A DNA stretch of 64,000 bases from Cryoendolithus antarcticus (lineage: Eukaryota; Ascomycota; Dothideomycetes; Cladosporiales; Cladosporiaceae). Both the position numbers and the translations under genes were made by a program. Of the stretch, positions 1 to 64,000 are shown piece by piece. The notes under the pieces were generated by a model. The model was not told where the DNA came from. It worked only from the letters and a program-made list of their open reading frames with translations, and did not search any database. The stretch covers positions 62,001-126,000 of the forward strand of contig NAJO01000051.1 in the NCBI GenBank assembly GCA_002077065.1. The letters run 5' to 3'. Each line of letters begins with the position of its first letter. The stretch's first letter is position 1.

Positions 1-993
1 TCGGCTGCCATCTTCTCCAGCTTCGCGCGCTTCTTCATCTGCGTCTTGCTCAATGGCTTCCCTCCGCCGTTAAATGCACCGGCTGCAGCTTCAGTCTCGG
101 CTTTCCGCTTCGTCCCAGCAATCGCATCAACCTTTCCGTTCAGTGTCGCTTTACTAGGCATCCCTTGCTTCGCGGCAGTAGCTCCTTTCTCGTTCACAAC
201 AGTCTTGACGGTCTCCGGAGGCTTCTCCCCGCCATACACCACATTTAGCGTGCCCCTCCACCCCGTTCTCTTCAATTGCGCACTCACCACAGCACTCCGC
301 GCTTCCTTCGTGACCGCCTCAAACCCTCTCTCCTGTCCCAGTCCCCACACAGCAGCTAGATTGACAGCATCCCACGGTCCTCGCAGCCCCATCGCGCTCT
401 TAGCCTCCGAGCTGATCACTAGTCCCCTGCCCCTCGTAGCCCTAACAATCTGACTCACATTGCCGATCAGATTCCGCATCGCCTGACTGTCTCCCATCAT
501 ACCCTGTGAGTAGCAGATCTCAATCTTCTTTCCAGCTTTGATGGCTTCCATGAGCATCTTATGCTTGAAGTGGAACGGATGCCGGATAGAGAGGTCAAGG
601 GAGATGATGTCGCAGTCCAGGCTTGAGCAAGCTAATTGGAGGGACTTCTCATCCGTGGGTCGGAGGGCAAGGATGTCGTAGTGCGACGCGAGGGCGAGTA
701 GGCGGGCGTTTTGGTGGGTCTCAGTCAGATGGAGGGTGCAGCGGGTGAGGATCTGGAGGGTCCGAGGGAGGTCTTTGAAGAGGAGAGGGGAGGGTATGGC
801 GCAGGCCTGGAGTTGGTCAGTGTTGATCACAAGTCCAAGATTGGGATGTCGCGTGTACGATCTCATTTGGCAGCTTGCCGGTGATGCTATGGTTCAGGGC
901 GATGACATTGAAGCCCAGCTCGTGGCTGAAGTGGAGGGTTCGAGCAAGGCCAGCATCGGTGGGCGAGTAGGGGAGATTCAAGTCGTAGAACAT
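1..993 (-). CDS. RPP1: RNase P/MRP protein subunit Rpp1 (p30 family), 3' end cut by window edge
   Basis: This gene encodes the p30/Rpp1 subunit shared by RNase P and RNase MRP, which mature tRNA 5' ends and pre-rRNA in the nucleus. The chosen start at 993 gives MFYDLNLPYS, the near-invariant beginning of this TIM-barrel-like family. An upstream in-frame stretch to 1158 lacks that match and is left out. Exon 1 is 993-859. A 52-nt intron (858-807, donor GTACAC, branch CTGAC, acceptor CAG) precedes exon 2, which stays open to base 1. Exon 2 contains ILTRCTLHL, YDILALRP and ISLDLS, all typical of p30 proteins, and ends in a Lys/Arg-rich tail with GTKRKAE and KKRAKLEK, a probable nuclear localisation signal. 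The stop lies outside the window. It is divergent from CKA1 across 441 bp, a likely shared promoter. The family call is confident; the exact C-terminus is unknown. Confidence 0.9.
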
Positions 994-1434
994 TGCTGCC
1001 TTGAACTGGACTGCAGCGAGTCCTGGGTCTGCTATCGAAAGTCCAACATCCCTGATCAGGTCGAGGACGCTCCGGCATGTGACTGCCACTTTGTCGCGAG
1101 ATATAAGCTTAGCTGCCCCGGATCTAGCCGACACTCTATCTGCAAGCCTCATCATCAAGCTTCACTCACACTCGGCCCCACTATGAGACCAGCCCACGCG
1201 CAACGACATCACATCCAAATGAGGAAGGACTTGAATACGCAGCATACCTTGCATTGGAATAGACTGGGCGTACCCACAACACTGCTCCCGATCGATTGAC
1301 ACTCGACAAGCCACGTCAGCTCATTGCCGACGATATCAATCCTGCCTGGAACGTCACTCGTCCCAGCCCACTAGGGCATAGAGGGTCGTATCGCCAGCGC
1401 GGAGGAGGCACGAATCAGTCCAATCTCGCCCAGC
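994..1434. promoter_or_regulatory. Divergent intergenic promoter region between RPP1 and CKA1
   Basis: This 441-bp stretch separates two start codons that point away from each other, so it should hold both promoters and both 5' leaders. I see no convincing TATA box. Short open frames cross it but have no family signature or splice support. Confidence 0.5.
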
Positions 1435-2647
1435 ATGGCGCGAGTGTACGCAGATGTCAACCAACAGATGCCCCGCGCATACTGGGACTATGACAGCGTG
1501 AACATTAGCTGGGGCGTGTTGGAGAACTACGAGGTCGTCAGGAAGATCGGTATGTACAATTTTACGCTGTCCAAGAAGCGGTGGAGCGCGGCGGTGGTCT
1601 GGGATCTCGCGTAGCGGGCGCAGATCAGCATCACTTCGTCACGTCACATCAGCGTGCTGACAACACCAGGCCGCGGCAAATACTCCGAAGTCTTCGAAGG
1701 CATAAACATAGTAAACTACCAGAAATGCGTCATCAAAGTCCTCAAACCCGTCAAAAAGAAGAAGATCAAGCGCGAAATCAAGATCCTGCAGAACCTCTCC
1801 GGCGGCCCAAACATCGTCGCCCTCTTGGATGTAGTCCGGGACGCGCAATCCAAAACTCCCAGCCTAATCTTCGAGCACGTCAACAACACAGACTTCCGCA
1901 CGCTCTATCCCAAATTCACCGACCTAGACGTACGGTTCTACATCCACGAGCTGCTGAAAGCGCTAGACTTCTGCCATTCGAAGGGCATCATGCATCGGGA
2001 CGTGAAACCGCATAACGTAATGATCGACCACGAGAACCGCAAGCTCCGTCTCATCGACTGGGGTCTAGCAGAATTCTACCACGCCGGCACAGAATACAAC
2101 GTCCGCGTCGCATCCCGCTACTTCAAAGGCCCCGAACTCCTGGTAGATTTCCAAGAATACGACTACAGCCTCGACATGTGGAGTTTAGGCGCCATGTTCG
2201 CGAGCATGATTTTCCGGAAAGAGCCCTTCTTCCATGGCAACAGCAATTCGGATCAACTGGTGAAGATTGCGAAGGTGCTGGGGACGGAGGATCTATTTGA
2301 TTACTTGGACAAGTATGACATTGAGCTTGATGCGCAGTATGATGATATTCTGGGTAGGTTCCCGAAGAAGAGCTGGCATGGGTTTGTGAACGCGGAGAAT
2401 CAGCGGTTTGTCAGTAATGATGCTGTGGATTTTTTGGATCGGTTGTTGAGGTATGATCATCAGGTATGTCTTGGTTTCGTCGGTGGTGGTGTGCGCGGGA
2501 GGGATTGTGCTGACAACTTTGTAGGAGCGGCTTACGGCGAAGGAGGCGATGGCACATCCTTACTTCGCGCCCATACGGAAGGCTGAGGAGGATGCGGCTG
2601 CGGCTGCTGGCCAGGCGCCGTCAAACGCGAATAGCGTTCACACATGA
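1435..2647 (+). CDS. CKA1: Casein kinase II catalytic subunit alpha
   Basis: A constitutive Ser/Thr kinase of the CK2 holoenzyme, acting in nucleus and cytoplasm on acidic target sites. There are three exons: 1435-1549, 1670-2463 and 2525-2647, giving 343 aa. The introns are 1550-1669 (donor GTATGT, 120 nt) and 2464-2524 (GTATGT, 61 nt). Both preserve frame across conserved motifs. Visible hallmarks are the glycine loop [11 protein letters not shown], the basic cluster [12 protein letters not shown] that recognises acidic substrates, catalytic [12 protein letters not shown], and the CK2-specific DWG in place of DFG ([11 protein letters not shown]). GRFPKKSW and the C-terminal [10 protein letters not shown] also fit. 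The N-terminus MARVYADVN matches CK2 alpha, which fixes the start inside a short first exon. The length is normal for a fungal orthologue. Nothing looks damaged. Confidence 0.96.
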
Positions 2648-2950
2648 CAGGCGGAGATCGTGGTGCCTTCATGAGGGATCACATGGCTTGCACAAGACGC
2701 TGGACGCCGACTTGGTGCACAGTCGGGCACAGTGATTGCATCGAGTCGCCGACGATCATTGATTATGGACATGAGTCGCCTAGCGCAGGCAGAGGCAAGC
2801 CCCGATGCGATGGTGATCGATGTCACGGCGACAGAGGCCAGACGGTTACAGCGACGTAGCTTCTCCATGTAATGAGCATGTATAGACGCATGATGAAGGT
2901 GTCATGCTGATTCATCCAGCTTGGCTGGCATGCATCTGCTCCGCGCAGAT
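2648..2950. other. Convergent 3' intergenic region
   Basis: This lies between the stop of CKA1 and the stop of the minus-strand gene that follows, so it should hold two 3' UTRs and polyadenylation signals. No further feature is evident. Confidence 0.4.
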
Positions 2951-4211
2951 TTAGTTCGACGCCTGCGCTCTCCTCGCTCCTCCTCCGCTTCCAGCAGCAG
3001 GCAGCGCAGGCAGCAGACTCCTCACCTTACTTACAACCCTCTCAGCATCTTTCCCAAGATACGTCCCATTCCGCAACAACCCTCTCGCAACACTATTCAG
3101 CACCTCCCTCCCATAGCCCTTCGCCTTCCCCTCTCCCCCAAGCAACAAGCCCCTCGGATCATACCTCCCCTTAACAAACTTCTCCACCAACGTCCCCGAA
3201 ATCTTCGCCCTCACAGCACCATCTCTCGCCTTGGCCGTAGCCTCCAACGCCTCCCGATTCTCCCTGAACTTCCCCCGCAGCTCCTCAGGCAAGTCTTTGA
3301 AATAATGCCTTCCCCCGCCTAACGCCTCGCGCGCCGTCGCGGCCTCAGCCCGCAGCTCCTGTCGCGTCGCTAGCAGTGCTTCGCGGTCTGGATGCGGGGC
3401 ATTTCGTGGTCGGAAAGCTTTGCGATGAGGCCGCGTTGGCTGCAGAACCCGCAGATGGGACTTGATGTACGGCACAGCGGCGTCTGGGGTTGTAGGTGGG
3501 ATGGGGGTTGGGAGGGCTTTCGGGCCGAGGAGCTGGCGTCTGAGGCTACGGTGGGAGGGGCTGGTGGTTACGAGGCTGAGGGTTGCGGTGCGGAGGTAGG
3601 GTGTGTGGGACGCGGGAGCCGTGGGGTCTGAGGGCTGGGTTTGGGGGGAGAGCACGGCTGTCTCGCCGACTGAGGGATTTGTGGGGTTGCCGTCTGTTGT
3701 TCTTGCGCCTAGACCCTGTGAGGAGAACTTCTCGCTACTCTCTGCTTCGCGGCCTTCGTCTAGACGGCCTACGGGTTGGGCGAAGGGGCCTTCTCTCGCG
3801 GGACCGGAGTTCTGGCCGAGTATGCCCTGGACGGAGGCATTGCTGCTTGGATGGGCGTCAATGGCGGCTGTGTGCGACTGGTCTTGGGCTGTGGAAGCGG
3901 CATCGGAGGAGATCAGAGGGGCGGGGTCGGCAGATGGGGTGTCGCGGAGGGCGGAGACTTCTTGAGAGATACGAGCGGCGCGCTGGTGGCGGAGGCTGGA
4001 GCGGGGGAGAACTGTAGCTTTGTTAGCTACTATATATATTTACGCAGACTTGGTAGGATCGCCTACTGCTAGAGTCTACTGCTTCGCCGCCCGTTCCCTT
4101 GTCTGCTCCATTGGGTCTCGATGTGTGGAGGCAGCGAAGACATTGGGCTCCTTGTCGCCATTGGCGGGTGACGATGTGCCGCTCAGCTAGGGTGAGTAGT
4201 GAGACGGTCAT
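2951..4211 (-). CDS. Mitochondrially targeted protein of unknown function
   Basis: I do not recognise this family. The ATG at 4211 opens a short exon (4211-4067). Its product is rich in Arg and Ser, poor in acidic residues near the start, and contains RCLHTSRP, a typical fungal mitochondrial presequence with a processing-like site. A 55-nt intron (4066-4012, donor GTAGGC, branch GCTAAC, acceptor CAG) joins it in phase to exon 2 (4011-2951), for about 401 aa. The middle is low-complexity (Ser/Ala/Pro/Thr). The last 130 residues are helical and charged, with ATRQELRAEAATAREAL, HYFKDLPEELRGKF and GRYDPRGLLLGG, and look like the conserved core. Exon 2 alone has no ATG near its open start, which supports the spliced model. 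A mitochondrial matrix or inner-membrane role is inference from the presequence only. Confidence 0.7.
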
Positions 4212-4531
4212 GGTGAGATGGTGGGATGTAGGAGTCTTGCACGTGAATGGTCGTATACTGCCCGGTGCCTCCTACAACCTTTGGAGGTGATGGACCAAAG
4301 CTCGGGAATGCCAAGCCATATCTTCGAAGCGGCAGCGAGGTTCATTTTACACCTCAACAGCGTCTTACCAGACTCTGTATAGCATTCTAGTTGGTAACTT
4401 CACTTAGGTATCCATAGCATCAGTCATCTAGTGTAGCACAGGACATACAGCAGACACAGCACACTACTTTCCACAGCAAAGCTCTCGCAGATCACTATCA
4501 ATTTCCTGACCTCCAGCGCTCCATCATAGTG
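4212..4531. promoter_or_regulatory. Divergent promoter region
   Basis: This 320-bp region lies between two divergent start codons (mitochondrial unknown and CDC26). No TATA box or recognised operator was seen. Confidence 0.4.
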
Positions 4532-4801
4532 ATGCTCTCCCGCCCACCAACAAAGATCACCCTCACACAGGCGGACATCTCACTGGCCGAAGACCGCAAA
4601 GATGCTCGCGAACGAGCAGCGGCAGCTCAGCAAGCCGCAATCTATGGCACTGGGGAACCCAGTAGCTCTCAGGAGACGACCGAAGACATCAGCGATGCTG
4701 GACATGATGACTCTCCGGCTGTGAGTGCGCAGACTGCGGCCGCGAGAGCGCGAAAGGCGAGGGAGGCGAGGATCATGGGTGGGCAGGGGGCGCGAGGTTG
4801 A
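4532..4801 (+). CDS. CDC26: Anaphase-promoting complex subunit Cdc26 (Apc12)
   Basis: A single-exon gene of 89 aa. The first residues MLSRPPTKITLTQADI match the N-terminal signature of Cdc26, the small APC/C subunit whose extended N-terminus threads into the TPR superhelix of Apc6/Cdc16 and stabilises it. The rest is short, Ala/Glu/Ser-rich and probably disordered, as is usual for the family. The ATG at 4532 is chosen because the homology begins exactly there; an in-frame GTG just upstream is not a plausible start. The C-terminus is basic and alanine-rich (ARARKAREAR). This tiny gene is easy to miss. The call rests on the N-terminal motif and the length. Confidence 0.8.
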   Translation: MLSRPPTKITLTQADISLAEDRKDARERAAAAQQAAIYGTGEPSSSQETTEDISDAGHDDSPAVSAQTAAARARKAREARIMGGQGARG

Positions 4802-5311
4802 ACACTATGAAGTGACAGCCTCATGCCCTCGCTCGTCCGGTTCTGTGTACTAAAACGATTGCGATCAAGCGAGTGGCGTCGGTTCTCCTGGTCTCAGCCG
4901 AGCTCCAATCATGTCACATGGTGTGCTGCCGCACCAACGTCGCCACAGCAGGTGCACAGAGACGCGACTACCCAATTGGAGAGGTTTTCTTTCTAGGCAC
5001 CGGAGTTCGCACTTCGCATCCCTTCATGGACGAGCTGTCCGCACATCCAAAACATATATTCTTCTTTGGGAAATATTAGAGGCGTGCAGACTCCAGAGGC
5101 TACAGTAGCTAAGACCCTTGCATGCCCCGGATACCGAGCAACTCATATGCCATGCATTCCTTTGCGCGTCGAAGCAGAAAACATGCCGCTCTGACGCGCA
5201 GGGCTGCCACTCGAGGACTTGAAGGTTACAACTCATCATTCTGGAATATCTTCGAATCGGAAACATAAATTAAAGGCGTAGTAGTCACGCCGCTCATCAG
5301 CTTTAGCCGCC
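4802..5311. promoter_or_regulatory. Intergenic region upstream of the GH55 gene
   Basis: About 510 bp holding the CDC26 terminator and the promoter of the glucanase. Small open frames on both strands look random. The start context of the following gene (GCCGCCATGG at 5306-5315) is a near-ideal Kozak sequence. Confidence 0.4.
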
Positions 5312-7982
5312 ATGGCGAGGTATCCGAGTGCTCGGTGCTGGTTTGCCGCAAGCCTACTCATTTGCACATACTACGCCAGAGTGGAAGCGATCCAACAGAC
5401 TTCCGAGTTCGGCTCCGTCAACGACTTGAGCCATGCTTTGCCGATACCCAGTCAACCGGATGGCGCTCTCATCTCTGGACCTCAGCTGGAAGATCTGTAC
5501 GGCTCAGATGACATGGAGAGCCCAGTGCACACCTTCAACCACGAGAAGCGTGCTGGCAATCACGGCTCCGGGACTCCCTACTGGGTCTCGCAAATCAAGC
5601 GACAGGGCAAAGCAGTGTACGGCGTCAACGCGTCGTATGTGGTCTGGCGAAATGTCAAGGATTATGGAGCGAAAGGAGATGGCGTGACAGACGACACCTG
5701 GGCCCTGGGGAACGCTACTTCGGATGGCGGACGATGCGGTCTTGGCTGCGATAGCTCGATGACCACGCCAGCTATCGTGTACTTCCCCGCTGGAACATAT
5801 ATGGTGTCGCAGAAGATCAATCTGTACTACTACACCGCCATGGTCGGAGATGCGAACAACTTGCCAGTAATCAAGGGCACGCCTGAATTTGATGCGATTG
5901 GGTTGTTCGACGCCAACCCGTACCTACCGTACGGATTCAACTGGTTCCAGAATCAGAACAACATGTGGCGCCAGATAAGGAATTTCGTCTTCGATCTAAC
6001 GTTAGTCGATCCGAATAGAGGCGTCCACGGCATACATTGGCAAGTCGCGCAAGCCACGAGTCTACAGAACATCGTCTTCAATTGCGTCGTCGGTACACCA
6101 GGTGACGGCAACGCGCAGCAAGGTGTCTTCATGGACAATGGTTCTGGAGGCCATCTCGAAGATCTCATCTTCAACGGAGGCGGTATCGGGTTGTTTGCAG
6201 GCAATTAGCAGTTCACCATGCGTAATTTGACCTTCAATCGATGCAATACTGCTATATTTCAGAACTGGAACTGGGTGTTCATGTACAAGAGCATCTTTGT
6301 CAATAACTGCGGCACCGCAGTCGACATGTCCTCGGGCGGTGACGTTCCTGCGACTGGATCTCTTGTGTTCCAGGATTCGGTATTCACCAATACCGACACT
6401 GGCATCATCACATCATTCTCTGGCAACAGCACGCCAACCGCCGCCGGCACTCTTGTGCTCGACAACGTCAACTTCATCAATACTGATCCTGCAGTGCAAT
6501 ACAAGAACGGGACTGTCATCATCCCTGGTAATCAGCTCGTTCGTAGCTACGTGCAAGGAAAAGCATACACCGCTTACGAGAGCATGTACACCGAGAACAA
6601 CCTCACATGCTATGGACCAGCCGCTAACTCGGCACGAATTCAGCAGCTTGTGGGTCAGCCGACGAAGCCAACAAGCCTGCTATTGACAGACGGACCTCGC
6701 GCGGGCATGGTTCTGGAGAGATCGAAGCCACAGTATGAAGGTGTGCCTGTCACGAAATTCAAGTCGTCGTATGACTTTGGCTGCTACGGCGATGGTGTTC
6801 GCGACGATACTGCAAACGTACAGAGCTTCTTAAATTCTGTAAACTACGCCAACGGTGAAATCGCCTACTTCGATCACGGCGCGTATGTCATCCGCCATAC
6901 CATCACGATCCCCAACACTGCGAAGATGGTGGGTGAACTGTGGCCGCTGATGATGGTAGACGGCTCGGCTGGATCAGACTTCGGCGACATGAACAATCCC
7001 AGAGTCGCTTTCCGCGTCGGCCAGCCGGGTGACAAAGGTACGGTCGAGATCACGGACATGGTATTCCAGACTCTCGGTTCAGCGCCAGGCGCCATCATGA
7101 TGGAGTGGAATCTCGCGGGCACCTTTCCGGGCGCGACAGGCATGTGGGACACGCATTGGCGCATTGGTGGTGGCAATGGTACTCAGCTGCAGTCCAACAA
7201 CTGCGCCAAGCAGCCGAACTTCGCACACGGTGCAAGTAAGACTTGCTATGCTGCGTTCCTGCTTCTGCATTTGACTAAGACTGCTAGTCTTGTGATGTCT
7301 AACAATTGGGGCTGGGTGGCTGATCACGAGATGGACCTCGCTGATCACAATCAGATTGATGTGTACAACGGCCGTGGATTGCTGGTGGAGAGTCAAGGTC
7401 CGGTGTGGATCTACGGCAGCTCGTTCGAGCATTCGCAACTGTACAACTACAACATCGCCAATGCGAAGGAAATCTACATGGGTGTCATTCAGAGCGAGAC
7501 GGCGTAAGTTGTACATTCTCGACCGCGGAATGGTCTGATGAAACTGACTTCGCGATCAGCTACATGCAGAACAACCCGAACTCTCTGTCCAACTACCCAC
7601 CTCTGGCAGGCTGGTCCGATCCAGACTTCACACAATGCTACCTGCCGACTTGCCCCAAGACCTTTGGTCTCCGCATCTTCAACAGCACGTACATTTACAA
7701 CTATGGCGCTGGTATGAACTCCCCTTCTCCCTGTCACACCAACTTTCGCTAACATTTCCAGGTCTCTACTCCTTCTTCAACAACTACGATGGCGGTTGTC
7801 TCCGGACGACGAATTGCCAGCAGTACACTGTTAGCGTGGTGCAGAGCGAGGCGATCTACCTGTATGCGCTGAATACCGTCGGGACCGCGATCATGGTCGA
7901 GGTCGATCAGGTTGCTTTGGTTCCCGAGGCGGCGAATGGGAATACTTTTGCGGATACTGTTGCGATATTCGAGTACCCTTGA
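5312..7982 (+). pseudogene. GH55 exo-beta-1,3-glucanase with an in-frame TAG
   Basis: A secreted beta-1,3-glucanase of glycoside hydrolase family 55, acting on laminarin-type glucans or the fungal wall. A signal peptide (about residues 1-26) and Lys-Arg sites (HEKR, IKRQ) are followed by two pectate-lyase-like beta-helix repeats. These start at KDYGAKGDGVTDDT and DFGCYGDGVRDDT, the classic paired GH55 motifs. SSFEHSQLYNY in the second half lies where the family keeps its acidic active site. Exons: 5312-7503, 7560-7711 and 7762-7982, with introns of 56 and 50 nt and good branch sites. Codon 299 (6206-6208) is TAG, in a place where the family reads Gly-Asn-Gln-Gln-Phe-Thr. The frame is otherwise open for 854 codons and the introns are intact. 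So this is a recent nonsense allele, a readthrough gene, or a sequencing error. No intron removes the stop. Confidence 0.85.
6206..6208 (+). other. In-frame TAG replacing a conserved glutamine codon
   Basis: The reading frame on both sides is GH55. The codons around it read Gly-Asn-TAG-Gln-Phe-Thr. CAG to TAG is a single C-to-T change in a CpA context. The following CAG TTC partly resembles the CAR-YYA readthrough context but lacks the final A. Confidence 0.9.
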
Positions 7983-8642
7983 AGCAAACGGGGGGTGGTC
8001 GAGTTCGAAAATCTGGCATAGCTAGGCTGTACGTCTGATAATTGTTCGTTATTCATTCACCATGCCCCCCCCCCTCCCCCCCAGCGGGCAGAAGTGACCA
8101 CAGTTCGAGTGTTTATTATGATCATGGCGGGATAAAAAGCGTGTCAGGAACTCACAGCAACGACCTCGAAGGACTTGCGAAACTCTATTCTCGTATCACC
8201 TAACCCCGACACTGCCCAAAGGATCGCATTGTCATCACCGTCAAGTTCCGAAACAGCGGAGATCACGACAAGGATCTGGCACTGTAGAGCACAGCCGCAC
8301 GTTGGAGTTTACGATGCAGCCAATCAGGTACCTCAAAACTTCGCCTAATTGAATTTCCCCATATTACGAGAGTGCGAACTGGCCAACGTTTCTTCCGCAT
8401 GGTCTCGGGAGATTGACATAGCATCCTGATGACATGGTGAGTGGTATGGAAATGGATTGTCAAGGCAGTGGGCTGGGTTTGTGCTACGCAAGCATAGGCT
8501 CGTCGATCATACGGCCGCGAGGCACCGCATCTTGGCGGAGGATGGCGAAGCCTCGAGGGTGAGGTCTTATAGTCGGGCATGAGGTAGGTTCACGTCGAGT
8601 ATCTCCTTTCCATCTGTTGTTCACTGTATAGCGTTATTCACG
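7983..8642. other. Intergenic region with a C-homopolymer
   Basis: 660 bp between the glucanase and the serine hydrolase, both on the plus strand. It holds the first gene's 3' UTR, a C10-T-C7 tract at 8065-8082, and the second gene's promoter. No gene was found in it. Confidence 0.4.
8065..8082. repeat. Poly-C tract (C10 T C7)
   Basis: An 18-bp pyrimidine-only run interrupted by one T, about 85 bp downstream of the glucanase stop. It is prone to slippage and to sequencing error. Confidence 0.9.
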
Positions 8643-10489
8643 ATGCGTTCCATTACTATCTCTCCTTTCATCGCGGCTATCGCAGTTGCTGTACCATACG
8701 TCCCCTGCGGCATCCTCGGACCTGACTACCCTGCTCCCTTGGGACTCTCTTCAGATTTGGTCTTCAAAGACGTTGTTCAGAATATCAGCGATGGGCTGAA
8801 GAATGCCACAGTGGCCGACGACGCATTGTTGACGACTCTCAAGGCGAATCAGACGAGTTGGTCAATCGGCATCTTCGACTTGGACTCGACGTTGCTCTCG
8901 GTGCAGCACACGGCCGACACTGCTACTCTTGCAAAGGGGAGCGTGAAGGCAGTGACTGGTACGAATGGAAGAGTCCGAATGATTGATGGCGGGTACTGAC
9001 AAGAAGATAGAGGACTCCATCTACCGCATCGGTAGTCTCAGCAAGCTTATCACAGCATACACATACCTCGTCGAAGTCGGGCATGCGTACTGGGATCGTC
9101 CAGTCACTGAATTCGTCCCCGAACTCGCTGCTGCTGCTACGAACTGCTCCTTCGCCAAGGATCCACTCGAATGCACGGACTGGTCTTCCATTACCCTCGG
9201 AGCGCTTGCAAGCCACATGGCTGGCATAGCCCGCGGCCATACACCAGCGCCGCCGCCAACGAGTGTCGGTGGAAATCCTATCACCATTTTCGGCCTGCCC
9301 CCAAAGCCGCCCGTCGCATTGCCGCAATGCAGTGAGAATCCATGCTTGCGGGAGGATGCTCTGAACGCTTTCTTGCAGGAGCCGCCTACAGTGCTGCCGT
9401 TCAGGACTCCGACATACTCGAATGGAGGGTACCAGATCCTAGGCTATGCGCTTGAGAATATCACGGGCCGTTCAATGGAAGATTTGATGCACAATGATGT
9501 CTTCGCCAAGCTTAACATGGGCAACAGCAGCTACGCACTGAAGCCAAATACCACGACTGGTATCATTCCCGGCAATGTGCTGTCCAGCTACTTTGCCATC
9601 CCAATCGGTGACGCAGGTGCCGCTGGAGGTGTCTACTCCACGCAGCGGGATTTGGAGAAATTTGGCCAGGCCATACTCAACAGTACTCAAATTTCAGCCG
9701 TCGATACGCGGAGGTGGATGAAGCCACTCACACATACCTCTGTATGGCAGCAATCCGTTGGTATAGCCTGGGAGATCATTCGATGGCAGATCGAGGATCG
9801 TGTTGTGGATGTGTACACTAAACAGGGCGATATCGGTAAGTACTGCACCGCTCGCCGTAATCAACCAGCACTAATATTGTCTAGGCCTCTACCACTCTGT
9901 CATCGTCCTCATCCCCGACTACAACGTCGGTTTTACAGTCCTCACAGCTGGTACTGGAGGTGCGCCGACTCAGCTCGCACTCTCGGGCTTGATCATGGAG
10001 ACACTACTCCCGGGCCTCGAAGCTACTGCCCGATCGCAAGCTCAGACGAATCTCGCGGGTACCTACAAAGTGCCCTCGCTCCTTGGCGTCACGCTGAACT
10101 CCAGCATCACTCTTATCACCGAGCCCGGTCTCCCCGGCTTGAAGGTCACGAGCTTCACGTCCAACTCTACGGACGTCCTGAATGTGGGATTTCCGGTTAT
10201 CTTCAATCTGCCAGAAGCAAAGACCTTAGACGTACGGCTGTATCCTACACTGATCATCAAGAAGCTGGACGATGGCTGTGAGATCAGGAAGTGGCATGCT
10301 GTCGTAACCGATCCGGGAGTCGAGTATCCGAGCGAGCAGATCCGGGCGAACAATTGCGTGCAGTGGGAGCTTCTGGATCTGGCGGTGTATGGGGCCCCTG
10401 GCGCGGACGAGTTCTGGATCAAGACGGATGCGGAGGGGAAAGGGTATAGTATTTTGGGGAGGGTGTTTGGGGTGGAGATGCTGAAGTAG
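8643..10489 (+). CDS. Secreted beta-lactamase-fold serine hydrolase
   Basis: A member of the fungal beta-lactamase-related (class C/penicillin-binding-protein-like) serine hydrolases. The physiological substrate is unknown. Exons are 8643-8958, 9011-9835 and 9885-10489, 581 aa. Intron 1 (8959-9010, 52 nt, branch CTGAC) removes an apparent frame break and restores the motif DSIYRIGSLSKLITAY, in which Ser-Leu-Ser-Lys is the catalytic SxxK. Intron 2 is 9836-9884 (GTAAGT). TYSNGGYQILG supplies the Tyr-Ser-Asn triad element. GDIGLYHSV sits where the third motif is expected and is formed across intron 2. A hydrophobic signal peptide covers about residues 1-20. Several NxS/T sites fit secretion. The C-terminal 150 residues look like the extra beta-rich domain of this fungal subgroup. 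Confidence 0.85.
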
Positions 10490-10685
10490 TGTAAAGTAGC
10501 CTAGAAATGGCACTGTTCGGTCTGAGAGCCTCCACTGCTCTCAAGGCCTAGCCATTGAAGCGTTCTCGCTTGCCAGATAACTTCTAATTTCAGCAAGATT
10601 ATATTAGTTTTTGTCCCGCCTTTGCCATCCAATCAGCCCGGCTGTACGTTCCACCCGATTCTACCTCTCAAAACCTTCGCTAATG

Positions 10686-10774
10686 GTTCAACAGAGCTCA
10701 ATCGGTAGAGCGTGAGACTCTTAGTCATCAACACTGCGATCTCAAGGTCGCGGGTTCGACCCCCGCGTTGTAAG
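10686..10774 (+). tRNA. tRNA-Lys(CTT)-like gene with 15-nt intron; acceptor stem irregular
   Basis: The D stem GCTC/GAGC (10696-10699/10708-10711), anticodon stem TGAGA/TCTCA (10713-10717/10740-10744), loop CTCTTA-A with anticodon CTT at 10720-10722, and T arm GCGGG-TTCGACC-CCCGC (10750-10766) are all well formed. Fifteen extra bases (10724-10738) follow position 37, the canonical tRNA intron site. A-box and B-box (GGTTCGACCCC) promoters are good. The acceptor is poor. Only CAAC/GTTG plus one further pair form, three bases instead of two separate it from the D stem, and no oligo-T terminator follows closely. It may be a degenerating copy. Confidence 0.7.
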
Positions 10775-11437
10775 TAGATCCCGTGAAAATTCTGTACTTG
10801 CCTCCTCCTAACATCTTCTCAGGGGCTCACTCAACGCTATCATCTCAGATGATAATCAGACCATTATTTTTCGCCTTTTGGGCCATCAGAGCTTTGCTGG
10901 AGGCAGGGAGTTTGCGAAGCCAGGCATTTTTTACATCTTCACCAGCATATCACCCAAATAGGCAAGTGAGGTCAAACTTTCGCACTGTGCGTCATGTGAC
11001 TTAGCGGGTATAAACTCTTGGCATCGCTGACGTCCACCTCATACGATCTCTAGTCGACCACTTCTACAGTACATGGAGGGCCTTGGGACCTCCACATCAA
11101 CAGCTCCATTGCACGTGTGGCCCATCTTGACTGGCTTTGGTTGTGCGGCATTCATTCGAAGCGCGCCCGGCATCGCACTCGGAGTTCGTATGCTCGCCAG
11201 CTTCCTCATTTGGCCGGCTGCCTCGGAGCTGACATGAGTGATTCGATGTCATCGTGGTAGTGTCTCCACATGCAACAGGTGAGTCTTACGGCTACTACTC
11301 TTCATACAGCAGGGAAAGCTTATGAGTGCTTCTTGAACTTCTCTATTCATCTCGCAGTCACTTCCATATCCCTCTTCCATAGTTGCTAGTCCAACTCCTC
11401 CATCGAATATACGACTCTACATTTCCACTTCATCGTC
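10775..11437. other. Intergenic region after the tRNA
   Basis: 663 bp without a supported gene. The first T-run that could terminate RNA polymerase III lies about 90 bp downstream of the tRNA (near 10864-10880). The remainder should hold the promoter of the alpha/beta hydrolase. Confidence 0.4.
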
Positions 11438-12438
11438 ATGTCTCAACAGTTCAAGCTTCACGATGGCCGAGTGATCGACTTCCACATCGACGGCGACACG
11501 AATGGCTACCCATTCATCTGGCTTCATGGCACACCGGGATCTCGACTCGCAGTACCACCTAGCCTAGACGAGCTATGCAAGATTAAAGGACTGAAGATCA
11601 TTGCCCTGTCACGGCCGGGCTATGGTGACTCAAGTCGACACGAAGGCCGCGTAGTAGTCGATACAGTAGCTGATGTGACTGCACTGAATGAGCATCTAGG
11701 GATCAAGGACTGTGTCGTAGGAGGCTGGAGCGGTGGAGGTATGACATTGCATCACTCCTAGAAACTGTAAGATGTAGCGAGTCTAACGAAGCTCTAGGAC
11801 CTCACGTCCTTGCCTGCGCAGCCCGTCTGAAGGGCGTGAAAGCCGCGCTCTGCGTGGCAGGCTGTGCTCCATATGGCAAAGACGACCTGGACTTCCTCGC
11901 CGGGCAAGGCCAAGACAGTGCGTGATGGCCACTAGTCTACATCTGTCTTCCATATTGACATACTGCAGACATCGACGAATTCAACGCCGCCCTCGAAGGC
12001 AAAACCGCCCTGCGCAAGCTACTAGACTCCCAACGTCCCGGCCTCCTCGCCGCTGACGCCGCCGGCCTAGTCCAAGAAATGGCCTCCATCCTGCCCGAAG
12101 TCGACAAGAAAGCCCTCCTGTCAAACGCCACCCTCGGCCAAGGCGTGGTGGAAGGCATCCACGAAGGACTCAAGCACAGCACAGACGGCTGGTTCGACGA
12201 CGACATGGAGCTCATGAACCCGTGGGGGTTCGAGGTCGAGGAGGTGAAAGTGCCTACTGCGGTTTGGCAGGGAAGTGAGGACCAGATGGTGCCGTTTGCG
12301 CATGGGGAGTGGATTGTCAAGCATTTGCCGGATGAGTGGTGTAAGGCGCATTTGTTGCAGGGGGAGGGGCATATTTCGGTATTTATTGAGCATGTGGGGA
12401 CGATGGTGGAGGAGCTCTTGGAGGGGGTTAAGCGGTAG
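11438..12438 (+). CDS. Alpha/beta-hydrolase fold protein
   Basis: A cytosolic-looking alpha/beta hydrolase of 296 aa with no signal peptide; the substrate is unknown. Exons are 11438-11738, 11798-11917 and 11969-12438. Introns of 59 nt (branch CTAAC) and 51 nt (donor GTGCGT, weak branch) keep frame. The oxyanion-hole motif WLHGTPGSR, the nucleophile elbow GGWSGGG (GxSxG, formed across intron 1), the acid turn WQGSEDQMVP and the catalytic histidine in GEGHIS are in order and correctly spaced. The family includes haloalkane dehalogenase and proline iminopeptidase-like enzymes, so a specific reaction cannot be named. It is convergent with the myosin gene, 119 bp between stops. Confidence 0.85.
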
Positions 12439-12557
12439 CATGCTGCACTTATCTGGTCTCTGTTCGACGGCACATAGTCGTTCAACCGCAAAGGGCTCAA
12501 CGTGGCACAAGATGCGTTCTCGTAATTCATTCAACATCCCATGCTTGTGGCCTTCTC

Positions 12558-15500
12558 TCAATCGTCCCCCCTCAACGCCTTCTGCCTCGCCCTCAATGCC
12601 TCCGCCAGTCCACCCGCCAAACCAGCCCCACCGCCATTCGGAGTGACCCTCCCACTGTTTCCACCACTCTCCCCTCCACTAGCCTGCAATCCACCATTAC
12701 TATACCCACTGTCCCGCGGGGTCGCAGGCGCCGGCTTTCGGCCGGCGGGTCGCTTGGCAGGAGGCGCTGGAGGGCCAGGCTTGGCGGACGTGCCGTTTGT
12801 TTTGGCGGCTGCAGGGGCGGGAGGTGGAGGCGGTCGCGAGATGGTTGGTGGGGGCGGAGGCGGAGGAGGAGCGGTCTTGACTTCTTCGAGGTAGGCTGCA
12901 GGGGTCCAGCCGGAGGCGCTGTGGTCGAGGCGTTTGGCTAGCCACCAGCCTATCGCGCACACGTTAGCATATCCAGCAGGTGGGAAAGGAGGGGAATATA
13001 CGTACCATTCGACTCCTTCTGCGTGATCAAGATCACCTCGTCCTTCCTCAGACTCAATTCCCCACTCGTCTGCCCAGCAAAGTCATACATAGCCTTGTAT
13101 TGCGGATCCTTCGGCGCAGCAGGAGCCACAGGCGGTGGCGGCGGCGGCGGCGCTCTGATCGAATCGTGTGACTCAGTCGAGGCGTTCCTAGCATGCGCCG
13201 CGCCATACCCATTGGTAATTTGGCTCACAGGTTGGGGCATAGGCACGGGTACGACTCTCTCCTGTCGCATCACGGGCTGTGGCACAGCTTGAGGCATGAT
13301 CCGCTCTGCTTGCGGTTTGGGCGGCTCTACGTAGCCTCTGCCTGGCAAAGGCTGGGACGCAGGCACTGGTCTCCGGTTAGCAGCAGCAGCTTGCTGGCTG
13401 AGCTTCCCGCCTGTGCTCTTCTTGAGCAGGCCGCCAGCTTTGACAGGCTTTGCTGCAACGGGCTTGCCTTTGGGTGTGGCTCTGCTAACTGAGTTTGGTG
13501 GCTCGCCGGGGCCAGTGTGAATCTGTCCGGATTTGTACAAGTCGTCTCGTCGTACATTCGGGTCCTTGACAGCTTTGACCGCGGCGGGCTTGCCAGGTTT
13601 CTTGTTGTATGAGATCGCGTCGCCGACCTGAATGGATATCGCGTTGCGGGTGAGCACGCTGAATTGCGTGAAGAACTCGGTTTTGAAGACGCAATTGATC
13701 AACGGGTCTGGCTCTTGCGCACTGCCCGCCCCGATTGAGAACCAGTCGTCCTTGAGATTGCTAGCGCTGATGAATTTGACTGATCGCACAGGAATAGTAC
13801 GTTCGGCGGAGATTTGAACTTGGCCACTCACGAGCGCTTGCTTGATGATATAGATGTTGGACTCCGTCAGGACAATCATCCGGGCTTCAGGTTTGCTCGA
13901 CCGACCAAGCTTGGACACCAGCAACTCGCAGCGACATGAGAACCTTGTCGTTTCGCTGGGTCCGATGTTGGCAGCTCGCCGCAGAACCTCGCCCGAGCCG
14001 CCTTTGTTGTCGATGCCAAGGTAGTCACCTAGGAAGCGTCGGTAGCCTACAAGGGAGTATCTCCGCCGTTCTTTGCGACCTCCAAGTACCTTGTGCCCCT
14101 GATCTCGCAGCTTCAAGTTTGGCTCGCCGCCGCTCTTCTTCCGCCAAAAGCGCTGTATCCGTGTGGCGCACTCGATGCGATATCGCAAGTAATTCCGCCA
14201 CGCGCGTTGTATACGAATAGCCATGTTGTGCCAGTACTTATCTCGCATCGTCTCGAGTGCAAACAGCGTTTCGGGAGTCTTAATGAACGCCTTGGACATG
14301 CCCATTTGCCACTCTTCTGCCGGTATCGAAGTGTCCTTCAGAATCTGCTTCACGCCGCTCTTCGCGTCGCCTGTCCAAGTGTACTCGCCAGCGTAGCTAC
14401 ACTTCGGACTTAGCAAGTAAAAGCGCTCCACAAACTTCTCGAACGTCTGTCGATACGCGAAGCCTGCTCTCCGAATTCGGACGTTCTCTTGCAGACCGAG
14501 ATACTTGATTTGATGCATCACATTGCCATCGTTGTATTCTGTCGGGCTTTTGTTCTCATTGGGCTTGATCGTGCGGATGTAGCTGGGCGTACATTTCATC
14601 AACGTGGCCACCAGGTCATTTGCGCTCGCCTTAATCTTGTCGCCTGCCGTTGGTGGTCTCCTCTTGTTGTCTTGGTCTATGCGGTCGGGGAAGATGGTTT
14701 GCACGAATGCGTTCCCACTTTCTCCAACAAGGTTGAGTAGATCTTTCAGCAGCTGATCCTTGTTCTTGTCCGTCATGCCTGCGACTTCGTAGTTCACATC
14801 ACCGGCGTAATGCTTGATGACGAACTGGCCTTGTCGAGGCGCAAAGTTCGGGTTTGAGCTGAGTGCGTTCAGTCGTTGGACAAAGGTGCCATCGGCTGCT
14901 GCAGGGTCCGCATGAGCTGTCGCGCAAGCATCATTGAGCGCTGCGAACACGCCCGGTGGTCGCTTCTCCTCGATCAGCTCGCACACGAACTTGTTGTCGA
15001 AGTACTTGATTGGCGTCCATTGGATCTGCTCGCGTGCGTACTCCTCCTGCTCGGTCTTCAATGTGAGCTGGATGAAGATCTGTTGGAGCTTCTCGTTGAC
15101 GTAGTTGATGCATAGCTGCTCAAACGAATTTTTCTCGAAGATCTCGAATCCGTAGATGTCCAATATGCCAATCGAGTGGCTGATGGCACTTCGTGCTTTC
15201 AGTGATGCATTGATGCGCTGCACGATCCAGTCGAACATATTCGTGTAGATCGCCATGCTGAGCGCGTCCCGCACTGAAGAAGCCTGCGCAATGTTCATTG
15301 GCACATCATACGTCGACCCTCTGCGCCCTCCTCGTGCAGTCTCGATCGTTCGTGTACTCATGGCTTTGTTCACATGTGACGAGTCGACCTCCAGCAAGTA
15401 TGCCACGAAATCGACTACACTTTGATCGACGATCTCTGCATTGCCCTCGTCATTCTCCCGGAACGATACGTTTCCAATCCAGAGAACAGCAGCTAGCATC

Positions 15501-16451
15501 CGAAAGACTTCATCGATCTCCTGCTGGGACATCCCAATGACCTTCATCGCGTTCAGCGTGTCCTTGAAGTCCGCCTTATCGTCAATCCCGTTCACATCGT
15601 AGCATTTGCTTTTGCTCAGATAGGCATAAGTATTTGGTTGCTGCACCCCATAGTTCGATCGATATGTCTCGCTCGCAGCTTTTGTGAACTGGTAGAAAAT
15701 GTGAAAGTCCCTCTCCTCTTTGACCTGTCCGACCACCCTGCTCTTCTCAAGCAGGTAGTTATTGATGTTCGCACCCACCGGCTCACCCTGATCGTTGAAT
15801 TGAATCTCAAGGTATTTGCCGAATCGTGAACTGTTGTTGTTTCGCAACGTCTTCGCATTCCCGAAGGACTCCAGCAAAGGGTTGGTAGCCAGTACCATGT
15901 CCTTGATCTCCTGGATCGAGCTATTACTGCCCCCAGACACACTAGCAATGTATTGCATGATGCGTTTTGCAGCCTCGGTCTTCCCTGCGCCAGATTCTCC
16001 GGAGATGATCACACATTGGTTCTCCTTGTATGCCTTCATGTTATAGTACGACGCTTCCGCAATCGCGAACACGTGCGGCGGTACCTCCAATCTGTTCTTT
16101 CCCTGATAGCTGTGCAGTACTGCATCTGTGTAGATCCCCAAGTCCCGGAAGGGATTGACCGAGACCAGCACGTGGCCGATGTAGGTGTAGATCTCGCCAT
16201 TCTGGAAGCGGATTTTGAGGTTGTCATTGATGGCCTCATTGCTGATTTTCGAGATGAGGGTCAGATCTGAGACTCCGACTTCCTTCTTCTTGCTGGTCTC
16301 GTAGGCAGCTTTCCGGATCGCGGGTGCGCCTGATATGTTAGATTGAGCCACGGGTTGAGGGCCGTCCTTCTTGCGGCCGGCGCGTTTGGTGACAGCCTTA
16401 CAAACTCGTCAGTATGATCGTATTTTCTGAACTGCCATGCATTCTCACCAT
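12558..16451 (-). CDS. MYO1: Class I myosin (endocytic, actin patch)
   Basis: The long-tailed myosin-I of fungi, a motor at endocytic actin patches and hyphal tips. Exons are 16451-16449 (only the ATG), 16396-13006 and 12949-12558, 1261 aa. Intron 1 is 52 nt (GTGAGA, branch ACTGAC) and intron 2 is 56 nt. The motor has the P-loop GESGAGKT (about residue 134-141), switch [10 protein letters not shown], switch II DIYGFE, and a Ser at the TEDS site in RRGSTYDVP (about residue 362), the usual phosphorylation target. IQ segments ([21 protein letters not shown]) follow. Then come a TH1 membrane-binding tail, a Gly/Pro/Ala-rich TH2, an SH3 domain (YKAMYDFAG to [11 protein letters not shown], split by intron 2) and a proline-rich tail. 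The protein ends LRGDD; the acidic Arp2/3-binding tail usual in this family, often ending in Trp, is reduced. Confidence 0.95.
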
Positions 16452-17461
16452 GTTCGCGATCCTTCTACGGCTTTTGGCCTATCTTTGAGCTCGCCGTTTC
16501 GCTTGCGCCAGCTCGGACCGGCCAGTGCCTTAACGATTTCCCCAGTCAACGCGCTCAGTCAATCCTCGGTGTAGCAACAGTGAACGCCAGCAAGCCAAGA
16601 CAGTAGCAATTGCAGGGTATAGCCAAGGGCGTACAGGAAAGAGAAGTATTCCCTAACATAGGAATCAGCTCCATGCGCTCACCTGTGAGGTCACTTTGGA
16701 CGCCAAGCTTTCCTACTGCGCCACGAGGAAAGGCGCGGAAGACTTTAACTCTTCTCTCACTTCAGACCTCATCTTTGCCACGACGACGACGCGCAAGCCG
16801 ATATAAGGCGCCACTTTAGCAGAAGGTGATGTTCGTCTCCCGTGCGAGTGTTAGACCTCTCCATGGTCATGCGACTCACTCGCTAGCTTGCTCCTGTCTG
16901 CATCTGGCGATTCAAGACGGAAAGCTGCATTGCCACGCGACGTATACGACTACTGGGCTGTGTGTGCTACGATGCACGAGATGCAGGCAGCAGGGCTGAG
17001 GGGACAGTACGTTGGTGCGCCCATTGCTGTAATACAGCGCAGTCCGTGGCATAGCTTGAGTAGACTATGCGGACCAAGACTCCGACTGGAAACAGACATC
17101 CGGCACTTAACCACGCTGACTCGTCTGCTATCGCGCCTGACGGTCAGCCATTGGCGGGAATAAACATCATCACGTTAATTGCAGGCATCGCATGCCATCG
17201 CACTTCATGTTCTGCCCTTGCAGTCATATTGAGATTGCGGTGCTGCTGGCTAACCTCGGGTAGCCATGTTGCCCGCTGTAGCACACGTAGAACACGCTGC
17301 AGAAACGACAAAGAGCAAAGCACAGTGAGGAGAACTGACATGGTGGCTATAAGTATGAGCATCGCATCTACCACGTCTCGCATGTAAGTCTGCATCTCGC
17401 TGTCTCTCTCCGATCAATTTTGCGTACCCGACGTACAGTAAAATTCCTTAAGACCGCAGTG
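16452..17461. promoter_or_regulatory. Long divergent intergenic region, myosin-I / sugar porter
   Basis: About 1 kb between two divergent starts. Small open frames exist but none shows family motifs or consistent codon use. A sequence CTATAAGTA about 17345-17353 is a possible TATA-like element for the transporter. Confidence 0.4.
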
Positions 17462-19065
17462 ATGGTTCGCAGAGAGACCCATGGCGCTCGCCAATTCAAC
17501 TACTTCAACCTCTTCATGGTGATCGCCATGTCATTCGGCTCCATGACCTACGGTTACAGCGCCTCGATTATAGGGACAACTCTTGGTCAACCCAGCTTCC
17601 TTGCCTACTTCGCCCTCGATACCCGCGCGGATGCCACATCCCTGATCTCCACCATGAACGGACTTTATCAAGTCGGCGGCTTCCTGGGTGTCTTTACGGT
17701 CTCCTACTTCGCCGACAAGTGGGGAAGGAAGGCTGCGATCGGAGTGAGCGCGTTGACTGTGCTGATTAGTGGAGCGCTTTTGGCGGGAAGCGTGAACGTG
17801 GGAATGTTCATCGCATTTCGATTCTTTAATGGAGCTGGGGCGTTCATGATTCTGTCAGCTGTGCCGATCTGGATGAACGAAGTCACACCTCCCCGCAATC
17901 GTGGCATGCTAGTCGACATTCACGGTGCAGCGCTGCTCTTCGGCTACATGGTTGCAGCATGGGTCGGTAACGGGTTCTTCTATCTACATACAGCAGCAGC
18001 ATGGCGAGCACCAATGGGTGAGTATTAGTACAGTAGAACATGCGCCCAGACATCTCTGACAGCCTGCAGCTTTCCAATGCCTTCCCCCGCTAATTCTCCT
18101 ATTCCTCCTCCCATTCATGCCAGAGTCTCCGAGGTTCTTGCTCATGCACGACAAACACGAGGAGGCAGCATCAAATCTCCTCCGCCTACACACCCGCGAC
18201 GAAGCCGAGTCCGAGCTCGCCCAGATCTCCGCCCAAATGCAGATCGACCGCACGCTACCTTGCAGCTACTGGGCAATGCTTAAGAAGCCGTCTTACCGCA
18301 AACGCACCCTGCTCTGTCTAGGTACGACCTGTGGTGTCCAGATGTCCGGCATCCTAGTCATCAACAACTACGGCGCTACGCTCTATGCTGGGTTGGGGTA
18401 TAGTCCTGAGAAACAGCTCATCCTCCTTGGTGGCTGGTTGACGCTGGCTTTCGGATGTGGTGTTCTGTCGCTCTTCGTCGTCGACCGCTTGCCCCGACCG
18501 AAACTCATCGGCGCAGGGCTTATGGGCTGCATGGTTTGCCTGATCGTGGAATGCGCTTTGGTAGCCACCTACGTGGGCGGCACTAACAAAGCCGCCTTGA
18601 GCGCAGCAGTGGCGATGTTCTACGTCGTACGTTCCATTTTTCCTCCTAACCTCTACCACTCATTACCCTTCTGACATTTCCCCACAGTACGTCATCTTCT
18701 ACGAAATCGCCCTCGACGGCCTGCAATTCGCCTACATAGGCGAGCTCTTCCCCACCCACATCCGCGCAAAAGGCATGAATATAGGCGTCGCGGGCATCTG
18801 CCTCATGAACATCATCTGGCTGCAGTCCGCGCCCATAGCCTTCCAGAACATCACCTGGAAATTCTATCTCTGTTTTATCATTCCGGGGAGTATCATGGCG
18901 GGGGTGATTTTCTTCACGTTCCCGGATACGTGGGGCGTGCCATTGGAGGAGGTGGCGGCTATGTTCGGGGATGGGGAGGAGGTTTATATCGGGGGCGAGG
19001 GGACTGGGAAGGAGGTGGAAATGGCTGAGCACAGGGAGGTTGAGGGGAAGGGGGAGAAGGTGTAG
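17462..19065 (+). CDS. MFS sugar porter (hexose/lactose-permease-like)
   Basis: A plasma-membrane proton-coupled sugar transporter of the major facilitator sugar-porter family, about 496 aa and 12 predicted membrane spans. Exons are 17462-18017, 18070-18626 and 18688-19065. Introns are 52 nt and 61 nt with branch CTGAC. Family markers are ADKWGRKAAI after span 2, EVTPPRNRGMLVD after span 4, PESPRFLLMHDK at the end of the first half, and GELFPTHIRAKGMN before span 11. The ATG at 17462 is used because upstream candidates run into stops when spliced. The cytoplasmic C-terminus is Glu/Gly-rich. Substrate preference cannot be read from sequence. The stop is only 49 bp from the stop of the oppositely oriented surface-protein gene. 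Confidence 0.88.
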
Positions 19066-19114
19066 ATGGAAAGGGATTCTCGACGTCTATGCTACGTTGC
19101 TCGCATGGAGTCTG

Positions 19115-22100
19115 CTAGTAGCAGCTCCAGGTATATATAGAGATAATAAGCGCCAACAATCCTCCGATGTGTCCACGAGTGATTGTCTCCTTATGAACTC
19201 CTGCTTCGGCCGGATCACTTGCTACGGCTTGATGTCCGCCGTCTGGTGCACTCGCATCCGGCGTCGCGAGTGCGCTGTTGGGCGAGAGGCCGTTGCTCGT
19301 CGTCGAAGACCCTGCTGTGTGGTACACAGTCCTCGTCCCATCTACCACAACACAAGACCCGTCACTCGCAGCGCTCACAGCCACGCCATCGGTAGTGGCG
19401 ACTTGACCAGGTCCGAGAGTGACCGTGTGAATTCCGTCGATCAGCAGGATCGCACCATTTGTCCCGAATGTTGCGGTGAAGACTGCGCCACCGAGAGACG
19501 CGGGCGCCGTGATCAGGGCCGTGTTTGGTCTGGTTGAGAGGGTGGCGAGGGTAGTAGATGCCGCTGTCGCCGCGACATTGCTGAGGGCGGGGCTGCCTAG
19601 TGAGACTTGCTGGCTGGGATTGAGGATCATGGACGCGGTGCCATTTGTTAGGAGTATCGCGTCGCCGTACTGTATTGCGCTCCATACATGACCGTCACTG
19701 GCAGTCACAGCTGACTGAGCTGTCGAGACGGCGCTCAGGGACACTGCTCGCGTGCCGTCCACTGTCAGACTCTGTGTATCGTCGGCTAGCGTCACGAGGT
19801 GGCCGTTGTAGGTGATCGTCGTGCCCGCAGTGAGGAGAATGGCGGTGAATCCATCCGAGAGTACTACTGAATTGCCAATAAGTACGATGGAGATCGGCGT
19901 ATTGCCCAGCATGGAGACTGCACCAGGCGATGTTGATGGCGCGGACACAGCGTCAAGTGCAACCGCGCGCGTACCATCGATGACAATACTCGTCCCATCA
20001 GCACTTGCGGCTATGGTGTGGCCATTGAATTGTACAGTCTGGCCGGAGGCGACCTGCACAGACGTTCAGCCGTCGGAGAGCGTCAGTCCAATAGCAGTGC
20101 GCGTGAATGCAACTGGAGAGCCGTCCAGGAGCACTACTTTCGCCACTGTCGGTGCGGCACCGAATGCAGCGTCAACACTGACAGTGCGTCCAGCATCAAA
20201 TTTCACGCTCTGGCCGTCGGATGCTACACTGACCAGGTGGCCCGCGAATATGGCTGTCTCACCGGGAGCTAATGTGATGATCTTTCCTCCAGATGTGAGC
20301 TGGACTGCACCATCAGCCCGCGATATGGATATCGGCATCCCTCCGATCGATACGATATTGCCCGTGGCTCGGTTGCCAGCATCTAGCGACACGGTCTGAC
20401 TGCCGTCTATGGTGATGGAGTTGCCCCCGTCATTGAGCTCTATGGTATGCCCTTGCACCGTCACGGTACTACCAGGGTTGACCGTGGCTGTCGTGACCCC
20501 GTCCGAGATCAATATGCCACCGTTCACTGGGACGATGGACACAGCAATGCCATCGATACTGATGACTTGGCCAGGCTGGGCGACTTCGGTGCTCTTCGAA
20601 GTGGCAGGGAGGAGTGTTGACGACTCTGCTACTATCACGCCATTCGAGGCGAACGTGACTTCTTCGCCGGCGATAGTGGCAGGGCTGCCTCCCAGCGTCA
20701 GGGTATTGCCGCCGACGACGGCGATGCTGCCTTGAACAACAGCTCCCACGCTCGAACCTCCAATCACGGCTGTGCGAGACGCAGCCGCAGACGGAATCGC
20801 TACTGTGAAGATCGTTGAGGTCCCTCCAACGATAAGTCCACTCGAGCCAAATGAAACCAATTGGTTAGCGATTGTGACAGCACTACCACCTTGGACCAAG
20901 TTCTGACCACCGACCACTGCAAAGCTGCCCTGCACCACAGCGATCACGGAAGAACCGCCTACAAGAGCGGTCGCGGCGGTAATAGTTGTTGAAGGCGCAT
21001 CAACTGGCAGAAGAGTTGAAGTAGTGCCGATGACCAGTCCACTCAATCCTAGAGAGTATTCCTGGCCATTGACTGTGACGGGAGGTACACCACTTGTCAC
21101 GGTTTGCGAACCTACTACGACTACCGTGCCCGATGAAACAACAGCAATCGGTGTTCCTTCGATGGTGACCGTCGTTGAGATGGGCAGTGCGGACTGTCCA
21201 ATTGTTGACACACCATTATTTGGGTTGCTAGGGTCTTGAATAGATTGCGACTCTCCAGCTGGACTCGAACCTCTTGCAGTCGTCGATAGAGGGTCCTTGG
21301 CGATCTGAGAGGTCGTGGTAATCCGGTCTCCGCCATCGACATCTGGACTTGTCTGTCCCATCACTCGGGTGCTAGTAACTTCCACTAGGATTGAGACAGA
21401 GACGATCCCAGTGGAAGATCGCGCCGTAGATATGGCTCCTCTTGCGTCTCGGTCGGTACTTTTCGATGCCCCTGGCTCCTTTTGCCTCGAAGCTGATTCC
21501 GTACTTCTGGCAGCTGTGGTCGTTGATAATAGGACGGGTAGCTTGGTACTTGAAGGTCGCTGATCACCAGGCTGACTAGCCGGCTCCGCAGAGGTGGCTA
21601 TCGACACCTCGCTGCTAGATGTAGTCAAGGCGACACCGCTGGGTCCAACGACAGAGGATTCCGGTTGCAGTGGTATTGGCGGATCCCACACGCCACTCAC
21701 GTAGAGTTCGCAGTTGGCCCAGGCAGGATACAGAGAGCGAAGCATTGACGGGACTGCAATATTCGGCGAGTACAGCGCGTCTACGATGACATCTCCGCCC
21801 CAAGCTGCGACCTCTGCCTCGCCGAACCAAGCTTTGACAGGAACAGCGCCCATGAAGTCGGCAAATGACGCTGGAAAGGCAGAAGTCGCTGTCAAGTATC
21901 GTACGGCTGGCATAGTTACGACATCAGTATGACCGCTTTGGGTGTAAGTCCCGAGCGCGAGGCGAGGATCTGTTTGGGTCCATGTGGTGGCGTCGGCGAT
22001 AAATGTCTCAACGTTACCGCCACCTTCGATATAAGAGAAACGCACAGTGGACACTTCTTCAGGAGGGACAGCAATGATCGTGTTCACTATGTCCCTGGGG

Positions 22101-23540
22101 CCGCACCATTCTGTTTCGGAAAGTGCGTAGATGTAGTCGAATGACAGATATACAGTGGGCGAGGTGAATGTATAGCCACCGAGCACTACAGTGTTTGGTT
22201 GTCCCACGATGGACGGGGCGGGTGTCAAGAATTGACGATCAGGGTCGCATTCGTCGCCGATCGCAACGAGTGGCCAGTAGTACATCTGAACGTCGGCCGC
22301 TTGGATCGTGCATGTCTGACAATACGGATCGACTCGAGGATCCTGACAAGAAGGCGGGGTGGGGAGTGCAGTGACAGCTTCGTCGTATAGCGTACATGCT
22401 GCTGTCGTATCTGCTCCACAGTGACGAGCAGGCATTCACCCCTACTGAACAGGACGGCTTAGGCGTGGGGAAGGGAGTGGCCTCAGAGGATGTCATGATC
22501 TCCCAAGTCACGTCGGTAGTAGTCTCGCTTTCAGAGGTCACTGATAGCACCTGCCCACCCAAAACGCGTTCGGCACCCAAGCACGATGTGGCTGTCGTCG
22601 GCGCGAACACAGTACCATACAAAGTGTCGACTTCGTATCGCGAGTTCGTGACGATGTACGATGCAGCATGCCACCGAAACCACGAGAAAGACGCAGATTC
22701 CCAGCTTGCCGTGGAGTAGTCGCACGAGTACGCAAAGTCAAAGCCCGAACTATTTGTCGCTGTAGATGTCGAGTTGTTCAGAGCAGTAGGGTTTGCGATC
22801 GTGGAATTCCAGACCACGGGAGCGGTCGACGCCGGTAGATTCGCGCTGCTGTTTCCCGTGCCGTAGCTGAAGCCTGTCCCTTTCGACGGGGTTGTAACAG
22901 TTTGACTGGCTGATGTGAGGAGGCTCGCAGACGTGGTGACCGTTGTCATATTCGCAGAGGTCGATGTCATATTGAGCGATAAGATAGGGCCAGCGGAATT
23001 GGCAGTCGCCGTCGTTTTGGCAGAGGTTGACGTGGTGTTGGGAGAATATGTGCGTTCAGCGAGGACGGTCTCTGCTGCATAGCTGACCGATGTGTTTCGA
23101 CTGGCAACCGCAGTTTCGTTGATTCGGGGCATGTCTGACGCTATGGAAATCCCTGTTGTGGCTGTTCCGTTAGGAGACGATAGCGCGGATTCCGTGAATG
23201 AGCCATCCATCAGTCCGGACACCACGGTTGCGGAAGTCGAGCTTGCCGATAGCACGAAAGATGTAGAATTCTGCTCGGGTCTCGGAGCCACTAACGCGAT
23301 ACTTGCAGTATCTAGAGGCGCAGCTGACGTGTCAGGTGAAGTTGTCGAAGAGGTGAGAGTGCTCGATCTCGCGGAGCTGCCCGGTGAGCCGGTGAGCGAC
23401 GTGGTCGTAGACGATCTCGACGCCGTCAGTGACAGAGGGTTGCTCCATGTGCTGTTCCCGGTGTCTTGACCTCCAGAAGATACGCCAGACTGGCCTAAGA
23501 CACTGGCAATAATCGCTGGAAAAAACGCAACAGACTTCAT
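19115..23540 (-). pseudogene. Large repetitive secreted/GPI-type surface protein, disrupted by frameshift and in-frame TGA
   Basis: I do not recognise a named family. A signal peptide (from 23540) leads into about 250 residues of Ser/Thr-rich, N-glycosylation-rich stalk. A Cys-containing domain follows, ending in the motif VQMYYWP seen in many fungal surface proteins. Then a Ser/Thr linker leads to roughly nine beta-type repeats of 55-75 residues with the pattern SDG-T-PG-TV-GH-I-DG-VIDGTRTVSL. The protein ends in a hydrophobic tail after GHIGG, as in GPI proteins. Two defects are visible. The frame shifts by one base somewhere near 22385-22440, where homology continues in the other frame. 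A TGA at 20066-20068 falls inside a repeat while the same frame continues to the stop at 19115. Introns that would explain either defect would have to be unusually long or delete half a repeat. Confidence 0.75.
20066..20068 (-). other. In-frame TGA inside a repeat unit of the surface protein
   Basis: Flanking residues LTLSDG and TSVQVASGQTVQFNGH align with the neighbouring repeats on both sides of the stop, and the frame is unchanged. Confidence 0.85.
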
Positions 23541-24476
23541 GATTATCTCAGAGACGGGATTACGAGAAACTTACATGACCGCCTTACCTTAGGTAATGAG
23601 GACCATATATACTCACTTCTCCCATCACCTACTTTGCAGCCCGCTCCATCTGATCCAGAATAGCATTATTTCCCGTCGCCCACGCCAAGGTATGTATAGA
23701 TGCACGATGTGACTACTGTTCGAGATCCCATCAATGTTATCGTTCCACAGCCCCGGCATCAATCATTGAGGGAGCCAGCCAACTCCCGAACGACCGCTGT
23801 GGTGAAGTGGATGGAGCGGTGGAGCACGTGGAGCAGCCTGACGGAAGTAGACAAGCACCCACAAGATGTCTGCCTCGCACCTCTTGTCACCGCAGTCGAG
23901 CTGGCTAGACTGCTGACTCCGCATAATGGTGGAACGACTTGCAGCTGCCAAGCGATTTCCACTGCACCTAGACCTATTCCTGTTGACTCATAGTTTGCTC
24001 ATCAGGTGAGCAGCAGCACTTTTGCGTCCCTATAAGGTCGAGCAGGCGAGAAGAGCGGGCTTTCACCAGAGTGCCGGTCCAAGAACATGACGACCGTTCC
24101 GGCCAGTCGGGTCTCACCCCGGTCCGCCTTTGGGTTTGTTGGCCAGTCCAAAATATTTTTACTCACAGTCGCGAGCCTATTCAGTTTTGCTTACTACGCA
24201 TGTAGTGATATCTTTGTGATGAAGGCGCAAAAGTGCAAGATTGGGGCGGGAAGGACGGGAAGCGACTCCGGTCGCAAACCCTCAACAATGCTACCAATCA
24301 TGGACACTTCTCTTCGATCTAGCATTAGCTAAAGGCATATCACACGGATGAGACGTATGAACGGTCCTATGCGTCACTTACAGATCGACCTCATGGCTTA
24401 CCCAGTCGCTCAGAGTATCAAACCCACGGGTCGCAGAGCTCGACTTCACCCTTGGTGATCCGGAGACGACTGCTCA
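23541..24476. other. Intergenic region upstream of the surface-protein gene
   Basis: 936 bp. It contains the TATA-like element of the minus-strand gene and no supported coding sequence. Several open frames on both strands overlap each other without motifs. Confidence 0.4.
23605..23611 (-). promoter_or_regulatory. TATA box of the surface-protein gene
   Basis: TATATAT on the minus strand about 65 nt upstream of the ATG at 23540, a typical distance for a highly expressed fungal gene. Confidence 0.5.
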
Positions 24477-25253
24477 ATGATGATGGTGATCAATCTTAAC
24501 GGGACCACCGCGGGCTCACCAAAGATGGCTAACGACGGCACTGCCTACGCTACCTTCAACGAGGTATACACTAAGCTGCAAACACTATACACAACGAAGG
24601 CGGCGACAATCTGCAGTCCTTTGTGCGAGGCGCCCTTCAGCTGCTCCGAAACCACGCATCCCAGCTGACAATTTGGCTAAGTTTGTCTTGCTCGACAGCA
24701 AGGGCGTGGGAACCCCCAGCAACATTGACGAAGTGTGGCAGGCATGTCAGGAGCTCAAGGAGATCGTGGATGCTGTGCTTGCGCCGAAGCACGATGGATT
24801 TCAGCCTGGAGTCCTCAAAGGCTACGAAGCAAGTGCTTTCCAGGCGGAAGAAAGCTATGACGAGCTTCTCGTAGTGGTGAAGCCTGGTATCAATAGCGCA
24901 GAGCCGGTAAATACGTCAATCGTGAGTACTCACACTGATTGTCACTGCCTGTTCTTTGCATGCTCACGGTTACATAGGAGTCACTGAACAGTCCAAACGA
25001 TCTAACCTCGATCCCCGGTCAGTCTGCACTTACGATTGAATCCCTTTCCGGAGAGCCCAGAGCTCCATCTGCTGCGCGACTCGACATCGTGCGAGCAGCA
25101 AAGGAAGCTGGCTACCACGATGAGCCCGGTAAACCGTCTGCGAAGCTCAAGGACCTCTTCGCAAAATCTGTCGAGCTGGGCTTTGGTGGCGACCAACCGT
25201 ACAAGAATCCAATGCTCAAGCGTACGAAGGACTCGACGGCTGCGAACCCTTGA
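24477..25253 (+). pseudogene. Decayed gene of unknown function with at least two frameshifts
   Basis: Coherent coding text runs through three frames. It begins with MANDGTAYATFNEVYTKLQ in the frame of 24477. It changes near 24590-24602 to GDNLQSFVRGALQLLRNHA, then near 24662-24670 to NLAKFVLLDSKGVGTPSN and onwards. A canonical 56-nt intron (24922-24977, GTGAGT...TAG) then joins a further 91 codons in phase, ending at 25251-25253. The frame changes occur within a few bases (for example in ACACAAC), too short for introns, so they look like small indels. A possible third shift near 25210 would continue into LRRLLKLCESFVQQ. The text is helical and charged. I do not recognise the family. Confidence 0.5.
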
Positions 25254-25790
25254 GACGACTCTTGAAGTTGTGTGAGAGCTTTGTACAGCAGTAAAGCGGC
25301 TTGTCGACGTTCTCAGACGAGATCGCAGCTAAACACTGTGAGTGAGAGTAGGCGAGGGCCAGGGTTTCGAGGAAAGGGCCAGGCTGCTTCACAAGACATC
25401 AATGTCTCAAGGTAAGCAGCACGCTGGTAGGATGGCCACTCCAGATCGAACGTGCACGGATTCGCTGACGTTGCCGCATTGTCAGTCTAGGACTGTACTT
25501 ATGCATTATTGGGAGCACGCGTTGAAAGCTCCTGTCGACACCTAGCTGCTTGTAATTGACTTGCCACGAGTTGACTGACGATCCCGTAGCGTCGATGGAG
25601 CGCGTTACAGAACTCATTGGAGATGTCGGAGTCACGCTGACTTCGCTCGATGGCAAATCTCTGTGTCGTGTAGTGAGCTTCAGATCAATCGCTTACCTAT
25701 CGAGACACAATATGCATGAGCATTCAAACATACATGGTCAATGAGTTCACCTCAGCTCTCCAAATCGACAGCCGCTCATTGCGCTTATAT
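25254..25790. other. Region between decayed gene and Dabb gene
   Basis: Fragments with splice-like signals (GTAAGC at about 25415, branch-plus-CAG near 25485, CCCGTAG near 25590) and short coherent text such as MERVTELIGDVGVTL suggest further exon remnants of the upstream decayed locus. No intact gene can be assembled. Confidence 0.3.
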
Positions 25791-26306
25791 TCAAAGCTTC
25801 GCCTCCGGCCACTCCCCTTCGGTGACAATAGTCATCACATCACCCACCCTGACTTTGCCCGTCGTCTCCTGCCCAAACGTCAGCTCAGTCCCTCAAATCG
25901 ACCTCAGCCCTTCCCCACTCCGTTACACATGGACCCCATCCCATCCCCATCCCCTCGCAATTGCATAATCGAGCAAGACTGACCTTCAGCTTCTTATGTG
26001 CCGGACAGTCTTTATCGTAGAAATCATGGTCCGCGTGATTTTCAAAGATACTCTGGGACATGACCGTGAAGCCGTGACTGAGCGGACTCCTCGTGTTCAA
26101 CACAGGCCGTACGACATTCGAAACCACATATGGCCGACCATCCTGGAAGGAAGGAATGTCAGTGAAAAGTTCAATGCTGGCTAGGTGAAGGTGAGACAAG
26201 AAACCTTCACGGCCGTGCTACGCAGCGTCTCGTAGGCCTTGAGAACCAGCTCAATGTCAGTCTGCTTGGGGACTTTGAAGAGGGTGATGCGTTTCATGAA
26301 CGTCAT
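25791..26306 (-). CDS. Stress-responsive A/B-barrel (Dabb) domain protein
   Basis: A small ferredoxin-like dimeric alpha-beta barrel protein; members act in stress responses or as small-molecule-binding or cyclase-like proteins. The gene appears only after splicing. Exon 1 is 26306-26205 (MTFMKRITLFKVPKQ, ELVLKAYETL), exon 2 is 26142-25984 (DGRPYVVSN, LNTRSPLSHGFTVMSQS, DHDFYDKDCPAHKKLK) and exon 3 is 25868-25791 (VRVGDVMTIVTEGEW), about 112 aa. HDFYDKDCPAHKKL matches the Dabb core motif DRDYYxxxDPAHxxF. Intron 1 uses a weak donor (GTTTCT, or GTGAAG six bases earlier). Intron 2 is 115 nt with donor GTCAGT, and an alternative acceptor near 25885 would add about five residues. Function beyond the fold is unknown. 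Confidence 0.75.
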
Positions 26307-26686
26307 TGCGAACGGATATCAATGTCGTCGTATATCAGGGACCAAGCTATACGCTGATGAGACGGTCACCAAGACACTAGGTCATGATATGGACGGAAAA
26401 GAGCGACACTATCGGTTTGTGTGCATGTATGCTCCATGTATGCCAGTGTACATTACCAATGCCATGGAGTTAGAAGCACCGAGGTCGCTGAAGTCAAATC
26501 CAGTCATCGCGGATACTGCGGGTTGAACTCCATAACCCTACACAGTGCGAAGCGTGTAAGGTCAATGATTATGGCCCTGGGGTCAAAGCAGGACGCGCGG
26601 GAGGCCGGAGGCAAGCTAATTGGACAACGGAAGCGCTGCAAAAGCTACTGAACATATGTACACTCCCACTTTTCAATCCCAGCTGA
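26307..26686. other. Intergenic region, Dabb promoter and nuo-49 terminator
   Basis: 380 bp between two minus-strand genes. No other gene or clear promoter element is visible. Confidence 0.4.
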
Positions 26687-28163
26687 CTACCGATCCACCT
26701 CGCCAAACACTAGATCCATCGTGCCGATGATAGCCACCGCATCAGCCAACAAATGGCCCCTCGAGATCTGATCGAAACAACTCAAGTGTGCGAAACCAGG
26801 TGCCCTGATCTTACACCTATACGGCCGCTCACTCCCATCACTCACAACGAAAACGCCCATCTCGCCCTTTGGCGCCTCGATAGCGCTGTAAGTCTCTCCT
26901 GGCGGAACAGTGTAGCCCTTGCTAAACAGCAAGAAATGATGAATCAACGCCTCCATATTCTCCTTCATAGCCGCGCGCGGCGGTGGAGCGATCTTGTAGT
27001 CTTCCACCTTAATCGGACCAGTAGGCATCTTATTCAAACACTGATGGATGATCCGCAGCGATTGCCGGAACTCTTCCATGCGACAGAGGTAGCGGTCGTA
27101 GCAGTCTCCGTGGACACCTACGGGGACGTCGAACTCGACTTGGTCGTAGGCGTCGTAGGGCTGTGATTTGCGGATGTCCCAGGGGATGCCGGAGCCGCGG
27201 AGCATGACGCCGGAGAAGGAGTAGTTCAGAGCGTCTGCGGCGGAAACGACACCGATGCCCTTTGTTCGGCCGATCCAGATTCGGTTGTCGGTCAAGAGCT
27301 CCTCGGTCTCGTCGATTCGGTCGCCGAATTGGGTGGCCCATTGGTAGATGTCGTCCAGCAGACCCACGGGCAAATCTTGGGAGACGCCGCCGGGGCGGAC
27401 GTACGCGGCGTGCAGGCGCGCGCCAGAGACACGTTCGTAGAATTCCTGCGGAATGTCAGTGCCGATCTCACATCATCATTGCTCTGTCACCCACCATCAA
27501 CTTCTCACGCTCTTCAAACCCCCACAAGAACGGCGTAAGAGCACCAACATCCATAGCATGTGACAAGATAGACATGAGATGGTTCAAGATTCTCGTGATC
27601 TCACCAAACAGCGTCCGAATCCACTTCGCCCGCTCCGGCACCTCGATATTCAGCAACTTCTCCACAGCCAGCGAGAAGCACTGCTCGTTCGTCATCATGG
27701 AGACATAGTCCAGACGGTCGAAGTATGGCAGTGCTTGCAGGTACGTCTTATACTCGATCAACTTCTCCGTGCCTCTGTGTAGGAGCCCCACGTGCGGGTC
27801 GGCGCGAATGATCTCCTCGCCATTGAGCTCAAGGATCAGTCGTAGCACGCCGTGAGCGGCGGGATGTTGTGGGCCGAAGTTGACTGTGTAGTGGCGGATC
27901 TTTCGCTGGTCTACGGAGCCGGATGTCTCATCCAGTTCACTGAGCGTGGCATCGGGATTTGTGGGTTGACCGAAGCTGGGGTCTACAGGGACCAGACGTG
28001 TGGCGTGGTTCTCTATCGGCTGTGCGAGCTTTCGTGCGGGTGTGGAGGAGAGTGCTCGGAGCTGTGTGTGTGGGCGGAGGGGGGTGGTGGCGAGGCGCGA
28101 TTGGGGGTGACGGCACGCTCGCTTGGCCGTGTTGGCCGCGAGGCGGGTGAAAGGGGCTGACAT
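26687..28163 (-). CDS. nuo-49: NADH:ubiquinone oxidoreductase 49 kDa subunit (NDUFS2/NuoD), mitochondrial
   Basis: A core subunit of respiratory complex I, lining the quinone-binding pocket next to the N2 cluster subunit. Exons are 28163-27495 and 27445-26687 with a 49-nt intron (GTGGGT...CAG, branch CTGAC), 475 aa. The first 50 residues are Arg/Ala/Ser/Thr-rich and contain [10 protein letters not shown], a mitochondrial presequence. Family motifs are [15 protein letters not shown] (the quinone-site loop with its His), [38 protein letters not shown] and the C-terminal [12 protein letters not shown], which is the usual end of the protein. All are intact. It is divergent from RPC40 across 322 bp. 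Confidence 0.97.
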
Positions 28164-28485
28164 TGTGTTGTCAGTCCTCTTGTGCGGTACAGACTCGCTA
28201 TCCGCTAGGTGCTGGTGGAGCGGAGAGGTGGTGGCGTGGAGACTCGCAGCTTCCTCGCAATGGATGGTGGTGTGTCGATGATGCCTTTCGAATCAGGTGC
28301 ACGCTGATTGGCTGTGGAGGAGAGCCTCACTGGCTTGGCAGCAGATCTGCTTCCCCACGTTTCGAGCTCGCGGCTCTGAACTTTTTCGAGGTTCGTGCAT
28401 GGACATGGTGGTCAGGCAGGAATAATCTTAATCAGGGCAGCGCAGTGAAGGGAGGCAGTCGCAATCTTCACAGATCCAACCAGTC
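28164..28485. promoter_or_regulatory. Divergent promoter, nuo-49 / RPC40
   Basis: 322 bp between two divergent housekeeping start codons; a compact bidirectional promoter is expected. No TATA box was seen. Confidence 0.5.
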
Positions 28486-29655
28486 ATGCCCACAGCATGG
28501 GGCCCGCTCACGGATGAGCAGTTGGAGGAGCGGCGCATCGTGGGTATCAACGCCGAGACCGTCACTCATACCTCAGCCAACGACATCCCCGGCCATTACG
28601 GACCTCAGCAAGACGACACATGGGACCTGGACCGCTTCACAGAGCAGCTCAAAGTCGACTTCTACCAGAATGAGCCATACGATGCTGTCTTCTCATTGGT
28701 CGGAGTAGATGCAAGTATAGCCAATGCTTTCAGGCGCATACTGGTTGCTGAAGTGCCCACACTCGCTATCGAGGATGTCTTCGTCTTCAACAATACCTCA
28801 ATCATCCAGGATGAAGTGCTAGCACACAGACTCGGCCTCATACCTCTCACTGGGGGTGAAGAAGGTCTACAATGGATGCGCTGGTTCCGGAAGCCTCCAC
28901 CAAAGGATGACTACGCTGCACAAGCCACATTTGAGGAAGAAGGCCACGACCCGAGTGAGAGCGTGCCGAGCGACTACAACACCGTCGTCATGACTCTGGA
29001 CGTGGAGTGCCGCTGGGCGACCACGGAGTTGGACGGACGAGACGGCAAAGCGCTGGCCAAGGCAGGTAGTACAGACCCCGAGGAGCGGTATGTGAACACC
29101 AACGTCTTCGCGCGGGATCTAGTGTTCGAGCCGCAGGGAGGGCAAGAAAAGCTGTTTGCTGGGGAGAATAGGATCAGACCAACAAACCCAGACATCCTCA
29201 TCGCGAAGCTGCGACCCGGTCAGAAGATTCACGTTCGAGTACACTGCATCAAAGGTATCGGTGCCGATCACGCCAAGTTCTCTCCCGTTGCCACAGCATC
29301 TTATCGCCTTCTTCCCAAAATCGAGATCAAGGAGCCAATCCTCGACGCAGACGCCAAAAAGTTCGCTCGCTGTTTCCCTCGAGGCGTGATTGAGATTGTC
29401 GACGATGCCAAGACTGGCAGGAAGAAGGCTGTGGTCAAGGACACGATGAAAGACACAGTCAGTAGGGAGTGCTTGCGACATCCGGAGTTTGTGGACAAGG
29501 TCAAGCTGGGGAGGTACAGGGACCACTTCATTTTCAGTGTGGAGAGCACGGGGCAGATTCGGAGTGACGAGCTGTTCTTGGACTCGGTGAGGTTGCTGAA
29601 GGCGAAGAGTGAGAGGTTCAAGAGGCATCTGGACGATCTGGAGGAAGGGAGGTGA
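28486..29655 (+). CDS. RPC40: RNA polymerase I and III subunit AC40
   Basis: The alpha-like subunit shared by RNA polymerases I and III, which dimerises with AC19 to nucleate enzyme assembly in the nucleus. It is a single exon of 389 aa. The alpha motif NAFRRILVAEVPTLAIEDV and IIQDEVLAHRLGLIPL are diagnostic of the alpha/Rpb3/AC40 family. KIHVRVHCIKGIGADHAKFSPVATASYRLLP is the AC40-type continuation of the second domain (residues quoted in part). C-terminal IFSVESTGQ and LFLDSVRLLKAK fit the dimerisation helices. The ATG at 28486 starts directly after a stop-containing leader. The length is close to the yeast protein with a longer N-terminus. Confidence 0.95.
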   Translation: MPTAWGPLTDEQLEERRIVGINAETVTHTSANDIPGHYGPQQDDTWDLDRFTEQLKVDFYQNEPYDAVFSLVGVDASIANAFRRILVAEVPTLAIEDVFVFNNTSIIQDEVLAHRLGLIPLTGGEEGLQWMRWFRKPPPKDDYAAQATFEEEGHDPSESVPSDYNTVVMTLDVECRWATTELDGRDGKALAKAGSTDPEERYVNTNVFARDLVFEPQGGQEKLFAGENRIRPTNPDILIAKLRPGQKIHVRVHCIKGIGADHAKFSPVATASYRLLPKIEIKEPILDADAKKFARCFPRGVIEIVDDAKTGRKKAVVKDTMKDTVSRECLRHPEFVDKVKLGRYRDHFIFSVESTGQIRSDELFLDSVRLLKAKSERFKRHLDDLEEGR

Positions 29656-30310
29656 GGAGGTCTGACGCAGAAGATGAATGATCACGGTAGCAAGGGCAGG
29701 CTTTTGCCCAGCACGAAAGCAGCATGGATCAGTCCACGCATTCCAACGCTGTGTACGATCTGGAATCTATGTCTACGGCCACGCACAACCGGCCGGTCAT
29801 GAAATTCCCAGCGCCACAGTACGACACGCGGCGAGGACTGGCGACAGACATTTGCTCTGCCAGCACGCAACGGCTGTAGACAGCTCGAGCCCAAGCTGCG
29901 CGAAGCACTGCCGCGCGGAGCCTATGGCGCACGCTGTCTGCAGCCCACAGACTCGGCGTCACGGTGCTCGGCACTCCGGATCGGACGAGCTCGCGCTTAT
30001 ATGGAGATGACGGAACGCGAAGGAGTGTTGGGAATAGGCAGGCGTGGTGACAGTGTAGGTAAGACAGAGACTGGGTGTACATGAAAAGTGTCATGTACAG
30101 GGCTCGGGATACCATGACTTGACCTACTCGTCACAAAGTCTCGTAGGATTCGCTGAGCATGCTCGAGCTGTGTGAGGATGGGCAGTACATGTAGTTGCGT
30201 AATTGAGTCCGTGCATCCAACTTTCACCACTCTGCTAGTATTGGCATGCATACACACTCTCTCGTCCCACCGACGATCCCGTGCATATATTGACCGTCAC
30301 GTCCTCAAGC
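29656..30310. other. Convergent intergenic region, RPC40 / sugar porter
   Basis: 655 bp between two stop codons. The overlapping open frames on both strands have no motifs. Nothing else was recognised. Confidence 0.4.
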
Positions 30311-32046
30311 TTATTGCTGATACGCCTTCTCCTCATGCCCAATACTCTTCTTCCTCATAGCCACCCCCTCGAGATCAACAAGACTAGCCTTGCGATCCGC
30401 GCCAGCCACATCCCTAACCTCCTGAAAGCTGACCGTAGGCACAAACCCCTTGCTCTGCCACGCCTTGCCGACCTTCGCATACAGCTCGTCAACCTGCTCC
30501 AGCGACAAACCCTTCGTCTCGTAGATCATAGCCCAGACGAAGAAAGTGCAGATGAAGCAGAAGCCGCCCCAGACGAAGAAGACTTTCGCCTGCAGATTGG
30601 CATTGCCGGGCCCATCGTTGACCATGTAGGGGGTGGCGTAGGCGATGGCCCAATTTAGGAGCCAGTTGGAGGCTGTGGTCATGGAGAGGGATTTGGCGCG
30701 GACTTTGAGCGGGAAGATCTCGCCGGTTACGACCCAGGCGCAGGGACCCCTGTATTGCGATTACGGTTAGCAAGCGCGTCTTGTCGTCACAGAGGACGTG
30801 CAAGTGTAGTGGGGGATAGGTACCAAGAGCAGGCGAAGAAGAAGATGTAGATGCAAATGAACGCAATCAGCGCATTTTGCGCCACCTGGTTCTCGGTGCC
30901 AACGCCAGTGCCCACGCCAGCAACGATGAATTGGCAGACGGCCATCCCAACGGCGCCGAAGAGCAGTAGGGGCCGACGACCCCACGCTTCGACCATGTAA
31001 AGACCGGGGAACGTGGAGCCAGTATTGACCGCAGAGGTGATCATGGAAACGACAAACGAGTTCTTGAACCCCGCGTTCGTGAAGAAAGAAGTGCCGTAGT
31101 AGAAGATGAAATTCCTAGATCATTGTTGTCAGTCGATATGCTTGGGGAGGTGATGGATCGACACTCACACGCCGGTCAACTGCTGCAGCGCTTGCAAGCC
31201 ACATCCAGTCGCCAGCCGCTTGCCCAAGGACCCCTTAAAGCAGTCCAGATACGACGCCTTACCAAGCGTAAGCTCGTACTCGTGGTTCGCGGTAATTTCT
31301 GCCAGCTCTTCCACCAGCGCCGGGTGATCGACGTCCAGACGCCTCAGCGTTGAGAGCGCTTTGGCAGCCTGCTCTGGCTTATTGCGCTTGATCCACATGC
31401 GCGGAGTATCGGGTAGCAGGAGCATGCCAAAGAAAAGGATGAGCGCCCAGGCGAATTGCACGGCGATGGGGATGCGGTAGCTGCCTGTGTCCTTGCGGTC
31501 CTTGGTGGAGTTATTTACAATCGCGGCGAGGAGTAGCCCGATGGTGATGGCTAGCTGATAGGTGCCGACGATAGTGCCGCGGATCCATTTTGGGGCCGTC
31601 TCGGATTGGTATAACGGTATGATGGCACTAATCATGCCCACGCCATAGCCGGCGAAGAAGCGGCCGGCGACGAACATGGGTATCGCGGTCGCGGCTGTTT
31701 GGAGGATCACACCAACGGTGAAGACGACAATCGAGACCATGAGACCAATTCTGCGGCCGAAGAAGTCCGCGGTGGGTGCTGCCGTCAGGGCGCCGAAGAA
31801 GGTGCCGGCGGAGAGGATCGACACAATCTCGGAGGACTGCGAGGCTGTGATGTCCAGCATTCCATCTTTCTTGTTGATGTAGCCGGTGGAGAAGTGGTCG
31901 CGCCAGTACTTATTGGCGAGAATGCCACCAATTGTTCCTGTGTCGTAGCCGAAGAGCACGCCGCCAAAGGCTACGAACAGGCCGACGACGATGGCTGGCC
32001 ATGCTTTGCCAGGCGTGCCTGGTGGAGGCCGGATTGCAAGACCCAT
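30311..32046 (-). CDS. MFS hexose transporter
   Basis: A sugar porter of 535 aa with 12 membrane spans, similar to fungal high-affinity glucose/xylose transporters. Exons are 32046-31169, 31114-30824 and 30749-30311. The introns are 54 nt (GTGAGT, branch CTGAC) and 74 nt (GTACCT, branch CTAAC). Family motifs in order are GGVLFGYDTGTIGGI, DFFGRRIGLM, FAGYGVGMISAIIPLYQSE, PDTPRMWIKRNK, LQALQQLTGVNFIFYYG (the QQxxGxNxxxYY sugar-binding motif, rebuilt across intron 1), GRRPLLLFG, and GPCAWVVTGEIFPLKVRAK (across intron 2). The ending YETKGLSLEQVDELY is also characteristic. A good TATA box lies 132 nt upstream. The substrate is inferred only to hexose/pentose level. Confidence 0.93.
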
Positions 32047-33433
32047 GTTGTGCTGTCTGTGCTAGGTGATAGCAATGTAGCGTGGAGAGGGGAAAGGAGG
32101 GCGAGAGATGCTGACCAAAGATATGGACGAGGAAGCAAAGCCCACTGGACTTACCACATCACCGGATACATCGGCCTCTTATATACATTACATGGCCTTG
32201 TAGAAGCCAGCCCCAAACATCTCCATGCCTCGCCCACATGTCGTGTGCGTGGTTGCGGGGAGAGCTGTGGCACTGTGCTCGAGTCGTCATCGGGCCTTCT
32301 GTGCTAGTGCCGTAAGGCCAGCCAGTCCATGGCGTCCAATCTGACTTAGTCGAACCGAAGCACTACCTTATGGGAGCTCCCCTCGTCTCCCGTGTGGAGA
32401 TCTACGGAAAGGGTTATGCGGCTCTGGGGCTTTGGCTTCGTCTGATAACCTTATGCCTCGTGAACTCGTTGGCGAATGTAAGGCGGTGGTATCAGATCAC
32501 ACAGCATATTGCATCCGAGACTTGTGATCCACCGAGGTGTGCGCGTCACCACTACTTTCATTCAGTCTGATGGCGCCGTTGTGCGTCATCTCATAGGCCG
32601 GCATTTAGCGATACTGCGATTGAGGACCGAGCCCTCAGAAGCCCTGGCAAGCCCACGCAAGCTGCGACAAGCCACCCTAGACCGGACTCTAGACATGCAT
32701 GAATGTCAACCGATCCGCTTGCACAACGCTTGCGTTCGGGGTGACTTGCGGGGTATCTGACAGTGTGCGTGCATGACACCGCAGTCAGGCCGTGGACGGC
32801 GGCATTGATTTTGCTACGTGCATCGAATCAGCCCTGGGCCTGACGGTGTGATCGCCTTCACCCTAATGCGATTGACGTCTAGGCAGACGGTGAATTCTTC
32901 CATGCATTAATGGGCTTTCCAGAGCCCGCCACGCGCGAGTCCGGTTGAGGAACATCGCTGTGATTACACAGAGCGCACTCGAGAGGTTATCGACAAGGAG
33001 ACTTCCGATGTGGCGCACGGTCCGGCGATCGGAAAGTGGAGATCATTTCGCTTGGCGTGCCTTGTGATGTCTTTGTGGAGACGACACTCGAAATAAAGAA
33101 GAAAGTGTGCGAAAGCGATGGAGAATGGCGAGGCCACGAAATGCACGGATCAAGCAGCGATAGTGAGATCTCCAGTTTGTCTCGGCTTCACCGAAAGTCT
33201 GAACGTTGCGGTGTACGGCGAGTAACAACTCGTGCGTCTGCAATGAACAGAATACTGCGTAGATGTTGACAAGAGAGGCAGGAAACATGTGCTCGGCTTG
33301 GACTGTCATGGACATGGCCGGAACGCGATTCACTCCTTGAGCAAGCTGGAAGGAGCATCAACGACGAGCCAGACGGTTGGAGAACAGGAGAGCAGAGCTC
33401 GTATTAAATCTTCCAGCCACACGGCCACCAAAT
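32047..33433. other. Long intergenic region
   Basis: 1.39 kb from the transporter start to the NOP14 stop. Apart from the TATA box near 32178 I see nothing supportable. The open frames are short, overlap on both strands, and lack motifs. Confidence 0.4.
32178..32185 (-). promoter_or_regulatory. TATA box of the hexose transporter gene
   Basis: TATATAAG on the minus strand, 132 nt upstream of the ATG at 32046, consistent with a regulated transporter gene having a leader of about 100 nt. Confidence 0.55.
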
Positions 33434-36025
33434 CTAATTCTTCCCCTTCCTAATCCTCTTGACCTTATCATATTGCTTACTCTCCCGTCCCTCCTCCCCC
33501 TGGATCTCCGCCACGAGCCGGCGATACTTCTTCTCATAAGCCTGATCCCGCTCCCTCTTCTCCCGCAACTGCTCCCTCGCAACAAAATTCGCATCCTTGC
33601 GCAACTCCCGCAGCGCGCCCTTCTTCTCGCGCTTGAACTCTTTCGCCAGCTTGGCAGAGTCGCTGCGCTCCTTATCGGGATCGTAGTGTTTGTCGGGGTT
33701 GAAGGATTCTTCGAACTTGGGGATCGAGGAGCGGATTGCGAGGGGCTTGTGGTTGTGGAGTTGGAGGGGACGAAGGGAGAGCTGGGCGGAGGTGAGGAGG
33801 ATGGTGAGGGTACGGGTGATCGACTTTGCGGTTGGATGGGTGGAATTCTGGAGAAGAGGGACGAAAGGCGTGAAGATTTGGGTAAAAGCGGGTTGAGCTT
33901 TCCACAGATCGAGCATGGTGGTGAGGTTGTCGAGGTGAGATTGCTGGATCGTAGCCTCTGAGCTCTTTGCCGTGCCAAGCGCGCGGATGGTGAAGCGGAC
34001 TGCTTCGGGAATGTAGCGTTTGCTTAGCTTCTGGTAGCTCAGGCAAAGGCGCACTAGGAAAGCGCCGTTGATGTGCGAGGCAGGTACTGTCGGGTTCGTC
34101 ATGCCGAGATAGCGCGCCATGAGAGTGATCGCCGGGGTGACAACCTGATGGAAGTGGTCACTTGTCGGGTATATTGATCCGATTGCAGTCAGTATGACCA
34201 GATTGCCAGGTGTAGGCTGCGTGCGCTCAAGGACGCCTTGAAGGTGCGTCCTGAAGGCCGTAGCTATCTCCAGCGCGTACGTCCGAGAAAGTGAGTGTAT
34301 GTGCCGGATCAGCTGCTCGATCACTGACAGAGGCTGCTTATGATCGGCCATGTGAGCGACATGCCCTACCAAGACAGCCGAGAAATCAGCCATCGCCTCC
34401 TTGTTCGACGCGGACAGCGAAGGGTGATGCAGTGCTCTGATGCGTTGCACGATTGTGGGCAGCTCCGCAGGTACGATATTCTTGATCACTGCGAGCAGCT
34501 CATCGTGGGTTCTTGGACAAGGGTAGGTATATGCAAGTCCGTTGCTTTGGTGAGGGAGTACCGGCTTGCCCAATGATGCAGCATTCGGACCAGTCCCCAG
34601 AATGTCTCGTACGAACTCGTCCTCTTCGTCTGCCGGAGTGATCACTTCATCATCTTGCTCTGAGTCTGAACCGGAAGCAGACTCTTCATCGTCAGAGGGC
34701 AGGCTGACATCTTCGTCGGAATCTCTGGCTATAAGATTGTCGTCGAGAGCGAACTCGTCTTCGTCATCAAGGACGAGAGGTTGGCTTGGTGCGTCGATCT
34801 TCGGGATCGCAGTAGCAGAGGTGAAGCCAAACTCTGCTGCTTCGTCCACAATCTCGTCGTCACCATCAATCGTGGGATCATCCATTTCGTTGTCGCCCTT
34901 GCTCGCCAATATCTCTTCGTCATCGTCGTCGGACACAGGCTCGCCTTGCATACGCGCAAGACGCTTTGTTTCGAGCTTCTGAAGTCGTTCTGCTTCGGCA
35001 GCAAGCTTCTCTTCCTCCGTCTTCGCCCGATCAGATGGAGCAGCTCGGGTGTCCTGAGCAAGCTGTCGCAATCGCGCATCGTACTCCTTATCCGCCTTCA
35101 CGCGGTCCAGTCCATCGATCAGTCTCTGCCTGTCTGCGTTGACCACTGGTGGTGCCTCTCCATGGGCCTCAGCTTTCAGAGCCCGTACAGGTGGCGCAGG
35201 TCTCTTGTGACCGTGAAGTAGTGCCAACACATCGCCCAGACCCTTGTCGAGCTCTTCGCGAATGTCCTCGTCGTCCTCCTTGGTCTTCTGCCTTTCGTAC
35301 TTATGTGCCTTCGACTTTGCCATGACTTCTTGCATGACTTCATGCTTCGTCTTCTTTCGCTCAGGCTGCTCTGCGTCCGGCTCCACGCCATCTCCATCGT
35401 CCACCTGGTCCTCGTCGTCTCTTCGACGCTTTCTTCTCAGCAACTCGCCGTCGTCCTCTTCGGAGCCCACAGATACGGTATCTTGGAAGTCGTCCCCACC
35501 TAACTCCTGCAGACTTCTTCCACCATGCGTCAACCCAACACCACCCTCATCGTCACTCCCTCCCAAGTCGAACAGTCCACCCGTCTTCCTCCTCGTCTTC
35601 TCCCGGGTAAACCTCTCCAATGCCCGCTCTTCCGGCGTCATCCCTACATCCCCCTCGCCAATCCTTCGATCCACAACCCCACCAACTTTGCTACGCCGCT
35701 GCATTTCCGGCAGTAACTTTGCCCTCCTCATCTCCTCGCCCGCACTTTTCGTAACGCCCGGTCGATGCAGAACATCTTTGTATCGCCCGGTCTTCCCATT
35801 TGCAGTCCTCTGACTCGCGCTGGGAAACTTCGTCGGGCGTGCGGACTGTCGAAGCTCGAAAGGATTGAAGGAGTCGCGGATCGACTGAAGAGCTGCGCTG
35901 CGTTCTATGCGCTCGCTGCTGGATTTGCCTGCATTGGCTTTCTTCTGCTTCTTTGACTTCTGGGGTCCAGTCACGCCTTGCTCTCGTAGGGAGAGCTTGA
36001 GACGCTTGAGCTGGGAAGCAGGCAT
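33434..36025 (-). CDS. NOP14: Nucleolar 40S biogenesis factor Nop14
   Basis: A component of the small-subunit processome needed for 18S rRNA maturation, acting in the nucleolus with Noc4 and Emg1. It is a single exon of 863 aa. Start MPASQLKRLKLSLREQG at 36025 is chosen; the open frame further upstream begins with no ATG. Diagnostic early motifs are NPFELRQSARPTKF-like text, KTGRYKDVLHRPG and MTPEERALERFTREK. An acidic central region (several Asp/Glu/Ser runs around residues 350-480) precedes a helical repeat C-terminal half. The end is EESFNPDKHYDPDKERSDSAKLAKE, ALRELRKDANFVAREQLREK and VKRIRKGKN, the highly conserved basic Nop14 tail. It is divergent from the membrane-protein gene at 36271 across 245 bp. 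Confidence 0.95.
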   Translation of the reverse strand: MPASQLKRLKLSLREQGVTGPQKSKKQKKANAGKSSSERIERSAALQSIRDSFNPFELRQSARPTKFPSASQRTANGKTGRYKDVLHRPGVTKSAGEEMRRAKLLPEMQRRSKVGGVVDRRIGEGDVGMTPEERALERFTREKTRRKTGGLFDLGGSDDEGGVGLTHGGRSLQELGGDDFQDTVSVGSEEDDGELLRRKRRRDDEDQVDDGDGVEPDAEQPERKKTKHEVMQEVMAKSKAHKYERQKTKEDDEDIREELDKGLGDVLALLHGHKRPAPPVRALKAEAHGEAPPVVNADRQRLIDGLDRVKADKEYDARLRQLAQDTRAAPSDRAKTEEEKLAAEAERLQKLETKRLARMQGEPVSDDDDEEILASKGDNEMDDPTIDGDDEIVDEAAEFGFTSATAIPKIDAPSQPLVLDDEDEFALDDNLIARDSDEDVSLPSDDEESASGSDSEQDDEVITPADEEDEFVRDILGTGPNAASLGKPVLPHQSNGLAYTYPCPRTHDELLAVIKNIVPAELPTIVQRIRALHHPSLSASNKEAMADFSAVLVGHVAHMADHKQPLSVIEQLIRHIHSLSRTYALEIATAFRTHLQGVLERTQPTPGNLVILTAIGSIYPTSDHFHQVVTPAITLMARYLGMTNPTVPASHINGAFLVRLCLSYQKLSKRYIPEAVRFTIRALGTAKSSEATIQQSHLDNLTTMLDLWKAQPAFTQIFTPFVPLLQNSTHPTAKSITRTLTILLTSAQLSLRPLQLHNHKPLAIRSSIPKFEESFNPDKHYDPDKERSDSAKLAKEFKREKKGALRELRKDANFVAREQLREKRERDQAYEKKYRRLVAEIQGEEGRESKQYDKVKRIRKGKN

Positions 36026-36270
36026 CCTGCCGACACACCTTGAAATGTCTTTTGGGAGAATGTAAAGTTGATCATGTATCTTCACTCGGCGTTCGTACGT
36101 GAACTTTTTACTGCGGAAGTGATCCGCACTTGGAGCTGTACGACCACACCCTTGCCGTTACCTCGCTGCCTCCGTTTGCACGCACTCGAAGTACTTGCAA
36201 TCGTGTGAAGAAATATTGACGTTACATCGAACATCTGGCACCATGAACAGGCGAGTGAACGGTCGTCGGA

Positions 36271-36948
36271 ATGGCCACCCGCATCGATGATCGCTGGCTA
36301 TGGCTGGGTGCAAGCATCACCCTGTTCCTCATGGCACACGGCATAAGATATGCAATCCATGATATACTCCGATTGACCGAGGTGACCGACGACTGGGACA
36401 CCAATGTCGAAGCGAAGCAGGAAACGGTCGAGAACAGTGCGTCTTCCTCGTGAATGCTTGCTCATCCCTCACGTGTTGACTCGCTCTCCCTAGGCATCCC
36501 AGTCTCTACGCTCAAGACACTGTATAGCTCGCCCAACGTCAATATCAGCGACGCTGCAACAGCTCTGATCATGGCGCGCTACCGGCAAAGTCCACAGACA
36601 CGAGAAGCGATCAGACGGGATGCTGCGTCCATGGACGAACGGACAGCTTTCAGGGCTAAGCGCACTTTATCGTTCATTCGTGACTGGGAGGTGACGCACG
36701 ATTGTGGCATTAAATCTGCAGATCCGACACCTGCAGGGAGTGGCACTGATGAAGGCGACGATGAAGGCGATCAAGGCGCAGCGGCGGTATTTGCAGGCTG
36801 GGATGCAGTACCACGACCACTGCAAGCTGACCAGACTAGCCAGGACATGGAGACGCGCAGGAGGCGGCGGAACGCATGGATTCACCATGAGGTCGAAGAC
36901 GGCAGTATCGACGCAGACGACATCTTTCAGCCCAACTCAAGTCGATAA
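36271..36948 (+). CDS. Small membrane-anchored fungal protein of unknown function
   Basis: I do not recognise the family. Exons are 36271-36436 and 36494-36948 with a 57-nt intron (GTGCGT, branch TTGACTC), 206 aa. One N-terminal hydrophobic segment (WLWLGASITLFLMAHGI) follows a short basic start, suggesting a signal anchor with the remainder in the cytosol. After the anchor comes SIPVSTLKTLYSSPNVNISDAA, which resembles an armadillo-like helix commonly written as segments that become active or inactive after a pause in other fungal proteins; that likeness is only visual. The C-terminal half is acidic with an Arg cluster (METRRRRRNAW). Its stop is 23 bp from the BNA1 stop on the other strand. 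Confidence 0.75.
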
Positions 36949-36971
36949 TCGATACATCCTCACTCCTCCCA

Positions 36972-37611
36972 TCAGCTCTCACCCGTCCGCATCTTCTCCA
37001 TCGCGTCCAGCTTCGGCGCCACATCACAAGTCTCGCCACAGTTCTTACACTTCCTGCCCTCTGCATCCTCCTTGAAAGCATTGACAGCCTCCTTAATCTG
37101 CGTTCCCAAATCCGTACAGTGAAAACTAGCCTCATGCACCATTGCGTCACAACTCTGACAATACCACCTCAGCCGGTCCACGCTGCCCTCCGGTCTCGGC
37201 TGCTCAATTACAACACCGATCGTGTCCGCGAACCGCACCGGATTATGCGGCGTGTTGCCCGGTAAGAGGAAGAGCTCGCCCTCGTTAATGTAGATGTCCC
37301 GAAACTTGCCAGTGGTGGGCTCGACGGTCTTGAGCAGCATGCGGCCTTTGTATTGGTAGAAGAATTCGGGGGTTGTGTTGATGTGGTAGTCTGTTCGTGC
37401 GTTGGGGCCGCCGACGATCATTACTGTCATGGGGTCGTTGTAGATTATGTAATTGTTGATGGGCGGTTTGAGGAGATGGGAGTTAGCCTCTAGCCTGGGG
37501 AGGGTGTCAGTGCTGATGCTTGCAATATTTCGACGAAAGGGTTGCGAACCATTTAGGGATGTTCAGAGGGTTTGTGAGGGGTGGACCAGCTGAACGGTCG
37601 TTCCTCGCCAT
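36972..37611 (-). CDS. BNA1: 3-hydroxyanthranilate 3,4-dioxygenase
   Basis: A non-haem iron dioxygenase of the kynurenine pathway that converts 3-hydroxyanthranilate to the precursor of quinolinate for NAD synthesis. Exons are 37611-37550 and 37494-36972. The 55-nt intron has an unusual GTTCGC donor and a CAG acceptor. The result is 194 aa, normal for the family. The cupin iron ligands are in DYHINTTPEFFYQYKG (His and Glu) and LPGNTPHNPVRF (His). FLLPGNTPHNP and RWYCQSCDAMVHE are signature text. The C-terminal CxxC pairs (YCQSC, KCKNCGETC) form the rubredoxin-like second metal site present in fungal and bacterial enzymes. An in-frame ATG at 37761 would add a 50-residue presequence-like extension. 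Confidence 0.93.
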
Positions 37612-38294
37612 CTTGCTTGCAGCGAATGTTCGGTTCTGCAAGCGTTGTTGTCCAATTCTTTGACTCTGAGATGATATGACTTGAGATGTGAACTTGAGTG
37701 AAGCAGTGGGCCTACCTGCTGTAATATATGTTTGTAGATTTGGCAGAACGCGGATTGACATTTGTCAGGAAAAAGTCGGATCTGCTTTACCAGATTGCTG
37801 CATTTAAAGTCCGGTCCAACGCTCCAAAGAATGTTCAAACGGCCGTTATGAGCATTATCCATCCGGTCAGCGTCATCGAGCTTTATCGATACGATGACCC
37901 CGGCCACGACCTACAGTAGTACCAAGCTTCCCCGGCACCGCAAGCCTGGAAGCTTATCTATCTCTTGGGGCTGCTTCCCCATGTTCTTGAACTCCTCCAC
38001 CCGCGCTGCATGAGACCGAGAACCAGTGACGAGCGGTACACGGCTTCTCTGCACATAATAACGCACTCTATACGTGCCACGCGGCTGGCACCAAAGCACT
38101 CTACGAATATTAGCCGACCACACGGGTCAGCAGCAGCGTAATCTCTACATGGTCTGTAGCAGCTGTGCCGCATCAGGTAGGTGGTCACACGGTACAGTCT
38201 GCAATCTAGCGTATCTTGCGGCTTGTATATATGAGAGTGGCGGGCGCTCGCGCGTGCGCCGAAACCTAGCACTGTTCTTCGGAACTAAGCCAAC
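37612..38294. promoter_or_regulatory. Divergent intergenic region, BNA1 / GPI protein
   Basis: 683 bp between divergent starts. It includes the in-frame N-terminal extension of BNA1 (37612-37761) and a TATA box for the plus-strand gene at 38226-38232. Nothing else was recognised. Confidence 0.45.
38226..38232 (+). promoter_or_regulatory. TATA box of the GPI-protein gene
   Basis: TATATAT 63 nt upstream of the ATG at 38295. Confidence 0.55.
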
Positions 38295-39217
38295 ATGCAA
38301 TTCCTCGAGCTGGCTTTACTGTCTTTGCCATTGCAAGTCACTGCTCAGATAACATCAGCAGCACAACTCCTTCCTCGGCAAAACGACCCAGCCTTCGTAG
38401 GCTATATCAGCGGTCCCTCAGGCTGTAATAGCTTTTACCACGTAAGCTCGATGCTACTCCTACTAACAATATCAACAGATGAATCCCGCAACTGCGACTA
38501 CCCCGAAACCCTCGCTACCTCCGACCTATACGTGCAGTGCTGCAAGCCAAACGCACCATGCAACTTCTATGAAAACTGCGCCGGCAACACTCTCTATGGC
38601 GGCATATCCGGCGCTTCCGTGCCCTGCGATGTCAGCCCGGAGTTGACGTGCAATACTGCAGTCCTCGTGCCCGCAACGCTGGCGCAGTATCTGCCACAAG
38701 CGTACTCTTACCTCGCGTGCTGGCAGACGACGTTAGGCACGGGTCCATTTACTATCGTGCAGAGCGTGTCGAGTGGACGTAAGGATCAGCTGTACACCTC
38801 TCCAACCTCAAGACTCTTCGACTAACGAATCCAGACATCGTGCCCCTGACCCCATCCGCCTCGCCCCTCACAGAGCCCTTATCTAGCAGCGCCACTACAA
38901 CGACAAGTGCAGCCGCTGCGTCAGCTTCTAGCACAGCACCCAGTGCATCATTGTCGACTCCGACTGGGGCGTTGGGCGAACCGGTAGCTACACCGACTCT
39001 CGTCACACCTTCAAGTAGGGCGACTGCGATGAGCAGTGAGGCGGGTGCAAGTGCGAGCTCGGCTACTGCTGCGACTGCCACGACTGCGATGATGGCCAGT
39101 AGCGCATCTGCTGCTGCAGCGAGCTCGACGTCTGCTGCTGCAGCCAGTGGAATGGGCACCGGACTGGGCAGTGGCGTTATGGCATGGCTACTCACCTTTT
39201 TGTTTTCGCTACTGTAG
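38295..39217 (+). CDS. Cys-rich, Ser/Ala-rich GPI-anchored surface protein
   Basis: A predicted secreted, GPI-anchored wall or membrane protein; no specific function is known to me. The signal peptide is MQFLELALLSLPLQVTAQ. A Cys-rich domain follows (CDYPETLATSDLYVQCC, CNFYENCAGNTLYGG, C-D-V-S-P-E-L-T-C, with about 8-9 Cys). Then a roughly 100-residue Ala/Ser/Thr tract precedes the hydrophobic tail GVMAWLLTFLFSLL. Exons are 38295-38424, 38479-38778 and 38835-39217, 270 aa. Intron 2 is 56 nt (GTAAGG, branch CTAAC). Intron 1 (38425-38478) is 54 nt with GTAATA donor and perfect TACTAAC branch. It has no in-frame stop, so unspliced message would also be translatable. The Cys-domain layout resembles other fungal extracellular proteins. 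Confidence 0.8.
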
Positions 39218-39613
39218 TTAAACTTAGCTGCTCAACGCTAAATAGATGCTGTAGCGTACGAGAGATGACCTGGCTCAGCTATCCGCATGAAATGGCTCCA
39301 GAGGCACAAGACGAAACACTGAAGACTAGGTGCGTATCGTTCTATACCCTCACCGCCCACTTTTCGCGGCGACAGCGCCTAGAGCGCCAGAATCGCAGTA
39401 CCTACGTCTCAACAATCTTGCGACGCTCTCAGTCTTTCGTCTTAAGCCTCAGTGCAGTCCTACGCGATACGCGGAGGAGGAGCAGATCAGGTGATCCGTC
39501 TCACTGCCGCTTGGCGATACAAGCTCACGCATGTCAACCCTTGAGCGCTCGCTGGAATCGCAGGACTCTCGCTTGTGTTCGTGATGGATGCATCGAAGGA
39601 AGTCTTCGCCACT
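39218..39613. other. Convergent intergenic region
   Basis: 396 bp between the GPI-protein stop and the CPS stop. No further feature was recognised. Confidence 0.4.
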
Positions 39614-42600
39614 TCACAACGGCTTCCCTCCAATAAAGTCACTCCACCTTCTGACCTCAGACGGGATCCCCTCCTTCTTGGGTAGCTTCTCGCTCATGCA
39701 TTGTGCGAAGAGGACAGCAGTCTGTACAACACGTCAGTCATCAGTCTTTCACGTCTTACTACACTTGTAGGTCGAACTCACCCTCGGCTCCATGAACAAC
39801 GGCACCCCAAAGTCCACCGCATTTCGCCTCATAACGTAGTCCTCATCCACCATGCTGCTCGCCCGTCTCTTGGCAAGGTTGAATACGCCGCGGATATCGT
39901 ACTTCTCAAAGACCTCTCTCAGCGCCCTCTTGTCAGTCGTAGGGAACTCGATCACCTCCACCTTCACACTCCCGTCCTTAGATCCAGCCTCAAGATGTTG
40001 CTTCACTGCCTCATTGGCCGCGAAGAGCTTATACCCCAGCGGATTGAGGTAATCAACAATCCTCGCCAGATCCGCCGTCTCGGTATCGCCACCAAACAGC
40101 AGTCCCTCACCCGGCTCCGGCAAGCGGAAATTCATTGTACTCTGCACAGCGGTCCAGTAAGCCTCCACGAGATTCTTACCGAAACACGCCATCTCGCCCG
40201 TACTGCTCATCTCCACGCCCAAGTATGGGTCAGCGCCAGCTAAGCGAGTCCAAGCGAATTGCGGGACTTTGACGGCTAGGTAGTCGCGCTCTACTGCCAT
40301 CAGATCGACGGGCTCGGGGACGTTCTTATCGAGGAGAGCTTTCGTAGCGACATCGATGAAGTTCGTTCCTAGGACTTTGGAGACGAAGGGGAAGGATCGG
40401 GAGGCGCGGAGATTACATTCGATGACCTTGAGCGCGGACTCCCCGCCTTCTGTTGTGGCAGGGGCGTTGATGATCTGCATGTTGAAGGGGCCGGTGATGG
40501 ACCAGGCTTTGGCGACTTTCTCGGCGATAGTCTTCACGCGCTCGATTGTGTCTTTTGGAAGCTTGGCGGGAGGCAGGACGAGGGAGGCGTCGCCAGAGTG
40601 CACGCCTGCATTCTCGACGTGCTCGCTCACGGCGTGGACAAGGAGTTTGCCGTTGTGGGCTACGGCGTCTACGTCGATTTCGAGCGCGCCTTGGATGAAC
40701 TGGGTGATGACTACGGGGTGGTCGGGGGAGACGTTGGATGCTGCTGTGAGCTTCTCGGCAAGCTGATCTTCGCTCCAGATTACTGTCATGGCGGCTCCAG
40801 AGAGGACGTAGGATGGTCGGACAAGAACAGGGTAGCCAACGCTGTCAGCGAACTCCTTCGCGGCCGAAAGAGAAGTGAGCTCCTTCCAGGCTGGCTGGTC
40901 TACGCCGATCGAGTCGAGAATCTGCGAGAACTGCTGTCGATCCTCGGCTTTGTCGATGTCCTTGGGATCTGTGCCCAGGACGCGAGCTTTGCCGGTCTCT
41001 TGTAGGCGGAGGGCGATGTTCTGAGGAAGCTGACCACCTACGGACACTACTACGCCGGAAGCGGATTCAAGCTCGTAGATGTCCATCACACGCTCGTAGC
41101 TGAGCTCTTCGAAGTAAAGGCGGTCGGCGACGTCGAAATCTGTGCTGTACGTCTCGGGGTTGTACATTGGGGGAGTCAGCTATACGTCCATGCAGGAAAT
41201 GATTCTCTCACAGGCGGTCTCTCGGTGGCCTACTCAATAGTGGTAGCGGGTCTTTCATGCGCACCGCAACAGCAACCACCGTGACTGCATTCACGGAGAG
41301 ACGCATGCATCGATGCAGCAAGACTTCGTCTCTCAGAAGAGAGGGTCATGCCGCATCCACTGCAGCGACGCTCGTGAAAGCAGCGCAGCCACCTCTCGTG
41401 ACCCACCGAGAGAACCATCTACTCCAGCCGGGGGTGTAGGGAGACTTACATTAATCATCACAGTCCTCTTGCCCAATTCCTTCAAACTCAACGTAGCATT
41501 AACAGCACACCAATCAAACTCCACACTGCTTCCAATCCTGTACACCCCAGATCCCAGAACAACAATCCCATGATCATCGAACTTCACATCGTGCGTGCTG
41601 GCGTTATAAGTCGTGTAAAGATAATTCGTATCCGCTGGAAACTCCGCCGCAAGCGTGTCGATCTTCTTGACCCAAGGCTTGATGCCGAAGTTCTTTCGCC
41701 TCGCGCGGACATCGTCTTCGGTGCTGTTCACAGCCTTGGCGATCTGGCGGTCGGAGAAACCGAGTTTTTTGGCGGTGTGCATGAGCTCTTTCTTGACGCC
41801 GTACAAGCTGCCGATGTCTTCAAGTTCGTGCGTGCAGTCCACGATGTTCTGGATCTTGTACAGGAACCACTTGTCGATTTTGCTGAGCTCGTGTACGCGA
41901 TCGACAGAGTAGCCTTCGTGTAGCATTGCCTGCCCGACAGCGAGCCAGCGACGATCGGTGGGGTTCTTGAGCACGTCGTCTAGGTCATCGAAGTGGTCTC
42001 CTTGTAGGCCGTGAAATTTGGGATCGACTTGTCGGATGGCTTTTTGGAAGGACTCCTCGAAGGTGCGGCCGATGGCCATGACTTCACCGATGGATTTCAT
42101 TGAGGAGCCGATGCTGCGATTTACATTCTGGAATTTGGCAAGGTCCCAGCGGGGGATCTTCGTGACGATGTAGTCTAACGAAGGTTCGAAGTTTGCGGTC
42201 GTAGTCCGGGTGACGGCGTTGGGCAGCTCAGGCAAGGTGTGACCAAGCCCGATCTTCGCGGCGGTGTAGGCGAGAGGATAGCCGGTTGCTTTCGAGGCTA
42301 GAGCTGAGGAGCGGGACAGACGGGCGTTGACTTCGATTACGCGGTAGTCGAGGCCGTCAGGTTGAAGGGCGTATTGCACATTGCATTCGCCAACGACGCC
42401 GAGGTGGCGGACGATCTTGATGGCTGCTGTGCGGAGCATGTGGTACTCTTCATCACTGAAGGTTTGCGAGGGAGACACGACGATGCTGTCGCCCGTGTGA
42501 ACACCGAGCGGGTCAAAGTTCTCCATGTTGCAGACTGTGATGCAGTTGTCCGCTGCGTCGCGCACAACCTCGTATTCAGCCTCTTTCCAGCCCTTGAGTG

Positions 42601-43459
42601 ATTTCTCCACCAGGATCTGCGGCGAGAGGGTCAAGGATCGCGCAGCCAAGTTCCTGAGCTCTTCAGCATTGTCCGCGAATCCACTCCCTAGCCCTCCCAG
42701 CGCGTACGCAGCTCGCACGATAATCGGGTATCCCACTGTCTCAGCAGCCTGCAGCGCCTCATCGATCGTATTCACCGCAATGCTCTCAGCAATCGGGATG
42801 TTGATCTCCTTCAGCGCCTTCGCGAACAGGTCTCGATCCTCGCTGACCTCAAGCGTCCGCACACTCGTCCCCAGCACTTTCACCCCATACCGCTCAAAGA
42901 TGCCCATCTTGTCCATCTTCACGCCCAAGTTCAGGGCGGTCTGTCCACCGAAGGACAGGAAGATGCCATCCGGTCGCTCCTTCTCGATGACATAGGTGAC
43001 ATACTCGGGCGTGACTGGCAGGTAGTAGACCTCGTCTGCGAGGACATGTGCGGTTTGGATAGTTGCGATGTTAGGATTGATTAGGACTGATTGGACACCA
43101 GCTTCCTTGAGAGCTTTAAGGGCCTGCGAGCCGGAATAGTCGAATTCGCCTGCTTGGCCGATTGACAATCCTCCAGAGCCTATAACGAGGACTTTCTTAA
43201 CGTCCACGAGATTCTGTGCGCCGGCTATGGCTCCTGATTCGAGGTAGGCTTTGGCGTTTGGCGCGACGGCTGCTTGGCTGGCGAGCTGCCTTGTCGACTT
43301 GCTGAAAGGTCGGACATTTCGAGGCGTACGCTGAGCTGCCTTGCCCTGGCGCAGTGGTTGCGAGACGAACGTTCGTCGAGCTATACGAGGGAGCGTCTGG
43401 CGAAGCGGCTGCGATAGCTCATGCTGCAATTGACGAGCTAGACGACTGCTGAGCGCCAT
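39614..43459 (-). CDS. CPA2: Carbamoyl-phosphate synthase large subunit, arginine-specific, mitochondrial
   Basis: Makes carbamoyl phosphate from bicarbonate, ATP and glutamine-derived ammonia for arginine synthesis, with the small glutaminase subunit. The first about 55 residues (many Arg/Ser/Gln, [11 protein letters not shown]) form a mitochondrial presequence, pointing to the arginine rather than the pyrimidine enzyme. Two ATP-grasp halves follow, with [69 protein letters not shown] and [15 protein letters not shown], then an allosteric domain and the ending DFIGGKPL. Exons are 43459-41450, about 41164-39782, and 39721-39614 (last intron 60 nt), about 1166 aa. The central intron is exceptional, about 285 nt. 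To rejoin the invariant MIN-YNPET it would have to end in AATG rather than AG. The nearest AG (41181-41180) inserts five residues. Confidence 0.93.
41165..41449 (-). other. Abnormal long intron in CPA2 with non-AG acceptor
   Basis: The donor GTAAGT follows ATG-ATT-AAT. The 3' end has a good branch and pyrimidine tract (GCTGACTCCCCC) but then AATG before the TAC of the conserved motif. The hexamer AATGTA occurs at both boundaries. The interval also contains inverted arms GAGAGACG/CGTCTCTC (41296-41303/41327-41334) around a 12-bp palindrome (41306-41317). Confidence 0.7.
41296..41334. repeat. Inverted repeat with nested palindrome inside the CPA2 intron
   Basis: Eight-base arms at 41296-41303 and 41327-41334 are exact reverse complements. 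TGCATCGATGCA at 41306-41317 is a perfect palindrome. Confidence 0.7.
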
Positions 43460-44055
43460 GATGGTACTGACACACCACTCCCCTACACACTTGTCGTCGT
43501 GCTCAGTACTTTAAAGTGTGACTGTCTCAAGCGATTGAGTCACCGCCCTTCAGCGACAATCTTTTGACCAGCGAGGCCCAAGCTTCGCGATAAGGAAAAG
43601 GCACGCGACAAATGGGTATACGCGACGAAAAGTGAGGTCAAGGTAGCGTGGCAGATAGGTAAGTCAAGACAAATTGCTATGTACTATTTCATTTCGCCGT
43701 ATCGTCGGCAGCACGCGTGCGCGCGCATGTGATGGTCAGAAAAAAATTGTTGCTTGCTGCATGGCAGAGCTTCCCATGCCGCCGATTGCGGAGGTCACCA
43801 GCAGCCTGGGTCTGGAGAGCATTTGTTGACACCGAACATGAGGAGGCCTTCGATGATGAACTCAATGTCTATCGGTTCACACACGCAATCTGGCCGTCGA
43901 ACTGGGCAGGGATGGCCGTCAAACATATCAGTGACATGATCGAAGAAACCCAATGGTTTGAAGCCCTTCATACCGGATGCCGGCCAAGTCCACTCCCGCG
44001 TCGGACGTGAAGCTAGCTTGACGGAACGGTGGGACAAGATGCTGCCCTTTCAACA
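43460..44055. promoter_or_regulatory. Divergent intergenic region, CPA2 / RRF1
   Basis: 596 bp between divergent starts of two mitochondrial-protein genes. An open frame on each strand (about 43717-44010 plus, 43795-44037 minus) exists, without motifs or clear starts, and neither is called. Confidence 0.4.
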
Positions 44056-45005
44056 ATGCGACTTTCACATTCATCGAGTCCCCCACGTGTGGCAGATAAC
44101 GTACTGACAGCATTGCGCACGACGACCAGAACACCATGCCGTGACTCCGAATTATCAAGCCTTACTCGGGGCTATGCAAGAAAACAATGGACTACGCGAC
44201 AGCAACACCTAGCTAGCCGACCATTGCGGTTCAGTAGGACCTCAGTATACGGTCGCGTGCCCCTCCAACGCTCATTCTCGACGTCTCCGCGATGGCAGAA
44301 GAAGAGCGGCGGGAAGCCATCGCAAGAAGCAAAGCAAGCCAACCCAAAGAGCTCAATCTCGGCTGAAGAGGACCCCTACGACTTCACCACCCTGGAAGCA
44401 GACATTGCATCGTCGATCGAAAGACTGAAGACCGATCTCTCGAAGCTCCGAGCTGGCGGCCGCTTCAACCCAGAGGTCATCGAGAACCTGCGGGTCCAGC
44501 CACAGAAGGGTAGTAATCAGACGGTGAAGCTGAGTGATGTGGCGCAAGTCATACCCAAGGGAAGGACTGTGCAGGTCATAGTTGGGGAGAGCGATGTGAG
44601 TCGCTCTTACAATGAGCACGGCATGATCTTGCTGACTAATGTTCAATCTAGCACCTCAAACCCGTCTCCACCGCAATCTCCAGCTCCACCCTCTCCCTCA
44701 CCCCGCAACCCGATCCCACCGGCTCCAACCCCCTTCTGCTCCTCCTCAGCATCCCACCGCCCACCGCTGACTCCCGCCGTGCAACACTAGCGGAAGCTAC
44801 GAAAGCTGGAGAGAAAGCATCCACGGCTGTCAGGGATGCGAGGGGAAAGCAGCAAAAGAAGCTGAGGGCATTACAGCTAGCGAAGAGCGTGAGGCCAGAT
44901 GATCTGAAGAAGGCGGGGGGCTTGATGGAGAAGGTCGTTGAGAAGGGAGCTGCGGAGGTGAAGAGGGTTGTGGATGGGGCGAGGAAGGTGTTGGACAGTG
45001 GGTGA
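44056..45005 (+). CDS. RRF1: Mitochondrial ribosome recycling factor
   Basis: Splits the mitochondrial ribosome after termination, with mitochondrial EF-G2. Exons are 44056-44595 and 44652-45005 (56-nt intron, GTGAGT, branch CTGACTAAT), 297 aa. A long Arg/Ser/Thr-rich N-terminus with RSFSTSPRWQKKSG is a mitochondrial presequence. The RRF core starts at DFTTLEADIASSIERLKTDL. NPEVIENLRVQ, VKLSDVAQVIPKGRTVQVIVGE, the across-intron DHLKPVSTAI and IPPPTADSRRATLAEATKAGE follow, with a C-terminal helix bundle. The ATG at 44056 is the first in frame; a more upstream open stretch starts without ATG. The spacing of the conserved sites is normal and nothing seems broken. Confidence 0.9.
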
Positions 45006-45576
45006 GGGACGTGGTGATGAGTCCTGTCGGGATGATGGAGATTCAGCGAGCGCTATGGCTGCACGTGAAGTATTCAGGATATGCATGATACAATCAGGCC
45101 TAGACATACACACATTTCCTCACATCTTCAAAAAGCCACCAACATGGTCCAAGCGTCTATCTCATCTCCATCCTCTGTTTGCACTGCCCATCTTCCCGCA
45201 CACACGAGACATATGAGCGGCTGGAGAGCCTATCTCGACACATCCTCCGCGGTGATCATCAGTGTATAGTCCTTCTCACGGGATTCGGTGAGGTATGTGT
45301 GGTTTCTCAGTTGAGGCAACTGCGGCTTACGTTGGTCGTTCTTTCTATTTCTTTGCCACGGCTTCAGCACTTCACTTCACACTGAGATTGCGCTTTCCAC
45401 TTGGACACCACTGCACGACAGTGAGATAGATGCTGCACTGCACTGAGAGAACGTCCGCTACGCCAGCTGTACAGCAGTCTCTCTGAGGACCACGGCATCA
45501 TCATATCAGTATCACTGAGCGTCAGCCAAACGGGCCCACTGTATTGCTGTCTCATGAACATCGAAGAGAGGATACC
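45006..45576. other. Intergenic region between RRF1 and WSS1
   Basis: 571 bp between two plus-strand genes, expected to hold a terminator and a promoter. No gene was recognised. Confidence 0.4.
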
Positions 45577-47148
45577 ATGGCGGACTACGGCGGCCCTCAA
45601 TACACAGGCCGCAACCGCACCGCTCGTGACGGCGGCCCACATGGCGTCCAACGCAACTTCGCCACATCACTCAAGGAGCACGAGCCTCTTTTCAACACAT
45701 ATGAGCATCTCTCCGGCCTCGAACGAGGCGATGCGGCTCTCACCATGCTCCGGAAGATCGCCTCGACAGTAAAGCCCATCATGTCGAAGCGCGGCTGGCG
45801 CGTACAGATCCTCGCTGAGTTCCTGCCAGCTGAGCAGAACTTGCTTGGGCTGAACGTCAACAAGGGGTACAAGATCTGTATTCGACTGCGGTATCATAAC
45901 AATCCGGATCTGTTCCTCCCGCTCGAGCAAGTCGTTGATACAATGTTGCATGAGCTTTCTCATATTATCTGGGGCGAACACGATAGTAATTTCCACCGAC
46001 TATGGGATGAGCTCAGAGACGAGCACGAGACCCTCGTCCGCAAGGGCTACACCGGCGAAGGCTTCCTTGGTACTGGTCGGAAGGTCGGTGGGACAGGCTA
46101 TCGTGCGCCACCGCTGCATGAGATGCGACGGCTGGCGCAAGTCAGCGCTGAGAAGCGCAAGAAGCAGAGTTCGCTCAGTGCAGGGTCCGGGAGACGACTT
46201 GGAGGTGCGCCGCTGACGCAGGGCGTAGACGCGAGGGAGGTCATTGCTGGGCAAACGCTGATGAGAAGTACGATCAATCGGGGCTGTGCTTCGGGGAGGA
46301 AGGATGCAGGGCAACTTTCGTTGCAGAGCGAGAAGGGGAGCTTCAAGACGAAGGCTGAGGAAGACGATGCGAATGATCGCGCCATCGCGCAAGCGATTTA
46401 TGACTTGATGGAAGAGGAAGAAGAGGGAAAGCTGAAGGGGACGTTCCATTCTGCGCCTACTAGTGGTGGGCTGGCGTGGAGCGAAGATCGAGGACTGTAT
46501 GAGCCTGTCAAGCCGCAAACTTCGGCGGCCAATAATTCGCAGCCAAGCATGCCGACTGAAGACGAGCAATTAAAGTGGGCGATGGAGGAGAGCACACGCG
46601 CGAGTCGAGACGCACCAGACAGCGATCCACAGGGCCTGCCACCAGAATGTCTCATATCGCCCATCAGTCCTCGTTCTTCACGCCGCATCGATCCGCAACC
46701 TCTCGGTCCTGACGACGAACCACCCGTATCTCTTTTCAGCCCCGTATCGCCGCTCACACAGCCACTCTCAGCCCTGACCTCCAACTCACCAGCTATCACC
46801 CCTCCTCGAGCCCAACCTCTCGAACCCCAGCGAAACTCCAGCAACACAAACCTCGACATCTCCGAGCCGTTCAACCCAGATCAATGGACCTGCGAGATCT
46901 GCACCTGCATCAACCCCGTGCAATTCCTCGCCTGCGACGCTTGTGGTGTAGAGCGAAGTAGCGCGCCTCCAAAGCTGAAGCGGAAAACTACTGTCACTGG
47001 AGGGAGTGCGAATGGGATGTCCACTACGGTGTTGCCTACGGTAGCCAGACCGGTGCAAGGGATTGGATGGAAGTGCAGGTGTGGGACTTTCATGGAGCAT
47101 AAGTGGTGGACGTGTAGTGTTTGTGGGAGGATGAAGGAGGCGAGCTGA
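45577..47148 (+). CDS. WSS1: Wss1-type DNA-protein crosslink metalloprotease (WLM domain)
   Basis: A SUMO-linked metalloprotease of the SPRTN/Wss1 type that degrades proteins crosslinked to DNA in the nucleus. It is a single exon of 523 aa. The start ATG at 45577 (ACCATGG, strong context) is preferred over an upstream in-frame TTG. The WLM domain occupies about residues 20-190. It carries the catalytic zinc motif HELSHIIWGEHDSNFH at 125-140 and the flanking YKICIRLR and GFLGTGRKVGG. The middle is acidic and probably disordered, with a DDEPPVSLFSPVSP-like patch that could be a SUMO-interacting or Cdc48-binding motif (inference). The C-terminus has one clear RanBP2-type zinc finger (WTCEICTCINP...CDACG) and a second four-Cys finger (WKCRCG...WWTCSVCG). 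Confidence 0.92.
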   Translation: MADYGGPQYTGRNRTARDGGPHGVQRNFATSLKEHEPLFNTYEHLSGLERGDAALTMLRKIASTVKPIMSKRGWRVQILAEFLPAEQNLLGLNVNKGYKICIRLRYHNNPDLFLPLEQVVDTMLHELSHIIWGEHDSNFHRLWDELRDEHETLVRKGYTGEGFLGTGRKVGGTGYRAPPLHEMRRLAQVSAEKRKKQSSLSAGSGRRLGGAPLTQGVDAREVIAGQTLMRSTINRGCASGRKDAGQLSLQSEKGSFKTKAEEDDANDRAIAQAIYDLMEEEEEGKLKGTFHSAPTSGGLAWSEDRGLYEPVKPQTSAANNSQPSMPTEDEQLKWAMEESTRASRDAPDSDPQGLPPECLISPISPRSSRRIDPQPLGPDDEPPVSLFSPVSPLTQPLSALTSNSPAITPPRAQPLEPQRNSSNTNLDISEPFNPDQWTCEICTCINPVQFLACDACGVERSSAPPKLKRKTTVTGGSANGMSTTVLPTVARPVQGIGWKCRCGTFMEHKWWTCSVCGRMKEAS

Positions 47149-48266
47149 GGGAGCTTGCAACTTTTGGCCTTGCGAAACCAGGTATAGATCACCCTGCTCA
47201 CGCGTCGATGGCCTGGCGACCCCACAGCCGACACAATGTCTCGCATCAAGATAGCGATTCGCCACGAACGCAATTCAGTATAGTATTGCTCAACGTCGGC
47301 CCTCGTACCTTACAGCGGTGTAGTCTCGACAGCGGTCAGCGGGCATCCCATTGATGGCGCTTTATGGAAGTTTCGAGAGAGTCGAACAGTCGGGGCGTTT
47401 GATCGAAGAACGTATCGAACACTCGGTCGACCGTCAACGTCTGCAAGGCCGTGTCAACGGTGCGTTCACGTCTGATGAGATGTCTGCGGTCAGCACCTCA
47501 TATGCTTGGCATCGTCTTAGCTATTTCCAGCTCCCAGCTTTTAGCGCAAGGTACACTTCCAGGGGTGCAGCGGGTTTGGCTTTAATTTCACTCGACCTCA
47601 TCTTATTTCCAGTTCGCGTCCTTCGCGCTATTGCTACTCCTCCGCCGATCTTCCATTACCCATTGGAGTGAAACTCAGCGCAGGGTGTGACGAAGCTGAG
47701 GACCGTGAAGACGGACCTCGCGGCACACGCATGCATCACAACACAACGGTGTTTCCGTCGCACAAACACTCGTGTGACTCCACGATGGTTTCGCCTCGCA
47801 CGTTCCCCCTACTTATTCTCCGAGCGTAGACTTTCGCGAAGCACGCTGATCCTCGTCCCGCATACCCAGAACTGCTGTAGATCAGCCACATCCGCGCACA
47901 AATTGCATGTCATGCGCGTGGGGTAACGGTCTCGGCCAGAAGCTTGCACTGTATTCTGTCTGCTTTGGGAGAGAGGGCTGAGCTATCGAAGATCTGCCGG
48001 CGCCGTTGAAGTCTGACCCGGTGTGTACCTGCAGCTTCTGGGCGACATGGGGTCCGAGGCTGGTTGTGAGGGGAGGTAGGTGTTTCTGGGGATGGGTTGC
48101 GGTACGAGTGTTTGGGCTTCTTCGTCTATCTTTCTGATGTCGGTATCGAGCCACTGCTGTCGCGTGAGGTCACCTAGCATAGCTAATCCGGAAACGAACG
48201 AGAGAGCCTCGCTCCACAACGAGCAAGTCCGACTAGTTGCACTCGGAGATTGAGGACGACTTCACC
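47149..48266. other. Long intergenic region upstream of the DUF6594-like gene
   Basis: 1.1 kb. A minus-strand open frame beginning MLGDLTRQQWLDTDIRKID at 48180 looks faintly coding but has no good splice partner, and would start 86 bp from the divergent gene. Not called. Other open frames are featureless. Confidence 0.35.
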
Positions 48267-49649
48267 ATGGCCCAGCAATCGCCGACAGCACAAGGCTTCG
48301 TTTTCCGCAATAGCATCATCGATGCTCAGCGTAACGCCTCCATGCCGTCCATCATATACGGCCAGACGAACAACATGCCCCCCGAAGACTCTCACTTCCA
48401 CGCCGTAGCCGCACCACCACCACCTCCCGAACCACATATTCGCTCAGCAAGCCCGCGCAACCAACACGGACCCAGACAACACGCCGAATATCGCTCTGCT
48501 TCACAACCCCCAACGCCAAACCTCAGCATCTTCCCTACAGACCAGACCGGCCTCCACGAGCCCAAGCACAGCTCCTCGCGGTCCATCTCGCCCATAGGGA
48601 ACCTCGCTCCCGTCCCTCCAGCGTTCACAGAGGTCCACGACGTACACGCAGCCCGGCGAGCCACGATCTCCCGCCCCTCGACCCCTCGAGGAATTCCAAC
48701 CCGGGCGTCTTTCTCCCAGAACTCGCCTAGAGGTACTCTCGAGCGAGGCATAGTCATGAACGAGAAGCCCCGCACCTCCCGCTCGCGGCTACGCGAACAC
48801 TCCCCCGGCGGAATGAGTTTCACGTCTACCGTGCGGCCTCCAAATCGGAAAACCTACCTCATTAATGGACAGACGACCTTCGCACAACGAGTCTTCGATG
48901 CAGGGAAGCGGGATTTACTTTACGATCTCAAGCAGTCTTCCCGCGTGCCGTGGAGGTTCAAAGACGACAAGCAAGGAACGCTAGATCTCAGCACGCTCTT
49001 GCGAATGCAGCAGCACGTTCTGCAGCAGAAGATCGTGGAGCAAGTCCGCGCTATAGGCGAGCGAGGGGCGTGGATGGAGATAGGGGTTGGTGAGACGTTG
49101 AAGGAGTACTGTACGCCACCCACTCTTCGCCTTTGCCCTTCCTTCTTCTAATTCCTGCGTCCTAGCTAACCCTCCATGATCTCAGGCCAAACAGCCCGCG
49201 ACCTAGACTACATGCTCTCCACATCCTCCCTTCTCCCCGCCGGCAACCCCGACCCTTTCCTCCTCTCCACCTCCGACCCCCTGCAATCCCTCCTTCTAGA
49301 AGAGGGCCAGCTAGTAGCCCGACGCCCACACCCCGAACTAGACAACCCCCTTCTCACGCCCCGGCTGCCGACGCTAAAACGCACACCCTCAGCCCGAAGA
49401 CGTCTACGGCGGATCCTAGGCGTTATAGCGGCGGTCGTGGCGCTGCTGGTACCGTATCTCCTCGCGACTTTGGTCAAAGGGGAGTTGGCGCGGGTGGTGG
49501 TTGCGTGCGCGTGTATCGCGCTTTTCGCGATAGGGGCAATCTTGTCGAGAATGCCGGGGCTGGTGGCTGGGTTGGCGACGCTGGCGTACGCGGCAACAGT
49601 CATATTGTTCATGGGCGTGAAGCCGGGGTACTACTTTTCGGACTCGTAA
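48267..49649 (+). CDS. DUF6594-like fungal membrane protein
   Basis: A protein of 435 aa resembling the fungal DUF6594 family, whose function is unknown. Exons are 48267-49110 and 49186-49649 with a 75-nt intron (GTACGC, branch GCTAAC). The ATG at 48267 has a strong context (CACCATGG). Residues 1-190 are Pro/Ser-rich and probably disordered. A helical segment (RVFDAGKRDLLYDLKQSS, LRMQQHVLQQKIVEQVR) precedes a region with an acidic/dileucine character (DPLQSLLLEEGQ). At the end are three closely packed membrane spans (ILGVIAAVVALLVPYLLATL, VVVACACIALFAIGAIL, LVAGLATLAYAATVILFMG). The short RMPGLVAGLA loop between spans fits the family pattern. Subcellular location is not evident beyond a membrane. 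Confidence 0.75.
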
Positions 49650-50031
49650 CAGGAGGCGTAACGCGTGTATATGCATTTGATGAGGCGTTATGCGGCGGGA
49701 CCGCGGTTTTGACGTTTGGGAGTATGGCGAGTTTTGGGACGGGAGAACAGGAGGATCTCGTATTGTCTGGACCTTCGGGTCCTCGAGAAATATTGCGGCA
49801 GCTTGTCGGGGTCACCGGGCGTGGAATCCAAAAAGACGCGGTTCGCATCTTTGCCTGCGCGATGGCGGAGGAGGAGGAAGTGAGATGCCCTCGAAAGGGG
49901 CGTGTGGACTCGCAAGCCGCAATGTTCAGTGTCTAGAGTAGCGTACTCTTCTGGACGGAGGTACCAGGCCCGCAGCGCTTCGCAAGCAACCCGTCTCCAA
50001 CTTTGGTGCTGTTCCCAAGCTGTCCACTCAT
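49650..50031. other. Convergent intergenic region
   Basis: 382 bp between the stops of the DUF6594-like gene and the glycosyltransferase gene. No feature was recognised. Confidence 0.4.
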
Positions 50032-53000
50032 TCATGAACCGTCAGCACCCGAGTATCCAATCCCTTCCCTCGCCTCATCAGTCAGCCGTCCCCACTCCAA
50101 CAACACGCGGAAGAAATAAATTTCCATATCCTCTCTCCTCAGCACCTTACCCGCCCACTCCCTTCCCACCCTCGCAATCCTCTCACCCTCCACGCCCCGT
50201 CCTTCGACTTCAAACTGCTTACCTCCGATAGTCCCGTTAACCCCAGCGAAATAAGAAAGCGTAGCCCACATCCCCTGCCCCCTCAAGTCCAACGGCACGA
50301 AGTGCACCCAAGCCGTAAGCCGATCGTCCCACCACTCCCGAAACAGCGCAGCTTTGAAGGGAAGGGAATTAGAGTGTAGAAAGGGCAGAAAGCGGCCAGA
50401 GAAGCCTGCGCCGTCGAGATCGAGCAAATACTTATAGCCCCAATGTCCCTGGAACTCTGATGGCTCGGCCAAGGGCGCGAATTCGGCGGCTTGGTCGTCG
50501 CAGTCGCGGCCGCCGCAGCGGAGGATGGAAGAGACGAATTGCAGATCTACTGGTAGGAGGGAGCGCACTACAGAGGGCGAGAGGGACGTATACTGCAGCC
50601 TCGGGGCGGTGTTCGTCGATCTCGAGGTGGGTAGGAGGATGACTTGGGAGGGGGAGGTGGTGTTCGGGGAGGCGAGGTGCACGAAACGTTGACGCGTCAT
50701 GCCTTTCCATTGCCCACTTCCAGGGGAGACACCTTCGGACGTCGCGCCGCGCCAGAAGAGCGTAGAGTTCTTGGCCGTCCAGTCTGGGTCTGGGTACTCT
50801 TCCGAGGGGCGGTAGACGGCTTTGTCCATGTAGTTCCATGCGGAAGGGTAGAGGATATCGTTGAAGCCGTGAGCTTTGCTCTGGGAGAATATCGGCAGCA
50901 GGTTATGCGAGCCTTTGAACGCTGCGGGGGACAGGTAGAGGCCATGTAGATTTGCGACGTCGGGTTGATGGCAGATGTTGCCTGCGAGAGTCCAATTTGA
51001 GAGGGCTACGCCGTGGGAGTGAGGGGCTGTGCAGGTCGTGCAGAGGGAGGCGAGGGACCAGCGATTCTGTGAGCGGGCTGGAGATGAAGGAGGGCAGCCG
51101 ACGCTGCCGAAGGGTTGGAAGGTACGTTGGAAGCTGAGTTCTGTCAAGGGCGTGGTGTCTATGGGTTCTTCAGGGATAGGAGTCCACTGGGGGGCGCGGT
51201 CGGGGCTGAAGGCGTTGCGGACGGATGCTGTGGGATCACCGAAGGCGCGACCTTGCGCACGCATGGGCTCGACGTCTTCGTACTGTACTGCCACGCGGCA
51301 CTCGTCATTGAGGTTGAATGCAAGGTCCATATCTGGAAGCCACTCAGCGAAGAATCCGATCATCTCCACGAGTCCATCGAGCATCCAGCGATGTGTCGGC
51401 ACGACGTGTGGACTGATCTCGACCTTGCCATCGCGGATACTGAGGCCAGCAGCATCGTTCCATGGATTCGAGATCAACTCCCACGTCCGCTCTCGGATCT
51501 CCTCAGGCGATAGCGCGTAAAATGGCAGAAGATCTCGCTCTATGCTGTCGAAATCGTCGATGATGATGGAAGTCCGTTCTGTAGCATACTCATACCACTT
51601 ATCAAAGTTGGGAGGCGGCTGCCTGTTGTAGCGCGTGCGATAGTTGTGTACGGCCTCGCCGAGAGACGTACTTATTGTGCTCTGGTTAATGTAAGCATCG
51701 TGCTGCTGTTTAGCTTCCCAGATAAGTAGGTCGATCGGGTGGTATGTGACAAGCGAGTCATGCTGCACCCATAAAGCGGAGCGCAGGCCGAACAGTAGCA
51801 GGATTACAAGGTAGACCAGAGTCGGGACTCTTGTGAATGTAGCGTTCGACGAGCTTCGGTCCGAAGCATTGGACATAGCCTCGACGTTGAAGTAGACGAT
51901 AAGAGCGAACATCGCCAAAGATACCGCAGCGAAGCCATAGCCGGCGCTTCGAATTGGGAAAGGATGTGGGTGAGCCCATGCGAATGCCGTTGTAGATGTC
52001 ACTGTCGCGGTGAATAACAACAAAAGAGTCGTAGTCGTCGTGCCTATGTGATAGATCTGCGCCTGTCAGTTTGCGTTGAGGGTTAGCCGGGATGCAAACG
52101 ACTCACACAAAACAGTGTACAGGTAGCAGTAAAGCAGAAAAGTAAGTCAAGCTTCACAGCGCTCCACGTGAAAGCGCTGGGGATCGTGATGATCGCGCGC
52201 CTGATCTCTGGATCGGAAACGAAGTAGTATGCGCCGCCGCAAATGCTAAGGAGGGTGGCCGCGATCTGGGTACTTGTCAATTTGGAGGCGCGTAATGCAG
52301 CCTTTCCGAAGCCACTCACCATCACAGCCCAGCCCACGGTAGATAACCATAATGCCGCACTTCGCTCACTCTTTCCTTCATCTTGCCGGATCAAGAACCC
52401 AAGACAGAAGAGAAGCACGACATCAAGAGCCGTACCACCAATATGTTGAAGCAAGGGTACGGACCAGGTGTACGGTAAAGTTGTCGCACAAATGTATGAA
52501 GTAGCAGGACTGTCCGTCGTGGTGATCGCAATTGTGCAAGCGACACATATCGCGCCAACAAGTAGCACATATCGATATGGAGCCTGCAGTATGCGCCTTG
52601 TCCAGATGCCGTACAGTGTCAGAGTATGCTCGCCACTCGTGTCCGATGATGTTCCTCTCCTTGACCCAAGATAATCCGAAATCGCGAAGAGCAGAGGAAT
52701 TGCCACCTCCCACGTCCTCCGCGCGCACTGTATATTCGCGAAGACCTGCTGCAGGACCGCGACTCTCGCGCAAATGACAGCGACGAGTAGCAGGAATACA
52801 AGCCTTAGCTTCCGCAAGCTCGATGGGTATGACACCTCCTGGAAACCTGGTGTCGAGGAGCGCCGTCGCGGTGTCTGCTCCGCGTGCACATCTTGTAATG
52901 GCACAGCATTGTAGCCCTGGCCGTTGCGCGCCTGCTGATCGGCTCGTGGGAGGAAGCGGCTTAGGAGCAGGAGCGTGGCAGCGAGGCTGAAGAGTGCGAC

Positions 53001-53170
53001 TACGCTGCTATGTACCGGCTTGTCCACGGCGAAGGTATTACCGAACGTGGACGTCAATTGGTAGGTACCGGCGACCAGTCCTCTATCGGTTGATCAGCTA
53101 CACTCCCGCGTCGTCGTTCAGCCCCGCGTGATTAGACATACATCAGGGCGGGCCATTTCGTACGGTCCAT
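50032..53170 (-). CDS. CAP10-family (GT90) glycosyltransferase with N-terminal multi-span membrane domain
   Basis: A Golgi-type glycosyltransferase related to the Cryptococcus capsule protein Cap10, probably acting on wall or secreted glycans. Exons are 53170-53142 (MDRTKWPAL), 53082-52320, 52265-52107 and 52056-50032, about 991 aa. The first intron is 59 nt (GTATGT) and the last 50 nt (GTGAGT). A third, 52319-52266 (54 nt, GTGAGT...CAG, branch TTGAC), is stop-free and its removal makes a cleaner membrane span. The N-terminal third has about eight spans. The C-terminal GT90 region includes DLAFNLNDECRV, FNDILYPSAWNYMD, STLFWRGATSEG, HWGYKYLLDLDGAGFSGRF, LPFKAALFREWWDDRL and WVHFVPLDLRG. The motif KYLLDLDGxGFSGR is diagnostic. 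The donor sugar is unknown. Confidence 0.88.
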
Positions 53171-53601
53171 GCCTCGAAAGCATTGCTATCGAACTCGGTG
53201 GAGTTTGACTGGCAGCATAATATGTTCTTAACAAGACCTCCACTGTACGAAGACTAGGAAATAAGGCACGAGGTGTATAAGTCCCAATGCGGCTGCCGGA
53301 CCATGCCGAATCTGTGCAGTGTATAGTTCCATGCTGTCCATTCTTCGCCCACCTGATTGAGACGCAAGAGGCGTTTCAATGTTCGTGCAATGCGATCAGG
53401 TACAGTGCAATGGAACGTGAGTGAGAATGAGATGATGGTGTACTACCGCTATTGTGATCTATCCTTGATTTCGTCTTCGATGAGCCCATCTTATCAGAGC
53501 TCATCTGTATCACTGCGATATTCGACTTCGCCTTGCACTGGCCCAGTCCCATAGCATCCAAAGCCTCAACTTCATCATCAACATCGGCTGCTACAGACAG
53601 T
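53171..53601. other. Intergenic region between GT90 gene and zinc-protein gene
   Basis: 431 bp between two minus-strand genes, holding the GT90 promoter and the zinc-protein terminator. No other feature was recognised. Confidence 0.4.
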
Positions 53602-56600
53602 CTATTGCATACCTGCGTTCCGCCCTTGATTGCGGCTGTTAAACTCGCCATCAGTAGGCGCGGTAGTCCCGTCAAGCTGAGCCTGACGCCAAGAAGCCTC
53701 ATCCCTCATCGCTCTCAAAACCAGATCGAGGTCATGCGCCTCTTGAACAGTCCAGGCTGGGTGCGGAGGCGGTGCGATGCCGTTCGCCACCGCTCTGTTG
53801 ACCTCAAGGCGGTCGATCAGGTCTGCAAGGAGCTTCTTGTGAAGATGCTTACCTCTGTGGCGTGGAAATCGTGCTGTGCGATTTGGGTGCTCGAGTGAGT
53901 GCGCGGCAGCTCCATCGACGACGTGAGGCTCGATAAGAACAACTATGAAGATACGCTTCGCGAGATCTGTGTTGTTCAGCGCATCTAGTCGGCGTACCCA
54001 TGCGAAGAACCCATCCCACCACAGGCGGCTGCCCCAAGCCGGGATGCCAACAGATAGACCGGCGAAGCCATTGAGTAGCATATGGATCTCGTGCGGCCGA
54101 TTGGCCTGGACTGGCTGCTGATATCCGAAGACTTCATGAAAGAGGCCGACTAGCCGAATAACCACGGGGTTGTTAAGGTTACCAGTAGTAGTTGGAACGG
54201 CCCTAGCGCCGTGGCGGGCAATTGCAAACCGGGCCCTGCGCATCTGGAGATATCCGCCGTTAGGGGCGGTTGGACGAACACCTTCAGGGAAATGTACGAC
54301 TTGTATGTTAGCGTTCGGTCCAGCGTTCAGCATGTTGTCGTAGTGATGGAGCGTCGCCTGCTGAGCGATTGCGATTACTGCCATTGCAGCCGGCGCTCGA
54401 GTACTTGAGCTGCGTGCAAGGGAGATGGTCAGGAAGTGCTGGTTGTCTGGAATCGGATCGATCACCGCCAAGTACGGGTTAGGAGCGGCAGTATGCGGCA
54501 TGTTCCATCTCTCGAAGTACTGCTCACGCACTTCGGGTGTAGCGGCGCTCGCAAAGAATTCCTTCGGTCTAAAATGATCGTCCCATGTGCATCCACTCGT
54601 GTTGTCGTCGTAGAGCTCTGCAGCTTCACACTCAGGGCATGGCGACTGCCACACTATGCCAGTGCATGCACGATTCTTCTCACGACAAGGGATACAACCC
54701 TGTCGTATTTGCTCGTTGACTTTCTTTTGGCTTCTCCCTGCGTTGTGCGTAATCCTCTTGTCGACCTCATCCACGGTCTCATCGGCAAGGTTTTCATTGA
54801 TTGCTTGAACTCCTCGACCTGGGCCTTTGTATTCATCCGCATCTACACGCATAGCCCACGAAAGTACATCATAGTAGCCCTCTCCTGCGCTGTCGTCCAT
54901 GCCCTCGAAGTGGTTGTACTCACCAAGGCCGAGTGCGGTTCTGTTATGGATCCAAAGCGCAACCTGTCGGGGTTGTGTTTGGCCAAGGTCGGGATCCGGA
55001 TCGTTCACGAAGCGTGCATAAGCTGAGACGGGTTGCTCTATGCCCTTGGCTTGACGCCAGTACCCACTACGGACAACGCCGAGTTGATAGTGCATTGGGA
55101 CGTGCGGGTTGTTGCCATTGCTGTACAGCAAAGTAAGGATAGCTTGTAGCTGCATTGCGTCAAGGTCCATTACCTGTGTGAGCTCCGTGTATGTATCGTT
55201 GAACAGCACGTCATTTCCTTCGGTAAGAAGAGATCCGTACTGCTGTCTGATGTAGGCATCATACGCTGGAGTCGGAGTAGCAGTATCACCACGTCGGTAC
55301 TGCCGGGTCGGGTCCCAATCTGAGAAAAGCAGATGCATCATCTCAACGTAAGTGATGCGAGGTGGCGCGTCCGACCAGAGACTGGTGTTGACCGTATACA
55401 GGCGGCGTTGCATAAACTCGAAGGAACGCTCAAGCGCTAACACACCACACAGCAAGCCCCTCGAAGAGGTAGGCTGTGGGACTATCCTACCATCGTGGAG
55501 CAGGTAGTATAGCGAGTTCAGGGCAGTCTGCGTGCCGGTGATACCGACGACTTCACCAAGTCGGACCTGACGAAGCTGCGAGGGGTTGTGGTGAACAGGT
55601 CTGCAGAGCTGGTATGCTTGCCTATGCTTGGGCTTGAAGCCTAGGCTGAGAGTCAAGTCGTCCACCAGGATGCTCGCAGCAGTCGACCGTGCTGCATCAC
55701 CCATGACTTCCCAGAATTCCTCATTGCTGCCATGATCTTGTGACAAGAGCCATCTGATCATGCGGGTCCTCTCATCCTCGTACTCATCGTCCACTGCTCC
55801 AGCCAGAGTGCTACCGACTGTCTGAAGATCGTCGACGTCCAGCATGCCCAAGTCGCCGTCCGTGCCAGTCGCCAGTAGCCGGTCCTCTTCGAACTCTTTC
55901 GACAATCTCGACTGCTCCGCCCTGCTGAATGCGTTCCAACCACGACTCTCTGCGAGAGTGAAGAGTGCGCTATGGCCCATGTAATGATATCTTGAGTGGA
56001 GAGCCCGTGGTATGGGTAGGAGGCCACGTGCAGCCTCCTCGCGCTGTGCGATGTGTATCAGAGCATCTTTAGTGATAGCAACGACGGATTTTATTGCACA
56101 CTTCTCGGCGATCTCGGCTTTGGTGAGCTCCCAATAGTTGCAGCCACGAGTATAGCGTTTGTCGATCTTTACAGGGCCGGAAAGCAAGCTTGGAAAATAG
56201 CGCTCAATAATGGATAGACTCTGCTGTCCAACGTCATCTTGATCTTGGTCGTCTTCGTTGTCGTCTGTAGAAGCAAGTCAGCCTTTTTACAAGCAAGTGA
56301 TGAAACATCTGCAGGGGTGTCGGTTTGCAAGTGCATAACTCTCGGCCCAGCACACTTGAAATTGAAGGCCGTTGACAGCCAGCAATTGTGCGACGCAGGA
56401 GTATGTAAGCAGGATGCGCGGGACAGTAGGGCGTATGTTGAATGGAATATGCACTATTGAACTCACCGGTCACCAAGCTGATGCCTGCAGTGTTCAGGTC
56501 AGAGAAAAGCTCATTGCCGATAGTCCCCACCCAGCGATCTTTTGAGCATTGCTTGCAGTGTGGGCGGTATCCGGTTGCATCCAACTTGGACTTTACGAAA

Positions 56601-57571
56601 TCACTCAAAGGTTTCTCCTGGCGGCAGGCACCAATGCACAATACTTTTCCCTGCTGTAGCAGTCTTGTGGCATTTCCCGCGCACGCCAAACATATTTGCT
56701 TTGCCATCTCAAACTTGTCTGACATCTTACGCTTCCTGCACCGCCGGCAAAGGCGCGGCCCAGTTCGCAAGGGTGGTGCAGACTGCGCGGACGGTGAATG
56801 CGGAGTGTGTGGCGCGGATTGCGTGATCTGTCCAGTGGAGGAAGGCTGTGGCGGCTGCGGGACTTGTGAAGTGTGCGGGACTTGCGGGGGGCCGGATGAC
56901 TGAGAAGTCTGTGGGAGCTGTAGCGGCTGTGTTGACTGAGATTGATGCCCAGTGGGACCCGTCTGTCCAGTGGTGGAGGTCTGCAGAACTTGTGAGAGCT
57001 CCGACAAGTCGCGCGAGCCGTGAGGAATCTCATTCTCTGGAGGCAACAGTTGACTCGACGCCGTGGGCTGCGAGGAGTAAGAAAGCTGAGGCAATGGTAC
57101 AGAGTATCCGGGATACCCGGGATAGCTGCCCTGCGGTTTTAGTGGTGGGTTCGGAGGCTGCGAGGGCTGCTGAGCAGAGGACGGGTATCCCGGGTACCCG
57201 GGATAGTTGCCCTGCGGTTGTAGTGGTGGGTTCAGAGGCTGCGAGGGCTGCTGAGCAGAGGACGGGTATCCAGGGTAGGCGGGGTGTCCGGTGTCTGCGA
57301 GGTATGCAGAGTATGGGATGTACGAAGTATGGGTAGGCTGAGTGGGTGGTGGAAAGTATGGTTGATATGAGGTGCCTTGGGACTGGAGACGTGGGGTGCC
57401 TTGAGACTGGAGACGTGGAGTTGGCTTCCAGGCGCCCTCACACTGCTTGCATGTGTACCTGAGACCGTCGGGTGACCGAGAGTTTACAATGAAGGACAGC
57501 GGAGGTTTGTTGATCAGGCAGGTGTCGCAGAGCTTCGTGTAACCAGGCGGGTAGTCCTCGTTCGGTGCCAT
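53602..57571 (-). CDS. Large unfamiliar zinc-binding protein, possible cysteine-protease-like core
   Basis: I recognise no named family for the whole protein. Exons are 57571-56467 and 56264-53602 with a 202-nt intron (GTGAGT...CTACAG), 1255 aa. The N-terminal third has three CxxC...CxxC treble-clef or ribbon-like units (Cys 15/18/41/44, 275/278/294/297, 312/316/339/342). The first and third share the pattern C-x2-4-C-x3-KPLSxF...DxxGxxxxCKQC. Between them lies a long Gln/Pro/Ser linker with tandem repeats. An Asp/Glu/Gln acid patch follows the splice junction. Exon 2 carries LLCGVLALERS (Cys about 641) and, 180 residues later, EYNHFEGM (His about 820), an arrangement like OTU/papain-type proteases. 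It also has an internal six-Cys cluster C-x2-C-x6-C-x8-C-x2-C-x12-C (892-927) that fits fungal Zn2Cys6. The protease idea is inference. Confidence 0.7.
57113..57274. repeat. 81-bp tandem repeat (2 copies) in the coding region
   Basis: Two nearly identical 81-bp units encode 27-residue repeats of the type YPGYPGYPSSAQQPSQP plus NPPLQPQGN. A partial third copy (SYPGYPGY) follows. The copies differ at a few positions. A 24-bp repeat encoding TPRLQSQG lies just beyond, near 57370-57420. Confidence 0.85.
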
Positions 57572-58102
57572 GTTGACTCTTGCTGTTTGGCTGCTGTTCA
57601 GTATTTGATCCGCAATGGAGCGGATGGCTGGCGTCGGTGAGAAGACCTCGCGCTGTGATGACGGGGCGCGCTTTGGAGAGGTTGATGCTGTGCGGGAAGG
57701 CGCGATCAAAAGTAGGTGAGCAACAGCTCAGCGTGAAGTCGAGGGCTATGAGGTATGGGTGTTCGTGTCTTGTGTGGAAATGAGAGCAGAAGGTGGGAAG
57801 TTGGGAGTCGAGTTGGGTTATGTGGAAGCAAAAGCGAGGATGTGACTAGCAAAGAGGTGAATGAAGTGAATGTTCGAGGCGCCCACTGATTCCAGTTGCC
57901 TCCCCTGTGTCAAGTGAAGTCGTTTGCAGCCCCGCCACCAAACACGCTTTGTGACACCTACCTCACCAAAGACAAGGGAACAACAAAATCTTGCATTCAA
58001 CTTCGGCACCCGCTAAATCACACGCGCACATCACGTCTGAAACACGTGTTGCGCACGATTCTGGCTGAATATACTCACCGGCCGCCGCTACGTACTTCCA
58101 AC
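57572..58102. promoter_or_regulatory. Divergent intergenic region
   Basis: 531 bp between divergent starts of the zinc protein and the small acidic protein. The frames are open upstream of both ATGs but without start codons. Confidence 0.4.
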
Positions 58103-58903
58103 ATGTCCTCGGCAAGCGATCGTCCAGAAGCATCCACGGTGAACACGACCGTAGACATTGCTACCCGATGCAAGCAGCTCCCGAATGATGTACCAATGTG
58201 GCAGTTGACGGAGTTGATGGAGGAGTTCAGAGATGGCGTGATTGCTCGCATCAAGGTCGAACCGATTGCAGTCGAGGACTGGCACTTAGCTGCAGAGACC
58301 TGCTTTGCGCTTCTAGAAAAGCCGACCCTCGCCCCCTTGGATCGAGCGCAGGTGCATCTCTTCTTAGCTGGCATGTGTCTAGATGGGGACATCGCAGTGC
58401 AAGAGGACCACCTTATTAGCACCGACGATATCCTTACCTGGTTCGAGCGTGAGGTCGCTGTTGGCGGGTGTGGAGAAGAAATTGGACGGTACGCTCGATC
58501 TCTCCGCCGTAAGCACGGAAAGCTCTCCTACGCGATCCTCGATGCACTGATGGCTATGGACAAATACGACAGCATGATGGCGCATCCAGTTAGCGACTCT
58601 GGAGTCGGTGATGCGCGCGAAACTGGCGAGGTCGACGGCGGGAGAAGTGAGGGTCAAGGTGGAGGAATTGAGGAGGCGGCGAAACTTCCAGAGCAAGACA
58701 TCGGTGAAGTCGACACTTCAATGTCGGAGATTGCGCTCAGTGAGACGTCGGAGGACACCACTGCAGTCGGTGGCGAGAGTGTAGTGCATGAAGCAGGTGC
58801 TGCGCAGCCTGCCATCGAAGACTACAGTGTCTCTGAAGACGAAGATGCAAGACCGAGAAAGCGACCGCGTCGACACTCGAATATCGAAGACTCTGCTCAA
58901 TGA
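58103..58903 (+). CDS. Small acidic protein with C-terminal nuclear localisation signal, unknown function
   Basis: A single exon of 266 aa. I do not recognise it. The ATG at 58103 (CAACATGTC) is used; the frame is open upstream only from a non-ATG codon. Residues 20-170 form a helical region (WQLTELMEEFRDGVIARIK, WHLAAETCFALLEK, RAQVHLFLAGMCLDG, ILTWFEREVAVGG). The remaining third is Glu/Asp/Ser/Gly-rich and disordered, ending RPRKRPRRHSN, a bipartite-like nuclear localisation signal. It is divergent from the large zinc protein. A nuclear role is inferred only from the basic motif. Confidence 0.7.
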   Translation: MSSASDRPEASTVNTTVDIATRCKQLPNDVPMWQLTELMEEFRDGVIARIKVEPIAVEDWHLAAETCFALLEKPTLAPLDRAQVHLFLAGMCLDGDIAVQEDHLISTDDILTWFEREVAVGGCGEEIGRYARSLRRKHGKLSYAILDALMAMDKYDSMMAHPVSDSGVGDARETGEVDGGRSEGQGGGIEEAAKLPEQDIGEVDTSMSEIALSETSEDTTAVGGESVVHEAGAAQPAIEDYSVSEDEDARPRKRPRRHSNIEDSAQ

Positions 58904-59468
58904 GCTACCTAGTGAGGGACAAGCGTCGCTCCTCAGAAGCAGGCAGCAATGATGTACCGAGCTGCCCCAACGAATCGGTCAAAGTAACGGTATGTGGTGG
59001 CAGAAGCAACGTCAGTGCGACAGACGAGGTGTGTGTGGCGATTGAAGAAGGATGCAGGTGAGGTCTGAGGGTGTTGGCGTGTCCAGCTGCGGTACTCGGC
59101 CTACTGTACAGCCCGAGGCAAATTCTATTCCGTGTAGATTGCAGTAGCTACAATACACATATCAAAACCTCATGCTCATTTCAAAGTACATAATCTCTGT
59201 CGCAAATACTATTTCGCCTCATCAACTCCCCATTACTCCTTCTGACTGTCTCACTCGAACTCGAAAGCGTTCAGCCATATCGGGAATCGAATTCTAGCGC
59301 AATTCGTGTCTAGCGGACTGCGCCAAACGAAACTCGGCCGACACTGCAGACATCAGATACTTATATCCGCTCTCGATCATTGTCATATGATATAGAGCTC
59401 ATCGTGCAGCGACGAGGTGCTCGTGGTGGTGGTGTACGGAGAGAGGCTGAAGTTGAGCAGACGCCATC
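58904..59468. promoter_or_regulatory. Intergenic region upstream of KRE33
   Basis: 565 bp between two plus-strand genes, holding a terminator and the KRE33 promoter. No gene or clear motif was recognised. Confidence 0.4.
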
Positions 59469-62400
59469 ATGGTGAAGAAAGCGATCGACGCCCGCATACC
59501 AGCGCTTATCCGCAATGGCATGCAAGAGAAGAAGCGCAGTTTCTTCGTTGTTGTCGGTGATCGACAGAAAGATGTCATAGTCAACTTGTATCACATCCTA
59601 CTCAATCTCGACATCAAGCTTAACAAATCCGTACTATGGGCGTACAAGAATAAGCTACTGGGCTTCTCGTCACATCGGCAAAAGCGAGAGAAGAAGATCA
59701 AGAAGGAGATCAAGCGAGGAATACGGGAGGTCGACAATGAGGATCCATTCGAGCTGTTCGTCAGCACGCAGAACATTCGATATGTGTACTACAAGGAGAC
59801 CGAGAAGATCCTCGGGAACACGTACGGAATGTGCATACTGCAGGACTTCGAGGCCATCACGCCGAATTTGCTTGCGCGGACGATAGAGACGGTCGAAGGT
59901 GGCGGTCTAGTATTGCTGCTTCTCAAGGGCATGAATAGTCTGAAGCAGCTATACACAATGTCCATGGACGTGCATTCGAGATATCGGACGGAGGCACACG
60001 ACGATGTCACAGCCCGCTTCAACGAGCGATTCATCCTGTCGCTTGGTAGCTGCGATTCATGTCTAGTGCTGGACGACGAGATGAATGTCCTTCCAATCTC
60101 GGGCGGAAAGACTATCATGGCAAAGCCTCCGCCAGAGGACGACACTAAAACGCCTGCACAGGTCGAGCTTGAGGGCATCAAAGAGAGCCTGGCAGAGACA
60201 CAACCTGTTGGGTCGCTAGTAAAGGTAGCGCGGACTGTTGATCAAGCGAAAGCACTCCTCACATTCGTCGAGGCGATCGCCGAGAAGACACTAGCCAGCA
60301 CAGTCACTCTCACAGCAGCACGAGGTCGAGGAAAGTCCGCTGCTCTGGGTGTAGCGATAGCTGCAGCCGTAGCCCATGGATACAGTAACATCTTCATCAC
60401 ATCTCCATCACCCGAAAATCTCAAGACGCTGTTCGAGTTCGTGTTCAAGGGCTTTGATGCGCTTGGCTACCTCGATCACGTCGACTACACCATCATCCAG
60501 TCCACGAACCCGGATTTCAACAAGGCGATCGTGCGCGTCAATGTGCACCGACAACACAGGCAGACGATACAATACATACAACCACAGGATGCATACACAC
60601 TGGGCCAGGCTGAGCTACTGGTGATTGATGAGGCCGCCGCAATACCTCTTCCTCTGGTACGAAAGCTGATGGGGCCATATCTCGTTTTCATGGCCTCGAC
60701 GATCAATGGGTACGAGGGTACTGGACGATCTCTATCTCTCAAGCTCATACAGCAGCTCCGAGAGCAGTCGAGAGGCGGCAGCAAAGCAAACGGCGCGGAG
60801 AAGATCGCAGATCGATCGAATGGCACTAAGCAGCCCGGTGGCGAGCTCGTTGCGCGGTCATCGAGGTCACTACGCGAGATCACACTGTCCGAGCCCATTC
60901 GATATGCACAAGGCGATGGTGTGGAGAAGTGGCTGAACAAGCTACTATGTCTCGATGCTACATTGCCACGATCATTGGTTTCACACGGCACACCACATCC
61001 GTCACAATGCGAACTACTACAAGTCAATCGCGACACACTCTTCTCGTTCCACCCAGTCAGCGAGAAATTCTTGCAGACCATGATGGCGCTCTACGTAGCT
61101 TCGCACTACAAGAACAGCCCGAACGACCTCCAGCTCATGTCAGATGCACCTGCACATCAGCTGTTCGTGCTCGTGGCACCCATAGATGAATCCGCCGGCC
61201 GACTCCCCGAGATCCTCTGCGTGCTCCAGCTAGCACTCGAAGGCCAAATCAGCCGCGAAAGCGTACTGAACAGCCTCTCCCGCGGTCAACGAGCAGGGGG
61301 CGACCTCATACCCTGGCTAGTAAGCCAACAATTCCAAGACTCTGACTTCGCCGGCCTCAGCGGCGCACGTATAGTCCGCATCGCCACGAATCCCGATTAC
61401 GCAAGTATGGGCTACGGCTCGCGCGCCATCGAGCTTCTGACCGAGTTCTACGAAGGCAAGCATATTAGCCTCTCCGAGGACACTCTACCCGGCAGTACTG
61501 AAGCCTCCATGCCCCGCGTCACAGACGCCGAGCTCGAGTCCCCATCCCTCCTCACAGACAACGTCAAAATCCGCGATATAAACGCCATGCCACCTCTCTT
61601 CACGCGCCTCTCAGAACGCCGTCCAGCACAGCTAGACTACCTGGGCGTGTCCTACGGCCTCACACAACCTCTCCACAAATTCTGGAAACGCGCTGGTTTT
61701 GTGCCTGTCTACCTGCGTCAGACTGCCAACGAGCTCACGGGCGAGCACACAGCTGTGATGCTCAAGACTCTTTCTTCCGCCAGTCAAGACCCAAGCTGGC
61801 TCGGTGCCTACGCAGCAGACTTCCATCGGCGATTCCTGAACTTGCTTTCCTACCAGTTCCGCGCGTTCTCCAGCTCTCAAGCTTTAGCCTTGAACGACAG
61901 CGCTGCCGCCGGTATAGCCCTAATTCCCGCTTCGGAGCGCGCAAAACCTCTGGATAAGGCAGCGCTAGACGAGCTCTTCACGCCCTTCGACCTCAAGCGC
62001 CTAGCAAGCTACGCGGATAACATGCTAGACTACCACGTTATCCTCGACCTGCTCCCCACGCTGGCTCTTCTCTACTTCACCGGCCGGATCCGCGATTCAA
62101 ATGGCATTCGTCTCTCGTCCCTGCAGCAAGCGCTCTTAGCAGCCATTGGCTTACAGCGGAAGAGCATCGAAGACGTGGAAAAGGAATTCGGCGTTGTGGC
62201 TGGTCAGCTGCTGGCGCAATTCATCAAAGTCGTGCGCAAGATCTCCGCGCACTTCAAATCCATCCAAGAAACCACCATATCAGCTACCCTCCCATCCGCC
62301 CCTGCAGCGACAAACCCAGACACCCTGCCCGACGCTTCGGATCCAGCCGCTGTCTCCGCCGATCTCGCCGCTGACCTCGCATCCGGCGCTAAAGAGTTCC

Positions 62401-62678
62401 ACGCAAACGAAGCCGAGCGCGCGAGAGCGAGGGAGATGATTGACGCGCTGCCATTGGAGAGCTTTGGAGGTACAGTGAACGACGATGCGGAATGGGAGGC
62501 TGCGGAGAAGCAAATTGCTAAGGGTGGCAAAGGCCGCAGCAGTACTGTGGCTGTCAAAAGCGGCAGAACGGAGGAGAAGGCGAAGCGTAAAGCGGGAGAG
62601 GCGCTGGAAGCTGCAAGGAAGGAGGCGGAGCAGTTGGAAGGTGGGGGTAGGGGAAAGAGAAGTAAGAAGAGTAGGTAG
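59469..62678 (+). CDS. KRE33: RNA cytidine acetyltransferase (NAT10/Kre33/TmcA family)
   Basis: Uses acetyl-CoA and ATP to place N4-acetylcytidine in 18S rRNA and in Leu/Ser tRNAs, and is needed for small-subunit maturation in the nucleolus. It is a single exon of 1069 aa. MVKKAIDARIPALIRNG is the usual N-terminus. The DUF1726/TmcA N-domain contains DPFELFVSTQNIRYVYYKE. The helicase-like ATPase has Walker A TAARGRGKSAALG (about residue 275-287) and Walker B ELLVIDEAAAIPLPLV. The GNAT acetyltransferase motif A is RIATNPDYASMGYGSRAIELL (about 640). VSYGLTQPLHKFWKRAGF and the tRNA-binding helical tail follow. The C-terminus is Lys/Arg-rich (GRGKRSKKSR), typical of nucleolar forms. The length and order match the family. 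Confidence 0.97.
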   Translation: MVKKAIDARIPALIRNGMQEKKRSFFVVVGDRQKDVIVNLYHILLNLDIKLNKSVLWAYKNKLLGFSSHRQKREKKIKKEIKRGIREVDNEDPFELFVSTQNIRYVYYKETEKILGNTYGMCILQDFEAITPNLLARTIETVEGGGLVLLLLKGMNSLKQLYTMSMDVHSRYRTEAHDDVTARFNERFILSLGSCDSCLVLDDEMNVLPISGGKTIMAKPPPEDDTKTPAQVELEGIKESLAETQPVGSLVKVARTVDQAKALLTFVEAIAEKTLASTVTLTAARGRGKSAALGVAIAAAVAHGYSNIFITSPSPENLKTLFEFVFKGFDALGYLDHVDYTIIQSTNPDFNKAIVRVNVHRQHRQTIQYIQPQDAYTLGQAELLVIDEAAAIPLPLVRKLMGPYLVFMASTINGYEGTGRSLSLKLIQQLREQSRGGSKANGAEKIADRSNGTKQPGGELVARSSRSLREITLSEPIRYAQGDGVEKWLNKLLCLDATLPRSLVSHGTPHPSQCELLQVNRDTLFSFHPVSEKFLQTMMALYVASHYKNSPNDLQLMSDAPAHQLFVLVAPIDESAGRLPEILCVLQLALEGQISRESVLNSLSRGQRAGGDLIPWLVSQQFQDSDFAGLSGARIVRIATNPDYASMGYGSRAIELLTEFYEGKHISLSEDTLPGSTEASMPRVTDAELESPSLLTDNVKIRDINAMPPLFTRLSERRPAQLDYLGVSYGLTQPLHKFWKRAGFVPVYLRQTANELTGEHTAVMLKTLSSASQDPSWLGAYAADFHRRFLNLLSYQFRAFSSSQALALNDSAAAGIALIPASERAKPLDKAALDELFTPFDLKRLASYADNMLDYHVILDLLPTLALLYFTGRIRDSNGIRLSSLQQALLAAIGLQRKSIEDVEKEFGVVAGQLLAQFIKVVRKISAHFKSIQETTISATLPSAPAATNPDTLPDASDPAAVSADLAADLASGAKEFHANEAERARAREMIDALPLESFGGTVNDDAEWEAAEKQIAKGGKGRSSTVAVKSGRTEEKAKRKAGEALEAARKEAEQLEGGGRGKRSKKSR

Positions 62679-62804
62679 ATGATGAAGGGTTTGTGGAGAA
62701 TGCGGGTAAGATAGATACATAGATAACTGGTCTGTACATCACACGCACATTCCTCTGCGCTATCCACCCACATCGCTCGCCCGCCTGACAAAACCTCCCT
62801 CATC

Positions 62805-64000
62805 TCACACCGTAACCATAACCTTCGCATTCCCAAACCATCCCCTACTCCCCAGCACGTTTTCCCCGCTCCCCAACCGCCCCCGCTCAAGCTCACTCCA
62901 CCGTTCCATAAAATCCCCATGCCCATCGACCCTCGTCAATCGCCCCGTAACAGCCCGATAAACGCCCTCCATAACCCCGAAATCCGTCGGGAACAAGATA
63001 TCGAAGTATCCTTGCTGTACTAGCGGCGTTGAGACGGGGATCGTGCGGCGTTGGTACCGCGTTTGGACGACGGGCGCGTTGTGGCCGGGGGTGGCGTTGG
63101 GGAGGGAGCTGAAGTCGCTGGTGATGAGGCGGTGGGCAGGGAAGTGCTTGGAGAGGAGGGTGAAGAAGTGGAGGAGGCGGGTGGGGATGTATTCTGGCGC
63201 TGTTAAGTTTGGGGCCATGGGGAGGGAGTGCCGCAGTTTGCGCAGCCACGGGCTAGGGGAGCGAAGGGGGTGGGTTGGAGGGAGGCGGTTTTGCGTGGCG
63301 AAGGAGCGGATTTGGAGGTAGCGTGATGCTAGGGGGTCGAGGTGCGGGGTGTAGAATTCGAAGAAATCGCCTGCGGAGTCTATGAGGACTTGGCCTTGTA
63401 GGGGTTGGGAGGTGAAGGGGTTGTAGCGGAGGATGTCGTGGGGGAAGTTATCGAAGACTTCGAGGGCGAGGAAGAAGCAGGGGTCGGGGGTGTAGGTTTT
63501 CCAGTCGAAGATCGAGAGGTTGAGGATTTCGACGCAGTGCGCGTGGCCGCGGTCTGCGGCTTTTTGCTGTAAGGAGGCGAGCATGGGGGAGATTTCTATG
63601 ATGCGAAACTTCGTCCTGGCGTAGACTTGCGGGTCTGTGCGGCGGATGTAGTCTAGGATGTTGAGCATGAGGGTGCCATTTCCGGCACCGAGCTCGTAGA
63701 TGAGGAGGTCGTGGTAGGGATACAAGCTCAGCTTATAGTTGGAGACCATGTACCGCGCTATAGCCTCAGCATAGTACGGCTGGAACAGTTCCGTTGGTGT
63801 GTGCCAGAGCTGTCGCGTCTCGTTGTACTCGATCGCGTCGAGCTTGTCCTCGAATTCTGTGTACCGCTGTCCGAGCACGCGTTGGAAAGCCGGTTCGTCG
63901 GGGATGCTGTTGAAATCGAAGGGCTCGCCGGCGTTGAAGATTGTGACATTTTTGCTGAAGTAGCCGTAGGTGGGGTTGTAGAGAGAGTCTTCTATGAAGT
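62805..64000 (-). CDS. SAM-dependent methyltransferase of the MidA/NDUFAF7 type, 5' end outside window
   Basis: A class I S-adenosylmethionine methyltransferase of the MidA/NDUFAF7 family (arginine methylation of the complex I 49 kDa subunit in studied members). Fungi also carry a paralogue of unclear role, so no symbol is given. The frame is open from 64000 to the stop at 62805, with the N-terminus missing. FIEDSLYNPTYGYFSK opens the visible part, and TPTELFQPYYAEAIARY follows. The glycine loop YELGAGNGTLMLNILDYIR is the SAM site. RIIEISPMLASLQQ, FLALEVFDNFPHDIL and FDILFPTDFGVMEGVYRAVTGR are all in order. The C-terminus ends GNAKVMVTV. No frame damage. The stop is 126 bp from the KRE33 stop, so the two are convergent. 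Confidence 0.85.
   Translation of the reverse strand, partial: FIEDSLYNPTYGYFSKNVTIFNAGEPFDFNSIPDEPAFQRVLGQRYTEFEDKLDAIEYNETRQLWHTPTELFQPYYAEAIARYMVSNYKLSLYPYHDLLIYELGAGNGTLMLNILDYIRRTDPQVYARTKFRIIEISPMLASLQQKAADRGHAHCVEILNLSIFDWKTYTPDPCFFLALEVFDNFPHDILRYNPFTSQPLQGQVLIDSAGDFFEFYTPHLDPLASRYLQIRSFATQNRLPPTHPLRSPSPWLRKLRHSLPMAPNLTAPEYIPTRLLHFFTLLSKHFPAHRLITSDFSSLPNATPGHNAPVVQTRYQRRTIPVSTPLVQQGYFDILFPTDFGVMEGVYRAVTGRLTRVDGHGDFMERWSELERGRLGSGENVLGSRGWFGNAKVMVTV

What the first reader, a model, noticed from the sequence alone, without database searches (positions are those of the whole stretch)
53602..57571. Candidate new protein architecture: triple CxxC ribbons, protease-like core and internal Zn2Cys6 cluster
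A 1255-residue protein combines three CxxC...CxxC units, a repeat-rich linker, an LLCGVLAL...NHFEG Cys/His pair with a 180-residue spacing like OTU/papain-type enzymes, and a six-Cys cluster whose spacing (2-6-8-2-12) fits fungal Zn2Cys6 but sits at residues 892-927 instead of the N-terminus. I know no family with this set. A zinc-guided, possibly ubiquitin-related protease is a testable guess.
Basis: inference. Interest (0 to 1): 0.75.

Follow-up and report, generated by a model that had tools for sequence, protein, structure and literature searches.

The report
Zinc-studded putative cysteine hydrolase family
An Antarctic rock fungus carries a small family of large, unnamed proteins that join phage-type zinc ribbons, a fungal zinc-cluster module and a middle part that may be a cysteine protease; the parts are real, but the enzyme is only a good guess.

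Summary
The two-exon minus-strand gene encodes 1255 residues, identical to GenBank hypothetical B0A48_16063 of Cryoendolithus antarcticus. It belongs to a family of seven loci in this genome, with relatives found in two other fungi. The core, Zn and C-terminal parts look constrained (dN/dS 0.12-0.25 in two paralogue pairs).

Three parts are now placed. (1) The CxxC units match the zinc ribbon of phage endonuclease VII families (E 1.2e-11 here, 7.9e-25 in a relative; 0 of 9 reversed or shuffled controls). Their number varies, so "triple" does not define the family. (2) The six-Cys cluster is a genuine Zn2Cys6 relative (profile-profile probability 93.6; best of 60 shuffles 30.6), kept in 10 of 10 proteins covering it. 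(3) Cys641 and His820 lie in highly conserved blocks of the core, but one paralogue has Thr for Cys.

A papain/OTU-like fold is hinted at, not shown: models are poor (mean pLDDT 45-46), no Foldseek hit is significant, no OTU profile matches. Best reading: a nucleic-acid-tethered papain-like cysteine hydrolase, about 0.4. The combination is new as far as I searched; most pieces are known kinds.

The parts
53602..57571 (-). whole gene, two exons, 1255 residues (= B0A48_16063)
56265..56466 (-). intron, 202 nt, GT...CAG
   Evidence: the spliced product equals P0001
57440..57529 (-). zinc ribbon 1 (residues 15-44, CDTC...CKQC)
   Evidence: phrog_30859 E 0.0034, best stretch residues 12-51
56762..57436 (-). 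low-complexity P/Q/S/Y linker (residues 46-270) with 81-nt and 24-nt tandem repeats
56681..56749 (-). zinc ribbon 2 (residues 275-297, CRRC...CLAC)
   Evidence: phrog_1035 E 1.2e-11, best stretch residues 270-347
56546..56638 (-). zinc ribbon 3 (residues 312-342, CIGAC...CKQC)
54802..55767 (-). core domain (residues 535-856) with conserved Cys641 and His820; candidate papain-like cysteine hydrolase
55435..55464 (-). conserved block 636-645 SRGLLCGVLA with Cys641 (codon 55447-55449)
55132..55155 (-). conserved block 739-746 MQLQAILT
54904..54948 (-). stretch 808-822 HNRTALGLGEYNHFE with invariant His808 and His820 (codon 54910-54912)
54589..54696 (-). Zn2Cys6 cluster (residues 892-927)
53605..54564 (-). 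C-terminal domain (residues 936-1255), conserved RxSS, ARHG, GxSVG, WGS; fold unknown

Best explanation
A lineage-specific fungal protein family that works as a nucleic-acid-tethered cysteine hydrolase. N-terminal zinc ribbons of the kind found in phage endonuclease VII families and a Zn2Cys6 module hold or steer the protein (shown: they are profile relatives of those modules; inferred: they bind nucleic acid here). The central domain (about residues 560-850) has a papain-like arrangement in which Cys641, near the start of a helix, is the nucleophile and His820, in a late strand, the base, cleaving a peptide or isopeptide bond (inferred). At least one paralogue (C35) has lost the nucleophile and would be a pseudoenzyme (its Thr is shown, inactivity inferred). 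The C-terminal domain is conserved and of unknown role, perhaps substrate recognition.
For: Ribbons: phrog_1035 (endonuclease VII) E 1.2e-11 in this protein, 1.1e-19 in P0003, phrog_5558 E 7.9e-25 in P0003; none of 9 reversed or Cys-fixed shuffled controls hit these, best control E 0.061. Zn2Cys6. Core: 641 is the only column with Cys in most of the 7 rows (6 of 7), and its neighbourhood is in the top 3.7% and that of His820 in the top 7.8% of the 322-residue domain for conservation. dN/dS is 0.25 and 0.22 in the core part of two paralogue pairs against 0.47 and 0.67 upstream of it. Two AF2 runs, of 721 and 322 residues, agree on the helices after Cys641; a strand at His820 appears only in the longer run. 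Of 27 VIA rows listed, the 14 that start at model residues 87-106 and reach 252 or beyond are all papain-fold peptidases (rice OTUB1 6kbe, identified from passages of PMC9363410, reaching only to 252 and so not His820; twelve bleomycin hydrolase entries; PepW). In two of them (2e03, 2e01) the first aligned pair is 106-72, which without a gap puts Cys641 (model 107) on yeast bleomycin hydrolase residue 73, the residue named as a mutated Cys in the title of 3gcb; 2dzz, 3gcb and 1cb5 give the same, 7v5t, 2cb5, 7v5l and 2dzy lie one or two residues off, and four rows (7xf9, 4k7c, 1gcb, 2e00) start too far upstream to tell. Block scan with this genome's own OTU proteins: His820 ranks 1 of 313, Cys641 3 of 309.
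Confidence: 0.4

Rival explanations
1. Non-enzymatic regulator or scaffold: an unusual Zn2Cys6 protein whose extra zinc ribbons bind nucleic acid or partners, while the central and C-terminal domains are structural or ligand-binding; Cys641 is a buried structural residue.
For: Zn2Cys6 relationship. The six Cys are kept in 10 of 10 proteins, Cys641 in 9 of 10. The C35 paralogue, an open 884-aa frame with a 94.9% identical relative P0008 over 572 residues, does without the Cys. Zinc clusters away from the N-terminus are known (passages of PMC4832277).
Against: Conservation peaks around LLCG and NHF, as active sites often do. The basic residues between Cys2 and Cys3 of classical DNA-binding clusters are thinner here (REKNRA, REQNRQ, RDDNLR against mostly R/K-rich rows, by eye).
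Confidence: 0.32
2. The C-terminal domain is the enzyme: the invariant G-x-S-V-G, the strand-plus-RHG before it and a later Glu could be the elbow, oxyanion site and acid of a serine hydrolase, and the Cys/His pair is incidental.
For: RHG, GxSVG, the Glu and WGS are invariant in 9 of 9 rows of A4; dN/dS 0.17 and 0.20 there in two paralogue pairs.
Against: No Pfam match for that region in the 10 members of A1 and no PDB sequence match. The AF2 model puts a low-confidence helix where the pre-elbow strand should be. A matching catalytic His is not invariant (by eye). The motif assignment is recalled, not from a call.
Confidence: 0.1
3. A domesticated or decaying part of a mobile or selfish element that carried phage-type ribbons into fungi.
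For: Phage-type ribbons; multiple copies, some broken; relatives found in few species.
Against: No transposase, nuclease or integrase among Pfam matches of the members scanned. Six of the seven loci form three pairs with DNA matches reaching beyond the gene, as expected from a duplicated genome rather than transposition. Recognised neighbours are host genes: NAT10 and a GT90 protein here; fatty acid synthase beta, PP2C, an HLH/DUF2014 protein, an AAA-domain protein and Gti1/Pac2 near other copies, in 10 of 54 long frames listed that were scanned, 5 of which match nothing. dN/dS is low.
Confidence: 0.08

Closest known systems
Fungal Zn2Cys6 binuclear cluster (Pfam PF00172)
   Same: Six Cys in the order and spacing C-x2-C-x6-C-x8/9-C-x2-C, R after Cys2 in most members, C-[TD]-G after Cys3; hhalign probability 93.6 to 28 clusters of this genome
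   Different: Lies at residues 892-927 of 1255; last spacing 12 here, 13 in P0002-P0004, 6-8 in P0005, P0006 and P0008; below Pfam's gathering score wherever it matched (best 17.7 of 21); weaker basic region
Phage endonuclease VII / HNH-associated zinc ribbon (PHROG 1035, 5558, 2633)
   Same: CxxC-x(n)-CxxC units with KPxxxF and GY..KCKxC motifs, E to 7.9e-25
   Different: No nuclease domain matched; 0 to 6 units by pattern in the five proteins counted; fused to other domains
OTU-family deubiquitinases (PF02338, PF10275)
   Same: Order Cys block, middle block, late His block; His block ranks 1 of 313 in a block scan; rice OTUB1 among weak structure matches
   Different: No profile match; no D-x-x-C-[LF] box; Cys-His spacing 179 against 103-141 in this genome's six OTU loci
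Bleomycin hydrolase / papain-like C1 peptidases
   Same: 12 of 27 listed VIA rows are bleomycin hydrolase entries and 1 is PepW, spanning the Cys-to-His part
PacX (A. nidulans) and Ume6
   Same: Zn2Cys6 away from the N-terminus (passages of PMC4832277)
   Different: No zinc ribbons or hydrolase-like core are described in the passages seen

Membership tests
Zn2Cys6 cluster | six Cys with binuclear-cluster spacing | tested here: met
   10 of 10 covering proteins; 0 of 20000 shuffles; last spacing 12-13 in this protein and P0002-P0004 is long
Zn2Cys6 cluster | profile relationship to bona fide clusters | tested here: met
   hhalign 93.6 against a best of 30.6 in 60 column shuffles
Zn2Cys6 cluster | Pfam PF00172 above gathering score | tested here: not met
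   3 of 10 rows of A1 match at E<=10, best 17.7 bits of 21; P0008 10.9 bits; the window protein has none
Zn2Cys6 cluster | binds two zinc ions and DNA | not testable with these tools
   -
Phage endonuclease VII family | N-terminal CxxC...CxxC zinc ribbon | tested here: met
   control; P0006 of the family has none
Phage endonuclease VII family | endonuclease VII / HNH nuclease domain | tested here: not met
   no Pfam nuclease match in proteins scanned; the best phrog_1035 stretch ends at or before profile position 110 of 271 in the four proteins matched
OTU deubiquitinase | OTU sequence profile | tested here: not met
   no OTU family among the four Pfam families matched at E<=10 by 10 rows; hhalign to own-genome OTU 0.2 or less, with shallow profiles
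OTU deubiquitinase | D-x-x-C-[LF] catalytic box (recalled; D-x-x-C seen in four of the six own-genome OTU loci, L021, L022, L025, L026) | tested here: not met
   Gly638 sits three before Cys641; GLLCG, GWLCG or ELLTG in the 7 rows of A3
OTU deubiquitinase | papain-like fold of the OTU type | tested here: inconclusive
Papain-like superfamily | Cys at the N terminus of the core helix, His on a following antiparallel strand (passages of PMC10318531) | tested here: inconclusive
   predicted helix starts five residues before Cys641 in both models; a strand at His820 only in the longer model; low confidence
Papain-like superfamily | conserved Cys and His across homologues | tested here: met
   His 11 of 11, Cys 9 of 10; C35 paralogue excepted
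Papain-like superfamily | hydrolase activity | not testable with these tools
   -

The most novel reading that the evidence does not exclude
A new family of papain-like cysteine peptidases, unmatched by Pfam, whose members carry their own nucleic-acid-binding zinc modules (an array of phage endonuclease VII-type ribbons plus a fungal Zn2Cys6), so acting as DNA- or chromatin-directed isopeptidases or DNA-protein-crosslink proteases peculiar to a few rock fungi.
Probability: 0.2. Interest if true: 0.72.

Novelty: new variant of a known kind. Interest (0 to 1): 0.43.

Why it matters
If the central domain is a cysteine hydrolase, the family would be a natural DNA-targeted protease or deubiquitinase made from modules of different ancestry, with a built-in control (the C35 Cys-to-Thr paralogue). 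Even without catalysis it documents phage endonuclease VII-type zinc ribbons multiplied in tandem in fungal proteins and joined to a Zn2Cys6 cluster, a combination that none of the profile libraries searched here (Pfam, NCBIfam, PHROGs) describes as one family. It also gives homologues, domain limits and a short list of residues for a bench test.

Full report
WHAT IS THERE. The finding's region holds one minus-strand gene, 57571..53602, with two exons and a 202-nt intron (56466-56265). It encodes 1255 residues, identical to P0001, hypothetical protein B0A48_16063 of Cryoendolithus antarcticus. All stated Cys and His positions were confirmed; the third N-terminal unit begins CxxxC. The linker holds 81-nt and 24-nt tandem repeats.

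A FAMILY, NOT A SINGLETON. Six-frame search of the window's own genome (46,965,068 bases, 149 contigs) gives seven loci: C97 (this one), C139, C58, C66, C90, C13 and C35. Searches with P0006, the C35 protein and exon 1 added no further locus beyond one marginal partial match on C108 (E 6.1e-4, one stop). Three protein-database searches gave 8 proteins in all: three of C. antarcticus, three of Oleoguttula sp. CCFEE 5521 and two of Rachicladosporium sp. CCFEE 5018. These searches need shared 5-residue words and have length limits, two of the three scored only the candidates sharing most words, and one search did not return P0006 although it was a row of the query; relatives elsewhere are therefore not excluded. 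By best identity the members fall into five groups: C97/C66/P0007, C139/C58/P0003, C90/C13/P0005, C35/P0008, and P0006. The loci C97-C66, C139-C58 and C90-C13 are pairs with DNA matches reaching beyond the gene, as expected in a duplicated genome; that the genome is duplicated is my inference (the own-genome OTU genes also come in pairs).

SELECTION. For C139 against C58, NG86 dN/dS is 0.47 upstream of the core, 0.25 in the core, 0.25 in the stretch from the Zn cluster to the C-terminal domain and 0.20 in the C-terminal domain. For C90 against C13 it is 0.67 upstream of the core, 0.22 in the core part, 0.12 in the Zn stretch and 0.17 in the C-terminal domain. Comparisons of C97 with C139 and C58 are saturated (dS above 1.8 or not computable), so their low ratios mean little. 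The C35 copy was not tested.

ZINC RIBBONS. PHROGs profiles match the CxxC units: phrog_1035 (endonuclease VII) at E 1.2e-11 here, 3.4e-11 in P0002, 1.1e-19 in P0003 and 0.0082 in P0005, none in P0006; phrog_5558 (Lar-like) reaches 7.9e-25 in P0003 (five proteins scanned). Nine reversed or Cys-fixed shuffled controls gave no match to phrog_1035, 5558 or 2633; the best control E was 0.061, and one control touched phrog_6611, which also matches two family members, at E 0.26. So residue order between the cysteines matters. In HNH endonucleases related to endonuclease VII the [CxxC]2 unit is a structural zinc ribbon (abstract and passages of PMC3765158). By pattern there are 3 units here, 6 in P0002, 4 in P0003, 4 in P0005 and 0 in P0006. 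A direct tblastn against phage records found nothing, so whether this is phage ancestry or an old shared ribbon cannot be told.

ZN2CYS6. The six Cys are kept in 10 of 10 covering proteins. Profile-profile comparison of seven family members with 28 Zn2Cys6 clusters of this genome gives probability 93.6; the best of 60 column-shuffled controls gives 30.6. The 28 clusters were picked from the 30 fetched loci by a Zn2Cys6 pattern; the two loci without it were dropped. In the PDB profile search, 8 of 12 hits at E<=10 are Zn2Cys6 proteins (HAP1/CYP1, LEU3, PUT3), none significant alone, best E 0.064. Pfam gives sub-threshold matches in 3 of 10 rows, best E 0.0038. An off-N-terminal cluster is unusual but known: passages of PMC4832277 place those of PacX, Ume6 and Czf1 towards the C-terminus.

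C-TERMINAL DOMAIN. Residues 936-1255 are strongly conserved; RxSS, ARHG, GxSVG and WGS are invariant in 9 of 9 rows, and the domain matches nothing. I do not know its fold.

JUDGEMENT. Shown: gene structure, family, constraint, ribbons, Zn2Cys6, conserved Cys/His with one exception. Inferred: papain-like fold, catalysis, nucleic-acid tethering. Not tested: zinc or DNA binding, substrate, expression. A search of the paper library for three locus tags found none, and the sources name all eight proteins hypothetical. That the fungus lives in Antarctic rock is from its name and from passages of PMC11412873 on Rachicladosporium antarcticum, which I take to be the same organism from recall.

Noticed in passing
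G000:C66:690432-693246 (L004, L006): The paralogue of this gene on C66 is broken: in-frame stops, and an internal stretch of about 0.5 kb (691963-692490) that corresponds to residues 831-1008, Zn2Cys6 part included, lies inverted relative to the rest.
   Followed up: partly
L002 and L003 (C139/C58 pair): Synonymous divergence drops from 0.59 in the core to 0.057 in the last 278 codons, which looks like a gene-conversion tract.
   Followed up: partly
P0005 (Oleoguttula sp. CCFEE 5521) and L005: P0005 is 89.9% identical to the C90 protein of C. antarcticus, while the C90 protein is 73.5% and 90.8% identical to the two parts of its own C13 partner, although the two genera are filed in different orders: a mislabelled assembly or transfer.
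   Followed up: no
L008:2722-3642 (C35 copy): Cys641 is Thr and the HYQLGV strand is missing, while the 884-aa frame is open: a likely pseudoenzyme. Its relative P0008 keeps a similar strand (HYYYQLAVI).
   Followed up: partly
window 53605-54564: C-terminal domain with invariant RHG and GxSVG motifs and no match in Pfam or the PDB; possibly a second uncharacterised enzyme domain.
   Followed up: partly
P0007: This Rachicladosporium gene model lacks the stretch with the Cys block that the 93% identical C66 piece has, so the model is probably missing coding sequence.
   Followed up: no
window 59457-62678 (+): NAT10/TmcA-type RNA cytidine acetyltransferase, an ordinary neighbour.
   Followed up: yes
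window 50035-52065 (-): GT90-family glycosyltransferase-like protein.
   Followed up: yes
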